Assembly: GCF_002007105.1 (NCBI RefSeq)
Contig: NZ_MVBC01000013.1
Coordinates: forward strand, 124,001 to 188,000
Source: Hymenobacter sp. CRA2
GTDB taxonomy: Bacteria; Bacteroidota; Bacteroidia; Cytophagales; Hymenobacteraceae
Length of the DNA stretch: 64,000 nucleotides
Reading direction: 5' to 3'
The translations under genes and the position numbers were made by a program. The notes beneath the pieces were generated by a model that saw only the letters and a list, made by a program, of their open reading frames with translations, had not been told where the DNA came from and did no database searches. This document shows, piece after piece, positions 1 through 64,000 of the stretch; positions within the stretch are counted from its first letter, which is position 1, and each line of letters begins with the position of its first letter.

Positions 1-57
1 GGCTAGTCCTGGCGTCCGCCCGCTCCGAACGGCGGACGGACGCGCAGGGTGCGGCGC

Positions 58-489
58 TTAGTGGCCGCGGTGCCCAGCCGTGGCGCGGTGTGTGGCGCCG
101 TGGCTGGAAGCGGAGGCGTGGGCATGGCCTCCGGTGGTGCTACGGCCGCGGGCGCTGCGCTGGGGGGCGCGGGCCACGTCGGCGGCGTTGTTGCTGCCGT
201 TGCGCTTGGTGCGGGCCACGGCGCTGATGGCGGCGCCCTTGTCGGCCCCGGTCAGGGTGGTGCTGGCAGCCACGGCGCTGACGTCCTGGCCGTGGTTGCC
301 CACGGTGGCGCCGCCGTTTTCACCATCCTCGGCGTGCTCGGTCTTGGCGGGCTCGGTCTTGGCGGGCTTCACGCGCTTGGTGTGCGTCTTCTCGGTGTGG
401 GGCTGCTCGGGCGTCTGGGCAGCAAAGGTTTGGGCTTGGGCACTCAGGGCAAACAGGGCCAGAACGGGCAGCAAGAGGAGCTTCTTCAT
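58..489 (-). CDS. Secreted low-complexity hypothetical protein
   Basis: 143 residues with no recognised domain. The first about 20 residues form a clear signal peptide (MKK, then a Leu/Ala-rich core ending SAQAQ), so the protein is probably exported to the periplasm or beyond. The rest is low complexity: a Lys/Thr/Pro/Glu stretch with repeated AKTE units at about residues 43-52, then an Ala/Gly/Ser/Thr/His region ending in several His residues (HGATHRATAGHRGH). No Cys is present. The His-rich tail could bind metal, but that is only a guess. It stands alone, with no co-oriented close neighbour. The start is the ATG that opens the signal peptide. Confidence 0.6.
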   Translation of the reverse strand: MKKLLLLPVLALFALSAQAQTFAAQTPEQPHTEKTHTKRVKPAKTEPAKTEHAEDGENGGATVGNHGQDVSAVAASTTLTGADKGAAISAVARTKRNGSNNAADVARAPQRSARGRSTTGGHAHASASSHGATHRATAGHRGH

Positions 490-627
490 GGAAGGTGGTC
501 GGTACAGGTGTGATGATTACGCTGCCAACCTCGCACCCCAACATGAAATGAAAGTGATAAGCCGCCCGGCCACGCTTCGGGAGGCGTTGGCCTTATCCCA
601 CATGCTAACTCCCTGCACCAAAAGCAA

Positions 628-663
628 CTGCCCCAATCCGGCAGCGGTGGCGGATTGGGGCAG
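628..663 (-). terminator. Hairpin terminator downstream of the P450 gene
   Basis: A perfect 13-base inverted repeat (CTGCCCCAATCCG at 628-640 and its complement at 651-663) with a 10-base loop lies 60 bases past the P450 stop. On the minus strand it is followed by a T-containing tract. Confidence 0.55.
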
Positions 664-722
664 CGTAAAACTTATCAGACGATTCGGTGGCTCCTTTTCA
701 TGAATCCGGCAACCAAGCGGGT

Positions 723-2105
723 TCAGCGCAGCCGGAAGCGTAAGCGGATTTCGGCCCGTGGCCGCAGGGTGATGAGCGGGCGCATCTGCACCGGCGGCTG
801 CTCCACCCACTCCACCTCAAAGCGGCGCAGCACCTCCAGCAGCACCAGCTGCATTTCGGTGAGGGCAAACTGATTGCCGATGCACAGGCGCGGGCCGCCC
901 CCGAAGGGCAGGTACGCGTAGGGCGGCTGCTCGCGCTGCTGTTCCTTGCTGAAGCGCGCCGGTCGGAAAGCTTCGGGCTCGGGCCAGAGCCGCGCTAGGT
1001 GGTGCACCCCGTAGAGGTAGGCCGAGATCAGCGTGCCTTTTGGCAATGGCAGGCCGTTGTACTCGTCGTCTTCGGCGGCCTGGCGGTCCACTATCCAGGC
1101 GGGCGGGTACAGGCGCAGCGTTTCCTGCACGACTTGCAGCGAATACGGCAGGGCGGGCAGCTCGGCAAAAGTCGGGCGGCGGGGACCGAGCACCGGCTGG
1201 GTTTCAGCGCGCATCCGGGCTGCTTCTTCGGGGTGCTGGGCCAGCAGGTACCAGAGCCAGGAAAGCGCGTTGGCGGAAGTTTCGTGGCCGGCCACGAGCA
1301 GGATGGCAGCTTCGTCGAGCACCTGCTCGTCGGTCATCGGCTCGCCCGTGTCTTCGTAGCGCGCGTCGAGCAGCATCTGCAGCAGGTCGTCCTTGCCGGC
1401 GCCACCCTCCGCTTTGCGCCGCTGAATGTAGCTCATGATAAGCCGGCGCATTTCGGCGGACAGCGCATCGTGGTGGCGGTACTGGCCCGACACGCCCAGC
1501 CAGGGCCGCAGGTAGGGCTGGCGCAGGGTACGCACGTAGAAGGCCTGGATATCGGTGAGCAGCTGGGCCATGCGCTGCAGCTCGGCCTCCGTCATGCTGG
1601 TGCTGAACACCGAGCGGGCAATGATGCGGAAAGCCGTGGTGGTCATCAGCTCGTGCACCGGCACTTCCACGCTGCCGCCCTGGGCCTGCGCGGCGGCGGC
1701 CACGGGCCCCAGGCACTCCTCGATGACGTCGAGCATCAGCTCGGTGAGGGCCGCGAGGCGCTGGCGGTGAAAACCCGGTTGAATGAGGCGGCGCTGCTGC
1801 AGCCAGTAGCTGCCCTCGGAAGTGAGCAGGCCGTGCCCGAGGTAGCGCGCCACCCCGTGCGACATCTCCGACTTGGGGTAGTTGCGGTGGTTTTTCTGCA
1901 GAATGTGCTGAATCAGGCCCGGGTCGCGGGTGAGCAGCGTGGGGCGCACGCCACCCAGGTGCAACCCGATGGTGTCGCCGAACTGGTCGAGGTAGTCCGA
2001 AATGACCGGAATGGGATTGGCGGCCAGGGCCCACGAATTGCGGAAGGAGCGCAGCCGCGGCACGCGGGGCAGATCACGGATTACTGCAGATTTTTCGGAT
2101 TCCAC
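723..2105 (-). CDS. Cytochrome P450
   Basis: 460-residue soluble bacterial P450 monooxygenase. The I-helix oxygen-activation motif AGHETS is at residues 272-277, the K-helix ExxR (ETLR) at 328-331, and the heme-binding loop FGGGPRLCIG has its Cys thiolate ligand at 408. The family uses two electrons from a redox partner and O2 to hydroxylate a substrate. No ferredoxin or reductase is adjacent or fused, and the substrate cannot be read from sequence. The start is a GTG at 2105. The first dozen codons lie in an ATCCGTG-type intergenic repeat, and residues from about 13 (LPRVPRL) look like the genuine family N-terminus, so the native start may have been replaced. Confidence 0.93.
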   Translation of the reverse strand: MESEKSAVIRDLPRVPRLRSFRNSWALAANPIPVISDYLDQFGDTIGLHLGGVRPTLLTRDPGLIQHILQKNHRNYPKSEMSHGVARYLGHGLLTSEGSYWLQQRRLIQPGFHRQRLAALTELMLDVIEECLGPVAAAAQAQGGSVEVPVHELMTTTAFRIIARSVFSTSMTEAELQRMAQLLTDIQAFYVRTLRQPYLRPWLGVSGQYRHHDALSAEMRRLIMSYIQRRKAEGGAGKDDLLQMLLDARYEDTGEPMTDEQVLDEAAILLVAGHETSANALSWLWYLLAQHPEEAARMRAETQPVLGPRRPTFAELPALPYSLQVVQETLRLYPPAWIVDRQAAEDDEYNGLPLPKGTLISAYLYGVHHLARLWPEPEAFRPARFSKEQQREQPPYAYLPFGGGPRLCIGNQFALTEMQLVLLEVLRRFEVEWVEQPPVQMRPLITLRPRAEIRLRFRLR

Positions 2106-2113
2106 GGATTTTA
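2072..2113. repeat. ATCCGTG-type dispersed repeat overlapping the P450 start
   Basis: On the minus strand the tract reads as AATCCGTGGAATCC followed by a degenerate copy and TAATCCGTGAT. It resembles the tracts at 2231-2290 and 56811-56850 and lies inverted with respect to the first. It spans the P450 start codon. Confidence 0.6.
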
Positions 2114-2230
2114 TAGGCGATTATAGGTCTGGGCTTGTGCGGGACCAGGCTTTGGTAGCTCTGGTATTTCTCTTCGGTTTTGTCCCGCTTCGGCGAGGCT
2201 CAAAACCTACCATGCTGGGGCGTAACCGTC

Positions 2231-2290
2231 CACAATCGAAGATCAGCGAAGCTAAAATCCGTGAAATCCGGCGAATCCGTGCCAATCCAT
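2231..2290. repeat. ATCCGTG-type dispersed intergenic repeat
   Basis: The tract contains GATCAGCGAAGCTAAAATCC followed by repeated AATCCG units. A close copy (GGTCAGCGGAGCTAAAATCC) lies at 56809-56828, and an inverted partial copy at 2072-2113 bounds about 200 bases without a gene. Such tracts are common between genes in high-GC Bacteroidota; a function is not known to me. Confidence 0.6.
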
Positions 2291-2393
2291 GATTTATCTT
2301 TTTTGCCGTTGCCTGCGTACCATCAGGGTGCGGCCGAGTTCGGCCGCGCATCCTCTCGCCTCTTCCTTTCTCCAAACCAAACCGCCCTTCCCT

Positions 2394-2708
2394 ATGTGGA
2401 TTCAGCAAAAAGCTAACGAACCCGCCTCCCTCCAGGAACTGCAAGGCCACACCGTGGGCCTCAAATTCGAGTGCAACCAGTGCCACACCGAGGTCTTCAC
2501 CGACCTGATCGGCGTGCCGGCCCCCGACCACCTGGCCAACTCTACGGAAGACGACGGCCAGTTCGAAAAAGAAGAAGTAAAGTGCCCCGGCTGCGACATG
2601 ACGCACCAGATTACCGTCAAGAGCACCTTCGACGGCGTCACGTTTGATGTATCGGACGTGGCCCCCGACAGCGTGAGCTACCAGATTCCGCCCGCCGAAC
2701 AGCAATAA
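2394..2708 (+). CDS. Small zinc-ribbon-like hypothetical protein
   Basis: 104-residue acidic cytoplasmic protein. A CxxC pair (CNQC, about residues 25-28) and a second pair (CPGC, about 63-66) are spaced as in a zinc ribbon, so a structural zinc is likely. No signal peptide or membrane segment is present. I do not recognise the family; it resembles short Bacteroidota proteins of unknown function. The chosen start is the ATG at 2394 (MWIQQKANEP). An upstream in-frame extension would enter repeat-rich DNA with coding unlike the rest. A strong bidirectional terminator follows the stop. Confidence 0.65.
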   Translation: MWIQQKANEPASLQELQGHTVGLKFECNQCHTEVFTDLIGVPAPDHLANSTEDDGQFEKEEVKCPGCDMTHQITVKSTFDGVTFDVSDVAPDSVSYQIPPAEQQ

Positions 2709-2729
2709 GCGGCGCTCCTCGGGGTTCTA

Positions 2730-2792
2730 CCCCGCAGTCAAACGCCCCGCCCCCGTCGTGCTGCGATGGGGGCGGGGCGTTTGGCTGCGGGG
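2730..2792. terminator. Bidirectional terminator
   Basis: A long GC-rich hairpin: a 16-base arm (2739-2754) pairs with 2768-2783 across a 13-base loop, and CCCCGCAG/CTGCGGGG extends the stem on both sides after one unpaired base. It sits between convergent genes (zinc-ribbon protein and serpin) and can serve both. Confidence 0.8.
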
Positions 2793-2804
2793 CTGGTCAG
2801 GCGG

Positions 2805-4055
2805 TTACGGCTGCGGGTTCGTGAGCTGGCCGATGAACAGGATGGCGTTGGACGACTTCTCGCGGATCAGAAACACAAACGGCCGGTCGAAGCGGACACT
2901 AGGCGGCACCGAGGTGGTGGTGATGCCCACCGATGTGGCGGCTGCCGCCTCCGTTCCTTCCTCGTTCACCTCGACGAAGGTCTTGTGCAACACTTCGCTG
3001 ATAGCCAGGTTCTGTTGCCCGGTGAGCATGCGACTGAAGTTGGCCTGCTGGGTGAAGGCCACGCCCATGCCCATCTGCGTCAGGGTCTGATTGAGGTTGG
3101 TTTCGTACTCCAGCTTGAACTTGGGCAGAAACAAATCGATGCTGCTGGGGAAAGCGCCGGCCAGCCACGTGCTCAGGCTCTGGCTGCTCAGGCCCGCCAC
3201 TACATCCTGCACGGTAGCCGTACCTTTGGGCAGCACCAGCGTCATGCTAAACTGCCGGTTGCCGTAGGGAAGGTCTATCACCTGCTTGGTAGCATCTTGG
3301 TAGAGCGCGTATTGGCCGTTGCGCAACTGCATCATCTCCACGGGCTTGGTACTGCCGTTAGGCAGCGTGAAGGACGCCGTACGCGTAAGCTGCCGGTCAA
3401 AGCCCGTGGTCCAACTCCCCTTGAAATAGATGGCGTTGATCAAAAACAGCACGTGCGACGGCGTTATGGTCTTGACCAGATCCTTGATTTTGCCGTTGGT
3501 TTTCTCCTCCACCCAGGTATTGATGACGGCCTTGGCGGCAGTCGGGTTGCCAAAGTCCAAGCCCTGCACCTTCGCGTCGAAGTACGTGGTGTTCTGCTGC
3601 ACAAAAGGCGCCTGCAGCTGGTACTGCTGCCCGTGCCACAGACTGTTAGCCGAAGTAAACGTGACCTTTTTGTCGATGCCGCTCAGCAGCTGGTTCAGGC
3701 TCTGATACGCTTGGTTGATTTGGGTATCGGTGAGCGGGGCAAAGCCCAATGCGTCGCGCATAGCCGTTTTAGTCGTGCCATCGGCGCCGTTGTAGGCCAT
3801 GGTGAGGGCCGCCGAAATGCTCAACGGCGAGATGAACACGTTGTCGGCAGGCGCCTGAGCCTGCAGCCGGGCAAACGAGCGAAACGCAAAGTCGTTGGCG
3901 CTACCCAGCGTTTGCATTTCCGTTTCCGTCAACGGCCGCAGGTTGGGGGTGTTGTTGTCGTCGGCAGCCGGTCCGGCCACTTCTTTTTGGCAGGCAGTGA
4001 GCAGCACCGCGCTGGTGACGGCCGCCACCGCCGTTCGGATAAGGGTTAGGTTCAT
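2805..4055 (-). CDS. Serpin family lipoprotein (serine/cysteine protease inhibitor)
   Basis: 416-residue serpin with a lipoprotein signal peptide: the start MNLTLIRTAV leads to the lipobox LLTAC at about residue 22, so the protein should be anchored to a membrane facing the periplasm or outside. The fold is full length. The reactive-loop hinge EEGTEAAAAT (365-374) has the small-residue pattern of inhibitory serpins. Aligning the loop without gaps to alpha-1-antitrypsin puts Thr381 at P1 and Ser382 at P1', which suggests an elastase-like or subtilisin-like target; the protease is unknown. The ATG at 4055 is preferred because it gives the lipoprotein signal. The gene lies 150 bases downstream of the polyprenyl synthase on the same strand, after an AT-rich tract. 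Confidence 0.92.
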   Translation of the reverse strand: MNLTLIRTAVAAVTSAVLLTACQKEVAGPAADDNNTPNLRPLTETEMQTLGSANDFAFRSFARLQAQAPADNVFISPLSISAALTMAYNGADGTTKTAMRDALGFAPLTDTQINQAYQSLNQLLSGIDKKVTFTSANSLWHGQQYQLQAPFVQQNTTYFDAKVQGLDFGNPTAAKAVINTWVEEKTNGKIKDLVKTITPSHVLFLINAIYFKGSWTTGFDRQLTRTASFTLPNGSTKPVEMMQLRNGQYALYQDATKQVIDLPYGNRQFSMTLVLPKGTATVQDVVAGLSSQSLSTWLAGAFPSSIDLFLPKFKLEYETNLNQTLTQMGMGVAFTQQANFSRMLTGQQNLAISEVLHKTFVEVNEEGTEAAAATSVGITTTSVPPSVRFDRPFVFLIREKSSNAILFIGQLTNPQP

Positions 4056-4205
4056 AGCAGGCAGGGTTGATGGACAGTTCAACAGCCCGGCGCCGGGCTT
4101 TCCAGTACACGAGTCACCCGCCGCAGCTTTGGTTGCATGATGCTCTAGCGTGGCCGTCGCAATACGGCCTCCAATCAACCTAACCCGCTCTTTATATATA
4201 TTATT

Positions 4206-5195
4206 CTATTTCTCCCGCTCGATGGTGTAGTCAATCAGCTGCTCCAGCGACACGCGGGCCGGCGAAGCAGGAAAGGTGTGCAGAATCTGCACGGCCTCGT
4301 CGCGGAACTGCTTCATGCGCTCAATGGCGTAATCCAGCCCACCCGATTTTTTCACGAACTCGATGACGGCCTGCACGCGGTCAGCGCGGCCGTCGTTGTT
4401 CTTGACGTTGTAGATAATGCGGCGCTTCTGCAGCCACGGAGCTTGCTGCAAGGCGTAAATCAGGGGCAGCGTCATCTTTTTCTCCTTGATGTCGATGCCG
4501 ACAGGCTTGCCGATTTCGGCCGTGCCGAAGTCAAACAGGTCGTCCTTAATCTGAAAAGCCATGCCCACCTTCTCGCCGAACAAGCGGGCGCGCTCCACCA
4601 ACTCCTTGCTCGCCCCTACTGATGAGGCGCCCACGGCCGTGCAGGAGGCAATGAGCGAGGCGGTTTTCTGCCGGATGATGTCGAAGTACACGTCCTCGGT
4701 GATGTCGAGGCGGCGGGCTTTTTCGATCTGCAGCAGCTCACCCTCGCTTAGTTCGCGCACGGCGTTGTTGACGATTTTGAGCAGGTCGAAATCGTCGTTT
4801 TCCAGCGCCAGGGCCATGCCGCGCGAGAGCAGGTAGTCACCCACCAGCACGGCAATCTTGTTTTTCCAGAGCGCATTGACGGAAAAGAAGCCGCGGCGGT
4901 AGTTGGATTCGTCCACCACGTCGTCGTGCACCAGCGTGGCCGTGTGCAGCAGCTCGATGAGGGCCGCGCCGCGGAAAGTGGCCTCGGGCAGGGCGGCGGT
5001 GGGGTCCTGGCTGGCGGTGTGGGCCGTCAAGAAGACGAACATCGGGCGCAGCTGCTTGCCTTTGCGCTTGATGATGTACCCCATGATTTTGTCCAGCAGC
5101 AGCACCCGCGTTTGCATGGACTGGCGGAATTTGGTTTCAAATTCCTGCATTTCGGCCGCTATCGGGGCCTGTATATCGTCCAGCGAATATCTCAT
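4206..5195 (-). CDS. ispB: Long-chain trans-polyprenyl diphosphate synthase
   Basis: 329 residues, the normal length for this family. The first aspartate-rich motif is HDDVVDE and the second is KDDLFDF; they bind Mg2+ and the allylic diphosphate. The context before the first motif (ALIELLHTATLVHDD) and the RRG.F..N.LWKN..AVL.GDYLL block closely follow octaprenyl-type synthases rather than short-chain GGPP synthases, so the product is probably the menaquinone side chain. GGPP supply for the carotenoid genes cannot be excluded. The start MRYSLDDIQ at 5195 matches the family N-terminus; an extension to 5246 is not needed. Confidence 0.88.
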   Translation of the reverse strand: MRYSLDDIQAPIAAEMQEFETKFRQSMQTRVLLLDKIMGYIIKRKGKQLRPMFVFLTAHTASQDPTAALPEATFRGAALIELLHTATLVHDDVVDESNYRRGFFSVNALWKNKIAVLVGDYLLSRGMALALENDDFDLLKIVNNAVRELSEGELLQIEKARRLDITEDVYFDIIRQKTASLIASCTAVGASSVGASKELVERARLFGEKVGMAFQIKDDLFDFGTAEIGKPVGIDIKEKKMTLPLIYALQQAPWLQKRRIIYNVKNNDGRADRVQAVIEFVKKSGGLDYAIERMKQFRDEAVQILHTFPASPARVSLEQLIDYTIEREK

Positions 5196-5308
5196 GCGGT
5201 GGTTGGGCGCGCAATGATACGCACGCGGCGGCAGTTTTCGGCACAATACGGCGGGCCGAGTGCCGAGGCTGCGTAGATTAGGGCAATCAGCCCACGTCCG
5301 TCGTCGCC

Positions 5309-5833
5309 ATGTATGCCGTTGCTACCGCCGCCCATTGCGCCCACTGCCAAGCCGAGCTGCACGGCGACTTCTGCCCCCGCTGCAGCGAGAAGCACCTCGG
5401 CCATCACGACTACTCCCGGGCGCACTTCGCCGAGCACACCGTGGATACGGCCACGCACTTCGACGCGCAGGTGGTGCGCGGCACCTGGAGCCTGCTCTCC
5501 CGCCCCGGCCACATGACAGCGGAAGTGCTACGCGGCTGCCGGGTACCTTGGCCAAAGCCCCTGCAGCCGCTGACCATCTTGCCGGTGCTGCTGGCCCGGT
5601 TTATCCGCTTGGTGCTGCAGCGGCCCATCGATGCCGTCTGGGCTGCTACCGCTTTTCGGCCTAGGTATGCTGCTGAGCCTCGTGGTATGGGGCTATGCCC
5701 TGTAGCAACGCATCTACGGCGGCCGGTCCTGGCTGAATCTGCTGTGGGCTGGGGTGGGCAGCGTATTCTTTGCCTTTCTGCGATGTACGTGTACCGCCCT
5801 TTTCTTTTCGCGGTTACTTACCTGCTGGTCTAA
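5309..5833 (+). pseudogene. Decayed DUF3667 membrane protein gene
   Basis: The first about 110 codons encode an N-terminus typical of DUF3667 proteins: two CxxC pairs (CAHC, CPRC), an acidic/His linker and the T..SLLSRPGHM...VLRGCR block followed by KPLQPL. At about 5630-5660 the reading changes frame: the hydrophobic segment LLPLFGLGMLLSLVVWGYAL continues in another frame, is stopped by TAG at 5703-5705, and more membrane-like sequence (SWLNLLWAGVGSVFFAF) follows. The family normally carries several membrane helices, most of which are missing or out of frame. I read this as a frameshifted and truncated relict; a sequencing error could explain one lesion but hardly both. Confidence 0.6.
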
Positions 5834-5880
5834 CCCCAGCGGCTGCCCGCTTGTTGTTCTTCGCACCCGTTCCCTCCGCT

Positions 5881-6744
5881 ATGGCTACTCCCACCCGGCT
5901 TGATTTTGCCCTGACGCCCGGCCACCACACCCGCGCCTTCGCCGCCGATGCCCGCTTCGTGCCCGATGGCCGCCCCAAGCCGGTGGTGGTATTCGTGCAC
6001 GGCTTCAAGGGCTTCAAGGATTGGGGCCACTTCAACCTGCTGGCTGATTATTTCGCCCATCAGGGCTTTGTGTTCGTGAAGCTGAACCTCTCGCACAACG
6101 GCGTGGTCATTGGCGGGACCGGCGACCTGGAGGACCTGGAAGCTTTCGGGCGCAACAACTTCAGCCTTGAGCTGGACGACATCGGCTGCCTACTCGATGC
6201 GCTGCACCAAGCCGGCCAGACGCCCATCCCAGCCGCCGAGCTGGACCTGAGCCGGCTTTACCTGATAGGCCACAGCCGGGGCGGAGGGCTGGTCATGCTC
6301 AAGGCCGCCGAAGACGCCCGCGTACGTGCCGTGGCCACCTGGGCACCCATCACCGACGTCAACCCCGGCTGGCCGGAGGCCATGATGGCGCACTGGCAGC
6401 AAGCCGGCGTGATGCACGTGGAAAACGCCCGCACCAAGCAGCAATTGCCGCTGTACTTTCAGATTGTCGAGGATTATCACCAGAACCGGCGCCGCCTCGA
6501 CATTCAGCACAACCTACGCCGCAAGCTGCGTCAGCCCCTGCTCATCATCCACGGCGACCAGGACGAGACGCTGCCCGTGGCCAAAGTGCCGCTGCTGCAG
6601 GCCGCCAAGCCCGACGCCGAAGTGGTCATTCTGCCCGGGGCGGGGCATATGTTTGGCGGGGCGCACCCGTGGCCGCAATCTGAGCTGCCCGAGCTGGCAG
6701 CGGAGGTAGCAGCCCGCACTGCGGCGTTTTTTGCGCAGCACTAA
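5881..6744 (+). CDS. Alpha/beta hydrolase
   Basis: 287-residue cytoplasmic serine hydrolase. The oxyanion-hole loop HGFKGFKDW is at about 40-48, the nucleophile elbow GHSRGG places Ser at 132, HGDQDE carries the acidic residue (226 or 228), and GAGHMF supplies His256. The triad is complete. The family includes esterases and dipeptidyl-peptidase-like hydrolases; the substrate is unknown. The start MATPTRLDF at 5881 is chosen over an in-frame extension from 5770, which runs through the relict of the upstream gene. Confidence 0.88.
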   Translation: MATPTRLDFALTPGHHTRAFAADARFVPDGRPKPVVVFVHGFKGFKDWGHFNLLADYFAHQGFVFVKLNLSHNGVVIGGTGDLEDLEAFGRNNFSLELDDIGCLLDALHQAGQTPIPAAELDLSRLYLIGHSRGGGLVMLKAAEDARVRAVATWAPITDVNPGWPEAMMAHWQQAGVMHVENARTKQQLPLYFQIVEDYHQNRRRLDIQHNLRRKLRQPLLIIHGDQDETLPVAKVPLLQAAKPDAEVVILPGAGHMFGGAHPWPQSELPELAAEVAARTAAFFAQH

Positions 6745-6806
6745 CGGTTGTCGGCCTGTTTCTATCTTGCCCCGGCCTAAGCCATTCTCTTCTCCTCTCA
6801 CTCCCC

Positions 6807-7319
6807 ATGAAATCTGCCCCCGCGCCTGCCCACACCGCTTACCTGCTGCTCGGCTCCAACCTCGGGGAGCGGGTGGTGACGCTCCACCGCGCTCTGGTGG
6901 CTTTGGCTGAATGCGCCGGCAAGATCAAGACGGTGTCGGCGGTGTACGAAACCGCCGCCTGGGGCAACGAGGGGCAGCCCGCGTTTCTGAATCAAGCCGT
7001 ACAGCTCGGCACCGACCTGAACCCGCAGGAACTGTTGCGAGCCTGCCAGCAGGTCGAAAACGACTTCGGCCGGGAGCGGCTGGAGCCCTGGGGCCCGCGC
7101 ACCCTCGACGTGGATATCCTCTTCTACGACGACCTGGTCCTCGATTCCGAACAGCTAACCATTCCGCACCCGCGCCTGCAGGAGCGCATGTTTGCTTTGG
7201 TGCCCCTAGCCGATATTGCCACCACCTACGTGCACCCGCGGCTGCAACGCTCCGTCGCGGATTTGCTGGCCGACTGCCCTGATAAGCTGCCCGTAGAGCA
7301 GTGGATGGGCGACTTGTAA
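6807..7319 (+). CDS. folK: 2-amino-4-hydroxy-6-hydroxymethyldihydropteridine pyrophosphokinase
   Basis: 170 residues, full length for HPPK. It transfers pyrophosphate from ATP to the pterin in folate synthesis. The N-terminal LLLGSNLGER block, the YETAAWG pterin-loop region and the signature GPRTLDVDILFYDD with following IPHPRLQER are all present; the two Asp of DVD bind Mg2+. It follows the hydrolase gene by 62 bases on the same strand. The ATG at 6807 gives the expected short N-terminus. Confidence 0.95.
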   Translation: MKSAPAPAHTAYLLLGSNLGERVVTLHRALVALAECAGKIKTVSAVYETAAWGNEGQPAFLNQAVQLGTDLNPQELLRACQQVENDFGRERLEPWGPRTLDVDILFYDDLVLDSEQLTIPHPRLQERMFALVPLADIATTYVHPRLQRSVADLLADCPDKLPVEQWMGDL

Positions 7320-7334
7320 GCCCTTTCGCGTCGC

Positions 7335-8522
7335 TTACGGGCGCGGCGTGGGCCAGCTGAGCACCTGCATCTGGTGGCAGAAATGCGCCACCCGCCCGGC
7401 TCGCGCTACCGGGTATAGCAGCCAGAGCGCCAGCACCCACCGCAGCCAAGGCCGGCGGGGCTGCAGGCTGGCTGCGGCCTCGGCCAGCACCAGCAGGAAG
7501 GCGCCATACACCACAGCAGCGTAGCGTTCCACGTCGTACACATTGCCCCCAGCGCGGCTCATCACCGTCGTGCCGATGTGGCAGAGCAGGTAGCACAGCA
7601 CCACTGTACCCAGCAGGCGTACAAAGGGTGCACGGCTGCGCCAAACTGCATAGCCTAGGCTCAGCAGCAGCACGGGTAATATCAGCTCGAAAAGCCAGTG
7701 CTTGGGCCAGCCGGCCTGCTGCACGGGCACCAGCCAGCGCGTGAGCACGTAGCCGTAGTCGCCCAGGGTTTCGCGCAGGCCCTGCCAGCCGCGGCTGCGG
7801 TACAGCTCGGGCGTAGCCGCCGCACGCTTGGCGTAGAGCAGCCAGGCGCCGTTGCCGAGGCCTATCACGAGAGCGTGTATCAGCCACCGACGCCAGTGGG
7901 CCCGCCACTCATAGCCGTAGTACACTAGCAGGCCCAGGCCCACGCCAAGCAGCAAAAACAGGCCGGACATACGCTGCAACGGCAGCAACAGGCCTAGTAC
8001 CGTAGCGGCAGCCCACCAACTAAACCGCCGGTTGCGCAGATAAGCGTAAAGGCAGCTGGCGTAGCCAGCAAACAGCGCCTGAAACACCGGCTCCGACCAC
8101 ACAAACTTGGCTGTAACCAGCCAGGGCGCCGCCACAGCCAGTGCTGCTACCAGGCCGGTCGCCAAGTAGCGCTGCGGCAATAGTTGCCAGGCCAGCCAAC
8201 TCCACCCTGCCCAGCATAGTAGGGTGCTGAGGAGCTGTAGGGCCGTAGTCCACGCGCGCTCCTGCTCCACGCCCGGCGCCAGCAGCACTGGATACAGCGG
8301 CCCCCACGACGTGTAGGGCGTGCCGTCAGGGTTCAGCAGCCGGCCCGACCCGGCCCAGCTCGCCGCCGCTGCCAGGTAAAAGCGCGAATCGGAAGTGCCT
8401 GCCAGGCCCGGCGCCAGCGCATACCACAGCAGCCCCAGCAAGGCCGCAGCGCTTAGCAGCACCACGGCCCGCGGCATGCTCAGCCAGGAAAAGGCGCCGG
8501 GGCGGGAAGAAGCAGTACGCAT
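7335..8522 (-). CDS. Polytopic membrane protein, GT-C glycosyltransferase-like
   Basis: 395 residues with about ten hydrophobic segments and a Trp/Leu/Ala-rich composition. After the first segment comes an external loop TSDSRFYLAAA with an Asp positioned like the catalytic loop of GT-C (dolichyl/undecaprenyl-phosphate sugar-using) transferases. I infer a possible transferase of lipid-linked sugars; no pairwise family motif is clear enough to name it. A long periplasmic loop (YDVERYAAVVYG) near the C-terminus also fits this class. It is convergent with folK (15 bases between stops) and downstream of fabD, separated by a hairpin. Confidence 0.6.
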   Translation of the reverse strand: MRTASSRPGAFSWLSMPRAVVLLSAAALLGLLWYALAPGLAGTSDSRFYLAAAASWAGSGRLLNPDGTPYTSWGPLYPVLLAPGVEQERAWTTALQLLSTLLCWAGWSWLAWQLLPQRYLATGLVAALAVAAPWLVTAKFVWSEPVFQALFAGYASCLYAYLRNRRFSWWAAATVLGLLLPLQRMSGLFLLLGVGLGLLVYYGYEWRAHWRRWLIHALVIGLGNGAWLLYAKRAAATPELYRSRGWQGLRETLGDYGYVLTRWLVPVQQAGWPKHWLFELILPVLLLSLGYAVWRSRAPFVRLLGTVVLCYLLCHIGTTVMSRAGGNVYDVERYAAVVYGAFLLVLAEAAASLQPRRPWLRWVLALWLLYPVARAGRVAHFCHQMQVLSWPTPRP

Positions 8523-8534
8523 GAGCCGACAATG

Positions 8535-8560
8535 AAAGAGCCGGCGGACACCGGCTCTTT
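8535..8560 (-). terminator. Hairpin between fabD and the membrane protein gene
   Basis: A perfect 10-base stem (AAAGAGCCGG, 8535-8544; complement 8551-8560) with a 6-base loop lies just past the fabD stop. The minus-strand 3' side ends in CTCTTTCATT, a weak U-tract. Confidence 0.55.
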
Positions 8561-8571
8561 CTCTTTTATCG

Positions 8572-9456
8572 TTACTGGGCGGAGCTGGTGGCCGCCTGCG
8601 GCGAAATTTTCTTCACCAGGCCTTGCAGCACTTTGCCCGGGCCGCACTCCACAAATTCGGTGGCGTCGTCCTGCGTCATACGCTGCACCGATTGGGTCCA
8701 GCGCACGGGAGCGGTCAGCTGGCGGATGAGGTTCTGGCGGATTTCGTCCGGGTCGGTGTGCGGGGCCGCGTCCACGTTCTGGTACACCGGGCAGCGGCCG
8801 GCGCTGAAGGTGGTGCGCCCGATGGCCTCGGCCAGCGCCGCTTCCGCCGATTGCATCAGCGGGGAGTGGAAAGCCCCCCCCACCGGCAGGGGCAGGGCGC
8901 GCTTGGCGCCGGCGGCTTTCATGGCTTCGCAGGCCTGCTCGATACCGGCCTTGGAACCGCTGATAACCAGCTGGCCGGGACAGTTGTAGTTGGCGGCTAC
9001 TACCACATTGCCGCCCTGGGTGATTTCCTGGCAGATGCGCTCCACCACCGCGTCGTCGAGGCCGAGGATGGCGGCCATGGTGCCGGGCTGCTCTTCGCAG
9101 GCGGACTGCATGGCCTGAGCCCGGCGAGCCACCAGCGGCAGCGCGTCCTCAAACTTCAGTACGCCCGCCGCCACCAGCGCCGAAAATTCGCCGAGCGAAT
9201 GCCCCGCTACCATATCGGGCTGCAGGCCGGGCGTGGTCACGAACTGCGCCACCGAGTGCACGAAAATGGCCGGCTGCGTCACGTCGGTGCGGCGCAGGTC
9301 TTCGTCGGAGCCGGTAAACATGATGTCGGTGAGCGAGAAACCCAGGATGTCGTTGGCCTGCGCCATCAGGCGCTGAGCCTCGGGGTGCTGCTCAAACAAG
9401 TCGCGGCCCATGCCGGTAAACTGGCTGCCCTGGCCGGGAAATACTACTGCTTTCAT
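8572..9456 (-). CDS. fabD: Malonyl-CoA:ACP transacylase
   Basis: 294 residues. FabD loads malonate onto acyl carrier protein for fatty-acid synthesis. The N-terminal FPGQGSQ loop, the nucleophile motif GHSLGEFSAL (catalytic Ser), the QPAIFVHS helix and the GGAFHSPLM motif with the catalytic His are all present. The start MKAVVFPGQGSQ at 9456 is the family N-terminus; a 12-residue upstream extension is not conserved in character. No other fab gene is adjacent. Confidence 0.95.
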   Translation of the reverse strand: MKAVVFPGQGSQFTGMGRDLFEQHPEAQRLMAQANDILGFSLTDIMFTGSDEDLRRTDVTQPAIFVHSVAQFVTTPGLQPDMVAGHSLGEFSALVAAGVLKFEDALPLVARRAQAMQSACEEQPGTMAAILGLDDAVVERICQEITQGGNVVVAANYNCPGQLVISGSKAGIEQACEAMKAAGAKRALPLPVGGAFHSPLMQSAEAALAEAIGRTTFSAGRCPVYQNVDAAPHTDPDEIRQNLIRQLTAPVRWTQSVQRMTQDDATEFVECGPGKVLQGLVKKISPQAATSSAQ

Positions 9457-9632
9457 CGAGGAAGTCGGTGGGATAATGCGTTGCGGACTCAATCTACGCC
9501 TCAGCCAGCGGTTGGCCGGCCGAAACGGGCCGCAAGGTGCGCAATGAAGCCTTTACGCGCAAAATCGGGCTGCTGCTTCTGGCTTTATCGTCATGCCGTT
9601 CGCTCAAGCCAAGTGCTGAGTTAAGCCAACAA

Positions 9633-9664
9633 AAAAGGGCCGTCGACGCATCGACGGCCCTTTT
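9633..9664 (-). terminator. Rho-independent terminator of the type IX-secreted protein gene
   Basis: A 14-base perfect stem (9633-9646 with 9651-9664) with a CGCA tetraloop, flanked by runs of A on the left that give a U-tract on the minus strand. It lies 20 bases past the stop of the 9685-12540 gene. Confidence 0.85.
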
Positions 9665-9684
9665 CCTTTGTCAGCGCAACCGGT

Positions 9685-12540
9685 TTAGCGCATTACCTCC
9701 AGCCAGCCTTTGTAAGAGCGGACGGTACGCTTCAGGTTGTTGAACTCTACCTCAATCAGGTAGTAGTAAGTGCCCGCCGAAGCTTTGGCGCCGCCGTCGC
9801 GGCCTTCGCCGCTCCGGACCCCGCCGCCGTCCCACAGGGTCAGGTCAGCTGCGGCGTTGCCTTCGTATACTTTCACACCCCAGCGGTTGAAGATCTGCAC
9901 CTTGGCCCGGGTGATGGGCGTGGCAAAAATCGGGCGGAATGTGTCGTTCGAGCCGTCGCCGTTGGGCGTGAAGATATTCGGCAGCACAAACACCTCGCAG
10001 TTGTCCTGGCACTCGATGTTGCTTTGCACGCTGCTCTGCCCCGTCGAATCCACTGCCACCACGGCGTAGCAGCCGGCGGCCGAGGTCAGGTTGCGGTGCA
10101 CGAAGCTGCGCACCGGCGTACGGCCGATTTCGGTGAACTGCCCGTCCTGCGTGGGGCTGTAGAGCACCCGGTAGAAGGCGATGTTGCGGCCGCAGTCAGC
10201 GGGCGTATTACCCAGGACCCAAGTCAGTCGGTTATCATACAGAGCTTGGCGGCCCCGCGGCAGGCTGGTGGCCACGCTGTCGCAGTTGATGGGGCGCAGC
10301 GTCAGGATGGGCGGGCATGGAATGGAGGCCAAAGCCACGCACCGCACTTGGCTGAGGTTGATCAGGTTGGTGGGCAGGTTGGCGGCGCCGTAGGTGCCGT
10401 TGGTTTCCACGTAGTAGCAGTACGTCTGGTTTTTGCGCAGCGGTACGGCCGCGGTGCCTCGGTCGGTAAAGGTGCCGCCGTTGCGGGTAGCCACCGTGTC
10501 GCCGATGAGCACAAACGTAGTCGAGCCCGGGTCACGGCGGAAGATGCGCGTACGCTGACGGCTGTTGTCCCAGGGCACGTTGTAGGTCCAGGTCAGCTTG
10601 ATGCTGTTGCCCAGGGCATTGGCTACCCCAGCCAGTCGTACGCTGCTCGCGGGCCCGGCCGTTTCGGTCAATACCGCCGAATTCGGCTGGCTCGATACGT
10701 TGCTGAAGAACTCCAGCCGGTAAGTGTAGGCTTTGTTCTCAGTATCAAGGTTGCCATCCACGTACACCGTATCATTCAGGTTCGAGAACGTGCGCACCAG
10801 CGTATAGCCGTTGGTAGCCGGGTTCTGCGTTTCGCCGCGGAAGAGGCGGTAGCCGACGGGTGGGGTAAAGCCGGAGGTGCTGAACGGCTTGGTCCACTTC
10901 ACCGTGATTTGGCCGGTGGTAGCGTCGGTGCGGTCGACGGTGACGTTGGTGAAGAGGGCGGCGCGTCCCTGCAGGGTGACGCAGGCTTCGCGCGAGGCCA
11001 GGCTGGCCCCGCCGGCCGGGCGGGGAAACTCGGCGTAGATGCGGTAGCAGTAGGTCTTGCCCCGGTCCAGCCCGCGCCCGGCGTTGTCGTCGAGGAAGGT
11101 CTGCAGGTTGGCCGCCACCGTGCCCACCTGCACGTAGCCCGCGCTGGCCGGGATGCCCACGTCGCAGGCCCCCGACGGGTTCCAGGTGGACGGGTTCTCC
11201 TTGCGGTAGATCAGCAGCCGCGAAGCGTTCTGGCACACGTACCGGTCCCACGTCAGCTGCACCGTGCTGCCCTGCGCCGCGGCCCGCAGGTTCGTCGGCG
11301 GCGGGCCCACCACCGTGATGCGCCACGGCCGCTCGTCAATCAGCACCGGCCCGCTCGTGGGCTGGTCTTCGGCCTTGAACACGACTTGGGTCGGATCGGT
11401 CGCGACGTCGGAGCAGCTCGTCGACCACGTGAACACGCCCTCGGCGCGCCCAGCTTGGTTAACCGTTTGGCGGAAGGTGGCCGGCGGGAAAATACCGCCG
11501 TACGCCGTCAGCCGAATAGCATTGTTGTCCGGGTCGGTGGCCCGAATCGTGCGCGTGATAGTAGTACCTGCTACCACGCACGTATCACGCGGTACAATCA
11601 CCAGTGGCCGCTGGTTAGCCGTGGCAAATACGGTCACCTGCATGTCGCGCAGCACTTCCCCGATCTTGCGCCTGCCGCCGTTGGCGTCGCGCCGCCATTC
11701 CTCTACCACAAAGGCCACGTTGTAGTCGCCGAGCAGCCCCGGCGAGTTCCACACCATCTGCCCCGTGACCACGCTCAGGTCCAGCACGGCGTTATTGCCG
11801 GGTTGGCCAACGGGCGGCCCGGGGTAAGCAACCTGCGTGCCTTGAAAGCTCGGGTCATCGGGAAACAGGTAGCCCGGCAGGTTGGTCGGCTGCGGCCGGT
11901 TGCCGCCGGGGTTGATGGTGCCCTGCACGCCGCGCGGGTCGTACTGGCAGATGCGCAGCTTGTAGGCTAGTGAGTCGCCATCGGCATCGGAAGCGGCCGG
12001 GTTGTGCAGGAATACCTGCGCCCGCGCCGCCCGGTCGACAGCCGGTGCGTTGAGCACTGGCGAACGGTTCACCCCCAGCGTCGGGTCGATGGTGATGAGC
12101 GTGTAGATATAAAAGTTGCGCTGGTCGGACGAGGGTACGTTTCGGATGCCGGTAGCGCGGTTTTCGCCGATAAAAGCCACTGTGTACCGCCCCGGAGCAT
12201 TATAAGTATGCTCGAAGTAGTACACGTTGCGGTTGATATTGTTGCCGATGTTGGTGCCACGCCCGCCCTGCCGAAACACGGTCGCATTGGTCCCGTCACC
12301 GAAGAAAATAACCTCGTCGTTTTTTGCGTCGGCGGGCGAAGTCAAATCCGTATAGGTAATCATCTTAAAAAAGATGCGCAACGGATTTCGCCCCGCAGTC
12401 GTGTCGGACTTGGCCTGAATGTCGCCGGCCCGGATGTGCGTGGCCCAGGCCGCGGGGGCGGTCAACAGCACCAGGACCAATAAGAACGCCAGACTGGCCA
12501 AGCTACGTTTGGCTGAGTCGCGGAGTAATGGAAATGTCAT
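9685..12540 (-). CDS. Large secreted Fn3-domain protein with type IX (type B, CHU_C) sorting domain
   Basis: 951-residue exported protein. A signal peptide covers about residues 1-33 (hydrophobic core, cleavage near AWA-T). An N-terminal region with PKD/cadherin-like sequence (FFGDGT, YFEHTYNAPGRYTVAF, HNPAASDADGDSL) is followed by at least three fibronectin type III-like repeats between about 410 and 840. The last about 95 residues are a gliding-motility-associated C-terminal domain: LPNIFTPNGDGSNDTF, then IFNRWGVKVYEG, ending SYKGWLEVMR. In Bacteroidota this domain directs export through the type IX secretion system and attachment to, or release from, the cell surface. The binding partner is unknown; an adhesin or surface scaffold is likely. 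It stands alone with its own terminator. Confidence 0.9.
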   Translation of the reverse strand: MTFPLLRDSAKRSLASLAFLLVLVLLTAPAAWATHIRAGDIQAKSDTTAGRNPLRIFFKMITYTDLTSPADAKNDEVIFFGDGTNATVFRQGGRGTNIGNNINRNVYYFEHTYNAPGRYTVAFIGENRATGIRNVPSSDQRNFYIYTLITIDPTLGVNRSPVLNAPAVDRAARAQVFLHNPAASDADGDSLAYKLRICQYDPRGVQGTINPGGNRPQPTNLPGYLFPDDPSFQGTQVAYPGPPVGQPGNNAVLDLSVVTGQMVWNSPGLLGDYNVAFVVEEWRRDANGGRRKIGEVLRDMQVTVFATANQRPLVIVPRDTCVVAGTTITRTIRATDPDNNAIRLTAYGGIFPPATFRQTVNQAGRAEGVFTWSTSCSDVATDPTQVVFKAEDQPTSGPVLIDERPWRITVVGPPPTNLRAAAQGSTVQLTWDRYVCQNASRLLIYRKENPSTWNPSGACDVGIPASAGYVQVGTVAANLQTFLDDNAGRGLDRGKTYCYRIYAEFPRPAGGASLASREACVTLQGRAALFTNVTVDRTDATTGQITVKWTKPFSTSGFTPPVGYRLFRGETQNPATNGYTLVRTFSNLNDTVYVDGNLDTENKAYTYRLEFFSNVSSQPNSAVLTETAGPASSVRLAGVANALGNSIKLTWTYNVPWDNSRQRTRIFRRDPGSTTFVLIGDTVATRNGGTFTDRGTAAVPLRKNQTYCYYVETNGTYGAANLPTNLINLSQVRCVALASIPCPPILTLRPINCDSVATSLPRGRQALYDNRLTWVLGNTPADCGRNIAFYRVLYSPTQDGQFTEIGRTPVRSFVHRNLTSAAGCYAVVAVDSTGQSSVQSNIECQDNCEVFVLPNIFTPNGDGSNDTFRPIFATPITRAKVQIFNRWGVKVYEGNAAADLTLWDGGGVRSGEGRDGGAKASAGTYYYLIEVEFNNLKRTVRSYKGWLEVMR

Positions 12541-12716
12541 ACAGCTAGACGGTTAGGAAGCGTCGGCGGGAGCAGCAAAAGGTGGGGAAAAACCAGATAA
12601 CAACCTAACAAAAACCGTACGCAAACGGTTGCGTAGGAGGCATCATCCGTGTAACGGCAAGCAGGGCAGCCTGGTTCACCTGCAAGCTCGTGGGTTTTGG
12701 GTGACGCACAAGTGAA

Positions 12717-12747
12717 TTGTTTCATAGCAGGTCGGCCCGTACCTTTG
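12717..12747 (+). promoter_or_regulatory. Bacteroidota promoter of the sdh operon
   Basis: TTG at 12717-12719 (-33 element), a 20-base spacer, then TACCTTTG at 12740-12747, an exact match to the -7 consensus TAnnTTTG. Transcription would start about 5 bases later, giving a leader of about 35 bases to the sdhC ATG at 12788. Confidence 0.75.
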
Positions 12748-12787
12748 ACCAGTACAATCGACCTTTTTCTCACCCTTCCGTTCACCT

Positions 12788-13462
12788 ATGAGTTGGCTTA
12801 GCAACGCGCTTACCAGCAGCATTGGCCGCAAGATCATCATGGCCGTCACAGGACTTTTCCTGTGTTCGTTTCTGGTGATTCACTTGATTGGTAACCTCCA
12901 GTTGTTCAAGAACGACGGCGGCCAAGCTTTTAATGTGTATTCCCACTTCATGGGCACCAATCCCGTCATCCGAACCATCGAATGGGTTCTAGTGGCGGGA
13001 TTCGTGTTTCACATCTACGAGTCGATCATGCTCACCCGCCGCAACAAGGCAGCGCGGGGCCCGCAAGGCTACGTGGTCAACCACAACGAGCAGAATTCGC
13101 CCTGGCAGTCCCGCAATATGGGCATTCTGGGCACCATCATTCTGATCTTCCTGTTGATCCACTTGTACAACTTCTTCTACCGGGCCCGCTTCGGCGACCT
13201 GGATCCGGACATCAACAACAACGATGACTTGTACACGCTGGTTGTCAGCTCTTTCCACCAGTGGTGGTATGTGCTGCTGTACGTACTAGCGCAGATTGCC
13301 TTGGCTTACCACCTCATTCACGGTTTCAAGAGCGCGTTCCAGACGCTGGGCCTGACCCACCGCAAGTACACGCCCTTCATTACGTACTTCGGCTACGCCT
13401 TCTCCATCATCGTGTGTGCGGGCTTTGCGGTGATGCCGCTGTACTTCTTCTTCATCAAGTAA
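12788..13462 (+). CDS. sdhC: Succinate dehydrogenase/fumarate reductase cytochrome b subunit
   Basis: 224 residues with five membrane segments: the single large cytochrome b anchor used by Bacteroidota-type (b558-like) succinate:menaquinone oxidoreductases in place of separate SdhC and SdhD. Candidate heme-ligand His residues lie in membrane helices (VIHLIGN, VFHIYES, AYHLIHGFKS). It passes electrons from the SdhAB arm to menaquinone in the inner membrane. First gene of sdhCAB; the flavoprotein gene starts 21 bases after its stop. Confidence 0.95.
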   Translation: MSWLSNALTSSIGRKIIMAVTGLFLCSFLVIHLIGNLQLFKNDGGQAFNVYSHFMGTNPVIRTIEWVLVAGFVFHIYESIMLTRRNKAARGPQGYVVNHNEQNSPWQSRNMGILGTIILIFLLIHLYNFFYRARFGDLDPDINNNDDLYTLVVSSFHQWWYVLLYVLAQIALAYHLIHGFKSAFQTLGLTHRKYTPFITYFGYAFSIIVCAGFAVMPLYFFFIK

Positions 13463-13483
13463 CCTCACCAGTTTACATCCGAT

Positions 13484-15418
<1,935 letters not shown>

Positions 15419-15448
15419 TTTTAAAAGACCTTAGATGTAGACAGTAGA

Positions 15449-15530
15449 AGTGAGAGCCGCGCCCCGGCCGGGCTTCGCCAAGCTTACGCCGCCCCGACTC
15501 TCACCTCTCACTTCTCGCGTCTCACTTCTC
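15449..15530. repeat. GAAGTGAGAG inverted/direct repeats between sdhA and sdhB
   Basis: GAAGTGAGAG (15449-15458) is matched by its complement at 15505-15514, and TCTCACTTCTC recurs at 15520-15530. They fill most of an unusual 121-base spacer inside an operon that otherwise has a 21-base gap. The tract can form a stem-loop and may tune or process the mRNA. Confidence 0.55.
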
Positions 15531-15539
15531 AATAAGAAA

Positions 15540-16325
15540 ATGGCTGGAAGTAACCCCAATGCCAAACCCTTAAACCTCACGCTGAAGGTGTGGCGGCAGA
15601 AAAACCGCAACACCAACGGCCAGATGGTGGATTACCAGGTGCGGGACATTTCGCAGGAGATGTCGTTCCTGGAAATGCTGGACGTGCTGAACGAAGACCT
15701 GCTGCGCAAAGGCGAAGAGCCGGTTGCCTTCGACCACGACTGCCGCGAAGGCATTTGTGGCTCGTGCAACCTGTTCATCAACGGCCGTGCCCACGGCCCG
15801 GAGCCGGGCACGACGACCTGCCAGCTGCACATGCGCAAGTTCAACGACGGTGACACCATCACCATCGAGCCCTGGCGCGCTGAGGCCTTCCCCGTCAACA
15901 AGGACCTGTCGGTGGACCGCTCGGCCTTCGACCGCATCATCCAGGCGGGCGGCTACGTGTCGGTAAACACCGGCGGCGTGCCCGACGCTAACGAAATTCC
16001 GATTCCGAAGTCGATTGCCGACCAGGCGTTCGACGCGGCTACCTGCATCGGCTGCGGCGCTTGCGTAGCAGCCTGCAAAAACGCTTCGGCGATGCTGTTC
16101 GTTTCGGCCAAGGTGTCGCAGCTGGCACTGCTGCCCCAGGGCCAGGTGGAACGCAAGCAGCGCGTGGAAAACATGGTGGCTCAGATGGACAAGGAAGGCT
16201 TCGGCGCTTGCACCAACATCGGCTCGTGCGCCGCGGAGTGCCCGGTGGGCATCTCGCTGGAGAACATTGCCATCCTCAACCGCGAATTCCTCGCTGCTAA
16301 GGCTACCTCGAATAACCTTGCCTAG
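15540..16325 (+). CDS. sdhB: Succinate dehydrogenase/fumarate reductase iron-sulfur subunit
   Basis: 261 residues. An N-terminal plant-type ferredoxin domain holds the [2Fe-2S] cluster ([10 protein letters not shown], then a distal Cys in TTCQLH). The C-terminal domain has the [11 protein letters not shown] motif and [15 protein letters not shown] for the [4Fe-4S] and [3Fe-4S] clusters. It relays electrons from FAD to the cytochrome b anchor. The ATG at 15540 (MAGSNPNAK) is chosen; upstream in-frame sequence is the spacer repeat. It is followed by a strong terminator. Confidence 0.95.
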
Positions 16326-16347
16326 GGTTTCGTGGTTTGAACAACAC

Positions 16348-16382
16348 AAAAAAAGCGAACCGGGTAGCCGGTTCGCTTTTTT
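16348..16382 (+). terminator. Rho-independent terminator of sdhCAB
   Basis: The stem GCGAACCGG (16355-16363) with its complement at 16368-16376 and a 4-base loop is extended by an A-run on the left and a T-run on the right: a textbook terminator 23 bases past the sdhB stop. Confidence 0.9.
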
Positions 16383-16473
16383 GTTTGTGCGTTGCCTAGA
16401 ATTGGGAAGTAAGAACGATGCCGGCCGTACCTAATTCGTCTTAATGCTCAATTTTTAATTATTACTTTCTCCG

Positions 16474-17001
16474 ATGATAACCATCGTTGCCGGCACCAAC
16501 CGGCGCAACTCGCGCGCCCGCCGCATCAGCGACCTGTACGCCGCTCAATTGCGGGAATTCGGTGCTGATTCCCGGATTCTGGACCTGGCAGACCTGCCCG
16601 CCGACTTCACAGCTACCGCCCTCTACGACAATGCCGGTCTGCACCCCGAGTTCAACCAGCTGGTGAGCCTGGCCAGCGACGCGGACAAGCTCGTGTTTGT
16701 GGTGCCCGAATACAATTGTTCTTATCCCGGGGTGCTCAAAGCCTTCATTGATGGCCTCCCCTACCCGGGCGGCATCCGCAACAAAAAGGCGGCACTGGTT
16801 GGCTTGTCATCGGGCACGCAAGGCGGCCTGCTGGCCCTGAGTCATCTCACCGATGTGCTGATGTATCTGGGCACGGCGGTGCTCCCCCTGCGCGTGCGCC
16901 TGCCCACCATCGAGGCTTCCCTTACGACTACGGGCCAACTTAACAATCCGCTATTTGAGCAACTGATACGGGAACAGGCAGAGCAGTTCTTGCAGTTCTG
17001 A
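16474..17001 (+). CDS. NADPH-dependent FMN reductase family protein
   Basis: 175-residue flavodoxin-like quinone/azo/chromate-type reductase. The N-terminal phosphate loop GTNRRNSRARR and the FVVPEYNCSYPGVLKAFID motif (FMN-binding and dimer contact) are characteristic. It reduces flavin or quinone-like acceptors with NAD(P)H in the cytoplasm; the physiological substrate is unknown. Length is normal for the family. The ATG at 16474 gives MITIVAGTNRR directly before the P-loop. Confidence 0.9.
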   Translation: MITIVAGTNRRNSRARRISDLYAAQLREFGADSRILDLADLPADFTATALYDNAGLHPEFNQLVSLASDADKLVFVVPEYNCSYPGVLKAFIDGLPYPGGIRNKKAALVGLSSGTQGGLLALSHLTDVLMYLGTAVLPLRVRLPTIEASLTTTGQLNNPLFEQLIREQAEQFLQF

Positions 17002-17095
17002 AGTTCCCGGTCGGTCTGCGCGGACAAAGTCTGTGTTTGTTGGGGTGAAACCTATGCCGGAAAGCTATATTTAGGCGGCTTAACCCTTACCACGC

Positions 17096-17464
17096 GTGCA
17101 AAAGTGCTTGGCCATCTGCCTTACCTTGCTCATCCTGCTGCAGTCGTTCAGCCGGGAGCTGCTGGTAATGGATTACGCCTTGCACAAGGAGCGTATCACG
17201 CAGCTGTTTTGCGTGAACAAGGACAAGCCTCAGCTGCACTGCAACGGCAAGTGCCATTTGCGCCGGCAGCTGGCGCAATCAGCAGCGGAGAAGAAAACCC
17301 CGGACCGCGCCACTAAACTCAAACTTGACGCGGCCCTAGTACCCACCCGGCTGGTGTTTACGCCCGCAGTAGTGGTTTTGGCGTCAGCTGAGTATGCCGT
17401 CCTGGTTGGGTCGAAGTATGGGCACGAAGCGCCGAGCGGTATTTTCCGCCCGCCGGTAAGCTGA
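17096..17464 (+). CDS. Small Cys-containing membrane/exported protein, metal-locus associated
   Basis: 122 residues starting at GTG. An N-terminal hydrophobic segment (CLAICLTLLILLQSFS) is followed by a conserved-looking block LFCVNKDKPQLHCNGKCHLRRQL at about 40-63 with three Cys and two His, then a variable tail with a second hydrophobic patch (about 92-106). Bacteroidota carry many short proteins with this NKDKP...CNGKCHL signature; I know no function for them. The Cys/His block suggests metal binding or a redox role, and the next gene (69 bases on) is a copper-protein homologue, which supports a metal link. A TATATTTA box at 17067-17074 could be a weak -7 element. Confidence 0.65.
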   Translation: MQKCLAICLTLLILLQSFSRELLVMDYALHKERITQLFCVNKDKPQLHCNGKCHLRRQLAQSAAEKKTPDRATKLKLDAALVPTRLVFTPAVVVLASAEYAVLVGSKYGHEAPSGIFRPPVS

Positions 17465-17532
17465 GCCTGAACGTTGGGCTGCCCGTCAGCATCCAGGCGC
17501 CCCCTGCTTACCTTCCACCCAGCTTTCCACCC

Positions 17533-18312
17533 ATGACTTTCCGTACGCTTTCTTCCTGTTCCGCTGCCATTTTGTGCGCAGCCACTGCCTTGCTCTTCAC
17601 GGCCTGCGACGACGATAACGAGACGCCCGCGAAGGGCAAGCTCAACGTTGAATTCGAGAACGTGGCCGGTAGCCAGCCGCTGAACTTTGGCAGCACGTAT
17701 ACCACGGCCGCCGGTGACCCGTTCACCGTGAGCAAATTCAATTACTACATTTCCAACATCAAGCTGACCAAAACCGACGGCACTGAGTGGGCCGAGCGGG
17801 AAAGCTACCACTTGGTGAAGCAAGCCGACGCCGGCTCGCGCAGCTTTCAGCTAACGGACATTCCGGCGGGTGAGTACAAAAAGCTGACCTTCACCATCGG
17901 CGTCGACAGCGCCCGCAACGTGTCGGGCGCGCAAACGGGCGCATTGGATCCGCTCAACGACATGTTCTGGACCTGGAGCACGGGCTACGTGTTCCTGAAG
18001 ATGGAAGGCAACTCCCCGAAGTCACCGACGGGAAACCTGCAGTTCCACATCGGCGGCTTCCGTTCCCCCAACAACACTATTCGGACCGTGTCGCCGGGCA
18101 TGCCCGCGGGCGTTACCGTGCAGGTTACGGCCAAGAAAACGTCGGCAATTCACTTGCAGGCCGACGTGCTCAAGATGTTCACCGGCCCGAACCCCATTCA
18201 GTTTGCGCAGACGTCCAACACGGGTCACAGCTCGGACCCGAATTCGGTGAAAATTGCCGCTAACTACGCCGCGGGCATGTTTACCATTGCTCACGTGCGC
18301 GCCGGCGAGTAA
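17533..18312 (+). CDS. MbnP-like copper-binding lipoprotein
   Basis: 259 residues. The lipoprotein signal ends LLFTAC at about residue 25. The body is a beta-rich MbnP-family domain: LNVEFENVAGSQPLNFG, then FTVSKFNYYISNIKL, the QLTDIPAGEYKKLTFTIGVD block, and the Trp-rich MFWTWSTGYVFLKMEG near residues 142-157. In the characterised methanotroph MbnP, a partner di-heme enzyme (MbnH) oxidises a Trp to kynurenine, which helps bind copper. Here a di-heme peroxidase follows 12 bases after the stop, the same pairing. The role in this organism (periplasmic copper capture) is inferred; no methanobactin genes are seen. Confidence 0.85.
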   Translation: MTFRTLSSCSAAILCAATALLFTACDDDNETPAKGKLNVEFENVAGSQPLNFGSTYTTAAGDPFTVSKFNYYISNIKLTKTDGTEWAERESYHLVKQADAGSRSFQLTDIPAGEYKKLTFTIGVDSARNVSGAQTGALDPLNDMFWTWSTGYVFLKMEGNSPKSPTGNLQFHIGGFRSPNNTIRTVSPGMPAGVTVQVTAKKTSAIHLQADVLKMFTGPNPIQFAQTSNTGHSSDPNSVKIAANYAAGMFTIAHVRAGE

Positions 18313-18324
18313 AAGCCTTTGGCC

Positions 18325-19380
18325 ATGAAGCGTACCCGGACAGCCCCGTTGGCCGCCGTGCTGGCGGGGCTGCTCATGGCAGGGTGCCAGCCCGATGCCG
18401 ATGTGCAGCAGCCCGCCGAAGCGGTGCCGGGCAGCGTGCTGCCTGGCAATTTCCCCACGCCGGTGTACGCCCTGGAGCAGAACTCGCCTGACCGCGCGAC
18501 GTTCGAGTTGGGCCGCCGCCTTTTTTACGACAAGCGGCTGTCGGGCGACGGTACGGTAGCCTGTAGCTCGTGCCATCTGCAGCCAGCGGCCTTTGCCGAC
18601 CCTGGCCGAGCTTTCAGCACCGGGGTGCAGGGCCGATTGGGGACGCGCAATACCCCGCCGCTGCAAAACCTGCGCTGGCGCCGCACCTTGCTGTGGGACG
18701 GTGGCGCTTCCAACCTGGAAGTTATGCCGCTGGCGCCGCTCACCAATCCCCTGGAAATGGACGGTTCGCTGGCTGGGGCCCTGCAAACGCTCAACGCCGA
18801 TGCCTACTACCGCCGCCGGTTTGCCGCCGTGTACGGCGAGGGGCCGATAAACTCCCAGCAGTTTTTGCGGGCGCTGGCACAGTATCTGGCCGGCCTCACT
18901 TCGGCCAATAGCCGCTACGACCATTACGTGCGCCGTGAAGGCGGCGCGTTCGATGCCACCGAGCTGCGCGGCCTGGCTATTTTTCGCGCCAACTGCGCCA
19001 GCTGCCACGCCACGGATCTGTTTACCGACGAGTCGTTTCGCAACAACGGCCTGGACCGTAGCTTTCCCGCCGACTCCGGCCGGGCCCATATTACTGGCCG
19101 CCGCGGCGAACGAGGCCTGTTCAAAGTCCCCAGCCTGCGCAACGTGGCCCTGACAGCCCCCTACATGCACGACGGCCGTTTCCCAACGCTCGGCGCCGTG
19201 CTGGCGCATTACGACCACGGCGTAGTGGAATCGGCGACCCTTGACCCGGCTTTGCGCCGCCCGGACGGCTCCCTCGGCATTCCGCTTTCAGCCCAGCAGC
19301 AAGCCGAGTTGCTGGCTTTCCTGCAAACCCTCACCGATGAACCATTGCTGACCAACCCGCAGCTAGGCCCACCGCAGTAA
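18325..19380 (+). CDS. Di-heme cytochrome c peroxidase/MbnH-like lipoprotein
   Basis: 351 residues. Lipobox LLMAGC at about residue 20. Two CxxCH heme c sites, CSSCH in the N-terminal half and CASCH in the C-terminal half, plus the family blocks ELGRRLFYDKRLS, NTPPLQNL, LLWDGG.SNLE and LRNVALTAPYMHDGRF. The MauG/CcpA superfamily uses H2O2 either for detoxification or to modify a partner protein. Next to an MbnP gene, the second is likelier: oxidation of the MbnP Trp. Which residue is the distal ligand of the high-spin heme cannot be settled by eye. The ATG at 18325 is preferred to an upstream TTG because it begins the lipoprotein signal. Confidence 0.9.
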   Translation: MKRTRTAPLAAVLAGLLMAGCQPDADVQQPAEAVPGSVLPGNFPTPVYALEQNSPDRATFELGRRLFYDKRLSGDGTVACSSCHLQPAAFADPGRAFSTGVQGRLGTRNTPPLQNLRWRRTLLWDGGASNLEVMPLAPLTNPLEMDGSLAGALQTLNADAYYRRRFAAVYGEGPINSQQFLRALAQYLAGLTSANSRYDHYVRREGGAFDATELRGLAIFRANCASCHATDLFTDESFRNNGLDRSFPADSGRAHITGRRGERGLFKVPSLRNVALTAPYMHDGRFPTLGAVLAHYDHGVVESATLDPALRRPDGSLGIPLSAQQQAELLAFLQTLTDEPLLTNPQLGPPQ

Positions 19381-19484
19381 CGTCGCTTGCGGCGAGTTGA
19401 GCGGGGTTGAACTGCTAAGTCAACCCAGTGGTTTCCTATTGAAAAGCAGTATTTTCAGCCCACCACCCTCTCTACCCCGTACCC

Positions 19485-20603
19485 GTGTTAAAACCCTCTA
19501 CTTGGCGTTCTTGGTGGGCACTGCTTCCCGCGGGGCTGTTTTTTCTGGCCGTAGCCTGTCAACCCGACAAAGACGTTCCAGCGGAAACGTTTAGCGCCCC
19601 GACACCCATGACATTTCCGATGCCAGCCCAAGCCGGCTGGCCGGCCCCACAACCCATGCCAGCCGATAACCCCCTCACGGAGGAAGGCGTTGCCCTAGGG
19701 CGCCGGCTGTTTTATGAGAAGCAGTTGTCCGCCGATGGCACTATCTCCTGCGCCTCCTGTCACCAGCAAAGCAAAGCCTTTACCGATGGCCGTGCCTTTG
19801 CTATTGGCGTAAACGGGCAGCAGCACCGGCGCAGCAGCATGTCACTGGTCAATCTGGCCTGGGACAAGAGCTTTACCTGGGATGGCGCTACCAACAGCCT
19901 GGAGACCCAGGCGCGGGTGCCGCTGGAAAACCCCGTCGAAATGCACCAGTCGCTGGCTACCAGTGCGAGTAAGCTGCAGCAGCTCGGCAACTACCCGCAG
20001 CTATTCGGCAAGGCGTTCGGCTCGTCCCAGATTACGGAAGACAACATTCTCAAAGCCCTGGCGCAGTTTGAGCGGACGCTGGTGTCTTACAACTCAAAGT
20101 ATGATCGATCTAAGCGCGGGGAAGTGCGCCTGACCGCTGATGAGCAGGCTGGGCTGGATTTGTTCAGCACTCACTCAGGCCCTGGAATCAACGGTGCCGA
20201 GTGCTTCCACTGCCACAGCTTGCCGAGCGTATCAGGCATCCACGAATTCACCAACAACGGCGTCGATGTGGCCCCCTTCGCCGACCCCGGCCGCGGCGGC
20301 GTTACGGGTCAGGCCTTCGAGGTCGGCCGCTTCAAGATTCCGAACCTGCGCAACGTGGCGCTGACGGCCCCCTACATGCACGACGGCCGCTTCCAAACGC
20401 TGGAGGAAGTAATCGACCATTACAGCGACCATGTCAAAAGCGCCCCGACCACCGATGGCATCCTGTTCAGCAACCCTAATAATTTCCCGTCGGGCCGTAT
20501 CCTGCTGAACGCCGACCAGAAACGCCAGATCCTGGCCTTTCTGCACACGCTCACGGACACTTCGTTTCTCACCGACCCGCGCTACTCCGACCCCAACCCC
20601 TAG
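19485..20603 (+). CDS. Second di-heme cytochrome c peroxidase lipoprotein
   Basis: 372 residues, GTG start. Lipobox LAVAC at about residue 25. Two heme c sites, CASCH and CFHCH, with the blocks ALGRRLFYEKQLS, SFTWDGATNSLETQ, PVEMHQSLA and LRNVALTAPYMHDGRF. It is clearly related to the upstream gene but diverged: longer, with an NGAECFHCHSLPSV insertion around the second heme site and FTNNGVDV after it. This looks like an old duplication with specialisation; it may be a true peroxidase, or act on a second substrate. It lies 104 bases after its paralogue and ends at a very strong terminator. Confidence 0.9.
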   Translation: MLKPSTWRSWWALLPAGLFFLAVACQPDKDVPAETFSAPTPMTFPMPAQAGWPAPQPMPADNPLTEEGVALGRRLFYEKQLSADGTISCASCHQQSKAFTDGRAFAIGVNGQQHRRSSMSLVNLAWDKSFTWDGATNSLETQARVPLENPVEMHQSLATSASKLQQLGNYPQLFGKAFGSSQITEDNILKALAQFERTLVSYNSKYDRSKRGEVRLTADEQAGLDLFSTHSGPGINGAECFHCHSLPSVSGIHEFTNNGVDVAPFADPGRGGVTGQAFEVGRFKIPNLRNVALTAPYMHDGRFQTLEEVIDHYSDHVKSAPTTDGILFSNPNNFPSGRILLNADQKRQILAFLHTLTDTSFLTDPRYSDPNP

Positions 20604-20611
20604 TCAGCATC

Positions 20612-20670
20612 GCGCCCCAAGCAAAGGCCCCGCCCGGTTGCGTACCGGGCGGGGCTTTTGCTTGGGGCGC
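20612..20670. terminator. Bidirectional terminator between the peroxidase gene and ftsZ
   Basis: Arms of 27 bases (20612-20638 and 20644-20670) pair with a single G-T wobble and a 5-base loop. It sits between the convergent peroxidase and ftsZ stops, so it ends both the copper-linked operon and the dcw operon. Confidence 0.9.
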
Positions 20671-20684
20671 GCAGTATGGCCAAG

Positions 20685-22253
20685 CTAGTCCACGTTGTCG
20701 TGCAGGAAGCGGTTGTCGCCGAGCAGCTCGTTGTCGTCCGAGAGGTTAAAGCGCGAGATGTTGCGCTCCGACGAGGGCTGCACCTGCTCCAGCTTCACCT
20801 GCCGACGCAAGTAGGCCGGTACCTCCAGCTGCTCCTTGATAGCATCGTTGGAAATGCCGTTACTCAGCTCCATCAGGCGGCGGCGGCGCTCCTCGGCGCG
20901 CGCATCCAGCGACGGACGCGCCGGCGAAACCTGCGGCATTTCCGAGGCGGCCGGGGCCGGTTGCTGCACTACTTGGATGGGCTCGGGCGCCGACGGGATG
21001 GGGTACACCACCGGCGGCACGAAGGGCGAAGGCGACTCCAGGTCGAAGCGAGCCTGCGGCTGCTCGGGCAGCGAAGGCTGCACGGGCGGGTAATCGGCGC
21101 TGGCAACGGGAGCGGCTACCGGCGCGGGCGGCACCACCACGGGGCTGGCCGCCGTCGGGCGTACGGCTACGGGCTCATGACGGTCCTTGTCGAAGAGGTT
21201 GATTTGCGGATCAGCTACCACCGGGGCCGTTTCGGCTTTGGCGGGCTGCAGATCCGTGAAGCCGCCCATGATGGAGATGCTGTGCGTGTCGCGGGCAAAG
21301 CCGGTGGCAATAACCGTCACGCGGATGCTCTGGCCCAGCGTGCCGTCGATGCCGTGGCCGAAAATCACCTCGGCATCCTGACCGGCTTTGGCTTGGATGT
21401 ACTCCGTGATTTCCGTCAGCTCGTCCATTTCCAGCTCGGCCTGGTCGCCCGACATAATGCTGAGCAGGATCTTCTGCGCGCCGTGGATGTCGGTGTTGTT
21501 CAGCAACGGTGAAGCCAGGGCCTCCTCGGCAGCGCGACGGGCGCGGTTTTCGCCCTCGGTGATGCTGCTGCCCATCACGGCCGCACCCGAGTCCTTCATG
21601 ACGGTTTTCACGTCTTCAAAGTCCACGTTTACATCGGCCGTCACGGTGATGATTTCGGCAATGGACTTGGCAGCGGTGCTCAGCACGTTGTCGGCCTTGG
21701 CGAAAGCCGAGCGGATGGGCAGGTTGCCGTACATCTCGCGCAGCTTGTCGTTGAGGATGACGAGCACCGTGTCGCAGTTGTCGCTCAGGTCGCGGATACC
21801 CATTTCGGCCTGCTGGCGCTTCTTGCGGCCCTCAAACAGGAAGGGCGCCGTTACGATGCCGACCGTCAGAATGCCCAGCTCCTTGGCTACTTTGGCAATA
21901 ACCGGCGCGGCGCCCGTACCGGTGCCCCCGCCCATGCCCGCCGTGATGAACACCATTTTGGTGCCGTTGCTGAGCAGCTCGCGGATTTGCTCGCGGCTCT
22001 CGATAGCGGCCTGCTTGCCGCGTTCGGGGTTGGCACCGGCGCCGAGGCCTTCGGTCAGGTCCACACCGATTTGCAGTCTATTGGGCACGGAAGAGCTCTG
22101 CAACGCTTGCTTGTCGGTGTTGCAGATGACGAATTCCACGTCCTTGATGCCCTGCGAGAACATGTGGTTGACGGCGTTGGAGCCGCCGCCACCCACGCCA
22201 ATCACCTTGATGATGGACTTGCTCTGGGGCGCGATATCAAATTTAAAATCCAT
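20685..22253 (-). CDS. ftsZ: Cell division protein FtsZ
   Basis: 522 residues; tubulin-like GTPase that forms the Z ring. The N-terminal GVGGGGSNAVNHM, the tubulin signature GGGTGTG at 108-114 and the NVDFEDVKTVM T7/synergy region are intact. The GTPase and C-terminal core end by about 325; a Pro/Ala/Val-rich linker of about 150 residues follows, then a conserved tail (DNELLGDNRFLHDNVD) likely to be the binding peptide for FtsA. The linker length is typical of Bacteroidota. Last gene of the dcw run. Confidence 0.97.
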   Translation of the reverse strand: MDFKFDIAPQSKSIIKVIGVGGGGSNAVNHMFSQGIKDVEFVICNTDKQALQSSSVPNRLQIGVDLTEGLGAGANPERGKQAAIESREQIRELLSNGTKMVFITAGMGGGTGTGAAPVIAKVAKELGILTVGIVTAPFLFEGRKKRQQAEMGIRDLSDNCDTVLVILNDKLREMYGNLPIRSAFAKADNVLSTAAKSIAEIITVTADVNVDFEDVKTVMKDSGAAVMGSSITEGENRARRAAEEALASPLLNNTDIHGAQKILLSIMSGDQAELEMDELTEITEYIQAKAGQDAEVIFGHGIDGTLGQSIRVTVIATGFARDTHSISIMGGFTDLQPAKAETAPVVADPQINLFDKDRHEPVAVRPTAASPVVVPPAPVAAPVASADYPPVQPSLPEQPQARFDLESPSPFVPPVVYPIPSAPEPIQVVQQPAPAASEMPQVSPARPSLDARAEERRRRLMELSNGISNDAIKEQLEVPAYLRRQVKLEQVQPSSERNISRFNLSDDNELLGDNRFLHDNVD

Positions 22254-22303
22254 ATGGCTGGGGAGGTCAGATGGCTGAGGAAATGGCTAAGGCGTTGACG
22301 TGC

Positions 22304-22376
22304 CAAATGGTTAAATGGCTGAGGTTTCCATTGGTAGAGCTACTTGCTCCGGAACATTCAGCCATCTAACCATTTG
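22304..22376. repeat. Heptamer-type inverted repeat between ftsA and ftsZ
   Basis: CAAATGGTTAAATGGCTGA (22304-22322) is matched by TCAGCCATCTAACCATTTG (22358-22376) with one mismatch. More AATGGCT units lie at 22270-22290 and near the ftsA stop. It can fold in the mRNA between ftsA and ftsZ. Confidence 0.6.
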
Positions 22377-22389
22377 ACAATGTAGCCAT

Positions 22390-23769
22390 TTAGTACTGTT
22401 TATCGTCGAAATCGTCGATGAGCAGGCCTTTCGTACGGCTCAGGATGTCGCGGAAGAAACCGGCAGCCTTGCTCGGCTGCTTGGGCTGCTCCGGCTTGGC
22501 GGGCTGCTGCGGCTGCTGATTTTGCGGCGTGACCGGCTGCGTATTCTGCCGGACCGAAGCCTCATGCGGGCGCGTCATGGTGTACTCGTCATACTGCTGG
22601 CGGCCGCCGCGGTCGTCGAGCGAGCGGTAGCCGGCCAGCACCAGGCCCACCGTGGTAGCGTACATCGGCGACTTCACCGCCTCGATGCGCGACTTGCCCA
22701 GGTGCTCGTTGGGGTAGCCGATGCGGGTATCCATGCCGGTGATGTACTCGGTCAGCTGCACCAGGTTTTGCAGCTGCGAGCCGCCGCCCGTCAGCACGAT
22801 GCCGGCGGCGAGGCCTTTCTCGAAGCCGGTGCGCTGAATCTCGGCGTACACCAGCTCCAGAATTTCCTCCATGCGGGCCTCAATGATGTAGGCCAGGTTC
22901 TTCAGGCTGATTTCCTTGGGGGCCCGGTCGCGCAGGCCGGGGATGCTCACGATTTCGTACTCGGAAGCCTCCTCGGCAATGGCCTTGCCGAACTTCACCT
23001 TCAGTTGCTCGGCCTGGTTCTGCATTACCATGCAGCCCTGCTTGATGTCCGACGTGATGATGTTGCCGCCGAAGGGCAATACCGCCGCGTGGCGAATGAT
23101 GCCGTCCTTGAAGATGGCCAGGTCGGTGGTGCCGCCGCCGATGTCAATCAGCGCAACGCCTGCTTCCTTCTCCTCGTCCGACAGCACCGACATGCTCGAC
23201 GCCAGCGGCTCCAGAATCAGGTTGTCGATTTCCAGGCCGGCCTTTGTGACACACTTGTTGATGTTGTTGATGGCCGTGCTCTGGGCCGTGATGATGTGGA
23301 AGTTGCCCTCCAGGCGCACCCCCGACATGCCCACCGGGTCCATGATGCCTTCCTCGTAATCCACCTTATAATCCTGCGGCATTACGTGGATAATTTCGGA
23401 GCCGGGCGGCGTCACCAGCCGATACATATCGTTGGTGAGACGCATCACGTCTTCCTGGGTAATTTCCGAATCCTGCGAGGCGCGGGTAATCGAGCCGTTG
23501 TGCTGCAACGACTTAATGTGCTGACCGGCAATACCGACGTTAACGATGCCGATATTAATCCCGGACTGTTCTTCCGCCTGCCGAATGGCGCGCTTAATTG
23601 CATCCACGGTCTTGTCGATATTCGACACGATGCCGCGCACAACCCCCTCCGACACGGCTTTGCCCATGCCGAGAATTTCGAGTTTACCGAACTCATTTTT
23701 ACGACCCACCAAGGCGCAGATTTTGGTGGTGCCAATGTCGAGGCCGACGACGATTTTATCTTGTTGCAT
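22390..23769 (-). CDS. ftsA: Cell division protein FtsA
   Basis: 459 residues; actin-like ATPase that tethers FtsZ to the membrane. The phosphate-1 motif VGLDIGTTKICALVG, the SHS2/1C domain, the ALIDIGGGTTDLAIF phosphate-2 motif and the GIVLTGGGSQLQNL adenosine motif are present. A Gln/Pro/Lys-rich linker (about 400-430) precedes the C-terminal segment AGFFRDILSRTKGLLIDDF, which may form the membrane-binding amphipathic helix. Encoded 85 bases after ftsQ and 136 before ftsZ. Confidence 0.96.
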   Translation of the reverse strand: MQQDKIVVGLDIGTTKICALVGRKNEFGKLEILGMGKAVSEGVVRGIVSNIDKTVDAIKRAIRQAEEQSGINIGIVNVGIAGQHIKSLQHNGSITRASQDSEITQEDVMRLTNDMYRLVTPPGSEIIHVMPQDYKVDYEEGIMDPVGMSGVRLEGNFHIITAQSTAINNINKCVTKAGLEIDNLILEPLASSMSVLSDEEKEAGVALIDIGGGTTDLAIFKDGIIRHAAVLPFGGNIITSDIKQGCMVMQNQAEQLKVKFGKAIAEEASEYEIVSIPGLRDRAPKEISLKNLAYIIEARMEEILELVYAEIQRTGFEKGLAAGIVLTGGGSQLQNLVQLTEYITGMDTRIGYPNEHLGKSRIEAVKSPMYATTVGLVLAGYRSLDDRGGRQQYDEYTMTRPHEASVRQNTQPVTPQNQQPQQPAKPEQPKQPSKAAGFFRDILSRTKGLLIDDFDDKQY

Positions 23770-23853
23770 GGGGTATGGCGGGGCAGTGGAGAGGTGTTCG
23801 GGGAATCAGGGAGAGCGGAAAACGCAGAAATCCAGCGCAATTTAACGCTGGTG

Positions 23854-24618
23854 CTATTCGCAAATTATTTGGTTTTGGAATTCCACATTGACGCGGTGGT
23901 AGGTGTCCCATCCTAAAGCTGGAGGAATTTGGCGGTAAAATACCATTAGTTTGGCAAATTTTTCCGAAATATTCTCCGGATATCCAAATTCTACGCGCTG
24001 GTCACCTACCTGTTGAGTGAAAATTATTTTTCCGTTCGGGGACAAAAATACTTCAGCAACTTGAGCCCGCCAGAAAGGATGCTCGTCTACGTAACGCAAA
24101 AAATCAAGATACCGGCTACCGGTAGAATCTTGGAAAAATTGAGCGTTTAATGGGCTCCCTCCTACTCGGGCAATAGGAACCACCCGCGCCGAGTACAGCG
24201 AGGACAATGGCAGGGACTGTCCGTCGGCGTCGAGGTACTGGTCCTGGCTGGCGTCGGGGTGCACCAGGCGTGCGATGGGGCGGTTCTGGCGCACATCGGC
24301 GTGCAGGTTGCCGCCCAGGTCGCGGTACACCTGGGCATCTTTCACGAACGGGTGCGTTTTGAGCCGGCCCTCAAGAGCGCGCAGGTCGAGGTCCTGCTGC
24401 GCGGCCCCGCGCAGTTGCTGGTTGCCATTACGCGTGAGCAGGGACGTCACCTGCTGTTCGCTGATAAAGAAATTGTTAAACTCGTTGCTGATCGTAACGA
24501 TGACGGCGCCTACCGGCCGGGAGGCCTGACGCACAGAGGCAAAGACGGTCAGGGCCGTCAGCAAAAGCAGACAGCCAATACCGAAAAGTACATTTTTCGC
24601 CTTACGCTTCAGCGCCAT
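23854..24618 (-). CDS. ftsQ: Cell division protein FtsQ
   Basis: 254 residues: a short basic cytoplasmic tail, one membrane helix (about 10-29, VLFGIGCLLLLTALTVFASV), then a POTRA-like periplasmic domain (FFISEQQVTSLL...LRALEGRLKTHPFVKDAQVYRDLGG, in pieces) and a beta domain. It links early and late divisome proteins. Its start overlaps the murC stop by 17 bases. FtsQ is poorly conserved; the identification rests on topology and its position between murC and ftsA. Confidence 0.9.
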   Translation of the reverse strand: MALKRKAKNVLFGIGCLLLLTALTVFASVRQASRPVGAVIVTISNEFNNFFISEQQVTSLLTRNGNQQLRGAAQQDLDLRALEGRLKTHPFVKDAQVYRDLGGNLHADVRQNRPIARLVHPDASQDQYLDADGQSLPLSSLYSARVVPIARVGGSPLNAQFFQDSTGSRYLDFLRYVDEHPFWRAQVAEVFLSPNGKIIFTQQVGDQRVEFGYPENISEKFAKLMVFYRQIPPALGWDTYHRVNVEFQNQIICE

Positions 24619-26044
24619 ACCACTTGTTCCGCAAGATTTTTTTCAATTCCGGCACCAATTGATCGATGTCGCCGGCTCCGACCGTGGCAATGACCTCAAA
24701 CTCGTCGTCGGCGTAGCGCTCGGCCTGCGCGGCTTGCTCTTTGGAAAGCAAGGCCTTACGCGGGCTGGTGAGCTTGTCGAAGATGATTTCGGACGTAACG
24801 CCGGCTATCGGCAACTCGCGTGCCGGATATATCGGCAGCAGAATTACCTCGTCGGCCAGACTCAGGCTCTGGGCAAAGCCCTCGGCGAAGTCGCGGGTGC
24901 GGGTAAACAGGTGCGGCTGGAAGATGACGCGAAGCTTCCGGCCGGGGTACAAAGCGCGTACAGAACGCAGAAAGGCCTCTATCTCGCGCGGGTGGTGGGC
25001 ATAATCATCCAAGTAAGCCCGCTCCTCCCCTTGCGTCACCACAAACTCGAAACGGCGGTTGACGCCGCGGTAAGCAGCCACGGCGGCGGGCAACTGTTCC
25101 CAGCTCAGCCCCACAGCATGCGCGGCGCCGGCGGCGGCCAGCATGTTTTCTACGTTGTGGAAGCCTGGCACGGGCAGCTGCAGCTCGGCCACGTAGGCGG
25201 CTTCCAGCCCGGGGGCTACCAGCTCGAAGCGGAAGGTATGGCCGTGGGCACGCACCTGGGCGGCATGCAGATCGGGACCCTGCTTGTCGGTGAGGCCGTA
25301 GCGCAGCACGCGCACGCCCGGCGGCACGGCCTGGGCCACGCTTGGGTCGGCGGTGTGGTTCAGCAGCAGGGTGCCGCCGGGTTTGATCTGACCGACAAAC
25401 TCCCGGAACGACTGCACCAGCGCGTCCTTATCGCCGTAAATGTCGAGGTGGTCGGCATCGGTGCTGGTAACGATGGCCACGTCGGGGTGCAGCGTGAGGA
25501 AGCTGCGGTCGTACTCGTCGGCTTCGACTACTATCGGAACATCCGGGCCCGCTTCGGCCGGGGGCAGCAGGAGGTTGGAGCCAAGATTGACGCTGATGCC
25601 GCCCAGAAATGCGCCGGCGGGCATACCTGCGTGGTGCAGCAGGTGAGCCACCATGCTACTGGTGGTGGTTTTGCCGTGGGTGCCGGCTACGGCCACAGTG
25701 CGGCGGCCCGCGGTGAGCAGGCCCAGCACCTGGCTGCGCTTACGGATGTCGTAGTCCTGCTCGCGCAGCCACGCCCACTCCTGATGGTCCTTGGGAATGG
25801 CTGGCGTGAGCACTACCAGCGTCTGGGCCTTGTTCTCGCGCACCTCCGTCGGCAGTTGGGCCGGCGCGTCGTCATAATGAATCAGGATGCCTTCCTGAGC
25901 CAGGGCTTCCGTCAGTGGGGTGCGCGTCTTGTCATAGCCCCATACTTGGTGGCCGTTGGCCCGAAACCAGCGCGCCAGCGCCGACATGCCGATGCCGCCG
26001 ATGCCGAGGAAGTAGACGTAGGGAAACTGGGCGACTGGATTCAT
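24602..26044 (-). CDS. murC: UDP-N-acetylmuramate--L-alanine ligase
   Basis: 480 residues. It adds L-Ala to UDP-MurNAc with ATP in the cytoplasm. The N-terminal Rossmann motif FLGIGGIGMSALARWF, the ATP loop AGTHGKTTTSSMVAHLL, the DEYDRSFL Mg2+ segment, and the DDYAHHPREI and FQPHLFTRT C-terminal motifs are all present. Start and murG stop overlap by four bases (ATGA), so translation is probably coupled. Confidence 0.96.
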   Translation of the reverse strand: MNPVAQFPYVYFLGIGGIGMSALARWFRANGHQVWGYDKTRTPLTEALAQEGILIHYDDAPAQLPTEVRENKAQTLVVLTPAIPKDHQEWAWLREQDYDIRKRSQVLGLLTAGRRTVAVAGTHGKTTTSSMVAHLLHHAGMPAGAFLGGISVNLGSNLLLPPAEAGPDVPIVVEADEYDRSFLTLHPDVAIVTSTDADHLDIYGDKDALVQSFREFVGQIKPGGTLLLNHTADPSVAQAVPPGVRVLRYGLTDKQGPDLHAAQVRAHGHTFRFELVAPGLEAAYVAELQLPVPGFHNVENMLAAAGAAHAVGLSWEQLPAAVAAYRGVNRRFEFVVTQGEERAYLDDYAHHPREIEAFLRSVRALYPGRKLRVIFQPHLFTRTRDFAEGFAQSLSLADEVILLPIYPARELPIAGVTSEIIFDKLTSPRKALLSKEQAAQAERYADDEFEVIATVGAGDIDQLVPELKKILRNKWYGAEA

Positions 26045-27198
26045 CGGGCAGCTTGCTTGGCGCGTTGGCGGTCAATGAGAACTTCCAGCTCGTCGACGAT
26101 GGTGCTGGTGGCGGCGGGACGAGCCAGCGGCTCGATGTTGCGGCGCAGCTCGGCCTGCTTAGCCGGGTCGCGCAGCAAGTCCAGAGCCACGCTGTAGAGC
26201 CTGTCAGCGGCTTCGGCGTCGGTGACGAGCAGGGCGGCGTGGCGCGTGGAGAGGGCGCGCGCGTTTTTGGTCTGGTGGTCTTCGGCCACGTTGGGCGAAG
26301 GCACCAGCACGCAGGGCTTGCCCGTCAGGCACAGCTCCGACACCGACAAGGCCCCGGCTCGGCTGATAACCACGTCGGCGGCGGCGTAGGCCAGGTCCAT
26401 GCGCTTAATGAACTCCAGCGCGTGCAGTCCGTGTGCCTGGTACTCGGCCGCTTGCTGCTCGGCCGTGGGGAAGTACAGCTTGCCGGTTTGCCAGAGCAGC
26501 TGCACACCGGCTTCCTGCAGGCGCGGCAGCGCCGCGGCGGTGGCATGGTTCAGGGTGCGGGCCCCAAGGCTGCCGCCGATGACGAGCAATACTGGTTTAT
26601 CAGGGTCGAGGCCGAAAAAGCGCAGGGCTTCGGCCCGGTCGCCGCCCGCAATTTCGCTGCGCACGGGGTTGCCGGTGAGCTTCAGCCGGTCGGCGGGGAA
26701 GAACTTTTCCATGCCTTCGTAGGCCACGCAGATCTTGTCGACACGGCGGGCCAGCAGCTTGTTTACCAAGCCGGCGTAGGAATTCTGCTCCTGAATCAGG
26801 GCGGGTACGGCGCGCGAGGTTGCCGCCAGCAGCACCGGCGCGGAGGCATAGCCGCCCACGCCCACCACGGCATCGGGCCGAAACGACTCAACCAGCTTGC
26901 CCGCTTTGCGCACCGATTGGAACACTTTCAGCGGAAACAGCAGGTTTTCGGGCGTAAGGCGGCGCTGCAGCCCGCTGATGTTCAGGCCCACGATGCGGTA
27001 ACCAGCCTCGGGCACCCGGGTCATTTCCATGCGGCCATTGGCGCCCACAAATAGAATGTCGGCGTCGGGGCGGCGGCGCTTCAGCTCGTTGGCAATGGCC
27101 ACGGCCGGGAAAATGTGCCCACCCGTACCCCCGCCGCTAATGATGACGCGGCAGGAAGCATTGGGATTAGGCTCGATATGCAAGGCCGATTCGGGCAT
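26041..27198 (-). CDS. murG: Lipid II synthase (undecaprenyl-PP-MurNAc-pentapeptide GlcNAc transferase)
   Basis: 385 residues, GT-B fold, inner face of the cytoplasmic membrane; makes lipid II from lipid I. The first G loop SGGGTGGHIFPAVAIA, the second G loop VGVGGYASAP, and the C-domain GGSLGARTLN and PSPNVAEDHQTKNA motifs are clear. An N-terminal extension of about 18 residues precedes the first strand. It sits between ftsW and murC as usual. Confidence 0.96.
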   Translation of the reverse strand: MPESALHIEPNPNASCRVIISGGGTGGHIFPAVAIANELKRRRPDADILFVGANGRMEMTRVPEAGYRIVGLNISGLQRRLTPENLLFPLKVFQSVRKAGKLVESFRPDAVVGVGGYASAPVLLAATSRAVPALIQEQNSYAGLVNKLLARRVDKICVAYEGMEKFFPADRLKLTGNPVRSEIAGGDRAEALRFFGLDPDKPVLLVIGGSLGARTLNHATAAALPRLQEAGVQLLWQTGKLYFPTAEQQAAEYQAHGLHALEFIKRMDLAYAAADVVISRAGALSVSELCLTGKPCVLVPSPNVAEDHQTKNARALSTRHAALLVTDAEAADRLYSVALDLLRDPAKQAELRRNIEPLARPAATSTIVDELEVLIDRQRAKQAAR

Positions 27199-27253
27199 GT
27201 TGTTGTTCTAAGTCAGATTCTTGCAGAGGGCACGCTAGGTTGCTCCAACGGGG

Positions 27254-28435
27254 CTACGCCAGCGCCGTCTGCTTGGCAATGCGCGGCTCGTCGTCCGGTT
27301 CACCCACCATCGGGCGGATTTCCCGCTCGCCGCGGCTTACACTGAGTATGATGCCGATGCTCAGGCCGGTGAAAATCAACGAGGTGCCCCCCATACTCAG
27401 CATGGGCAAGGGCAGACCGGTAATCGGGCCGAGGCCTACGGCTACACCCATGTTCACCATGGCCTGCAGCACCAGGCTAAAGCACAGGCCCGCCGAAAGC
27501 AGGCCCCCAAAGGCGCCGTAACTTCGCATCACCGTCAGTAGGCCGCGGTACAGGAAGGCCAGGTAGAGGAACAACACCGCAATGCCGCCGAGCATGCCGT
27601 ACTCCTCAATGATGATGGCGTAGATGAAGTCAGAATACGGGTGCGGCATGATGTTGCGCTCCGTGCTCTGCCCTGGGCCTTTGCCTACCAGGCCGCCGGT
27701 GGAAATAGCAATGTAGCTGTGCTCCAGCTGAAACGGCACCGGCTTGCTCTTGTCGGTGAAGTTCTGGATACGCGACACCACCGTCTTGCCACGCTGTCCA
27801 GTGGCCAGGCCGATGCCGCCGACCACAGTGCCGATGAGCACCATGATGAGCATCTGTTTCAGGGGCACGCGGCCGATGAACATCAGCAGCAGGCAGGTAA
27901 AAAACAGCAGCAGCGCCGTTGAGGCGTTGGACATCACGATGATGCCACAAATCACGCCGACCCACAGCATTACGGGCAGCAGCGTGGTCTTGAAGTTCTC
28001 GATGTACTGCTGCCGCCGGCTGAGCATGCTGGCCAAGTGCGAAATCAGGGCGAGCTTGGCTAAGTCGGACGGCTGGAAGGTCTGGTTAATCACCGGAATG
28101 GTCAGCCAGCGCGAGGCGTCGTTCACAGTGGTGCCGCCCACGAAGTAGGTGAATATCAGCAACGGCACCGAAGCCAGCAGCGCGTATAAGGACAGACGCG
28201 AGTAGTGGCGATAGTCGATGCGGTGGGCCAGCCAGGCAAAGAACAAGCCCACCACAATCAGGCCGGTGTGCTTGATGAGGAAGTACTCGGTGTTGCCGCC
28301 CATCTTCTTATAGGCCAGCGTGCCCGTGGCCGAGTACACCACCGCAATGGAGATAAACGAAAACATCAGCACGATGGCCCAGAGCACCGGGTCACCTTTC
28401 AGGTTGTTCCGCAGCCAGTTTTTGACGGGTTCCAT
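27254..28435 (-). CDS. ftsW: SEDS peptidoglycan polymerase FtsW
   Basis: 393 residues with about ten membrane helices. SEDS signature region PYSDFIYAIIIEEYGMLGG (including the Asp and Glu typical of FtsW/RodA) and GTTVNDASRWLTIP, LQPSDLAK-like FQPSDLAKLALI are present. It polymerises glycan strands from lipid II together with the FtsI transpeptidase. The SEDS family also contains RodA; the dcw position makes FtsW the right name. Some 79 bases of repeat DNA separate it from murD. Confidence 0.95.
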   Translation of the reverse strand: MEPVKNWLRNNLKGDPVLWAIVLMFSFISIAVVYSATGTLAYKKMGGNTEYFLIKHTGLIVVGLFFAWLAHRIDYRHYSRLSLYALLASVPLLIFTYFVGGTTVNDASRWLTIPVINQTFQPSDLAKLALISHLASMLSRRQQYIENFKTTLLPVMLWVGVICGIIVMSNASTALLLFFTCLLLMFIGRVPLKQMLIMVLIGTVVGGIGLATGQRGKTVVSRIQNFTDKSKPVPFQLEHSYIAISTGGLVGKGPGQSTERNIMPHPYSDFIYAIIIEEYGMLGGIAVLFLYLAFLYRGLLTVMRSYGAFGGLLSAGLCFSLVLQAMVNMGVAVGLGPITGLPLPMLSMGGTSLIFTGLSIGIILSVSRGEREIRPMVGEPDDEPRIAKQTALA

Positions 28436-28447
28436 AGCGGTGAGGTT

Positions 28448-28534
28448 GTGAGATGGTGAAATGGTGAGTTGATGGGCAACGAAACGGCTACGTCAGAACG
28501 GCACACGCACCATTTCACGATTTCACCAACTCAC
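28448..28534. repeat. Heptamer-type inverted repeat between murD and ftsW
   Basis: Units such as ATGGTGA/AATGGTGA at 28448-28477 are matched by a complementary block at 28507-28534. The second arm includes the last codons of murD (SELVKS). The match is imperfect, about three quarters of positions. Confidence 0.55.
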
Positions 28535-29897
28535 TGACCGCCTGGGCAAATTGCCGGCCGCGGTCTTCGTAGTTCTTGAATAGGTCGAAGGAGGCGCAGG
28601 CGGGCGAGAGCAGCACCACGTCACCGGCCTGGGCCAGTTCGGCGGCGCGGTGCACGGCGTAGCGCACGTCCTGGGTTTCTTCCACCAGCGGCACCACCCC
28701 GTCGAAGGCGGCGCGCAGCTTGGCGTTGTCGACGCCGAGGCAGATCAGGGCTTTTACTTTCTGCTGCGCCAGTGGCACCAGCGTGCTGTAGTCGTTGCCC
28801 TTATCGGTGCCGCCGGCAATCCAGATCAGCGGAGCTTTCACGCCGTCCAGCGCGTACCAAGCCGCCTCCACGTTGGTGGCCTTGCTGTCGTTGATGAACT
28901 GCGCGCCGCCTATTTCGCCCACGGGCTGCAGGCGGTGGTCGGCATTGCTGAAGGTCGGCAGGGCAGCCTCGATCTGCTTCACCGACAGGCCAGCCACACG
29001 GGCTGCAAGGATGGCCGCAGCCATGTTCTGGCGGTTGTGCTGCCCGATGAGCGGCGAGCGGGCAATGCTCACGTCCTCGTGGTCATCGTCCTGCACCTGC
29101 GGAATGTCGAGGCGCAAGGTGGTTTCGGCGACGTAGCGGCCGGCGCAGTGAATGTCCGGGCGGCGGTGCAGGCTGAAGGGCAGGTCATTGGTATCGACGA
29201 ACACCGATTGGTATTCCTGCTGAATCACCCGGTCGTCGGCGTTGTACACGAAGTACGAGCTGCTGTCCAGGTTGCGGGTGATGCGCAGCTTGGCCTGGGC
29301 GTATTCCTCCAGGCTGTAGTGGTAACGGTCGAGGTGGTCGGGCGTGATGTTGAGCAGCACGGCCACGGTGGGCGTGTAGTCGTAGGTGTCGTCGAGTTGG
29401 AAAGAGCTCAGCTCCAGCACAAACCAATCGAAGGTATCCTCAATAACCTGCTCGGCGAAGGAGTGGCCCACGTTGCCGGCCAGGCCCACGTTGTAGCCAG
29501 CCTCCTTGAGCAGGTGGTAGGTCAGCAGCGTGGTAGTGGTTTTGCCGTTGGTGCCTGTAATGGCAATGCTTTGGGCCTTGGTGTAGCGGCTGGCCAGGTC
29601 AATTTCGGAGATGACCGAAATTTTCTTTTCCCGCACGGCCTGCATCACCGGAGCTTTTTCCGGGATGCCCGGGCTCTTCACGATTTCGTCGGCCGTGAGG
29701 ATTTCCTCCAGCGTGTGCGTGCCTTCCTCGAAGCGGATGCCGGCTTTGTCGAGCTTCTCCTTGTAGATAGGCTTGAGCGCACCGCCATCCGACACGAACA
29801 CGTCGTAGCCCTTGGCCTGCCCGAGCAGGGCGGCTCCTACTCCGCTTTCGCCGGAGCCGAGAATGACCAGTTTTTTGCCTTCGCTGGAGTGCTGCAT
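28515..29897 (-). CDS. murD: UDP-N-acetylmuramoylalanine--D-glutamate ligase
   Basis: 460 residues. It adds D-Glu to UDP-MurNAc-L-Ala. N-terminal LGSGESGVGAALLG, ATP loop TGTNGKTTTTLLTYHLL, NITPDHLDRY, NDSKATNVEAAW and the C-terminal LLSPACASFDLF.NYEDRG motif identify it. Its last codons form one arm of an inverted repeat with the downstream spacer. It begins four bases after the mraY stop. Confidence 0.96.
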   Translation of the reverse strand: MQHSSEGKKLVILGSGESGVGAALLGQAKGYDVFVSDGGALKPIYKEKLDKAGIRFEEGTHTLEEILTADEIVKSPGIPEKAPVMQAVREKKISVISEIDLASRYTKAQSIAITGTNGKTTTTLLTYHLLKEAGYNVGLAGNVGHSFAEQVIEDTFDWFVLELSSFQLDDTYDYTPTVAVLLNITPDHLDRYHYSLEEYAQAKLRITRNLDSSSYFVYNADDRVIQQEYQSVFVDTNDLPFSLHRRPDIHCAGRYVAETTLRLDIPQVQDDDHEDVSIARSPLIGQHNRQNMAAAILAARVAGLSVKQIEAALPTFSNADHRLQPVGEIGGAQFINDSKATNVEAAWYALDGVKAPLIWIAGGTDKGNDYSTLVPLAQQKVKALICLGVDNAKLRAAFDGVVPLVEETQDVRYAVHRAAELAQAGDVVLLSPACASFDLFKNYEDRGRQFAQAVSELVKS

Positions 29898-29901
29898 GGG
29901 T

Positions 29902-31122
29902 TTAGCGCAGTTTGAGGGTTACCAGGGTGAGCACAGCCAGCATGATGCCCACAATCCAGAAGCGCGACACGATTTTGGACTCGTGGTAGCCCAGCTTCTG
30001 GTAGTGGTGGTGCAAAGGCGACATGCGCAGCAGGCGGCGGCCTTCGCCGTATTTCTTCTTGGTGTACTTGAAGTAGCTCACCTGCAGAATAACCGAGAGG
30101 TTCTCGACCAGGAAAATGCCGCAGAGCACCGGAATCAGCAGCTCCTTGCGCACGATCAGGGAAAGCACCGCGATGATGCCGCCGATAGCCAGGGAACCGG
30201 TGTCACCCATGAAGACCTGCGCCGGGTACGAGTTGTACCACAGGAAGCCCACGCAGGCCCCCACGAAGGCAGTACAGAAAATGGTCAGCTCGCCCACGTT
30301 CGGGATGAACATGATGTCGAGGTAATCGGCCAGCACGGCGTTGCCCGATACGAAGGCGAAGATGCCCAGCGTGGTGCCGATGATGGCCGAAGTGCCGGCC
30401 GCCAGCCCGTCGAGGCCGTCGGTGATGTTGGCTCCGTTCGACACCGCCGTGATGATGAAAATCACGATGGGAATGTAGAAGAAGGCGTAGTACTCGTTGA
30501 AAAAGTCGCCGGCGGTGGCAAACAGGTCGCCGTAGTTCAGCTCATTGTTCTTGGCGAAGGGGATGGTGGTAATCATCAGCTTCACGTCCTGGTACACGCG
30601 ACTGGCGTCCACGGCCGAAATCTGGCCGTTTGCCAGCAGATACTGGCGCACCGTTACGTCGTGGCTGAAGAAGAGCACCCAGCCCACCGTCAGGCCCAAC
30701 CCGATCTGCCCCAGCATCTTGAAGCGGCCGGCCAGGCCTTCCTTGTCCTTCTTAACGACCTTGATGTAGTCATCGACGAAGCCGATGAGCCCCAGCCACA
30801 CCGTGCTGAGCAGCATCAGGATAACGTAGATGTTGTCGAGCTTAGCGAAGAGCAGCGTGGGCACCAGGATGGCCAGCAGAATGATGAGGCCGCCCATGGT
30901 GGGAGTGCCCTTCTTCTCCAACTGCCCCTGCAGGCCCAGGTCGCGCACCGTCTCCCCGATCTGCCGGCGTCGCAAAATGGCAATCAACTGCTTACCGAAC
31001 AGCTGCGCGATGATGAGCGACGTGACCACGGCCATGGCGGCGCGGAACGAGGTGTATTGGAAAACCCCCGTGCCGGGCACGTTGTAGTGGCGGTGCAAAA
31101 AATCGAAGAGGTAGTAGAGCAT
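29902..31122 (-). CDS. mraY: Phospho-MurNAc-pentapeptide transferase
   Basis: 406 residues, about ten membrane helices. It makes lipid I on the cytoplasmic face. The motifs [31 protein letters not shown] (catalytic Asp pair), [12 protein letters not shown] and the HHHYQKLG loop are present. It carries the longer loops seen in Bacteroidota (for example around 195-215). Upstream lies a 265-base spacer with repeat DNA. Confidence 0.96.
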
Positions 31123-31235
31123 TGGTCAGGCTGGTGCGGCGCCGCTTCAGGCGCCAGGAAGCCGCAAATTTTCGGCTTTTTCGGCAGTGGTCAAACGTTG
31201 CGTTTGCGGGGATTTTGTGCTATTCCGGTGGATTA

Positions 31236-31375
31236 GAACGAGTCCAGTAGAACGTCCCACGGAACGTCATTCCGAGCTTGTCGAGGAATCTCGCTGGATA
31301 GTAACTTCAATCGTTGAGTTTTCTATCTAACGTCAGCACACGAGATGTCTGAACTTCGCTCGACACGACGTTCTA
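31236..31375. repeat. REP-like palindromic dispersed repeat between murE and mraY
   Basis: ACGTCATTCCGAGCTTGTCG and the following GAGGAATCTCGC (about 31264-31295) are followed by an inverted relative (CACACGAGATGTCTGAACTT with CGCTCGACACGACGTTCT, about 31337-31375). Units of the same design occur at about 58928-58967 and 59845-59872. This is the only long gap inside the dcw run. Confidence 0.6.
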
Positions 31376-31387
31376 TGTGGCGGCTTA

Positions 31388-32878
31388 TCATAAGCTCAGC
31401 AGCTCGTAAGCTTCCAGTAGCACCAGTCTATCGTCGAAAGCGGAACGCTGCCCCTGAATTTCCTGGTAGTTTTCGTGGCCTTTACCCGCTACCAGCACAA
31501 TGTCGCCGGGACGGGCCAGGGCGCAGGCCGTTTTGATGGCTTCGCGGCGGTCAGGCACGGTCAGGTACTTGCCCGCGTCGGTGGGGCGCACGCCCGCCTG
31601 CATCTGGCGCAGAATTTCGTTCGGGTCCTCGAAGCGGGGGTTATCGGAGGTCAGCACGGCCCGGTCGGACAGGCGGCAGGCCAAATCGGCCATGATGGGG
31701 CGCTTGGCCCCGTCGCGGTTGCCGCCGCAGCCCACCACCGTGATGACGGCTTGCTCGGGCCGGCGGATATCGGCAATGGTTTGCAGCACGTTTTCCAGCG
31801 CGTCGGGCGTGTGAGCGTAGTCCACAATGCCGACCACGCGCTTGCGCGGCGACACCACCGGCTCGAAGCGGCCCGGCGCCGACGTGAGGCCCGAAAGGAC
31901 CGTCAGAGTTTCCTCGGGCTCCTCGCCCAACAGCGTGGCCGCGCCGTACACGGCCAGCAGGTTGTAGGCATTGAACACGCCGATGAGGCGAAACTGCACC
32001 TCGTGCCCATCTACTTCGAGTAGCAGGCCTTCGACGCTGTTCTCGATGAGGCGGCCGCGCACCGTGGCCTGGCTGCGCAGCGAATAGGTAGTCTTCTTGG
32101 CCTTGGTGTTCTGCAGCATCACCATGCCGCGCTTGTCGTCGGCGTTGGTAAGCGCAAAAGCCGAGGCCGGCAGCATGTCGAAAAAGCCCTTCTTGGCCTT
32201 CAGGTAGTTATCGAATGTGCCGTGGTAATCGAGGTGGTCGTGGGTGAGGTTGGTAAAGATGCCGCCGGCAAATTCCAGCCCCGTCACGCGGTGCTGCACC
32301 ACCGCGTGCGAGCTGACTTCCATGAACGCGTGGGTGCAGCGGGCCGCTACCATGCGCGCCAGCAGCTCGTTGAGCCGGATGGCGTCGGGCGTGGTATGGG
32401 TGGCCGGAATGACTTCGTCACCAATCTGGTTTTGCACCGTCGAGAGCAAACCGGCCTTGTAGCCGCGGGCCGCAAACAGCTTGTGCAGCATGGTGGCGGT
32501 GGTGGTTTTGCCGTTGGTACCCGTCACGCCCACCAGCTTCAGCTGCTGGCTGGGGTGGCCGTAGAAAGCCGCCGCCATGTGGGCCATGGCTTCGGCGCTG
32601 TCTTTTACCTGTACGTACGTCGCGCCTCCGGCCAGCTTGGCTGGCAACTCCTCGCACACCACTACGGTGGCCCCCTGGGCTACGGCCTTCGGGATGAATT
32701 GATGGCCATCGGCCTGCACACCGCGCAGGGCAAAGAAGGCCGTGCCGGGGGCGGCCTGCCGCGAGTCGAGGGTGAGGCTGGTAACCGCGGCATCGGCCGG
32801 GCCGTGCTGGGCCAGCACCGTTACGGCGGTCAGCAGCTTAGGCAGCAGATGCGTCGGTTCGGAAGGCGAAGAGGTCAA
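31388..32878 (-). CDS. murE: UDP-MurNAc-tripeptide synthetase (meso-diaminopimelate-adding)
   Basis: 496 residues. It adds the third stem-peptide residue. The N-terminal SLTLDSRQAAPGTAFFALRG, ATP loop GTNGKTTT at 120-127, THDHLDYHGTFDNY and VGCGGNRDGAKR motifs are present, and TSDNPRFEDP contains the DNPR motif that selects meso-diaminopimelate, as expected for a Gram-negative wall. No ATG is available upstream of the conserved start; TTG at 32878 (giving MTSSPSEPTH) fits best and lies 32 bases after the ftsI stop. Confidence 0.94.
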   Translation of the reverse strand: MTSSPSEPTHLLPKLLTAVTVLAQHGPADAAVTSLTLDSRQAAPGTAFFALRGVQADGHQFIPKAVAQGATVVVCEELPAKLAGGATYVQVKDSAEAMAHMAAAFYGHPSQQLKLVGVTGTNGKTTTATMLHKLFAARGYKAGLLSTVQNQIGDEVIPATHTTPDAIRLNELLARMVAARCTHAFMEVSSHAVVQHRVTGLEFAGGIFTNLTHDHLDYHGTFDNYLKAKKGFFDMLPASAFALTNADDKRGMVMLQNTKAKKTTYSLRSQATVRGRLIENSVEGLLLEVDGHEVQFRLIGVFNAYNLLAVYGAATLLGEEPEETLTVLSGLTSAPGRFEPVVSPRKRVVGIVDYAHTPDALENVLQTIADIRRPEQAVITVVGCGGNRDGAKRPIMADLACRLSDRAVLTSDNPRFEDPNEILRQMQAGVRPTDAGKYLTVPDRREAIKTACALARPGDIVLVAGKGHENYQEIQGQRSAFDDRLVLLEAYELLSL

Positions 32879-32910
32879 AGTAACTAGGGCAGGAAAGTCA
32901 ACGGAAAAGG

Positions 32911-35250
32911 TTAGGCGCGGCGGCCGGCTTTGCGGCTCGTGGGCTGGGCCGCGGCGGGCTTGGAGCGGGCCGGGCGCTGGCCCGGGAACAAGGCTCCCGG
33001 CTCGTCGGGGCGGGTAATGGGCTGACCGGTGGGCGACACGGGCTCGGGAATGACCGTGGGCTCCGGCGTCACGGTGGGCTTGGGCGGGGCGTAGGGCAAC
33101 ACCGGTGCGGCGGCTTTGGCCACCAGCGTGGGATCTTTCAACTCCAGCATCACCACGGCGCCGCGCTGCAGGGGCATGCCCGCCGGCACCGACTGGCGCG
33201 CCACCCGCCCCGTGCCAATGGTGCGCACGCGCAGGCCGCGGTTTTCGAGCAGGTACAGCGCGTCGCGGCGGCTCAGGCCCGCTACGTTGGGCATGCGGCC
33301 CTGGCGCACCGGCAGCGGCTGCCACTGCAGAGCCGTTACGCCTCGCGGCGTATCGGCGCGCACCCAGTCGTCGGCGCTGGCGCCCTCGGAGCGGCTATTT
33401 ACCCCGATGCGGCTGCACACCAGCTGTAGGTCTTCCTGCATGCCCACGTGGGCGGCCGGCACCCGCGACTTGTGCACCGGCGCGCGGGCCAGCAGCGGCC
33501 GCTGGCTGGCCTGGTCGCGGGCCATGGCCTTGTCGGCCACTTCGCGGAACACCGGGGCGGCCACGTCGGCGCCGTAGATGCGGCCGTTCTTGGGCGAGTC
33601 CACCACCACGATGCAGGAATACTTGGGCTTATCGGCCGGGAAATAGCCGCAGAAGGAGGTGGAATAAGTCTTGGTGTAGCGGCCGTTCTTGAACTTCCAG
33701 GCCGTACCGGTTTTACCGGCAATGCTGTAGTCGGGCGTGCGGATACCGCGGGCGGTGCCGTGCGTCACCACGCCTTCCATCATGGCCTTTACCTTAGCCA
33801 GCGTGGCGTCGGAGCAGATTTTGGGGTTGAGCACCTTGGTTTCGTAGCGCTCCAGCACTTGGTCGGCCTGCTTGATTTCCTTCACGATGACAGGCTGAAT
33901 CTTCACCCCCCCGTTGGCCACGGCGTTGTAGAAGGCCAGCGTCTGCAGCGGGGCCAGCTTCAGCTCGTAGCCGATGCTCATCGTGGAGAGCGAAGTGTGG
34001 CTCCAGGTGCGGTCGGTGGGGTCCTTCACGTAAGGCCGCGCTTCGCCCGACATCTGGAAGCCCAGCGGCTGGTGCAGCCCGAACTTCTTCAGGTAGTCGG
34101 TGTAGTCGCTGGGCTTGGCGGCGAAGTGGTCGTTCACCAGCTTGGCCACGCCGATGTTGGAGGACTTTTCGAACACCTGCTGCACGGTAATCTTGCCGTA
34201 GGGGTGCGAGTCGGTCTTCACGGCGCCGGCAATTTTCATGGAGCCCGAGCGACCGGTATTCACGGTGTCGTTCAGGTCCAGCTCGGGGTTGTCCTCAAAC
34301 AGAGCCATCATCGAGGCCAGCTTGAAGGTTGAGCCCGGTTCGGTGCGGCCCTGGTCGGCAATGGCGTAGTTGTAGTCCTCGCGGTACACGCCGTCGGCTA
34401 CCTTGCCCAGGTTGGCTACGGCCTTGATTTCGCCGGTTTTCACCTCCATCAGAATCACCGTGCCGTACTGCGCGTTGTTATCCACCAGGCTGCGCAGCAA
34501 GGCATTTTCGGCCACGTCCTGCAGGTTGATGTCGAGCGTGGACTTGATGTCGTAGCCGGCCTGGGGCTTGATTTCGGTGCCGTCGTATACGGGCTTGAGG
34601 CCGCCGGGCAGGCGCTCAAACAGCGCTTCGCCGTCCTTGCCGGCCAGTTCTTTGTTGAAGGTGTATTCCAGGCCCGCGCCGTGCTTTTCCTCGTTCACGA
34701 AGCCAATGGTGCGCTGGGCCAGCCCGCCGAAGGGCCGGAAACGCTTGTCCACCTTCTCGAAAATAACGCCTCCCTTGCGCCGGGCCCGGAAAATGGGCCA
34801 GGTCGCCAGCAGCTTCTTTTCCTGAAAGTTGATCTGCCGGGAATTCAGGCGGATGTAGCGGCTTTCCTTCTTGTGGGCGTTGACGAGCCGCTGCCGGTAT
34901 TCGCGCGGGCTTCGGTCGCCAAAAAAGCGCGACAACAGCAGGGCCAGGGAGTCGACCTTGCTAGCAAACAGCTCGTCGTTCACCACCGAGGGGTCCCAGG
35001 CCACCCGGTAGAAGGGCAGCGAGGTAGCCATGATGCTTTCGTTGTCGGAGAGGATGCTGCCGCGGGTGGCAAACACCGGCTGGTACACGATGCGCCGCTG
35101 TTGCTCCAGAGCGCGCCACTTGTCCCCTTCCTGGTACTGAATGCGCTGAATCTTCCACACGATGGCGCACGAGAAAATCAGCACGCCGAGGAAGGCGAGC
35201 CGCACCCGCGTAACGATGGATTTTTTAACGCTACCCTGCTGCTTGCTCAT
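32911..35250 (-). CDS. ftsI: Division-specific penicillin-binding protein (transpeptidase) with PASTA domain
   Basis: 779 residues, class B PBP. One membrane helix (about 14-33) anchors a periplasmic dimerisation domain and the transpeptidase domain with STFK (catalytic Ser307), SSN at 363-365 and KTGT at 513-516. A PASTA domain follows (about 655-710: PNVAGLSRRDALYLLENRGL...), then a Pro/Thr/Ala-rich, basic C-terminal tail. It cross-links septal peptidoglycan with FtsW. PASTA domains may bind glycan or other wall parts. It follows the FtsL-like gene by 12 bases. Confidence 0.95.
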   Translation of the reverse strand: MSKQQGSVKKSIVTRVRLAFLGVLIFSCAIVWKIQRIQYQEGDKWRALEQQRRIVYQPVFATRGSILSDNESIMATSLPFYRVAWDPSVVNDELFASKVDSLALLLSRFFGDRSPREYRQRLVNAHKKESRYIRLNSRQINFQEKKLLATWPIFRARRKGGVIFEKVDKRFRPFGGLAQRTIGFVNEEKHGAGLEYTFNKELAGKDGEALFERLPGGLKPVYDGTEIKPQAGYDIKSTLDINLQDVAENALLRSLVDNNAQYGTVILMEVKTGEIKAVANLGKVADGVYREDYNYAIADQGRTEPGSTFKLASMMALFEDNPELDLNDTVNTGRSGSMKIAGAVKTDSHPYGKITVQQVFEKSSNIGVAKLVNDHFAAKPSDYTDYLKKFGLHQPLGFQMSGEARPYVKDPTDRTWSHTSLSTMSIGYELKLAPLQTLAFYNAVANGGVKIQPVIVKEIKQADQVLERYETKVLNPKICSDATLAKVKAMMEGVVTHGTARGIRTPDYSIAGKTGTAWKFKNGRYTKTYSTSFCGYFPADKPKYSCIVVVDSPKNGRIYGADVAAPVFREVADKAMARDQASQRPLLARAPVHKSRVPAAHVGMQEDLQLVCSRIGVNSRSEGASADDWVRADTPRGVTALQWQPLPVRQGRMPNVAGLSRRDALYLLENRGLRVRTIGTGRVARQSVPAGMPLQRGAVVMLELKDPTLVAKAAAPVLPYAPPKPTVTPEPTVIPEPVSPTGQPITRPDEPGALFPGQRPARSKPAAAQPTSRKAGRRA

Positions 35251-35262
35251 GCTATTGCGGCG

Positions 35263-35907
35263 CTAGTGTTGCTCGGCCTCGGCGGGCGTTTCGGGAGTGG
35301 TCGACGGCGTAATAACCGGGTTGGCGCCGGCGGCGGCCAGCGAGTCGCGCACGGCCCGGGCCGCAATAGAGTCGGCGGTGAGCACGGGGGCTTGGTCCAG
35401 TTCGGCCTCGTCGAGGCCGCCGGCTGGCACCGTGATGCGGAAGGGCGGCGAGGAGCTTTCCACCAGCCCGTAGGCAGCCACGCGGCGGGCCACCTCGCTT
35501 TGCTTGCTGGCCTCCATGTAGTCGGCCTTGAGCGTGGTGTAGTCGGCCCGCAGGTCTTCGGTTTCGGTCTTGAGCTTCTGGATGCTGCGGTTCATGCGGG
35601 TCGCGTAGTGCGTGTTGCCGATGTAGAGCAGAATCAAAAACATCACGAACAGCGTGTGCGGCAGAAAGCGCACGGGTACGCCGTCGCGGAACAGGCCGTC
35701 GACGTTGAGCACGCGCTCTACCAGGGAGAAAATGCTCCAGGTCGATTGCCGACGCGCTTTCCGCTCGGGCCGGGGGGCGCGTTCGGGCTCCGGTGCGTCG
35801 TCCGCTTCCACCGGGCGCGCCGGCTCGGGCGCCGGGGGCGGCACGATTTCGCGCGGCGTATTCTGGCGCGGCTGCGCGGCGGGCGGACGAGCGGTGTTTA
35901 CGGCCAC
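35263..35907 (-). CDS. ftsL: FtsL-like divisome protein
   Basis: 214 residues, GTG start. The topology is a Pro/Ala/Arg-rich cytoplasmic tail (1-80), one membrane helix (about 82-97, LFVMFLILLYIGNTHYA), a coiled-coil stretch (about 98-140, with Leu/Ala heptads: IQKLKTETEDLRADYTTLKA in part) and an acidic tail. FtsL sequence is barely conserved; the call rests on topology and place between rsmH and ftsI. The long cytoplasmic tail is larger than in E. coli FtsL, as is common in Bacteroidota. Confidence 0.8.
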   Translation of the reverse strand: MAVNTARPPAAQPRQNTPREIVPPPAPEPARPVEADDAPEPERAPRPERKARRQSTWSIFSLVERVLNVDGLFRDGVPVRFLPHTLFVMFLILLYIGNTHYATRMNRSIQKLKTETEDLRADYTTLKADYMEASKQSEVARRVAAYGLVESSSPPFRITVPAGGLDEAELDQAPVLTADSIAARAVRDSLAAAGANPVITPSTTPETPAEAEQH

Positions 35908-35914
35908 GGACAGG

Positions 35915-36877
35915 TCAGGACTTAGGTTTTAGCGGAAACTCGTTGCGGCTTCCAACCCGCAATTTAGCGCTCCGCGCCCGGTTGTTCAGCTGCAGTTCTT
36001 CCTCCGACGCGGTAATGGGCTTGCGCGTCAGCACTTCGAAGGGCTTCTGGGGGTTGCCGTACAGGTCCTTGTCGGCCTCGCCGAAGAACTTGCCCGCCGC
36101 CAGATAATTCTTCACCAGCCGGTCTTCCAGCGAGTGGTAGCTCATCACCACCAGCCGCCCGCCGGGCCGCAGCACCTGCGCGCACTGCTCCAGCATGGCC
36201 TGCAGCACGGCCAGCTCGTTGTTTACTTCGATGCGCAGGGCCTGAAAGACCTGCGCCAGGTACTTATTTTCCTTGCCGCGCGGGGTGCAGCTGGCAATGG
36301 CTTTCTTGAGGTCGGCGATGGTGGCAAGGCCGCGGCTGCCGCGGGCCTGCACCACGGCCCTGGCCAGGGTGCGGGCGTTCTGCACCTCGCCGTACATGCC
36401 GAAGATGCGGTGCAGCTCGGCCTCTGAGTACTGGTTGACCACGTCGGCGGCCGTGGGGCCGTCCTCGGGGTTCATGCGCATGTCCAGCGGCCCATCGAAG
36501 CGGGTGCTGAAGCCGCGCTCCGGGGTATCGAACTGGTAGCTCGACACGCCCAAATCGGCCAGCAGGCCATCCACCTGGCCGGCGCCGTGCTCTTCCAAAG
36601 CGCGCTGCAAGTCGCCGAAGTTGGAGCGGATAAAGGTAAACCGGTCGCCGCGGGGACCCTGCAGCAGCACCTGCGCCTGTCGTTCGGCGTCGGCGTCCTG
36701 GTCAAAGGAGTACAAGCGGCCCTGCGGACCCAGCTGCTCCAGAATAGCCCAAGAGTGCCCGCCGCCGCCAAAGGTCACGTCGACGTAGCGGCCGTCGGGG
36801 CGCAGGTCGAGCCCATCAAGGCACTCCTGCAGCATCACGGGGCGGTGGTACGTGGCGTTGGGGGTGTCCATGCTCAT
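35915..36877 (-). CDS. rsmH: 16S rRNA (cytosine1402-N4)-methyltransferase
   Basis: 320 residues. It methylates C1402 of 16S rRNA using SAM. YHRPVMLQECLDGL at the start, the SAM loop VDVTFGGGGHS, DGLLADLGVSSYQFD, LDMRMNPEDG and VVMSYHSLEDRLVKNY are diagnostic. Its start at 36877 overlaps the mraZ stop by four bases (ATGA); a second ATG two codons later is also possible. Confidence 0.96.
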   Translation of the reverse strand: MSMDTPNATYHRPVMLQECLDGLDLRPDGRYVDVTFGGGGHSWAILEQLGPQGRLYSFDQDADAERQAQVLLQGPRGDRFTFIRSNFGDLQRALEEHGAGQVDGLLADLGVSSYQFDTPERGFSTRFDGPLDMRMNPEDGPTAADVVNQYSEAELHRIFGMYGEVQNARTLARAVVQARGSRGLATIADLKKAIASCTPRGKENKYLAQVFQALRIEVNNELAVLQAMLEQCAQVLRPGGRLVVMSYHSLEDRLVKNYLAAGKFFGEADKDLYGNPQKPFEVLTRKPITASEEELQLNNRARSAKLRVGSRNEFPLKPKS

Positions 36878-37344
36878 GCAGCGAGGCCGCCGGCGGGCGG
36901 AGTTTCGGTGAGGAATTTTTGGGCGAGCTTGGAGAAGCTCTGCTGGTCTTTGATCAGGTATTCGTCGTAGCGGTCCGGGTCCCAGATTTCGCAGCGGTTG
37001 CCGAGGCCCACGATGATGGCTTCCTTCTCGATGCCGGCGTAGCGCCGCATCGAGCCCGGCAACCCGAAGCGCCCGATGTTGTCGAACTCCACCTCCGTCA
37101 TGCCGCGGAAGAAGTTGCGCTGAAACTGCCGGTACTCCTCGTTGAACTCGTCCAGCGCCATTACCTTCTCGTGAATCACCTGCCAAGCCGAGCGCGGGTA
37201 AAGCACCAGGCAAGGCTCGAAGCCGCGCACCAGCACCAGCTGGTTGCCCGACGGCTCGGGCAGGTTGCCCTTTACCTTGGCCGGCAACACAAGCCGCCCT
37301 TTCGGGTCAAGCTTGCATTCGTATTCGCCGGAGAGCAGGTGCAT
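36874..37344 (-). CDS. mraZ: Transcriptional regulator/nucleoid-associated protein MraZ
   Basis: 156 residues with the two SpoVT-AbrB-like half domains (LSGEYECKLDPKGRLVLPAK near the start, VEFDNIGRFGLPGSMRRYAG in the middle). MraZ binds short direct repeats in its own promoter and controls the dcw operon. Such repeats are visible upstream here. First gene of the 16.7-kb dcw run. Confidence 0.95.
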   Translation of the reverse strand: MHLLSGEYECKLDPKGRLVLPAKVKGNLPEPSGNQLVLVRGFEPCLVLYPRSAWQVIHEKVMALDEFNEEYRQFQRNFFRGMTEVEFDNIGRFGLPGSMRRYAGIEKEAIIVGLGNRCEIWDPDRYDEYLIKDQQSFSKLAQKFLTETPPAGGLAA

Positions 37345-37382
37345 GGGAAGGGCTGATTAGGTGCGGGCGCAGGGTCGGTAAG

Positions 37383-37390
37383 CAAAAGTA
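37383..37390 (-). promoter_or_regulatory. -7 promoter element of the dcw operon
   Basis: On the minus strand the bases read TACTTTTG, an exact TAnnTTTG match, 38 bases upstream of the mraZ ATG. No clear -33 TTG is found at the normal distance; MraZ-type repeats occupy that position. Confidence 0.6.
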
Positions 37391-37406
37391 CGCAAGCCCC
37401 TCCAAA

Positions 37407-37436
37407 AGGCCACCACCTTTTACCATTTTCTACCAC
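37407..37436 (-). promoter_or_regulatory. MraZ operator: three 10-base direct repeats
   Basis: On the minus strand three decamers follow one another without gap: GTGGTAGAAA, ATGGTAAAAG, GTGGTGGCCT. The 10-base period and the TGGT/GTGG core match the known design of MraZ binding sites (several repeats on one DNA face). They lie 17-46 bases upstream of the -7 box, over the expected -33 region, consistent with repression. Confidence 0.75.
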
Positions 37437-37495
37437 CAGCAGAAACGCCCATTTCAACGCGCAAAGGCACTTTTTGTTGGATGCCTTTCAGAAGC

Positions 37496-37515
37496 GGGGT
37501 AGAAAGTGGTAAATG
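37496..37515 (+). promoter_or_regulatory. Mirrored MraZ-like decamer pair
   Basis: GGGGTAGAAA followed by GTGGTAAATG reads on the plus strand with the same decamer design as the mraZ operator, but in the opposite orientation and 60-90 bases away. It lies between mraZ and the divergent gene at 37672. Confidence 0.45.
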
Positions 37516-37659
37516 CAAACCACCGTTGCCATTTTGGCAGCCTTCGGCAATGGCTGAGTTTACCAGCTCCTTTGTGCTGCGCGAGTAAGCGCACGCCAAG
37601 CCAGCTGAATTTTGCACGTGCCGGTACGTTATCTGAACCAATGGCGGGGCATTCGTGTG

Positions 37660-37667
37660 TACTTTTG
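37660..37667 (+). promoter_or_regulatory. -7 promoter element of the metal-handling operon
   Basis: TACTTTTG matches TAnnTTTG exactly. It ends only 4 bases before the GTG at 37672, so the transcript would be leaderless or nearly so if both are right. No clear -33 TTG is seen. Confidence 0.4.
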
Positions 37668-37671
37668 TGCT

Positions 37672-38142
37672 GTGTCACAACGCTCGTTACTTCTGCGCCT
37701 CACTAGCTTATGGCTGGCTCTGCTGGTGCTCACCGCCTCGGTGGGCCTCACGGTGCAGCAGCATACCTGCCACGTGAGCGGACAGACGCAGCGAGCGGTG
37801 GTGCTCATGCCCCACCACGGCTGCGCGCCCGAGGCTATGGCCGCCGCGGCTCCCAAAGCCGGTTGCGCCCTGCCAGCGGTGCTGAAAAAGGCCACCCTAC
37901 AGGACGGCTGCTGCGCCTTCAGCGCGCATCACCACAAGGTAGATGCCTCGGCGCATGACCTGGGCTGGGGCAAGGTGCCCGTGCCGGCCCTGTTGGCCGT
38001 GCTACCGACTACGCCCGAGTGGCCGATGCCCGTAACCGCACCCGCCGTTGTGGGCCAGCGGGTACTGCACGCCGCCGATGCCTCGCCCCCACCCCGCGCT
38101 GGCCGGGCGCTGCTGACTTTTGTGTGCACGCTCATTGTCTAG
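37672..38142 (+). CDS. HYC_CC_PP-like small exported Cys/His protein
   Basis: 156 residues from GTG at 37672. A hydrophobic signal/anchor (about 6-28) is followed by QQHTCHVSG, then GCAPE, GCALP, DGCCAFSAHHHKVD: a run of Cys and His in the order seen in Bacteroidota HYC_CC_PP proteins, which tend to lie beside metal transport genes. The C-terminal part has a second hydrophobic segment and no motif. Probable role: periplasmic metal (copper or similar) binding or sensing, inferred from residues and from the TonB receptor and HMA genes that follow. An in-frame extension to 37612 exists, but GTG 37672 starts at a better signal peptide. Confidence 0.65.
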   Translation: MSQRSLLLRLTSLWLALLVLTASVGLTVQQHTCHVSGQTQRAVVLMPHHGCAPEAMAAAAPKAGCALPAVLKKATLQDGCCAFSAHHHKVDASAHDLGWGKVPVPALLAVLPTTPEWPMPVTAPAVVGQRVLHAADASPPPRAGRALLTFVCTLIV

Positions 38143-38242
38143 AGTAGGCTTCTTTCTCGCATTGGGCACCTGATTCGTCAGCGCGGCCCTGCTAGCTCGT
38201 GCTAGCTCTCAACTGCTCGGAAGAACCTAACTTTCTGACCTC

Positions 38243-40588
38243 ATGCCTGCTTCTTCGCGAAGCCACGCCCTGCGTGCCATGCCCCTGCTCTTGCTCGGGG
38301 CCGCGCCGGCGGCTTTCGCCCAAACCGCTCCGGCCCCTGTGCGGGGCGAAGTTACCGACGGCGCCTCGCGCGCCGCGCTGCCCGGTGCCATCGTGCGCTG
38401 GCTCGGCACCGACCAAGCCGCTACCACCGACGAGTGGGGCCTGTTCGTGCTGCCTTACTCGGCCAAGGCTACCACCAACCTGCTCATCATCAATGCGCTA
38501 GGCTACCGCGCCGATACGGTGCAAGCCGGCCCCTTCGTGCGCGTGCCTTTGAAGGCCAATGCCGAGTTGCAGGAGGTAGTCATCACCGACCGTGCGCCGA
38601 GCTACTCCTCGCTCACGCCCACCCACACCCAGGTTATCAGCAGCCGCGACCTGACCAAGTCGGCCTGCTGCAACCTGGCCGAGAGCTTCGAGACCAACGC
38701 CTCGGTGGAAGTGACAACCACCGATGCGGCCTCCGGCGCCAAGCAGATTCAGCTGCTGGGCCTCGACGGCTCTTACTCGCTGCTGACGGTGGACAACCTG
38801 CCCGCGCTGCGGGGCCTCTCCTCCCCTTACCGACTCAATTACCTGGCCGGGCCCTGGATTGAGAGCATCGATATCATCAAGGGCATGGGCTCGGTGGTGA
38901 ACGGCTACGAGTCGATTTCGGGGCAAGTGAACGTGCGCCTGAAGGAGCCTGAAAAGACGGATCGGCTCCTTTTCAACGCCTACGTCAACGACTTCGGCAA
39001 ATTCGACCTGAACCTGAACACCTCGGCTCGCCTGAGCCCGAAGTGGAGCACAGCCCTGCTGCTGCACGCCGACCACCTCGCGGGCCGCGTCGACCGCAAC
39101 AAAGACGGCTTCCTCGACCTACCGCTGGCCACCCAGTACAATGTGCTGAACAAGTGGAAGTACAAGTCGGGCGAGGCCGTGGTGAGCGAAGTGGGCGTGG
39201 GTGCCCTGCGCGAGACCCGGCAGGGCGGGCAAATGGGCTTCCGCGAAAACGACGCCAGCAACCCGTATTACGGCATCACGCAGCAAACCACGCGCTACAC
39301 GGCCTACGGCAAGACGTCGTACACCTGGCCTACCAAGCCTTACCAGAGCCTGGGCCTGCTCGTGTCGGGCACCAGCCACGATTTTAACTCGAGCTACGGA
39401 GCCAGCACCTACGGCCTGAGCTTCGACTACAGCCACGACCCGGACCACGCCGGCCACTTCCGCCCGCAGCGGCAGTACAACGGAACCCAGCGCACCGGCC
39501 TGGCCACGCTGCTGTTTCAGAGTGCCATCGGCAACACGGCGCACGTGTACCGCCTCGGCGCCAGCTACCTCTACGACGACTACCAGGAGTACCTGCGCAA
39601 CGGCTTCCGGCCCGGCGAAACGGCCGCGCAGGAGCAGCAGCGCAGTCTGCGGGCCCGCACTGAGCGGGTGCCCGGGACCTTCGCCGAGTACACCTACCAG
39701 AACTCCAAGAACCTGACCGTGGTGGCCGGCGCCCGCGCCGATTACCACAACCTCTACGGCTGGTTTCTGACGCCGCGCCTGAACGTGAAGGTCGACGCGA
39801 CGCAGAGCACGGTGCTGCGCTTGGCCGCTGGCCGCGGCTACCGCGTGGCCAATCCCATTGCCGAAAACGCCGGTATGCTGGTGAGCAGCCGCCCGTTCAG
39901 TATTGCCTCGGACCTACAGCCGGAAAAAGCCTGGAACGTGGGCGGTTCGTTTTCGCAGTACTTCACCGTGGCAGGCCGGCAGGCTACCTTCGTGGCCGAT
40001 TACTACCACACTATTTTCCAGAACCAGGTGGTGGCCGACCCGTACTCCCTGCCTTCGTTGCTGCTGATCAGCAACCTGGCGCCGGGTGGCCGCTCCTACT
40101 CGCGCAGCTTCCAGGCGGAGGTGCAGGTAGAACCGGCCAAGGGCCTGCAGGCCAAGGCGGCCTATAAGTGGCTGGACGTGAAAACCACCTACGGCACGGA
40201 GCTGCTGGCCAAGCCGCTGACACCCCAGCACCGCCTTTTTGCCAACCTGAGCTACGCCAGTGCCTACGACAAGTGGCGCGCCGACCTGACCGCCCAATGG
40301 TACGGTCAGCGGCCCTACGCGCCCGGCCTGATGCACCAGCACGATGCGGGCACCGGTACTGCCAAAGTGCTCTACTCGCCGCGCTACGCCACGCTGAACG
40401 CGCAGCTGACCCGGGCCTTCAAGCGCTTCGACGTGTACGTGGGCGTGGAAAACCTGACCAACTACCGTCAGCGCAACCCCATCGAAGCGGCCGACCAGCC
40501 TTTTGGCCCCAACTTCGATGCGGCCATGAACTGGGGGCCCATTTACGGACGTTTGACCTACGCCGGCCTGCGCTTCCGATTGGAATAG
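38243..40588 (+). CDS. TonB-dependent outer-membrane receptor, probable metal uptake
   Basis: 781 residues. Signal peptide to about 27 (AAFA-QT), a carboxypeptidase-like regulatory (SusC-type N-terminal) domain at about 33-112, a plug domain about 115-225 and a 22-strand type barrel to the C-terminal Phe-rich end (GLRFRLE). The plug has a CC pair (142-143, KSACCNLAESFETN), a feature of receptors encoded beside heavy-metal proteins. It takes up a ligand with energy from TonB; the ligand is probably a metal or metal chelate, judged from both neighbours. No susD partner is present, which argues against glycan uptake. It has 52 bases to the HMA gene. Confidence 0.9.
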   Translation: MPASSRSHALRAMPLLLLGAAPAAFAQTAPAPVRGEVTDGASRAALPGAIVRWLGTDQAATTDEWGLFVLPYSAKATTNLLIINALGYRADTVQAGPFVRVPLKANAELQEVVITDRAPSYSSLTPTHTQVISSRDLTKSACCNLAESFETNASVEVTTTDAASGAKQIQLLGLDGSYSLLTVDNLPALRGLSSPYRLNYLAGPWIESIDIIKGMGSVVNGYESISGQVNVRLKEPEKTDRLLFNAYVNDFGKFDLNLNTSARLSPKWSTALLLHADHLAGRVDRNKDGFLDLPLATQYNVLNKWKYKSGEAVVSEVGVGALRETRQGGQMGFRENDASNPYYGITQQTTRYTAYGKTSYTWPTKPYQSLGLLVSGTSHDFNSSYGASTYGLSFDYSHDPDHAGHFRPQRQYNGTQRTGLATLLFQSAIGNTAHVYRLGASYLYDDYQEYLRNGFRPGETAAQEQQRSLRARTERVPGTFAEYTYQNSKNLTVVAGARADYHNLYGWFLTPRLNVKVDATQSTVLRLAAGRGYRVANPIAENAGMLVSSRPFSIASDLQPEKAWNVGGSFSQYFTVAGRQATFVADYYHTIFQNQVVADPYSLPSLLLISNLAPGGRSYSRSFQAEVQVEPAKGLQAKAAYKWLDVKTTYGTELLAKPLTPQHRLFANLSYASAYDKWRADLTAQWYGQRPYAPGLMHQHDAGTGTAKVLYSPRYATLNAQLTRAFKRFDVYVGVENLTNYRQRNPIEAADQPFGPNFDAAMNWGPIYGRLTYAGLRFRLE

Positions 40589-40639
40589 TTATTGATTTGA
40601 TGCGGCTTGCCGCTCTTCACTTTGCTTCTTTTCTTCCGC

Positions 40640-41020
40640 ATGAAATCCTTCCGCTCCCTCTGCTTCGGCCTGTTGGCCGTATTCTTCGCCTCGGCTGCTA
40701 ATGCGCAGACTGCCCCGGCCAAAACCAAGCTCAAGCCCGGCACCGAGCAAGTGCAAATCAAAACCTCGGCCGTGTGCGACATGTGCAAGGCCCGGCTCGA
40801 AAAGTCCCTGGCTTACGAGAAAGGCGTGCAGTCGGCTACCCTCGATGTGCCCACGCAAGTCATGACGGTGGTGTTCCGGGCCGATAAAACCACGCCCGAC
40901 GCTCTGCGCGCCGCCGTGTCCGCCACCGGCTACGACGCCGACCAACAGATGGCCAACGCTAAGGCCTATGACCGGCTGCCCGATTGCTGCAAGAAGACCA
41001 ACGGCATCCACGCCAACTAA
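40640..41020 (+). CDS. Exported heavy-metal-associated (HMA) domain protein
   Basis: 126 residues. Signal peptide 1-23 (ANAQ). An HMA fold follows with the metal site CDMC (Cys46, Cys49) and the usual beta-alpha pattern through YDADQQ; a second Cys pair (116-117, DCCKK) sits at the C-terminus. Being exported, it resembles a periplasmic copper or mercury carrier rather than a CopZ chaperone. It likely hands metal to or from the TonB receptor encoded just upstream. The ATG at 40640 begins the signal peptide. Confidence 0.88.
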   Translation: MKSFRSLCFGLLAVFFASAANAQTAPAKTKLKPGTEQVQIKTSAVCDMCKARLEKSLAYEKGVQSATLDVPTQVMTVVFRADKTTPDALRAAVSATGYDADQQMANAKAYDRLPDCCKKTNGIHAN

Positions 41021-41035
41021 CTTGCTCCCAGGCAT

Positions 41036-41072
41036 ACGAAGGCCGGACCGGTAGTATCGGTCCGGCCTTCGT
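41036..41072. terminator. Bidirectional terminator
   Basis: A 15-base perfect stem (41036-41050 with 41058-41072), loop of 7, sits 16 bases past the HMA stop and 25 before the convergent orphan gene's stop. Confidence 0.75.
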
Positions 41073-41096
41073 GCGTAATGGACTTCCGCGGAGCAG

Positions 41097-41633
41097 CTAC
41101 GCCGCGGCCGCCCCTAGTCGCTGCATATCGAACTCCAGTTCGAGGCGCAAGGGCAGGGCCCGCGTCAGGCGGCACCGGTGTGTGCCGGAAAGCTCCAGCG
41201 TAAACCAATCGGTGCGCAGGTATTCCAGCAGGTTTACCTGGTTTTCCACGGTCATGTGCACCACGTGGGGCTGCACATGGGCCTCCGCGAAGGCAGCCAC
41301 GAGCACCTTCCGATTCTGCGTGGTCAGAAAACACTGGCCGCTGCCCAATGCCTTAAGGTTGGACATTTTCCCGGAGCCCTCCGATTCATCCGGCAGCAAT
41401 TCCAGCCGGGCGGCGCGCAGCGTCAGCGCCACCACGTTGGGCTCCGTCAGCGGGGCCAGACAGCTCAGGTTGCCCGGCAGATTTACTTCTGCCAGGTAGA
41501 TCAGGTCAAGCGACGGGCCAATTTGCAGCCTGAGGGTGCGCACGCTACCAAGGCGCACACGCTCGTGGCGCGCAATGGTGAGGGCTACCCCCAGCACAAC
41601 GGGCGGCCCGGTGCGAACGGCAAGCGGGGCCAT
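41097..41633 (-). CDS. Hypothetical protein
   Basis: 178 residues, no signal peptide and no family I recognise. The pattern of alternating hydrophobic residues (LRLQIGPSLDLIYLAEVNL, ALTLRAARLELL, VHMTVENQVNLLEYL, WFTLELSG) suggests a mostly beta fold of repeated strands, perhaps a ligand-binding or lipocalin-like barrel, but this is only an impression. The ATG at 41633 (MAPLAVRTG) is preferred over an upstream start that adds a Cys-rich unrelated stretch. Monocistronic, with a shared terminator. Confidence 0.5.
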   Translation of the reverse strand: MAPLAVRTGPPVVLGVALTIARHERVRLGSVRTLRLQIGPSLDLIYLAEVNLPGNLSCLAPLTEPNVVALTLRAARLELLPDESEGSGKMSNLKALGSGQCFLTTQNRKVLVAAFAEAHVQPHVVHMTVENQVNLLEYLRTDWFTLELSGTHRCRLTRALPLRLELEFDMQRLGAAAA

Positions 41634-41890
41634 GGCATAAACATTGTAAGTGAAGGCGGAGGCGCAGCACAAATTCCAGGCAGTCAACCGAATGCCCAAC
41701 CTTTCATCAGTCCTGCTACGATGAAAAGGGCAAGACAGTCATTTCCTGGATTCCAAAATTGAACAAACTCCGGCCGTTAGTAGACCAACATGGGATTTAA
41801 GTAGCTTAACGTAGCTTTCTTCCCATCCCAACTAATTGTCGTAACGCACTAGTTTGTATATTCACCCCCATTCTCGATTTCACCCTGGTC

Positions 41891-42631
41891 ATGAAGATTT
41901 CTTGTTTGCTTCTCGACGACGACCCGCTCGTATTGGATCTGCTACAGGCCTATGTAGCAATGACCGATGTGCTGGACGTGAAAGCAACCTTCACTGACCC
42001 GCTGGAGGCCCACCGCTACCTGCTCGACAATCCGGTGCAGGTGCTTTTTTCCGACGTCACCATGCCCCACCTTTCGGGGTTGGACCTGGTGCGCTCCTTG
42101 CACGAGCCGCCCCTGGTGGTGCTGATGACGGCCTTTCCGCAGTACGCCATGGAGGGCTTCAACCTCGACGTGTGCGACTTTCTGTTGAAGCCCATTTCGC
42201 TGGACCGTTTCCTCAAAGCCGTCAACAAAGTAGCGGGGCTGCTGCGCGCCAGCCAGCCAGCCGTGCCCATGGGGGCCGATGACGTGCTTTCCGGCTGGGG
42301 CTCGTTCTTCATCCGCACCGATTCGCAGTTCGTGCGCCTGCACTACCGCGAAGTCCTCTACATCGAGGCGTTGAAGGACTTCACCAAAATCAACACCGTG
42401 GACGGGCGCACCCACCTGACCCTGGTGAACCTCAAGAACCTGGAAGAGCAGCTGCCCGCGGGCATGTTTGTGCGCACGCACCGCTCCTACCTCGTCAACG
42501 CCGCGCGGATCGACTCGGTCAGCAGCCAGGAAGTGCGCGTCGGGGGGCGGGCCTTACCGCTCGGGCAGACCTACCGCGACCAGGTGACGGAGCGCATTGT
42601 CAACAAAGCGCTTATCCGGCGGCAACATTAG
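41891..42631 (+). CDS. LytTR-family response regulator
   Basis: 246 residues. An N-terminal receiver domain (1-120) has the acidic pocket DDD at 9-11, phospho-acceptor Asp55 (FSDVTMP), Thr in LMTAF and Lys in LLKPIS. A C-terminal LytTR DNA-binding domain (about 140-240) has the FVRTHRSYLVNAARI and the VGGRALPLGQTYRDQV strands. It regulates transcription, normally with a LytS-type kinase. The convergent histidine kinase (stops two bases apart) is a candidate partner. A weak promoter-like TTG/TATATTCA pair lies about 50 bases upstream. Confidence 0.92.
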   Translation: MKISCLLLDDDPLVLDLLQAYVAMTDVLDVKATFTDPLEAHRYLLDNPVQVLFSDVTMPHLSGLDLVRSLHEPPLVVLMTAFPQYAMEGFNLDVCDFLLKPISLDRFLKAVNKVAGLLRASQPAVPMGADDVLSGWGSFFIRTDSQFVRLHYREVLYIEALKDFTKINTVDGRTHLTLVNLKNLEEQLPAGMFVRTHRSYLVNAARIDSVSSQEVRVGGRALPLGQTYRDQVTERIVNKALIRRQH

Positions 42632-42633
42632 AC

Positions 42634-44733
42634 TTACCGCGCGGGCCGGCTTACGACTTCGTGGTCCGGCTCAGGCACCACCCCGTAAGGCTCGGCCGCC
42701 AGAATGGTAAACCGGAACGTGGAGCCCTGCCCCTGCTGGCTGGTAAAGCTCAGCTGGCCGCCGTTGTGCTCCACGAAGTCCTTGCACAGGCGCAGCCCCA
42801 GGCCGGTGCCTTTTTCGCGAGCGGTACCCAGCGTGGTATGATGCCCGGCCTCACCGAAAATCTTATCGTAGTCGGCTGGTGCAATGCCCACGCCCGTGTC
42901 GCGCACGGCCACATCCCACCACTTGCCTTGTCGCTGCGCCGAAATGGTGACAGTCCCACCGCTCGGCGTGAATTTGATGGCGTTCGAGAGCAGGTTGCGT
43001 AGTACCAGGCGCGTCATGTTCAGGTCGGCCCGGGCGGCGTGCGGCTCCCGCAGGTGATTCAGCACCATGATGTGCTTACGTTCGGCGTCGCCGAGCAGCA
43101 GGGCCAGGCACTCTTCGGCCACGGCATCAAGGCGAAACACCTCGGGGCGCGGTCCGCCACCCTGCATCTGGGTAGCGGCCCAGTTGAGCATGTTGTCGAG
43201 CAGGCGCAGCGTCGTGTCGAGGGTACGGGTGAGGCGGTCGGAGTGCGCCGCCAGCTTCTCAGGCGGCAGGGAACCGAGCGAAAGCAGCGTCAGCAGGGAA
43301 TACAGCGAGCTTAAGGGACTGCGCAAATCGTGCGAAATCACCGAGAACAGCGTGTCCTTGGTGCGGTTGAGCTGATCCAGTTGCTCCTTTTGACGGCTGA
43401 TAGCCGCGTTTTTGCGCTCCAGTAGCAGGTTAATCCGCAGCTGCTCTTTGCGCCCCCGGTACAGTGCGCCCACGGCCAGCAGCAGCAGCAAGGCCCCCAC
43501 GCCCAGCACGTTGCGCGCCAGCTTCTGACGACGCAGGTTGGCTTCCTGCACTTCGCGCTTCTTGTTCAGCAGCTGAATTTCCCGCTCTTTCTTCTCCGTT
43601 TCGTAACGCGTACGCAGCTCGGCCACCTGGGCGGCGCGCTGCTGGGCGTGTACGCTGTCCTGCAGCCCCACGAAGCGGGTGAGAGCGGCCAGGGCCGCCG
43701 TGTTGTCGCCCCGCTGGCGGTACAGCTCCGCCAGGCTGTGGTATAGCTCGCTGAGCCGGCCCTTGCTCGGGTTTTGCCGGGCCAGGGGCAGGGCCCGCAG
43801 CAGGTAACGCTCGGCCGTGGCGGAGTTGCCAACGGCCAAATTGCCGGCGGCTACCGATTGAAACAAAGTCACCTGCAAATCCTGCGGTGCTTGGCGGCGG
43901 GGAAGCTGCCCCAGCGCCCGGGTGTAATAGCCGAGCGCCACTTCCTGGTTGCCCACCGTGGCGTACACTTCGCCCGCGCTGTGCAGCGCATAAGCCACGG
44001 CCACGCTGTCATGCAACGCGGCGGCCTTTTCCATGCTCAACCGCAGGTAATAGATGGCACGGCTGAAGTGGCGCTGCTCCAGGTGCATCCGCCCGATGGC
44101 GTGCAGCGTAATGGCCGCGCTGCGGGCGTTGCCCAGTTGCTGCCACAGCCCGTAAGCACGCTGATAGGCCATCATAGCCTGCGGCCACGCGCGCTGGCTG
44201 GCATACAGGTCAGCGAAATGTTCGTACAGGTGCGCCTGCGCGCTTTTGTCGGGTAGATGGTCAAAGCGGCGCAGCGCTTCCATGTAGCTCAGGCGGGCGT
44301 GCCCGGTGTCGCCCTGCGCAAAGCGGATACGCCCGAGCAATTCCCAGGCTCCGGCCGTACCAAGGGCATTGCCGGTGCGTTGGAAGAGCTGCAGCGCCTG
44401 TCGCGAATGAACGAGAGCCTGGTCGTAGCGCTGCAGATTCAGCAGTACCGTTGCCAGGCGGGTGTGCGCCAAGGCGGCCCGCGCCGGAGCGTTGTCGGTG
44501 GCTAACTGCAGTTCCCGTTTTGCGACGCGCAATGTTTCGGCCGGGTTAGGCAAGACCGGCGGGAGCGGCGCATAGCGCAAGGTCCCCGGTAGGCCTACCT
44601 CCTCGTCGCTGGAGTGCGGCGGACTACCCAGCACCTTGGTCGCCACCGTCAGCAGCACGACCGCTGCCAGCCACCGCCGCGAAGACCGACGAAGCTGGAA
44701 GGGACAGAACAGTAACGGCAGAGTTGAAAGCAA
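42634..44733 (-). CDS. TPR-containing membrane sensor histidine kinase
   Basis: 699 residues. A signal sequence or membrane segment (about 20-37) leads to a periplasmic array of about six TPR-like repeats (60-370), a coiled coil (about 365-405), a membrane helix (407-425), a HisKA domain with phosphorylated His468 (FSVISHDLRSP) and an HATPase_c domain with N, G1 (DTGVGIAPADYD) and G2 (GTGLGLRLC) boxes. This TPR-helix-kinase layout is frequent in Bacteroidota; the TPRs probably sense a periplasmic protein or peptide. No ATG fits the N-terminus, and TTG at 44733 is used with low certainty. Confidence 0.9.
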   Translation of the reverse strand: MLSTLPLLFCPFQLRRSSRRWLAAVVLLTVATKVLGSPPHSSDEEVGLPGTLRYAPLPPVLPNPAETLRVAKRELQLATDNAPARAALAHTRLATVLLNLQRYDQALVHSRQALQLFQRTGNALGTAGAWELLGRIRFAQGDTGHARLSYMEALRRFDHLPDKSAQAHLYEHFADLYASQRAWPQAMMAYQRAYGLWQQLGNARSAAITLHAIGRMHLEQRHFSRAIYYLRLSMEKAAALHDSVAVAYALHSAGEVYATVGNQEVALGYYTRALGQLPRRQAPQDLQVTLFQSVAAGNLAVGNSATAERYLLRALPLARQNPSKGRLSELYHSLAELYRQRGDNTAALAALTRFVGLQDSVHAQQRAAQVAELRTRYETEKKEREIQLLNKKREVQEANLRRQKLARNVLGVGALLLLLAVGALYRGRKEQLRINLLLERKNAAISRQKEQLDQLNRTKDTLFSVISHDLRSPLSSLYSLLTLLSLGSLPPEKLAAHSDRLTRTLDTTLRLLDNMLNWAATQMQGGGPRPEVFRLDAVAEECLALLLGDAERKHIMVLNHLREPHAARADLNMTRLVLRNLLSNAIKFTPSGGTVTISAQRQGKWWDVAVRDTGVGIAPADYDKIFGEAGHHTTLGTAREKGTGLGLRLCKDFVEHNGGQLSFTSQQGQGSTFRFTILAAEPYGVVPEPDHEVVSRPAR

Positions 44734-44824
44734 AGTGAGCGGTGGCCTTGGTCCCGGGTCTATTTTTTCCTAGCTAAAAATAGGAAAAAATTTAGGAAAG
44801 CCCCCTCACTTGGCTATTCGTTTT

Positions 44825-45610
44825 TTATGCTTCTGAAGCTTTGGCCCGCCAAAGCCGCCACCACGGCAAATACGGCTGGTCATGATGTTCGTAATGATAT
44901 CCGAAAAAATAACAACTTATGAAAGCCCAAATGTGATATGGCAGCTGACTATGTGACTTATGCACATTGTCCACGGCATGCTCCCCACGGTGCGGTAAGT
45001 ATGTGCCAAAATAAAATAATTGGACTGTAGCAAGAACAGCTGGCACCATCCAGAAGGCTATTACCTGCGGCGTCGGAAAAAAGTACTTCAGCACGTTGAA
45101 GGTGACGGCCATCAGCAGCATTTGCCACCACGTGATGTAGTTGCGGGCGAAACGCAGCAGCCACGGGCCAAAGCCCTGGTGCTGCCCGTCGTGAAAGTCC
45201 GGGTCGTCGTCGGTAGCTACGTGGCGGTGGTGCGCGTGGTGCCGGGGCAGCAGGCGTGGGTACCAATTGAAGGCAAACAGCAGCGCAGTCAGGGTACCGA
45301 TGGCGTTGTTCAGCCGTTTGTTGGCACTCACCACGCCGTGCATTGCATCATGAGCGGTGATAAACAGGCCCGTGTAGAGGTGGGTTTGCACTAGCAGCAG
45401 CAGATAGGGCCACGGCGTGTTCCAGCGGGGCTGGTAAAAGGCTAATAGATACACCAGCAGTCCAGCCCAGCAAGCCAGAATCAGCAGGGCCATGCCAACA
45501 CCCTTGTAGCCCAACGGAGCCGGCTTTACGCGAACCGTCGGAAGCTGAGCGTGCGCAACCGCTGGCTGGTGTAGCCCTTCGCCCGCGCGGATGTGCATCG
45601 TTTCCCTCAT
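44825..45610 (-). CDS. crtW: Beta-carotene ketolase
   Basis: 261 residues, membrane-bound di-iron enzyme of the fatty-acid-desaturase superfamily. Three His boxes: HDAMHG (87-92), HHAHH (124-128) and HYEHH (239-243). Blocks TGLFITAHDAMHG, DDDPDFH, FGTYLPHR and YFFGYHYEHH..PYLPWWRL are those of CrtW beta-carotene 4-ketolases rather than general desaturases. It adds the 4-keto group to beta-ring carotenoids, giving keto-pigments such as those of red Hymenobacter. It lies 11 bases downstream of ispH in the carotenoid cluster. Confidence 0.85.
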   Translation of the reverse strand: MRETMHIRAGEGLHQPAVAHAQLPTVRVKPAPLGYKGVGMALLILACWAGLLVYLLAFYQPRWNTPWPYLLLLVQTHLYTGLFITAHDAMHGVVSANKRLNNAIGTLTALLFAFNWYPRLLPRHHAHHRHVATDDDPDFHDGQHQGFGPWLLRFARNYITWWQMLLMAVTFNVLKYFFPTPQVIAFWMVPAVLATVQLFYFGTYLPHRGEHAVDNVHKSHSQLPYHIWAFISCYFFGYHYEHHDQPYLPWWRLWRAKASEA

Positions 45611-45621
45611 TTACGCCGCTT

Positions 45622-46482
45622 TCACTTACTACTCGAGAGCCGCATCAACGCATCGCGGACGTCCTCCATCAGCCACATGGGCGTGCTGGTGGCGCCGCAG
45701 ATGCCCACTGACTGCCCGGCCTCAAACCACGACGAACACAGCTCTTCCACCTTGGAAATGAAGTGAGTATTGGGGTTGGTTTCCTTGCAGGCCTGGTAGA
45801 GCACCTTGCCGTTGGAGCTTTTCGTACCCGACACGAATACGACCTGATCGTACTCGGCGGCGAAACGGCGTAGCTCCTGGTCGCGGTTCGATACCTGCCG
45901 GCAAATCGTGTCGTTGGCCGCCACCTGGTAGCCGCGCCCTTCCAACTCGCCTTTGATGCGGTAAAACGAGTCGGTGCTCTTGGTGGTCTGGCTGTAGAGC
46001 GTGATGTTGGCCGGCAGTTCGTGACGCAGCAGCTCGTCGAGGCTTTCGAACACGACAGCGTCGCCGCGGGTCTGGCCGAGCAGGCCACGCACCTCGGCGT
46101 GGCCGTGCTTGCCGTAGATGAAAATCTTATCCTGCCGGTCGTAGCTGGTTTTGATGCGGTTCTGCAGCTTCAGCACCACTGGGCACGAGGCGTCGATCAG
46201 CGTCAGGTTGTTCTGCAGGGCCATCTGGTAGGTGCTCGGCGGCTCGCCGTGCGCCCGGATGAGCACTTTCTCGCCACGCAGCCCGGCCAGCGTATCGTAA
46301 TCAATGATGCGCAGGCCACGCTTTTCGAGGCGCTCGACCTCCTCATCGTTGTGCACGATGTCGCCAAGGCAATACAAGTATCCCTGCTCGTCGAGGATGT
46401 CTTCGGCCATCTGGATGGCGTAGATCACCCCGAAGCAGAAGCCGGAATGCGGATCAATGCGGACGCTGAGGTTGAGCGGCAT
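45622..46482 (-). CDS. ispH: 4-hydroxy-3-methylbut-2-enyl diphosphate reductase
   Basis: 286 residues. The last enzyme of the MEP isoprenoid pathway, forming IPP and DMAPP. Its [4Fe-4S] cluster Cys residues are visible: Cys16 (GFCFGV), Cys100 (ASCPVV) and Cys194 (DTICRQVSNRDQ), with RAHGE and YGKHGHAEV. The start MPLNLSVRIDP at 46482 is chosen over a longer in-frame start. Its place between carotenoid genes would raise precursor supply together with pigment synthesis. Confidence 0.95.
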   Translation of the reverse strand: MPLNLSVRIDPHSGFCFGVIYAIQMAEDILDEQGYLYCLGDIVHNDEEVERLEKRGLRIIDYDTLAGLRGEKVLIRAHGEPPSTYQMALQNNLTLIDASCPVVLKLQNRIKTSYDRQDKIFIYGKHGHAEVRGLLGQTRGDAVVFESLDELLRHELPANITLYSQTTKSTDSFYRIKGELEGRGYQVAANDTICRQVSNRDQELRRFAAEYDQVVFVSGTKSSNGKVLYQACKETNPNTHFISKVEELCSSWFEAGQSVGICGATSTPMWLMEDVRDALMRLSSSK

Positions 46483-46583
46483 AACTGGCTCGGTAACCGG
46501 TGAACCGGACGGATGGTTGCGGCAAACCGCCGTTAAAAAGTACATAATCAGACCAATTTGGTCTTAGATAGGCTTATAAACAC

Positions 46584-47117
46584 CTATTCCGGGAGTTGGC
46601 GCAGCTGCGCGGCCTGGGGCCCACGCACGTGTTCGTGCGTTAACATAAAGTCGCGCACGACTCGAAATGATTCCGCGTCGAGCCCGGATTTTGGGTGCTG
46701 CAACAAGGTGGTAGTCAGCATTTCCCGGTCTTCGTCCACGTGCTTGCTGGCGCCCAGAAAACCCGGCAGGTTGCTTTCGATGCTGAAGCGCAGGAAGCGG
46801 ATTTCGGGGTTTCGGGGGTTGAGCTGCACGGCGTGGTCGAACTGTCGGCTGGCCGATTTCACCCGGTCGAGCTTGTCAAACAGCCCGCCGGTGTGCTTGG
46901 CCATGATGGCTTCCGAAGCGGCTTTGTAGGCCAGTACCACGGCGTCGCGCTCGGTGTAGGCGTTCATCAGCTCGTAGAAGCGGCGGCTGGCAGCTTCGTC
47001 GGCAGCGGCTTGGCGGTAGTGCTGGCGCAGCTTGGGCAGCGCGTAGGGCGTCGTATGGGCGTCGGAAACGGACACGGTGGCGATACTGGTGAGCAGAAGG
47101 CTGAGCGGTGATTTCAC
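46584..47117 (-). CDS. Secreted protein of unknown function in the carotenoid cluster
   Basis: 177 residues from GTG at 47117 (a GTG at 47135 is also possible). The first about 20 residues resemble a short signal peptide (KSPLSLLLTSIATVSVSDA). The rest is helical, with ALPKLRQHYRQAAADEAASR, LMNAYTERDAVVLAYKAASEAIMAKH and VQLNPRNPEIRFLRFSIESNLP parts, resembling a TPR-like helical fold. No cofactor motif is seen. It starts 21 bases after the crtB stop, so it is co-transcribed with crt genes. A role in pigment handling or envelope adaptation is possible but unproven. Confidence 0.65.
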   Translation of the reverse strand: MKSPLSLLLTSIATVSVSDAHTTPYALPKLRQHYRQAAADEAASRRFYELMNAYTERDAVVLAYKAASEAIMAKHTGGLFDKLDRVKSASRQFDHAVQLNPRNPEIRFLRFSIESNLPGFLGASKHVDEDREMLTTTLLQHPKSGLDAESFRVVRDFMLTHEHVRGPQAAQLRQLPE

Positions 47118-47138
47118 GGGCGGGGCTGGCGGCACGGT

Positions 47139-48020
47139 TTAGATGGCCCGCAGCCGGTAACGGAAATACGAGCCCACGAGCAGCAAGAGTTTCGTGTTGT
47201 CAGGCACGCGCACCCGCCCAGCCAGAATACGCTGCGCCGGTGCCTGCCGGATTTTGTCGAAAAGCTTGAGGTAGTACACGTAGGCGAGGTATACGCCCAG
47301 GCGGGCCGTGCGCGGCAGCTGGCAGATACCTTCGTAACCGGCCTCAAAATCGGCGCGGATGTCTTCCTCAATGGCGCGCTTGGCGTCGTCGTCAAAGCAT
47401 TCGTAGCGCAGGCCCGGGAAGTACACGCGGCCCCGGTCCTCGAAATCGGAACGCAGGTCGCGCAGGAAATTGATTTTCTGAAACGCAGCCCCGAGGCGGC
47501 GCGCCGGGTGGCGCAGCTGTTCAAACTGGGCGTCGTCCCCCTCGCAAAATACACGCAGGCACATCAGCCCCACTACCTCCGCCGAGCCGTAGATGTACTC
47601 ATTATAGAGCGGCTCGTCGTAGCAGAGGTCCTCCAGATCCATGGCCATGCTGCGCAGAAAGGCCTCGATGAACTCCCGGTCGATGCCGTAGCGGTGCACG
47701 GCCAGCTGGAAGGCGTGCAGCACGGGGTTCATGCTGAACTGCTCCTCAATGGCGCGGTAGGTTTCGTCCCGAAACTCTCGCAGCAGGGCGGCTTTGTCCC
47801 GGTCGTGAAAGGTATCCACAATCTCATCGGCCCAGCGCACAAACCCATACACGGCGTAAATGGCCTCGTGAAAGCGCGGGTCGAGGGTGCGGATGCCGAG
47901 CGTAAACGAGGTGCTGTAGCGCTGCGTGATGAGCTTGCTGCAAGCCAGGCTGGCGCGGTCGAACAGAGCCACGTGGTCCACCACGGGCGGCGACGAAACG
48001 GGGGGCGACAGGGTGGCCAT
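47139..48020 (-). CDS. crtB: Phytoene synthase
   Basis: 293 residues, squalene/phytoene synthase family. It condenses two GGPP into phytoene. Both aspartate-rich Mg2+ sites are present: WADEIVD with RDKAALL in the first half, and NFLRDLRSDFEDRGRVYFP in the second. The start MATLSPPVSS is an ATG; length is normal. It lies 88 bases after crtI. Confidence 0.94.
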   Translation of the reverse strand: MATLSPPVSSPPVVDHVALFDRASLACSKLITQRYSTSFTLGIRTLDPRFHEAIYAVYGFVRWADEIVDTFHDRDKAALLREFRDETYRAIEEQFSMNPVLHAFQLAVHRYGIDREFIEAFLRSMAMDLEDLCYDEPLYNEYIYGSAEVVGLMCLRVFCEGDDAQFEQLRHPARRLGAAFQKINFLRDLRSDFEDRGRVYFPGLRYECFDDDAKRAIEEDIRADFEAGYEGICQLPRTARLGVYLAYVYYLKLFDKIRQAPAQRILAGRVRVPDNTKLLLLVGSYFRYRLRAI

Positions 48021-48108
48021 ACGGTGTGGTTGTGGTGGGAATGACGGGCAAACGAGGCAGGCTACCGACGGGCGGCACCCCGCACAGCGGCCAATAAGTT
48101 ACTTATTG

Positions 48109-49608
48109 TCAGGCAAAAACCGGAAACTCCTTTTCTACTTCCTTGGCCACTATCTGCCCCGAAATCAGGGAGGGCGGTACCCCCGGGCCGGGCACGGTAA
48201 GCTGCCCGGTAAAGTAGAGGTTGTTGATTTTGGGGCTTTTGAGCGTGGGCTTAAGAATAGCCGTCTGGCGCAGGGTATTGGCCAGGCCGTAGGCATTGCC
48301 TTTGAAGGCGTGGTAATCTTCTACGAATTCGCGGTGCGCATAGCTGCGCTGGTATACTACCAGGTCGCGTACGGGCTGGCCGGTGTGGCGCTCCAGGCGC
48401 GTCATCACCATGTCGTAGTAGCGCTGCCGGATCGTGTCGTCGTCGCCGGAAAGGCCCGGGGCCACGGGAATGAGCAGAAACAGGTTTTCCTGTCCGGCCG
48501 GGGCCACGGTAGGGTCCGTCGCGCTAGGCACGCTGGCGTAGAACAGCGGCTTGGTGGGCCAAGCCGGGGCTTCGTATATCTCGTGGGCGTGCCGGTTGAA
48601 GTCCTCGTCGAAGAACAGGTTGTGGTGCTCCACATTGCGCAGCTTCTCCTTCAGCCCTACGTAGTACAGCAAGGACGACGGCGCCATGGTGCGCGTATCC
48701 CAATACTTAGGCGAGTAGTGGCGGTGTTCGGGCGCCAGCAGGTGCTGCTCCACGTGGTGGTAATCGGCACCGGCTACCACAATGTCGGCTTCGTGCAGGC
48801 CCTGCGAGGTGAGCACACCGGTAGCCTGTCCATTAGCTACTTGGATTTCCTGCACCTCCTGATCGTACTCGATGCGGACGCCTTGCGCCTCGGCTACGCG
48901 CACCATGGCTTCCACAATCTTGTGCATGCCGCCCATCGGGTACCAGGTGCCCAGGGCCAGGTCGGCGTAGTTCATGAGGGCGTACAGCGCGGGCGTGTTC
49001 TGAGGAGTGGCGCCGAGAAACAGCACCGGAAACTCCATCAGCTCCACCAGCTTGGGGTGCTGGAAGTAGCGCCGTACGTGGCGGTCCATGTTCGACAGCA
49101 GATCCAGGCGCACGGCGTCTACCAACAGGCGCGGATCGGCAAACTCCCGCACCGAGCGGCCCGGCTTGGTCACGAACTTGCCCATGCCCACTTCGTACTT
49201 GTAGCCGGCCTGAGCCAGAAAATCGTCGAGGCGGCGGCCGGCGCCGGGCTCCAGCCGCTCAAACATGTCGCGCAGAGCCTGCCGCTCGGCGGGCACGGGC
49301 AGCGTGTCGTTGGGACCGAAGATGATCTGGTACGAGGGGTCGAGCCGCACCAACTCGTAGAAGTCGCTGACCTTATACCCAAAGCGAGCAAAGAACTGCT
49401 CAAACACATCGGGCATCCAGTACCAGCTCGGACCCATATCGAAGGTAAAGCCCTGTGCCCGGAACATGCGGGCGCGCCCCCCCGGGCCTTCGTTTTTTTC
49501 GAGCAACGTGACGCGGTACCCGCGCTGCGCCAGGCAGGCAGCGGCGGCAAGCCCGGCAAATCCGGCACCGATAACAATGACTTTAGGAGCAGTAGCGGCG
49601 GAGCTCAA
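48109..49608 (-). CDS. crtI: Phytoene desaturase
   Basis: 499 residues. It makes lycopene (or a related product) from phytoene by several desaturations with FAD. The N-terminal Rossmann motif VIVIGAGFAGLAAAACLAQR with GPGGRA (about 10-46) and the C-terminal CrtI signature (LYFTGQLTVPGPGVPPSLISG, in two parts) are present. The start is TTG at 49608 (MSSAATAPK); no ATG lies nearer. Some 294 bases separate it from the sigma factor gene, enough for its own promoter; I saw no TAnnTTTG there, which fits use of an alternative sigma factor. Confidence 0.95.
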   Translation of the reverse strand: MSSAATAPKVIVIGAGFAGLAAAACLAQRGYRVTLLEKNEGPGGRARMFRAQGFTFDMGPSWYWMPDVFEQFFARFGYKVSDFYELVRLDPSYQIIFGPNDTLPVPAERQALRDMFERLEPGAGRRLDDFLAQAGYKYEVGMGKFVTKPGRSVREFADPRLLVDAVRLDLLSNMDRHVRRYFQHPKLVELMEFPVLFLGATPQNTPALYALMNYADLALGTWYPMGGMHKIVEAMVRVAEAQGVRIEYDQEVQEIQVANGQATGVLTSQGLHEADIVVAGADYHHVEQHLLAPEHRHYSPKYWDTRTMAPSSLLYYVGLKEKLRNVEHHNLFFDEDFNRHAHEIYEAPAWPTKPLFYASVPSATDPTVAPAGQENLFLLIPVAPGLSGDDDTIRQRYYDMVMTRLERHTGQPVRDLVVYQRSYAHREFVEDYHAFKGNAYGLANTLRQTAILKPTLKSPKINNLYFTGQLTVPGPGVPPSLISGQIVAKEVEKEFPVFA

Positions 49609-49828
49609 GTAGCAGTACGGACTAACATGGGTGGTAATCAGCTACCGATTAGGCAGTGACTTTGTTGCGCAAAAAAGGCATTTACTTAGTACGATTACAC
49701 ATTAATTTCCTTAATGGCCATTCGAATCAGCGCAGCCAAAATACGTGAATCAAAAGCGGTGACACGAGGAAAGCGTGTTTTCATCCTAAGCCCAGGAGCT
49801 TAACCGTAGGTTGCGCGGGCAACAAAAA

Positions 49829-49869
49829 GGCCGCAAGCCACGGCCTCTTTGAGGTTGCAGCTTGCGGCC
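49829..49869 (-). terminator. Terminator after the ECF sigma factor gene
   Basis: The 10-base stem GGCCGCAAGC (49829-49838) pairs with 49860-49869; the left flank AAAAA gives a U-tract on the minus strand. It suggests that crtI is transcribed separately from the sigma gene. Confidence 0.7.
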
Positions 49870-49902
49870 CGTGCACGCATCCGGCTCGGTTACTCCTTCC
49901 CC

Positions 49903-50418
49903 CTACGCGCCGGGTGCGTAGACCTTCAGAGCGTCTTTCAGCTCTTTGCGGGCAATGTGAATGCGGTTCTTGACGGTACCAATCGGAATCTGCAGCTTCT
50001 CTGCAATTTCCTGGTACTTGTAGCCGATGTAGTACATCATAAACGGCGTCCGGTACTCGTGCCCGAGGTGGGCAATGGCCTCGTTGATGTCGCCTACGAC
50101 GAAGTCAGACTGGGCGCCGTTGTGGGTGATGTAGTTCTCGTCGGTGTTGAAGTACTGGAAGTACTCAGTGGTGTCAATGTGGCTGTTGCGCTTCGTTATC
50201 TTATTGTAATTGTTGATAAACGTGTTGCGCATTATGGTGTAGAGCCACGCCTTCAGGTTGGTCCCCGCCTTGAACTTCTCTTTGTTCAGCAGGGCCTTCA
50301 GCAGTGTTTCTTGCACCAAGTCCTTGGCATCATCGGCGTCGCGGGTCAGGTTCATGGCCGCGGGCCGAAGCGAGTAGGAAATCTTCTGTACTTGGTCGGT
50401 AAATTCCAGGGAAGTCAT
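49903..50418 (-). CDS. ECF-type sigma factor
   Basis: 171 residues with sigma-2 (about 15-85, including [17 protein letters not shown] and [17 protein letters not shown]) and sigma-4 (about 110-165, [26 protein letters not shown] in part). No sigma-3 or extra domain. No anti-sigma gene is adjacent, unlike CarQ/CarR in Myxococcus. Its position between the MerR regulator and crtI suggests control of pigment or light-stress genes. A TATGTTTG -7 box is present upstream. Confidence 0.88.
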
Positions 50419-50452
50419 ACGCCTGTTTAACGTTTTGTGACCAAAAGCTAAA

Positions 50453-50460
50453 CAAACATA
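50453..50460 (-). promoter_or_regulatory. -7 promoter element of the sigma factor gene
   Basis: TATGTTTG on the minus strand, an exact TAnnTTTG match 35 bases upstream of the ATG. No TTG stands at the usual -33 distance, so the promoter may need an activator. Confidence 0.45.
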
Positions 50461-50669
50461 CGAAACTACTTTGTAAGCATACGGCGGTGGCCAACTTTAT
50501 TTGCCGGCTTTCGCTCAAGCCCCCTAATTCGTCGGTAAACCGGCCGATTCCTCCGACAAACCTCTGCACGAGCTTTATCAGGCTAATTAGGGCCTAGCGG
50601 CAGCCTTCTTTACACGTAAAAACCTATTGTTCAGGCACTAGCTCAACAGTGCCTGAACCGATCAATTGA

Positions 50670-51575
50670 TCAGGCTTCCACGGATTGGGCCGGGCTCAAC
50701 TGATCGGCTAACTCGATAACGCCAGTCATGCGCTCTATACGCTTGAAACGCGGCGGCAGCTCCAACTCCGGCTGGTGCACGAGCGGACCATAGAGCACGA
50801 AGTCCAAATCGGGGCACAGGCTGGCGAGCTTGGCCAGGAACTGCGGCAGCTGGTCACGTTCGGGCACGGTGGTGAGCACCGTAGCCACGTGTTGGGGCTT
50901 GTAGTGCGTGCACACCTTGGCCAGCTCGCACACGGGCAGGTTCTGCCCCAGGTACAGCACGCGGTGGCCGCGCACCCGCAGCAGGTAGTTCATGAAAAGG
51001 AGCGCCAACTCGTGCAATTCGCCTTCGGGCAGGAAGAGCACCCAGCGCGGGGCGTGCTCACTCTCGCTGACGGGCAGCGCATCGACGGCGGCCAGCAGCT
51101 TCTGCCGCAGCAAGTGCGTGGCCAGGTGCTCCTGGGCCGGGTTGAGGCTCCCGGTTTGCCACAGCACCCCCACCCGGTACAGGAAGGGGTATACGATATT
51201 CATTACCGTGGACTCGAACCCGATTTCCTCCCCAGCGCGCGACAACACGCAGCTTAGGCGGGCCTCGTCCATATCGAGGGTGGCGGTGAGCAGGGCGGTG
51301 ATTTGCGGGTTAAACTGGTGGGGGTCGTCGCAGCAGGCAGCCACGGCCCGGCACAGCTCCTGCTCCGAAAGGCTGGCCACCTGCGAAATGCGCTGACCCC
51401 GCTCGCAGAGGGTAGCCACGTTGAGCAGGCGGCGCAAGTCGGCGTCGCAGTAAGTGCGGATGTTGGTGGCGGTGCGTTCAGGGCAGAGCACGCCGTAGCG
51501 TTGCTCCCACATCCGGATGGTGTGCGCCTTGATGCCGGACAGGCTTTCCAGATCTTTTATCGAGAACTGTCCCAC
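50670..51575 (-). CDS. MerR-family regulator with cobalamin-binding-type domain (CarH/LitR-like)
   Basis: 301 residues from GTG at 51575. N-terminal MerR helix-turn-helix (FSIKDLESLSGIKAHTIRMW, about 4-23). A four-helix B12 cap domain (about 85-165) contains W139-x9-E149-H150, the motif that holds adenosylcobalamin in the light sensors CarH and LitR. A Rossmann-like B12 domain follows with the candidate axial His188 in GELHEL, but the next conserved Gly is replaced (HELA) and the later GG motif reads GP. So the light-sensing part is intact while the base-off pocket is altered. In CarH the dark AdoCbl tetramer represses carotenoid genes and light relieves it; the same role is inferred here. 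It lies 32 bases after crtZ. Confidence 0.85.
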   Translation of the reverse strand: MGQFSIKDLESLSGIKAHTIRMWEQRYGVLCPERTATNIRTYCDADLRRLLNVATLCERGQRISQVASLSEQELCRAVAACCDDPHQFNPQITALLTATLDMDEARLSCVLSRAGEEIGFESTVMNIVYPFLYRVGVLWQTGSLNPAQEHLATHLLRQKLLAAVDALPVSESEHAPRWVLFLPEGELHELALLFMNYLLRVRGHRVLYLGQNLPVCELAKVCTHYKPQHVATVLTTVPERDQLPQFLAKLASLCPDLDFVLYGPLVHQPELELPPRFKRIERMTGVIELADQLSPAQSVEA

Positions 51576-51607
51576 GAGGGTAAGCGGTACTAAAAGGTGA
51601 GAATAAG

Positions 51608-52102
51608 CTACGCCGTCGGCAAGTTCCGACGCGCATCGGCGGCGGCTTGCTTTTGTCGGGCCAGCATGAAATACTTGGGTGACACCCACAACAACCCGAA
51701 TTCCTGGCTGCCGTCGCGGCCGGTGGTCTTGTGGTGCATTTTGTGGGCCATGTTCAGAGCACGCAGATAGGCACTACGGGTGCGCTTCCAGAAGGGCAGC
51801 CGCCGATGAATCAGCACGTCGTGGATAAAGAAGTAGAGCGTGCCGTAGGCAGCAATGCCCGCTCCTACCCAGTAGCGCCAGTCCTTCGCAGGCCCGCCGT
51901 ACACCATCAGCAGCACCGAAATGGCGCCGTAGAAGACAAACGACAGGTCGTTGCGCTCGAAGCGGTGCGGGTGGCGGACGTGGTGCGAACGGTGCACAAA
52001 CCACAGCGGCCCGTGCAGCACGAAGCGGTGCATGAACCACGCCACGAATTCCATCCCCAAAAACGTCAGCCCCGCGAGGGCGACACCGGCCAGAAGTGTC
52101 AT
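51608..52102 (-). CDS. crtZ: Beta-carotene hydroxylase
   Basis: 164 residues, fatty-acid hydroxylase superfamily, membrane di-iron enzyme. His motifs HRFVLHG, HRSHHVRH, FIHDVLIHRR and HKMHHK match CrtZ-type 3-hydroxylases. Four membrane segments. It hydroxylates beta-rings to give zeaxanthin-like products; with CrtW, keto-hydroxy carotenoids become possible. First gene of the crtZ-merR pair. Confidence 0.9.
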   Translation of the reverse strand: MTLLAGVALAGLTFLGMEFVAWFMHRFVLHGPLWFVHRSHHVRHPHRFERNDLSFVFYGAISVLLMVYGGPAKDWRYWVGAGIAAYGTLYFFIHDVLIHRRLPFWKRTRSAYLRALNMAHKMHHKTTGRDGSQEFGLLWVSPKYFMLARQKQAAADARRNLPTA

Positions 52103-52314
52103 GGTGTGCTAACCAGTAGCGGGCCCGGATGTTTGCAAAACCAAGCCCGACAAGGAATTATAGATGGGTTTAACACGAAAGATACGCGCGTGGGGCCGTA
52201 AATGGATGTGCGCAGCTCGCCCTTGCGGCATTCTTTTCCGCTTGTTGCGGGCTGAATAACGGGCCTCCGCTTTGCTGAGAACTTCTGCCAGCCAGTGGGC
52301 CGGACCAAAACCAA

Positions 52315-52356
52315 CAGCGCCCAGCCGAGCGGAATAATCCGCCTGACTGGGCGCTG
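52315..52356 (-). terminator. Terminator after the enoyl-CoA hydratase gene
   Basis: CAGCGCCCAG (52315-52324) pairs with 52347-52356, with an inner GCGGA/TCCGC stem (52329-52333/52338-52342), 18 bases past the stop. A TTTT tract follows on the minus strand. Confidence 0.7.
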
Positions 52357-52374
52357 CCACTAGCCTATACCTGC

Positions 52375-53184
52375 TTAATTCCAGGCAATTGGCTCTTTGT
52401 TCAGGAAGGCCGCAATGCCCCGTTGGCAATCCTCCGTGCTGCGGGCCTCGGCGTTGAGCCGGGCGGCGTAGCGCAGGCTTTCTTCCAGCGGAAGCTCCGG
52501 CATGCGGGCCAGCATTTCCTTGGTGACTTCCATGCTCTGCCCCGAGTTTTCGATGCACAGCCGCCGCGCGAACTGGTACACGTGCTCGGCCAGCTCGTCG
52601 GCAAATACTACTTCGTTGATGAGCCCGTAGGCGGCAGCTTTATCGGCCGAAAACACGTCGCCGGTGAGCAGCAGCTGCTTGGTGCGGGCCTCCCCGATTT
52701 TGCGCAGCAGAAATACGCTCACGATGGCGGGCAGGAAGCCGATTTTGACTTCGGTGTAACCAAAGCGCGCCTCGGGCACGGCAAAGGCGAAGTCGCAGAC
52801 GGTGGCCAGCCCGCAGCCGCCGGCCAGGGCGTGGCCCTGCACCTGCGCAATGACGATTTTCTTGAGGGTGTAAATCTGGTGAAACAGCTGCATCAGGTGC
52901 GTGGAGTCGGCCAGGTTATCGTTGTAACCAAAGCCTTGCAGCTCCTGAATGTAGGCCAGATCGGCGCCGGCGCAGAAGGCCGGGCCTTCGGCACGCAGTA
53001 CGACCACTTTGCACAGCGGGTCGTTTTCGGCGTACTCGAAAGCTTGCTTGAGTTCGGATACCAGCTCCGAACTCAGGGCGTTGCGTTTTTCAGGACGATT
53101 GAGCGTGATGCAGCCAATGGCGTCATTGGCTTCGTAGCGAATGTACTGTAACGCTTCTAGCTCCTGGGTAGCCATGTCTTCCAT
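52375..53184 (-). CDS. Enoyl-CoA hydratase/isomerase family protein
   Basis: 269 residues, crotonase fold. ITLNRPEKRNALSS at the N-terminus, the oxyanion-hole segment FCAGADLAYIQEL and the ALAGGCGLATVCDFAFA block with EARFGYTEVKIGFLP (containing the catalytic Glu position) are present. Likely a hydratase in fatty-acid, amino-acid or phenylacetate breakdown; the family is broad. The start at 53184 (MEDMATQ) or 53175 (MATQ) cannot be told apart. An upstream promoter is visible. Confidence 0.88.
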   Translation of the reverse strand: MEDMATQELEALQYIRYEANDAIGCITLNRPEKRNALSSELVSELKQAFEYAENDPLCKVVVLRAEGPAFCAGADLAYIQELQGFGYNDNLADSTHLMQLFHQIYTLKKIVIAQVQGHALAGGCGLATVCDFAFAVPEARFGYTEVKIGFLPAIVSVFLLRKIGEARTKQLLLTGDVFSADKAAAYGLINEVVFADELAEHVYQFARRLCIENSGQSMEVTKEMLARMPELPLEESLRYAARLNAEARSTEDCQRGIAAFLNKEPIAWN

Positions 53185-53296
53185 GAGTCGTTGCGTGGTG
53201 GTGTGGTGGAGGGCTGCGGCGGCGCGTTGTTCTCCCGGCCGGAGAAATGGAGTCGGAACGACCCGGTGCGCGGCAGCTGCCCGAATAGGGCGCAAT

Positions 53297-53325
53297 CAAA
53301 CCTAACAAAAATGATGCGACAACAA
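53297..53325 (-). promoter_or_regulatory. Promoter of the enoyl-CoA hydratase gene
   Basis: On the minus strand TTG (53325-53323), an 18-base spacer, then TAGGTTTG (53304-53297): a near-perfect -33/-7 pair. The leader would be about 105 bases. Confidence 0.5.
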
Positions 53326-53402
53326 AACCATAGGGTCGCGGAAGAGCCAGGTTTGCAGAATGTACGAAGCCGGCGCGACTTTGGACGCCTCGCCGCACTA
53401 GC

Positions 53403-55679
53403 TTACTCGTTAAAAGCCAGTTGCAAGTTGCCTGCGCGGGCTCTAATCTGCTCGACCCAGGCGCCTTGCATGGTCACGTCGTGCACGCGCAGGCCGGCGG
53501 CCTGCAGCTCGGGCGTGAGTTGCTCCACGTACCAGCGGCGGCACGACGAGTCAAACACGACCACGGCCCGGGGCCCAAACGTAGCGCGCAGCTGCTCGGG
53601 CCACACGCGGGCATTGCGGCGCAGCACCACCACGTCGACGGGCACGGGCTGCTGCCCTTCCCACAGCCGCTGGCTCACCCAGGCTACGCGGCGCCCGTGC
53701 CAGCTCAGCAGTACCGGGCCACGATTAGGCAACGCTTCGACGGCTGCTGCGCGGGCGTCCCAGCCGGCTACGTAGCGCACCTGCCGGTTGCCGCGCCCAA
53801 TCAGGCCGGGCAGCACGCGGTACGTGCGCTCGGTATTGTTGAGCGGCAAAGAATCGGGCGTCATCACCAGGGCCGAGGCGCCGTCGTGCAGCCCCACCGC
53901 CGAGCGGCGCGGAATGCTGTAGATAATCAGGCGCTGATCGGTGGCTACTTGCCGGGCCTCGGCCACGCGGCTAACGGCAAACCCGGCCACCACGGCTACG
54001 GCGGCCCCCAGCCAGGCCAGGCGCCGCCACGCCAGAAACGCCAGCAGCACGGCAATCAGCAGGTAGAGCAGCCAGGTTTGGCCAGGTGTGAGGTGAATTT
54101 CCTGCACCAAAGCGCCGGGCAAGGACTTGCCGACGAGGATGATGTACTCGTTGAAGCACCAGATCAGGCCCTGAAACACCATACCGATGCCTTTGGGAAT
54201 CCACAACAGCCACTGCCAGCCCGAATGATCCGTGAGCCACTCCACGGGCAGTGCTACCGCTTGCAGCAGCAGCCCTACGTACAAAGCCACCGACGAAATG
54301 GGCACGGCTATCAGATTGGAAAGCAGGAAATTCAGCGGGAACTGGTGGAAGTAGAATAAGCCCAGCGGAAACGTGGCCACCTGCGCGGCCAAGGACAGCG
54401 CCACGGCCTGCCAAACAGCGTCGAGCGACCAGCCGACGGCAAACAGGAGCTTCTGCTGCCGCTTCGACTGCCACGGCCGCTTCTTCTTGGCCATCCACTC
54501 CTGCGCGTCGATTTTTCCGCCGATCAACGGTTGCAGATACACAATGCTGAGCACCGCCAGGAAGGAGAGCTGAAAGCCCACGTCGACGAGCAGGTACGGG
54601 TCGTAGAGCAGCAGGCAGAAAGCGGCCACCGAGAGCGTGTTGTACATGTTGCTCTGCCGCCCCACGGCCCGGGCCACCGCCACGAAGCTGAACATCACCG
54701 CCGCCCGCAGCACCGAGGCCGACAAGCCGGTGAGGAAAGCGTAGGCCCAGATAACCAGCAGCCCCACGGCCGCCGACCAATACCGAAAGCCGCGGGTATG
54801 GCCGAAGAACCGCTGCAGCACCAGTTGCAGCACAGCAAACAGCAAGCCCACCTGCAAACCCGACACGGCCATGATGTGCGTGGTGCCGGTGCTGGCGTAA
54901 GCCAGCTTGGTGTCCTCGTCCACGTCGTCTTTCAGCCCGAGCACCAAGGCATCGGCAATGGCGTACTCGCGCTTGGCCGTGACGTAGCGCCGAAACACGC
55001 CATCGAGCACCCGCGCGGCCCGCATGCTCCAGGCCCGCACCGGATTGGGCGGAATGGTATCGAGTACCCGGTACTGATCCGGGTGAATGAATTGCTGGTG
55101 ATAAATCTGGTGGTAGCTCAGGTAGCGGCGGTAGTCGAACTCACCGGGGTTCAGCGGGGCTTTGGCCGGGGCCGGGGCGCCGCGCACCAGCCAGATTTCG
55201 CCGTAATGAGGCGCAGCCACGGCGGCTTCGTACCGGGGGATGGACACCCGAATGCCGCCCCGTGCCGGGCGCCACTGCCCGCGCACCCGCACTGCCGACA
55301 CACGTAGCGTGGTGGCGTACGTGTTGGGGCGCGCTACGGGGTAATCGTCCACCACGGCGCGGTAGAACTCGATGCCGGGCTGTTGGTACAAGTGGTCGGG
55401 CCGTCGGCTTTCGGTGGCATGCTGAGCCGTGGTCAGCCCGGCCAGGACTACCACCAAGAGCCCGAATACCCCGACGGCGTCCGTTAGGCCGGGTGAGTGT
55501 AGGCGCTGAGTCAATAAGTGCGCCGCCAGGTACAGCAGCACTGCCCCGGCCAGCCACGGCAGCAGTTCCGGCAGTCCGGCACCGGCGTAAAACCAAATAA
55601 CAATGCCCGCAATCAGGGCTAGAATAAGGCGCACCGCCGGGTGCGTTGCCCACGGAATAGCAGTGGTCCGGATAGCCAT
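53403..55679 (-). CDS. comEC: ComEC/Rec2-family DNA uptake channel with degenerate C-terminal domain
   Basis: 758 residues. An N-terminal DUF4131-like OB region lies after two membrane segments (about 20-220), followed by the competence membrane domain with about eight helices (about 235-560) and its typical HIMAVSGLQVGLLF motif. It carries single-stranded DNA across the inner membrane during transformation. The C-terminal about 170 residues occupy the place of the metallo-beta-lactamase domain (VVLRRN, VVVFDSSCRRWYVEQL), but the HxHxDH zinc motif is absent, so this domain is probably not a nuclease. Such degeneration occurs in other Bacteroidota ComEC proteins. Confidence 0.9.
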   Translation of the reverse strand: MAIRTTAIPWATHPAVRLILALIAGIVIWFYAGAGLPELLPWLAGAVLLYLAAHLLTQRLHSPGLTDAVGVFGLLVVVLAGLTTAQHATESRRPDHLYQQPGIEFYRAVVDDYPVARPNTYATTLRVSAVRVRGQWRPARGGIRVSIPRYEAAVAAPHYGEIWLVRGAPAPAKAPLNPGEFDYRRYLSYHQIYHQQFIHPDQYRVLDTIPPNPVRAWSMRAARVLDGVFRRYVTAKREYAIADALVLGLKDDVDEDTKLAYASTGTTHIMAVSGLQVGLLFAVLQLVLQRFFGHTRGFRYWSAAVGLLVIWAYAFLTGLSASVLRAAVMFSFVAVARAVGRQSNMYNTLSVAAFCLLLYDPYLLVDVGFQLSFLAVLSIVYLQPLIGGKIDAQEWMAKKKRPWQSKRQQKLLFAVGWSLDAVWQAVALSLAAQVATFPLGLFYFHQFPLNFLLSNLIAVPISSVALYVGLLLQAVALPVEWLTDHSGWQWLLWIPKGIGMVFQGLIWCFNEYIILVGKSLPGALVQEIHLTPGQTWLLYLLIAVLLAFLAWRRLAWLGAAVAVVAGFAVSRVAEARQVATDQRLIIYSIPRRSAVGLHDGASALVMTPDSLPLNNTERTYRVLPGLIGRGNRQVRYVAGWDARAAAVEALPNRGPVLLSWHGRRVAWVSQRLWEGQQPVPVDVVVLRRNARVWPEQLRATFGPRAVVVFDSSCRRWYVEQLTPELQAAGLRVHDVTMQGAWVEQIRARAGNLQLAFNE

Positions 55680-55701
55680 TAGTAGATCGACCTGAAAAAG
55701 G

Positions 55702-55752
55702 AATTCCTAACTCGTAACCGCTGCCGAAGCAGGAGCTGACGAGTTAGGAATT
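55702..55752 (-). terminator. Terminator of the secreted protein gene
   Basis: A 14-base perfect stem (55702-55715 with 55739-55752) with a 23-base loop lies 39 bases past the stop of the 55791 gene, and an AAAAA on its left gives the U-tract on the minus strand. It also separates that gene from comEC. Confidence 0.7.
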
Positions 55753-55790
55753 TTTACCTGCCCAGGCAAGGCCCGTGCTCAAACGGTCTA

Positions 55791-56246
55791 TTATCGTCGG
55801 CTAAGTTGGTGTAGCATCTGCCGATCCTGCAGCGACTGTATCGAATAATAATGACCGGGAGCCATGGTTTTGCCGGGCCGGTCATACACGAGTACATAAT
55901 CAGCCCTACTTTCTTCTACCAATACCGCTAGCCGCTGATTCTGTACCTGAAGTTCAAATGGGCAAAAACGGCCACCCAACTTTTGCTGAAGAAGCTTACC
56001 CGTCGTTGCTCGCGCCAATATTTGCCGAAATACGGCTACCTGCGCCTGCGTCAGAGTGTCGCGTGGAGCCTCAGCAGCCAAGCGCCGCCAAGTACTTAAG
56101 GCGCTCATGGTTGTCCCCCCAAAGGACGACGCCTGCAAGCGGTACACCGCTTGCGCGGGCGGCTTGGTTTGCGCCGTTGCAATTTGCTGAGTCAGCCCCA
56201 GTACCAGCAGCAATAGCGTCCACAGTGACTTCTTCCTTGGTTGCAT
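55791..56246 (-). CDS. Secreted hypothetical protein
   Basis: 151 residues. A signal peptide (1-25; LLLLVLGLTQQIATAQ) precedes a domain with TLTQAQVAVFRQILARATT and FCPFELQVQNQRLAVLVEE strands. One Cys only. I do not recognise a family; small Bacteroidota proteins with this lay-out often resemble periplasmic stress or inhibitor-like proteins, but nothing specific can be said. It stands alone between comEC and the acetyltransferase gene. Confidence 0.7.
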   Translation of the reverse strand: MQPRKKSLWTLLLLVLGLTQQIATAQTKPPAQAVYRLQASSFGGTTMSALSTWRRLAAEAPRDTLTQAQVAVFRQILARATTGKLLQQKLGGRFCPFELQVQNQRLAVLVEESRADYVLVYDRPGKTMAPGHYYSIQSLQDRQMLHQLSRR

Positions 56247-56253
56247 AGTGCAC

Positions 56254-56688
56254 CTAACGCTGCCAGCGCATCTTATAGTGGTCGATGCCTGCTTCGGTAA
56301 ACTGCTCCCCCACCGTCTCGAAGCCGTGCCGCAGGTAAAAACGCACGGCGGGCAGCTGCGCGTGCAGGTACACTTCGGCGGTGGGATGGGCCGCGGCTAC
56401 GTCCTGCAGCACAGCTTGCAGCAAGGCTGCTCCCGCTTGCTGGTTGCGGTAGGCTTCGAGCACGGCGAAGCGCTCCAGCTTCACTCCGTTGTCGGTGACG
56501 CGCCAGCGGGCGGCGCCGCAGGGCGTGCCTTCGTTGGTGCGGGCGAGGTAGTGCGCGGCATCGGTCTGGTCGTGCTGGTCGTGCTCCTTTTCGGGCGGCA
56601 CGTTCTGGCCCTGCACGAATACTTCGTGGCGGATGGCAAAGGCTTCCGCCAACTCTTGCGGATCGGTAATGCGGTGCGCGGTAATCAT
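56254..56688 (-). CDS. GNAT-family N-acetyltransferase
   Basis: 144 residues. An acetyl-CoA-dependent transferase of the ElaA/YjcF type: FAIRHEVFVQGQNVP (YjcF-like beta-2), GAARWRVTDNGVKLERFAV, then the acetyl-CoA loop YRNQQAGAALLQ and the C-terminal FYLRHGFETVGEQFTEAGIDH. Substrate unknown. The ATG at 56688 (MITAHRITD) fits the family start. Confidence 0.9.
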   Translation of the reverse strand: MITAHRITDPQELAEAFAIRHEVFVQGQNVPPEKEHDQHDQTDAAHYLARTNEGTPCGAARWRVTDNGVKLERFAVLEAYRNQQAGAALLQAVLQDVAAAHPTAEVYLHAQLPAVRFYLRHGFETVGEQFTEAGIDHYKMRWQR

Positions 56689-56808
56689 GGGCTTCTTATT
56701 CAGCGGCCACTGCGCAAGGCAGCGCAGCAAAAACGGCTTAAAAGTAGTGGTGCCACAGCTTTGAGCCGTGGCACCACATCATTCGGACAACAATCGTCTA
56801 CAACAGAA

Positions 56809-56852
56809 GGTCAGCGGAGCTAAAATCCGGGTAATCCAGGCGTATCCGTGCT
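56809..56852. repeat. ATCCGTG-type dispersed intergenic repeat (second copy)
   Basis: Contains GGTCAGCGGAGCTAAAATCC followed by degenerate AATCC and ATCCGTG units, close to the copy at 2231-2290. It ends at the phoH stop codon. Confidence 0.6.
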
Positions 56853-57929
56853 TTAGCTCTGCTCGTGGTTGACGGGCAGCTCCGAAGCTGGCAGGTCGTC
56901 GCCTTGATCGGCGGGGCGCTGGCCGGGCTGGTAGTAGCGGGCCGGGCGCACGGGCCGTTCGCGCTGGGCGCGCTCCTGGTCGGCGTCGTGCTTGTCGTAG
57001 GCCAGCACGATTTCCTTCACCAGGCGGTGGCGCACTACGTCCTCGGCCGACATTTCCACGAAGCCAATGCCGGACACCCCTTGCAGGATGTCCAGGGCCT
57101 GAAACAAGCCCGACTTGATCTTGGTGGGCAAGTCTACCTGGCTCCGGTCACCGTTGACCATCACCTTCGCGTTCGGGCCCATGCGGGTCAGGAACATCTT
57201 CAACTGCGAGGGCGTGGTGTTCTGAGCCTCGTCGAGCAGCACAAAGGCGTGGTTCAGAGTACGGCCGCGCATGTATGCCAGCGGGGCTATTTCGATGGTT
57301 TTGTTCTCCAGGTAGAACTTAAACTTCTCGGGCGGCAGCATGTCCTCCAAGGCGTCGTAGATCGGGCGCAGGTAAGGGTCCACCTTCTCCTTCATGTCGC
57401 CGGGCAAGAAGCCGAGGCTTTCGCCGGCTTCCACCACGGGGCGGGAGATGATGATTTTCTTGACCTCCTTGTTTTTAAGGGCACGCACGGCCAGAGCCAC
57501 CGAAATGTAGGTCTTGCCGGTACCAGCCGGCCCGAGAGCAAACACCAGGTCGTTCTTGTTGACGGCATCCACCAGGCGCTGCTGGTTGGCCGTTTTGGCC
57601 TTGATGACACCGCCCTTGGCGCCAAACAAAATCACGTCGGGCGACGAGGCCAGCCGCGCATCCTGCATTTCCTCATCGGAAGCGCCCACGTACTGCGACA
57701 CGGTTTTATCCGTCACCTGTCCGTACTCGTGGTAGTGCTCGATCAGCGACGAGAGAATGTCGTTGATGCGCTGGATGACGGCCGTCTGGCCCTGAATCTT
57801 GATTTCGTTGCCGCGCGAGATGATTTTGCTGCCGGGGAAGGCAGCTGCCAGCTGGCGGATATTCTGGTTGTCGGGCCCGAGGAAGTCGACGAGCGACACG
57901 TTCTCGAGCGTTATGACTTTTTCGACCAA
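56853..57929 (-). CDS. phoH: PhoH-family ATPase
   Basis: 358 residues. N-terminal KH-like region (about 1-110: LENVSLVDFLGPDNQNIRQL) then a PhoH ATPase domain with Walker A GPAGTGKT at about 135, the RPVVEAGESLGFLPGDM block, Walker B FVLLDEAQNTT and the GDRSQVDLP segment. The family is linked to RNA metabolism and phosphate stress; in many bacteria it acts with YbeY-type ribosome maturation. The start is TTG at 57929 (MVEKVITLE), which matches the usual start of homologues. A charged C-terminal tail follows the ATPase. Confidence 0.93.
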   Translation of the reverse strand: MVEKVITLENVSLVDFLGPDNQNIRQLAAAFPGSKIISRGNEIKIQGQTAVIQRINDILSSLIEHYHEYGQVTDKTVSQYVGASDEEMQDARLASSPDVILFGAKGGVIKAKTANQQRLVDAVNKNDLVFALGPAGTGKTYISVALAVRALKNKEVKKIIISRPVVEAGESLGFLPGDMKEKVDPYLRPIYDALEDMLPPEKFKFYLENKTIEIAPLAYMRGRTLNHAFVLLDEAQNTTPSQLKMFLTRMGPNAKVMVNGDRSQVDLPTKIKSGLFQALDILQGVSGIGFVEMSAEDVVRHRLVKEIVLAYDKHDADQERAQRERPVRPARYYQPGQRPADQGDDLPASELPVNHEQS

Positions 57930-58014
57930 ACTAATTGAGAGAGTAAACGCCTAAGGCGCAGTGGTGGGAAGAAAAGAGGCCCCCACGCTGAGCGGTCAGT
58001 CCGGGCCGAATGCC

Positions 58015-58022
58015 TACTTTTG
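58015..58022 (+). promoter_or_regulatory. -7 promoter element of the SAM hydrolase gene
   Basis: TACTTTTG, an exact TAnnTTTG match 52 bases upstream of the ATG at 58075. No clear -33 TTG. Confidence 0.45.
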
Positions 58023-58074
58023 CCGCCTCCCTCGTGGGATAAACAATAGTACGCATTCTTCTCAGAAACGGCCA

Positions 58075-58848
58075 ATGGGCCTGATAACGTTCCTTTCGGA
58101 CTTTGGCTACCGCGACCATTACGTGGCCGCGGTGAAAGCGCGCCTGCTGCGCGTGGCCCCGGCGGTGCCCGTCATGGACATCACCCACGCCATCGAACCC
58201 TTCAACGTGGCGCAGGCCGTGCACGTGCTGGGGTCCGTATTCGCCGATTTCCCCGAAGGCACGGTGCACCTCATCGGGGTGGATGACCACGGCGTGGGCC
58301 GCCGCGGCTGGCACGCGGCCTCCTGGCGCGGCCACCATTTCGTGGCCGCTGACAACGGCATCCTCACCCTGCTCACCGATGCGCGCCCCGACGATTTGGT
58401 GGTGCTGCCCACGCCCGCCGAGTGGCCCGCCTCCCCCACCCGCGACGTGCTGGCCCCGGCCGCCGCGCACCTGGCCAAGGGCGGCAAGCTCACCGACCTC
58501 GGCCCGCTGAGCACGGAGCTGTATCAGCTGCTCAACCGCCAGCTGCGCCTGCAGGACCACCGCATCACCGGCCACGTGGTGCACGTGGACCACTACGGCA
58601 ACCTGATTACGAATATCACCCGCGCCGCCATCGAGGCGGTGGGCCACGGCCGCCCGTGCACCATTCACTTCGGCCGCGAAGCTGTGCGCGGCGTGGCCAA
58701 GCACTACCAAACGGCCGACCCCGGCGACGCGGTGTGCGTGTTCAACAGCCAGGATCAGCTGTGCATCGGCGTGAACCAGGGCCACGCCTCCGAACTGCTC
58801 GGCATGCACTTCGACTCGCAAGTGGACGTGCGCTTCCCCGCGGAGTAA
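58075..58848 (+). CDS. SAM hydroxide adenosyltransferase (DUF62 family)
   Basis: 257 residues. The family splits S-adenosylmethionine into adenosine and methionine using water, and is related to fluorinase/chlorinase. N-terminal FLSDFGYRDHYVAAVKA, the VHLIGVDDHG motif, FVAADNGILTLLT and the C-terminal HVDHYGNLITNI are present; the Asp-Arg-His type residues for hydroxide activation appear kept. The start MGLITFLSDFG at 58075 is the family N-terminus. Confidence 0.92.
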   Translation: MGLITFLSDFGYRDHYVAAVKARLLRVAPAVPVMDITHAIEPFNVAQAVHVLGSVFADFPEGTVHLIGVDDHGVGRRGWHAASWRGHHFVAADNGILTLLTDARPDDLVVLPTPAEWPASPTRDVLAPAAAHLAKGGKLTDLGPLSTELYQLLNRQLRLQDHRITGHVVHVDHYGNLITNITRAAIEAVGHGRPCTIHFGREAVRGVAKHYQTADPGDAVCVFNSQDQLCIGVNQGHASELLGMHFDSQVDVRFPAE

Positions 58849-58927
58849 GCGCGGCGGCCTGGCTAGGCCCGGAAAGGCTTTTTCAGCTTCCAAAGCGTCA
58901 CTCCAAGCTGGTTGAGAGTGAGGCGCA

Positions 58928-58967
58928 ACGTCAGCACGCGAGATGTCTCGACTGCGCTCGGCAGGAC
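58928..58967. repeat. REP-like dispersed repeat unit
   Basis: ACGTCAGCACGCGAGATGTC followed by TCGACTGCGCTCGGCAGGAC: the inverse of the GTC..GAGCG.AGTCGA..CATCTCGCGTG units at 31236-31375 and about 59845. It lies in the 277-base gap between the SAM hydrolase and the lipoprotein. Confidence 0.6.
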
Positions 58968-59125
58968 GGCCTTATTTCCTGCGGGGCAACGAAGCCAGAG
59001 CGAAGCTTCGCCAAGCTCAGCCGGGCGGGCTAAGAAGCGCCGGCAAGCGCTATGCGGCTGCGTAGTCGGCGCCAATGGCTTAGTTTCGCCCGTTGGCCGC
59101 CGCGGCCAGGCCATTTTTCGTCCGT

Positions 59126-59596
59126 ATGACCTTCCCCCTACGTTTTGCCGGCCTGAGTGCCTGGGCCCTGGCCGTGGTCAGCTGCTCGTCGCCTTCGGAG
59201 TCGGTGCCGACCGAAGCGCCGGCAGCCAGCTCTCCGCAGGTAGCACTGATGAGCCCGCGCCGCTCCGAAGGCTACCCCGATACGGTTCGGGCGGGCCAGC
59301 CGTACGTGCGCAAGGTGTTTTTCAACTACGGCTACTTCCGGGCCGTGGCCGCTGGTAGCAGCTACCCGTACTCCGTTAAAGCCACGTCTTACTTCCGCGA
59401 CAACCCCAAGCTGCAGGCCCCTACCCGGCTCGTCGGCGACACGTGCTACGTGGACCTGAGCCCGCTGGTGCAGGGCCTGAGGTGGCAGCACCAGCCCTCC
59501 TTTACCTGGCTGTGCACCTTCGAAGTAGACTACAAGCCCGAGCCGCAAGGCGCCGATACAGTGTTTGCCGTCAGCGACCAAGTTTTTGTAAAGTAG
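59126..59596 (+). CDS. Lipoprotein of unknown function
   Basis: 156 residues. Lipoprotein signal peptide with lipobox-like ALAVVSC at about residue 19. The rest is a single beta-rich domain: YPDTVRAGQPYVRKVFFNYG, then PYSVKATSYFRDNPKL, RLVGDTCYVDLSP and FTWLCTFEVDYKP. No family is recognised. It is probably anchored to the outer membrane. The ATG at 59126 opens the signal; an 11-residue extension is possible. Confidence 0.6.
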   Translation: MTFPLRFAGLSAWALAVVSCSSPSESVPTEAPAASSPQVALMSPRRSEGYPDTVRAGQPYVRKVFFNYGYFRAVAAGSSYPYSVKATSYFRDNPKLQAPTRLVGDTCYVDLSPLVQGLRWQHQPSFTWLCTFEVDYKPEPQGADTVFAVSDQVFVK

Positions 59597-59682
59597 CCGC
59601 ACAAGCCCTTTCTTGGGCCTCGCTAGCCCTTGGAGGCCTACTTGAAGCAGCCAGAAATTCTTCACTCAACTTTTCGACTACC

Positions 59683-59736
59683 AGAGCGACTAAAGTTCCC
59701 AAAAAATATTTTCGGGAACTTTAGTCGCTCTTTTTT
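59683..59736 (+). terminator. Rho-independent terminator
   Basis: A perfect 18-base stem (59683-59700 with 59714-59731), an A/T loop of 13 and TTTTT after it, 87 bases past the lipoprotein stop. Confidence 0.85.
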
Positions 59737-59816
59737 AGAAAAAACATTTCGCCGCAGAAAAAAATAAAAAGTGTGGCGGTGAAAAGTATATTCTATTCCT
59801 ACCTCATCTGAGGCCT

Positions 59817-59910
59817 GGAGCGTGTTAGGGATTTTCGTTTTAGGTCATGCTGAGCGCAGTCGAAGCATGACGTTCCAGAAACAGTTTTAGCAAAATCCAA
59901 ACACGCTCCT
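59817..59910. mobile_element. MITE-like palindromic element
   Basis: About 94 bases with near-inverted ends: GGAGCGTGTTAGGGATTTTC at the left, and at the right AGGAGCGTGTTTGGATTTTG on the complement. The middle holds a REP-like core GTCATGCTGAGCGCAGTCGA (about 59845-59864). No coding sequence. It is part of the 602-base gap between the lipoprotein and the ABM gene. Confidence 0.6.
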
Positions 59911-60198
59911 AAGGTTCGAGCTAAGCGCGGATACTTTTTGCACGCGAGGAACCGCTTCGTTAGGCGTCACGTCGAATGCAGCAAATGCAGGAAGGCTTAT
60001 TCACTTCCTACTGCTTTGTTTCAGCGCATTCACCGAAGCGGTAAGACGCTATGGCCTCCTGCAGTTCAACAAGCCGCCCCAGATGACGCAGGACAAGCCA
60101 ATAATTTTCTAAGTAAGGTTGGGCGGGCCGCTTGGCATGCTACTCCCTTCGCCCCGACGTGCCAACTTGCGGCCGCTTACCTTCTCCTCCCCTCTCCC
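59911..60198. other. Gap without a convincing gene, possible relict coding
   Basis: No start-to-stop reading frame here looks real. A stretch in two shifting frames (MQQMQEGLFTSYCF, then YGLLQFNKPPQMTQDKPIIF and a stop near 60110) may be a decayed small gene, but no family is recognised. Confidence 0.3.
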
Positions 60199-60525
60199 AT
60201 GATTATTCGTATTGTGCGCATGACGTTCCGGCCCGATGCGGTGGCGGAGTTTCTGCGGGTGTTCCGCGCTTCCGAAGACCGCATCCGCGCGCAACCCGGC
60301 TGCCGCCACATGGAGCTGTGGCAGGACGACGATCAGCCGCACATCTTCTGCACCCATAGCCACTGGGACGCAGCAGCCGACCTCGACCGGTATCGGCGTT
60401 CGGCGTTGTTCGGGGAAGTGTGGCCCGCCACCAAAAAGCTGTTTGCCGCCCCGCCGCTGGCTTTTTCCGTCAACGCTGTTACGGCCACTACCGCCCAGCT
60501 GCCTCCGCCCGACTCCGTGCTGTAG
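60199..60525 (+). CDS. ABM-domain putative quinol/antibiotic monooxygenase
   Basis: 108 residues, one antibiotic-biosynthesis-monooxygenase (dimeric ferredoxin-like) fold: MIIRIVRMTFRPDAVAEF, then FRASEDRIRAQPGCRHMELW, FCTHSHWDAAADLDRY. The family includes YgiN-like quinol monooxygenases and heme-degrading IsdG relatives; without a heme motif the function is open. The ATG at 60199 opens the domain; an upstream extension to 59938 crosses the relict DNA. Confidence 0.85.
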   Translation: MIIRIVRMTFRPDAVAEFLRVFRASEDRIRAQPGCRHMELWQDDDQPHIFCTHSHWDAAADLDRYRRSALFGEVWPATKKLFAAPPLAFSVNAVTATTAQLPPPDSVL

Positions 60526-60617
60526 CCGCCCCGGCGGCGTTCTTTTTGCAGCCCGGCGGGAGTTTTTTGCGTTCAGGCTGTTTCACCTTTCGCGGCCATA
60601 GCGGCTGCGCTTCCCCT

Positions 60618-61154
60618 ATGCACCCCGATTACTTTGCTTTCTACGACTTGCCGGAAGGCTTTTTGCCCGACGAGAAGGCTCTCAAGACGAAATACTACGC
60701 CCTGAGCCGGCAGTACCACCCGGATTTTCACGCCACGGCTGCCCCCGAGGAGCAGCAACGCGTGCTGGAGCTGTCGACCACCAATACCAACGCCTACCGC
60801 ACCCTCTCCAACTTCGACCTGCGCCTGCAGTACATCTTGCAGCGCCACGGCCTGCTGGAAGAAGGCAAACAGGAGCTGCCCGCGGATTTTTTGATGGAGG
60901 TAATGGAACTCAACGAGCAGCTGATGGAGCTGGAGTTTGAGCCCGATCCGGCCGTAGCAGCGCAGGTCACGGTCGAAGTCGAGCGGCTTGAAAATGAGCT
61001 GGAAACCGATATCCGCCCCGTCCTCGAAAGCTACCCCAAACTGCCCGCCGAGCAGCGCCCCGCGGCCCTGCAGCAGGCGCGCACCTATTACTTGAAGCGG
61101 CGCTACCTCTTGCGCATCCGCGAAAGTCTGGCTAAGTTTGCCACCCGTTCGTGA
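60618..61154 (+). CDS. hscB: Fe-S cluster co-chaperone HscB-like J-domain protein
   Basis: 178 residues. An N-terminal J domain with the HPD motif (YHPDFH, about residue 35) and a C-terminal three-helix HscB domain (about 85-170, DFLMEVMELNEQLMELEF). HscB stimulates HscA in iron-sulfur cluster transfer from IscU. Bacteroidota often use this protein without an isc operon next to it, as here. The ATG at 60618 (MHPDYFAFYDLP) is chosen; a longer upstream frame is unlike the family. Confidence 0.9.
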   Translation: MHPDYFAFYDLPEGFLPDEKALKTKYYALSRQYHPDFHATAAPEEQQRVLELSTTNTNAYRTLSNFDLRLQYILQRHGLLEEGKQELPADFLMEVMELNEQLMELEFEPDPAVAAQVTVEVERLENELETDIRPVLESYPKLPAEQRPAALQQARTYYLKRRYLLRIRESLAKFATRS

Positions 61155-61178
61155 ATTACCGACACGCACGGTTGACTT

Positions 61179-61260
61179 GCCCAGATGGCGGAATCGGTAG
61201 ACGCGTTGGTCTCAAACACCAATACCGCAAGGTGTGCCGGTTCGACCCCGGCTCTGGGTA
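61179..61260 (+). tRNA. tRNA-Leu (CAA)
   Basis: Acceptor GCCCAGA pairs with TCTGGGT (first pair G-U), with A73 at 61260. D arm GGCGGAATCGGTAGACGC, anticodon stem TTGGT/ACCAA with loop CTCAAAC (anticodon CAA, reads UUG), a class II variable arm, and the T arm GCCGGTTCGACCCCGGC. The 3' CCA is not encoded. Its 3' end faces an integrase, so it probably serves as the attachment site. Confidence 0.93.
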
Positions 61261-61290
61261 CGACCTCGCACGACGCGAGGTAAAGAATAA

Positions 61291-61337
61291 GCCCCTAAAA
61301 AGCCGTGAATCAACTAGATACACGGCTTTTTAGGGGC
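61291..61337 (+). terminator. Terminator of tRNA-Leu
   Basis: A 17-base perfect stem (61291-61307 with 61321-61337) with a 13-base loop, followed by CTCGTTTT. It lies 30 bases past the tRNA. Confidence 0.8.
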
Positions 61338-61427
61338 TTTCTCGTTTTAGATTCCAGATGTTTTCCGGCGACTCTAGGCGTAGGTTCTGTCCCCATTCCT
61401 GCCCCCACACTTGCCCCCATCTGTATC

Positions 61428-62720
61428 ATGAACATTTGCTTTGAAAGACGCGCTGAGCGGCCGGATTCGGCCGGGCGCTGTGTCATCCGCCTAGTAGCTA
61501 CGTTTGAAAACCAGCGGCTGCGACTAGCAACCAAAGAGAAATGCCTGGCCTCGGAATGGAACGAGCGAACCGGCTGGTTCCGCAAGTCCTTTACCGACAT
61601 TGACAACGCCACCACCCGGTTGAAGGATCTACGGGACCGGGTGGAAACAGCGTATAGCGACCTGCGCACGAAGCACGGCGCCGTGACGGTGGCCCAGCTA
61701 AAAGCGGCGCTGTCGGTGGAAGCGGGCGCGCCTGCGCCGGGCCTGGTAGAGTTGCTGGACGAGCACCGGGCCGGGCTGCCGGGGCGCGGGTTTCGGGCCA
61801 ACACGGTGAAGGGCTACAAGACCACGCGCAACGCGGTAGCGGAGTGGGTGGCTACCCTACCGAGCGGCATGACGGTACCTGAGTATAACGCGGCGGCGCA
61901 CGATGCGCTGATCGGGTGGCTGCGCGAGGAAAAGGGCCACGGCCAGAATACTATTGCCGGTATGGTCAAGCACCTGAAACCGTTCCTGACGTGGGCGCGG
62001 GAAACCCGGGCGCAGGAGTTGGCGGTGGACCCGTCGAAGCTGGTCGTGGAATGGGAGGACGTGGAAAAGTGTTGGCTCACGGCCGACGAGCTGGCGGCGG
62101 TGGCCAAGGCCATGCTGCCGAGCAACCTGGCGCTGGTGCGGGATGCTTTCGTATTCTGCTGCTACACGGGGCTGCGCTATTCCGATTTGTCGGACCTACA
62201 CCCGGGCAACCTCGCGGACTGGAAAGGCGGCAAGGTGCTGCGGCTGACGCAGACCAAGACCCGAACGGGCGTGAGCATCTACCTGACCAAACCGGCACTG
62301 GCGCTGCTCAACAACTACGACGGAACGCGGGCGCGGCTGATGCCAGTCATGGCCAACGCGGTGATGAACCGGTACCTGAAACGCATTGCCCGGCTGGCGG
62401 GGCTGGAGCAGCCGGTGGAGCTTGTGGAAATCGTAGACGGACGCGTGTTTAAGCGCGCCGTGCCGAAATGGGAGCTGGTGACCATGCACACGGCGCGGCA
62501 CACTTTCGCAACGCAAAGCCTGATGCGCGGAATGCCGGTGGAGGTACTGCAAAAGGTGCTAGGTCATGCCAACATAAAGACCACGCTTATCTACGCCAAA
62601 ATCGTAGAGGATTTTCAGCACTTCACCATGCAGCGCATCTGGGAAGGTCAGGGTGCAACGATGGAAAGCGCGGGGGCTCTGGAGAGCCAGATTTGCGCCG
62701 TAGAGCCTTCGGCGGCCTGA
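61428..62720 (+). CDS. Tyrosine-type site-specific recombinase (integrase)
   Basis: 430 residues. N-terminal Arm-DNA-binding domain (about 1-100) and SAM-like core-binding domain (about 105-200), then the catalytic domain with Arg250 (YTGLRYSDL), Lys277 (QTKTRTG), His354 and Arg357 (HTARHTFAT), His380 (LGHANIKTT) and nucleophile Tyr389. All catalytic residues are present, so it should be active. Its form follows Bacteroidota conjugative-transposon and phage integrases. Position after tRNA-Leu and its own terminator support an integrated element. The ATG at 61428 (MNICFERRAE) is the natural domain start. Confidence 0.95.
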   Translation: MNICFERRAERPDSAGRCVIRLVATFENQRLRLATKEKCLASEWNERTGWFRKSFTDIDNATTRLKDLRDRVETAYSDLRTKHGAVTVAQLKAALSVEAGAPAPGLVELLDEHRAGLPGRGFRANTVKGYKTTRNAVAEWVATLPSGMTVPEYNAAAHDALIGWLREEKGHGQNTIAGMVKHLKPFLTWARETRAQELAVDPSKLVVEWEDVEKCWLTADELAAVAKAMLPSNLALVRDAFVFCCYTGLRYSDLSDLHPGNLADWKGGKVLRLTQTKTRTGVSIYLTKPALALLNNYDGTRARLMPVMANAVMNRYLKRIARLAGLEQPVELVEIVDGRVFKRAVPKWELVTMHTARHTFATQSLMRGMPVEVLQKVLGHANIKTTLIYAKIVEDFQHFTMQRIWEGQGATMESAGALESQICAVEPSAA

Positions 62721-62722
62721 AC

Positions 62723-62908
62723 CTACCCTTCGGCTTCTACCGTGCGGCCCGCCAGATTGGCGGGCCGTTTTTGTAGGTGGCGCGTGAGGTTGGGCAACAG
62801 GTCGGGGCAGATGACTACCTCCAGCGGGCAGCTTGGGCGTGAGCGGTCAATATTCAGAAAGGTGTAACCAGCCTTGGTGGCATGGACGCGGGCCACGATG
62901 GCGCGCAC
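62723..62908 (-). pseudogene. OB-fold DNA/RNA-binding-like remnant
   Basis: 61 codons (GTG start) encode VHVRAIVARVHATKAGYTFL and following strands, a single OB fold like those found in small exported Bacteroidota proteins. Coding-like sequence continues upstream in frame (ITAAEAAKRPGEY) without ATG, to a TGA, so the N-terminus or signal peptide is missing. The C-terminus ends early at AEG and overlaps the integrase terminator. Could also be a real short gene. Confidence 0.4.
62745..62772 (+). terminator. Terminator of the integrase gene
   Basis: CGGCCCGCCA (62745-62754), GAT loop, complement 62758-62767, then TTTTT: 24 bases past the integrase stop, overlapping the minus-strand OB-fold frame. 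Confidence 0.85.
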
Positions 62909-62984
62909 GTGGACGTACTCGCCGGGCCTTTTGGCTGCTTCTGCAGCTGTTATTGTTGTGTGTGGCGGCGTAGCTAATCAGTCT

Positions 62985-63110
62985 AACGAAACTGCCGCGA
63001 AACATTGAAAGAGCATAGTACCAATATAAAGAGCCTAGCATAAGCTCACCATTATTACATTATACCGTCATTAAATACATAATTGTGTAATTATCTACAT
63101 ATTTGTGAGC
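62985..63110. other. AT-rich spacer before the thermonuclease gene
   Basis: A sharply AT-rich block with short palindromes (such as ATAATTGTGTAATTAT at about 63080-63095) stands out from the high-GC surroundings. It may hold the promoter of the nuclease gene, though no exact TAnnTTTG is seen. No gene is in it. Confidence 0.5.
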
Positions 63111-63716
63111 ATGAAGGCTCTCATCATTACTGCGCTGTGGATTATAAGCGCGCACATGGCGCTTGGTCAAGTACGAGCATCGACGTTGCGTAGGTACTTA
63201 CCTGGCCCGCAAAAAGCGGTTGCGGCAGCCCGTCGGGGTACGGGTCCAGAATATGGGGCGGTACGCCGGGTGCTGGATGCGGATACCTACGAGGTGCTAC
63301 TACCGGCTGGGCTGGTGCGGCTAAGACTACTGGGCGCGGACGCGCCGGAGCTGGGCCAGCCCTTCGGCCGACAGGCGGCCGACTCGATGGCGCGGCTGCT
63401 GCGGGGGCGGCGGCTGCAAGTAGATCGGGACGCGGCTGACCGGTATGGGCGTAGCCTGGCGGGTCTGCGGGTAGCGGTAACGAATCGGATGGGCCGGCAA
63501 TGGCTGCGGGTGGATAGCCTGGCAGTGGCGCGGGGCTGGGCCTGGGCTTACGAGCCAGGCCAGACGGCGCCGCGCTGGGCTACGCTTCAGCAGTTGGCCC
63601 AAGCCAGGCACCGGGGCCTGTGGAAATGCGGCACCGCCGCGCCGGTTCGGCCGACGGTGTGGCGGGCTTACAACAAGCAAGAAAAATTAGCCGGCTGGAG
63701 ACGCTGCTCCTGGTAG
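63111..63716 (+). CDS. Secreted thermonuclease (SNase family)
   Basis: 201 residues. Signal peptide 1-19 (LIITALWIISAHMALG). The SNase domain spans about 48-165: RRVLDADTYEV (the usual DGDT reads DADT), VRLRLLGADAPE with Arg72 and Glu80, and DRYGR with Arg114, matching the three catalytic residues of staphylococcal nuclease. It should cut DNA and RNA with Ca2+ outside the cytoplasm. A Cys-containing C-terminal tail (WKCGT, RRCSW) follows. GTG at 63105 is an alternative start. In an integrated element it may degrade competing DNA or serve nutrient uptake. Confidence 0.88.
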   Translation: MKALIITALWIISAHMALGQVRASTLRRYLPGPQKAVAAARRGTGPEYGAVRRVLDADTYEVLLPAGLVRLRLLGADAPELGQPFGRQAADSMARLLRGRRLQVDRDAADRYGRSLAGLRVAVTNRMGRQWLRVDSLAVARGWAWAYEPGQTAPRWATLQQLAQARHRGLWKCGTAAPVRPTVWRAYNKQEKLAGWRRCSW

Positions 63717-63772
63717 GTGATGCGCGCAAACAAGCAGCAATAATCATTTTCTCACTTCAACATTTTTTAACG

Positions 63773-64000
63773 ATGGCACGCATTTACAGCCCGTTGGGCA
63801 ACATCAAAGGCAGCATCGGCAACATCACCTTCTCGGGTGGGGCCGGCAACAACCAGCTGCGCCAGAAAATTGCCAGCAATGGCAGCAATACCCCCGCGCA
63901 GCAGAACACGCGCAGCCGCTTCAAGCTGCTGGCCGACCTGTTCCGCAAGTTCGCCGGCGCGGCCCAGTTGGGTCTGAAGCCGCAGGGCGGCAAGTCGGCC
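63773..64000 (+). CDS. DUF6266-like protein (partial)
   Basis: 76 codons to the window edge without a stop. MARIYSPLGNIKGSIGNITF, then TPAQQNTRSRFKLLADLFRK: the same outline as Bacteroidota DUF6266 proteins (PLGN..G..G, a T..Q...R.RF segment before a hydrophobic helix). Function unknown; such genes are common in mobile or phage-like regions. The family call is by pattern only. Confidence 0.55.
   Translation, partial: MARIYSPLGNIKGSIGNITFSGGAGNNQLRQKIASNGSNTPAQQNTRSRFKLLADLFRKFAGAAQLGLKPQGGKSA

Follow-up and report, generated by a model that had tools for sequence, protein, structure and literature searches.

The locus at 17096..20603 raises the question of what a small cysteine protein and two di-haem enzymes do around a single MbnP lipoprotein. 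The DNA analysed is a 64,000-nt stretch of Hymenobacter sp. CRA2 (GCF_002007105.1, NZ_MVBC01000013.1, positions 124,001–188,000), hereafter the window, whose numbering is used throughout. We consider it fairly probable that these genes form an operon for copper acquisition that carries a leader-peptide copper gauge, and in which MbnP is matured by MbnH-type enzymes.

Open reading frames and profile matches place all four genes of the initial annotation, encoding a CNGKCHL protein, MbnP and two MbnH/MauG-type enzymes, within this interval on the plus strand. Starting from the 5′ end, a flavin reductase gene ends 94 nt upstream of the small gene (17096..17464, GTG start, 122 amino acids), which is separated by a 68-nt intergenic stretch (17465..17532) from mbnP (17533..18312, 259 amino acids). 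The ATG of mbnH1 (18325..19380) follows the MbnP stop at 18312 by 12 bases, the spacing first reported, and mbnH2 (19485..20603, GTG start) comes next. A G+C-rich hairpin at 20627..20655, listed on the minus strand only, lies between mbnH2 and the convergent ftsZ gene and may mark the end of the unit; the plus strand shows TTTTGCTT after it, and the region holds 5 terminator-like sites, no excess over shuffled sequence (mean 6.0). The order small gene–MbnP–MbnH1 was found repeatedly in genomes of the family and the class, so the arrangement in the window is not due to chance. MbnP, the pair of MbnH-type enzymes and a probable copper theme, all suggested initially, find support.

The window MbnP, a probable copper binder, matches PF20243 (E 1.7e-62) with 211 bits, past the curated cut-off of 27, and scores 66.9 against the TIGR04052 equivalog model, below its cut-off of 140. 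It has the 7l6g fold at 16% identity in the structural alignment. Its WxW motif, M144-F-W146-T-W148 (17962..17976), retains both tryptophans in 63/63 aligned relatives and M144 in 62/63, and aligns with MAWNW of 7l6g through a profile match that is weak (E 0.41); W146 would be the kynurenine precursor. A 2021 PNAS paper reportedly gives kynurenine and Cu(I) binding as the role of MbnP. Both partners had been called lipoproteins, and a lipobox cysteine is indeed visible in the sequences of MbnP, MbnH1 and MbnH2: C25 of MbnP is a cysteine in 59/63 aligned relatives, and C21 of MbnH1 is nearly invariant across 26 rows. Acidic residues after this cysteine average 1.88 in MbnP, 1.65 in MbnH1 and 1.33 in MbnH2; because the difference is small and the acidic-residue detector crude, we make no claim of a surface-export signal or of surface exposure for these proteins.

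Both enzymes carry two CxxCH motifs and match CCP_MauG (9.9e-51 for MbnH1, 3.1e-57 for MbnH2) and TIGR04039 (3.5e-64 and 1.9e-87), the latter being the best NCBIfam model for each, with scores of 217 and 293.5 that lie under a curated cut-off of 362.85 reached in none of 60 family genomes. The closest solved structure is 6e1c, titled ‘Di-heme enzyme’ (1.3e-53 for MbnH1, 1.5e-60 for MbnH2), which we take to be the MbnH of Methylosinus trichosporium. Across 26 aligned di-haem rows, both CxxCH motifs and Y296 are invariant and W124 is present in at least 90%; presumably W124 is the inter-haem tryptophan, and the conserved tyrosine occupies the place of MauG Tyr294. MbnH1 is the class-wide partner of MbnP. 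In the di-haem tree, built from proteins trimmed to their last 345 residues with those of 300 residues or fewer excluded (the split MbnH2 of G010), MbnH2 forms a separate clade with support 99/94, and it occurs in 35/36 MbnP-bearing genomes of the family versus 0/24 without MbnP. MbnH2 thus represents an ancient lineage of its own, linked to MbnP, and no recent copy.

As the family keeps MbnH2 only together with MbnP, this second di-haem enzyme would most likely act on MbnP or on the copper of MbnP. The claim that two enzymes face one substrate stands at the window locus but not for the genome, which encodes a second, unlinked MbnP elsewhere. Such a second MbnP clade occurs in 5/7 MbnP-bearing genomes of the genus, and in the MbnP tree (loci L065–L105 only; the MbnP of L087, missing from A3, was trimmed to its last 260 residues) these orphans group together, away from the clade adjacent to MbnH2. 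The second MbnP in 5/7 genomes, together with one branch in which the order is MbnH2–MbnP–MbnP–MbnH1 (L097, L101 and L104), lends some weight to the doubtful reading that MbnH2 acts on another substrate, be it the second MbnP or some unrelated protein, for instance the outer-membrane barrel. Set against that reading, 27 of the 36 MbnP-bearing family genomes have a single MbnP and 26 of these 27 carry MbnH2, so MbnH2 does not require a second MbnP; within the two-MbnP branch, genomes with a single MbnP hold either MbnP type plus both enzymes. We reject on the same ground the idea of two substrates for two enzymes, appealing as it is for that gene order, given that single-MbnP genomes retain both MbnH1 and MbnH2.

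The small protein gave no match in a scan of Pfam and NCBIfam profiles. Its sole invariant columns in an alignment of 35 homologues are C39, C49, G51, C53, P119 and P120. The first four form the core C39…C49-N-G-K-C53 (17210..17254; CNGKCHL spans residues 49–55), a C-CxxxC pattern found in 35/35 aligned sequences and in 155/155 distinct homologues, counted once when sharing their last 60 residues, with stop-less members and loci L001–L064 and L125–L135 excluded. The two prolines belong to a Phe-Arg-Pro-Pro sequence (FRPP; 17444..17455) two residues before the stop, which we propose as an arrest motif. A di-proline lies within 8 residues of the C terminus in 154/155 of these proteins versus 36/1770 other proteins of the same loci; it is mostly FHPP or FRPP, 1–7 residues ahead of the stop, and 143/155 end in [F/Y/L][H/R/Q/K]PP. 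The last cysteine and the di-proline are 64–71 residues apart in 151/154. Between them the linker is 57.4 ± 1.8 amino acids long (rows with spacing 61–75), with an identity of 0.251 against 0.201 for shuffled linkers, 0.612 for the core and 0.784 for the motif. The N terminus is hydrophobic in the alignment, and an AF2 model, made from a thin alignment (mean pLDDT 67), shows N-terminal helices at residues 2–29 and nothing confident beyond residue 40.

The gene after the small gene shares its strand in 155/155 cases, versus 1207/1707 background pairs (71%), and since this holds regardless of what that gene encodes, it suits regulation in cis. Most of these 155 next genes encode MbnP (74), TonB-dependent transporters (TBDT; 28) or outer-membrane barrels of the CDxCGC type (25); of the 22 without a name, 9 were put through Pfam. 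The Hymenobacter sp. CRA2 genome itself has a second copy of the small gene, ahead of a TBDT and a PepSY_TM gene; in L140 it precedes YtkA and a TBDT for which TIGR01778 ranks first among NCBIfam models, at a score below the cut-off, and SCO1/SenC lies downstream in five relatives (L076–L078, L080 and L113; one copy scanned). The named loci lean to Hymenobacter because the contig profile search used 8 closer rows; the best 80 of its 569 matches were retained. A survey of gene-set conservation, as initially proposed, gives a mixed picture: MbnP, MbnH1 and MbnH2 recur in the family, but just 19/36 MbnP-bearing genomes have a same-strand copy of the small gene within the MbnP cluster. Several counts speak against a leader function. 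The gene is absent from the cluster in 14 of those 36 genomes and in 3 more points away from MbnP, heading TBDT/PepSY genes; in the class, where MbnP is present in 104/149 genomes, 13/81 leader-bearing genomes lack MbnP and 36/104 MbnP-bearing genomes lack the leader (98 of 100 leader matches counted, the two weakest, G200 and the second of G171, being excluded). Nor is the gene always first, as a same-strand gene lies upstream at 94/155 loci, within 100 nt at 58.

We regard the small protein as a probable leader peptide of the CruR or CutF kind, and a copper-sensing leader fits better than a fourth partner or a carrier. The three invariant cysteines and hydrophobic N terminus would be in keeping with metal binding after export; on that reading the protein is a functional carrier, in the periplasm or anchored to the membrane, that delivers copper to MbnP, and the di-proline is a structural or sorting feature. 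We think this unlikely: the linker of about 57 residues is near-random in sequence yet fixed in length, the di-proline sits 1–7 residues from the end in 154/155, the model, from its thin alignment, has no confident fold past residue 40, and a same-strand gene always follows, whatever that gene is. That the pair forms a stand-alone system, as the initial annotation proposed, is right but is not new: according to PMC3621798, MbnP/MbnH, in print since 2013, is conserved far beyond methanobactin producers. This record, and the shared best model TIGR04039, would agree with an ordinary pair in which the enzyme was duplicated and the small hypothetical gene has no connection to it, a very improbable reading already disfavoured by the synteny counts, given that the small gene recurs ahead of MbnP and other copper-related genes across the class and that the tree supports MbnH2 as an old clade (99/94).

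No unusual RNA folding was found in the window's leader–mbnP stretch (z −0.25 against dinucleotide shuffles), where GGTAAGC at the leader end can form base pairs with GCTTACC ahead of mbnP at an ordinary energy (z −0.2). With mononucleotide shuffles, 7 of 16 such stretches (the window and 15 relatives) had z < −2, the lowest being −5.7 in L179, and folding was therefore repeated with dinucleotide shuffles on a larger set, in which z < −2 was seen in 52/127 leader stretches versus 62/150 control stretches (150 of 438 available; p 0.15), with medians of −1.72 and −1.34. These foldings establish no RNA element behind the leader, which counts against the leader reading, and we make no claim of an anti-structure. 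An excess of C over G, taken as a rough indicator of Rho sites, was absent from the window stretch and is not raised in intergenic stretches (88/142 leader versus 364/574 control).

For the preferred reading, that of a leader-gated copper operon, we infer arrest, copper sensing and a sign of regulation as follows. The small upstream gene would yield an exported nascent peptide. Once the ribosome arrives at the C-terminal Phe-Arg-Pro-Pro, about 65–70 residues would separate it from the C-CxxxC core, enough for the core to be outside the ribosome and to reach the translocon or the periplasm, where copper bound or unbound at the core could decide whether the ribosome stays at or leaves the di-proline. 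Stalling there, by analogy with CruR, would gate expression of the downstream genes. In the lipid-anchored MbnP, the first WxW tryptophan would probably be converted to kynurenine by MbnH1, creating a copper site. In our judgement, little of copper uptake in Bacteroidota has been mapped. What goes beyond the published pair is the MbnH2 clade tied to MbnP and the small protein as a probable leader, a ribosome-pausing copper gauge of a kind known so far mainly in other bacteria. If true, this would be a further, independent case of a metal-sensing nascent protein, and the leader, as a marker of copper operons, would point to candidate genes for copper handling phylum-wide, among them the CDxCGC barrel, YtkA-like lipoproteins and MbnP/MbnH. 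The purpose of the widespread MbnP/MbnH pair would become directly testable in tractable hosts, as would the question of why one lineage nearly always retains two enzymes.

Relative to the M. trichosporium MbnP/MbnH system (7l6g), the window locus differs in an MbnP only 16% identical, in its two enzymes and in its leader gene, and no gene for methanobactin was noticed. The RAPP/RGPP arrest peptides share with the leader a C-terminal di-proline in a small upstream ORF, exported there and probably exported here (PMC12992588, PMC10987492), but the window family has mostly [F/Y/L][H/R/Q/K]PP. FHPP was not among the RAPP-type arrest motifs found in print, which counts against a leader function, and Bacteroidota are stated to have yielded no RAPP/RGPP upstream ORFs for copper-related genes (PMC12992588). 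The leader resembles Rhodobacter capsulatus CutF and the CutF-like proteins in its CxxxC motif and Pro-rich C terminus, and in being encoded by a small gene ahead of copper genes on the same strand; its hydrophobic N terminus may correspond to their N-terminal export signal. Set beside the criteria for CutF-like proteins (PMC9973294), the window protein has 122 amino acids, a di-proline two residues before its end and 68 nt to the next gene. When copper is present, CutF promotes its target by way of a stem-loop that covers the following ribosome site (PMC9973294), whereas no shared stem-loop of this kind was established in the leader stretches folded. In that paper, 40% of the CutF-like list is Bacteroidota after normalisation, and the leader family may already be within it.

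CruR (DUF2946) of Bordetella pertussis is a small exported protein, as the leader probably is too, and likewise has a Cys motif and a di-proline a few residues from its C terminus; in CruR, lack of copper leads to stalling and expression, and Rho termination belongs to the mechanism (PMC9426467). Its motifs are CxxC and RAPP, 45 residues apart, versus C-CxxxC and FHPP/FRPP, 64–71 residues apart, in the window family. DUF2946 was absent from the matches of 35 leader members at E ≤ 1, a search in which HMMER filters drop most weak matches, and the family showed no profile similarity to a three-row alignment of DUF2946-type sequences from Bacteroidota (hhalign probability 0.7%); Bacteroidetes are absent from the phyla named for CruR homologues (PMC9426467). 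The targets are nevertheless much like those published for CruR, whose operons contain TBDTs, including TIGR01778, PepSY_TM, Sco and MbnPH-like genes (PMC9426467), and both leaders head TBDT, PepSY_TM, Sco and MbnP/MbnH-like genes. We see an even chance that arrest peptides which sense copper and end in [F/Y/L][H/R/Q/K]PP form a widespread family in Bacteroidota, without sequence kinship to CruR, and gate MbnP/MbnH, copper TonB receptors, PepSY_TM and the CDxCGC barrel; the nascent-chain switch would then have evolved independently in two lineages with largely shared targets.

The small protein encoded just upstream of mbnP (122 amino acids; 17096..17464, plus strand) is the proposed leader peptide of the cluster, and its family is conserved at a cysteine core and at the C terminus. 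In a 35-row alignment, only C39, C49, G51, C53, P119 and P120 are invariant. The 155 distinct homologues compared comprise the window's own protein, 33 MbnP-seeded rows, 79 named small-seeded rows, and 42 rows from further small-seeded loci that were selected because no MbnP was listed there. All 155 carry the Cys core, and 154 have a PP pair within 8 residues of the C-terminal end, as against 36 of 1,770 proteins of the same loci; in the exception, from locus L080, FHPP lies further in. The terminal motif is FHPP in 81 members, FRPP in 36, FQPP in 8 and YHPP in 6. The last Cys and the PP are separated by 64–71 residues in 151 of the 154, and by 73, 74 and 142 in the remaining three. Across rows with 61–75 residues of spacing, the linker has a length of 57.4 ± 1.8 and a near-random identity (0.251 versus 0.201 when shuffled), compared with 0.612 for the core and 0.784 for the motif. 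Pfam scanning gave no consistent match: nine families were hit, each by a single member, with an E-value of 0.037 at best. The AlphaFold2 model predicts helices at residues 2–38, a weak helix at 54–65 and coil elsewhere; confidence is low beyond residue ~30, which may be due in part to the thin alignment.

The gene that follows the leader lies on the same strand in 155 of 155 cases, against a background of 1,207 of 1,707 adjacent pairs; genes were taken as the longest open frames, which makes their starts and the gaps between them approximate. This next gene encodes MbnP (74), a TonB receptor (28), a CDxCGC barrel (25), an unnamed protein (22), the di-haem lipoprotein MbnH1 (3), a YHYH-family protein (2) or the second di-haem lipoprotein MbnH2 (1). 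The MbnP-seeded group is biased toward MbnP, which is the next gene in 47 of the 79 named small-seeded rows. Against the leader reading, a same-strand gene lies upstream in 94 of the 155, within 100 nt in 58 of them, no RNA signal was found, and in part of the family's MbnP clusters, as given below, the leader is absent or faces away. At the level of the class, the family is present in 81 of 149 genomes, 68 of which also have MbnP, with MbnP only in 36, leader only in 13 and neither in 32 (P = 6e-5, uncorrected for kinship). Of the 98 leader hits in the class search, at least 40 are followed on their own strand, within 3.5 kb, by a listed MbnP; among the matches listed, no MbnP stands within that distance in another orientation.

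A scan of nine of the 22 unnamed next genes gave four YtkA-like proteins, one TonB receptor, one ferredoxin-like protein, two with a sorting tail and one without a match. The YtkA-like proteins stand directly behind the leader at L140, L173, L219 and L234, followed in L140 and L173 by a TonB receptor, an arrangement that is another candidate operon for copper uptake in Bacteroidota. For the L140 receptor, the best NCBIfam model is TIGR01778, the TonB-dependent copper receptor (E 1.8e-52), at 179 bits, below the cut-off of 472. The window's own genome holds a second leader copy, ending in EYPPAEG, upstream of a TonB receptor and PepSY_TM.

The MbnP/MbnH pair itself is already known, its conservation well outside the organisms that make methanobactin having been in print since 2013 (PMC3621798). 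A 2021 PNAS paper on MbnP reportedly found that Cu(I) binding requires MbnH to oxidise the first WxW Trp to kynurenine, and is said to have termed such sites widespread. In our survey PF20243, the MbnP family, occurs in 7 of the 8 genomes from the genus, 36 of the 60 from the family and 104 of the 149 from the class. A second MbnP of the window's own genome (C2:52145-52720, locus L065) is unlinked to the window cluster. In the MbnP tree it falls in a supported clade made up of unlinked paralogues from five genus genomes, and no di-haem enzyme was detected within the stretch fetched for it.

Gene contexts were compared for the window and 60 relative loci (L065–L124). Within the family, MbnP is usually followed directly by MbnH1, and the cluster also holds MbnH2, upstream or downstream; at this cluster 14 of 36 genomes lack the leader, and in 3 more it faces away. 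Among the 19 best-scoring class loci outside the family (L106–L124), the leader occurs in 13, MbnH1 in 14 and the ~330-residue barrel-like F3 in 13, and 8 of the 19 combine all three with MbnP. SCO1/SenC and a cytochrome c, with Pfam run on one copy of each, lie downstream in five relatives (L076, L077, L078, L080 and L113). In the distant relatives L118, L121 and L122, a YHYH-family protein (Pfam E 1.6e-50 for that of L122) lies just upstream of MbnP, and in L124 one gene further.

In a tree of 86 di-haem proteins, MbnH2 is one clade (support 99/94) recovered in all bootstrap trees; the MbnH1 rows take in other families of the class and do not, taken together, make up a single supported clade. 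MbnH1 is found in 34 of 36 MbnP-bearing family genomes, and was not seen in G023, on a short contig, or G055. MbnH2 is found in 35 of the 36, including a copy split in two frames in G010 and excluding G035, against 0 of 24 MbnP-less genomes. In the latter, the di-haem matches are open frames 518 to 721 residues long, together with one distant protein of 378 residues in G047; the tree included the matches from G047 and G007 only. Because of these counts, and because genomes such as G004 and G005 combine a single MbnP with MbnH2, we conclude that MbnH2 is retained alongside MbnP without need of a second MbnP. One locus of G015 (L258) encodes an extra MbnH2-like protein, sister to the MbnH2 clade; profiles detected no MbnP across the fetched 12 kb.

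F3 (L088:8801-9811 and 26 further loci) is a recurrent partner of both MbnP and the leader, and is not in the window cluster. Its likely mature N terminus contains CDxCGC, reading ACDICGC in several members. Of two members scanned, one matched Phenol_MetA_deg and the other gave no match. The barrel is possibly a copper channel.

The ribosome tunnel hides about 30–40 residues. Since the Cys core and the PP are 65–70 residues apart, which is more than this, the core could already be beyond the translocon by the time the ribosome reaches the PP. Such a position would fit a leader that senses outside copper, as proposed for CutF. As for the sign of regulation, that of CruR, in which scarce copper leads to expression, would be the natural guess by analogy if the operon serves uptake.

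CruR has a CxxC and a C-terminal RAPP 45 residues apart, with copper relieving arrest and Rho acting in termination; its homologues, named from Proteobacteria, Planctomycetes, Firmicutes and Deinococcus, precede TonB-dependent transporters including TIGR01778, PepSY_TM, Sco and MbnPH-like genes (PMC9426467). The gene cruR comes first in over 40% of related copper TonB-dependent transporter operons (PMC12914433). Arrest by CruR has been shown in vitro, in a study that reports copper-related RAPP/RGPP uORFs from many lineages but none from Bacteroidota (PMC12992588). Other arrest candidates of Bacteroidota end in NSP or NAP and lie upstream of sec genes (PMC10987492). CutF has CxxxC, a Pro-rich end and a required signal peptide, and the list of CutF-like proteins is 40% Bacteroidota after normalisation (PMC9973294); the present family may therefore be included in that list, unnamed. 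Literature searches of titles and abstract openings, on this family and on MbnP in Bacteroidota, found no description of it. Rare Bacteroidota proteins of DUF2946 type that carry RAPP or RGPP close to the C terminus occur at L260, L261 and L263. DUF2946 is matched in 5 of 148 phylum genomes, two above the cut-off, and CxxC plus RAPP/RGPP near the frame end is seen in 3 of 4 fetched loci, under a filter that itself required CxxC and PP. Given the CruR and CutF literature, and 5 of 148 phylum genomes for DUF2946 versus 81 of 149 class genomes for the leader, the leaders probably do the same job but belong to a different protein family.
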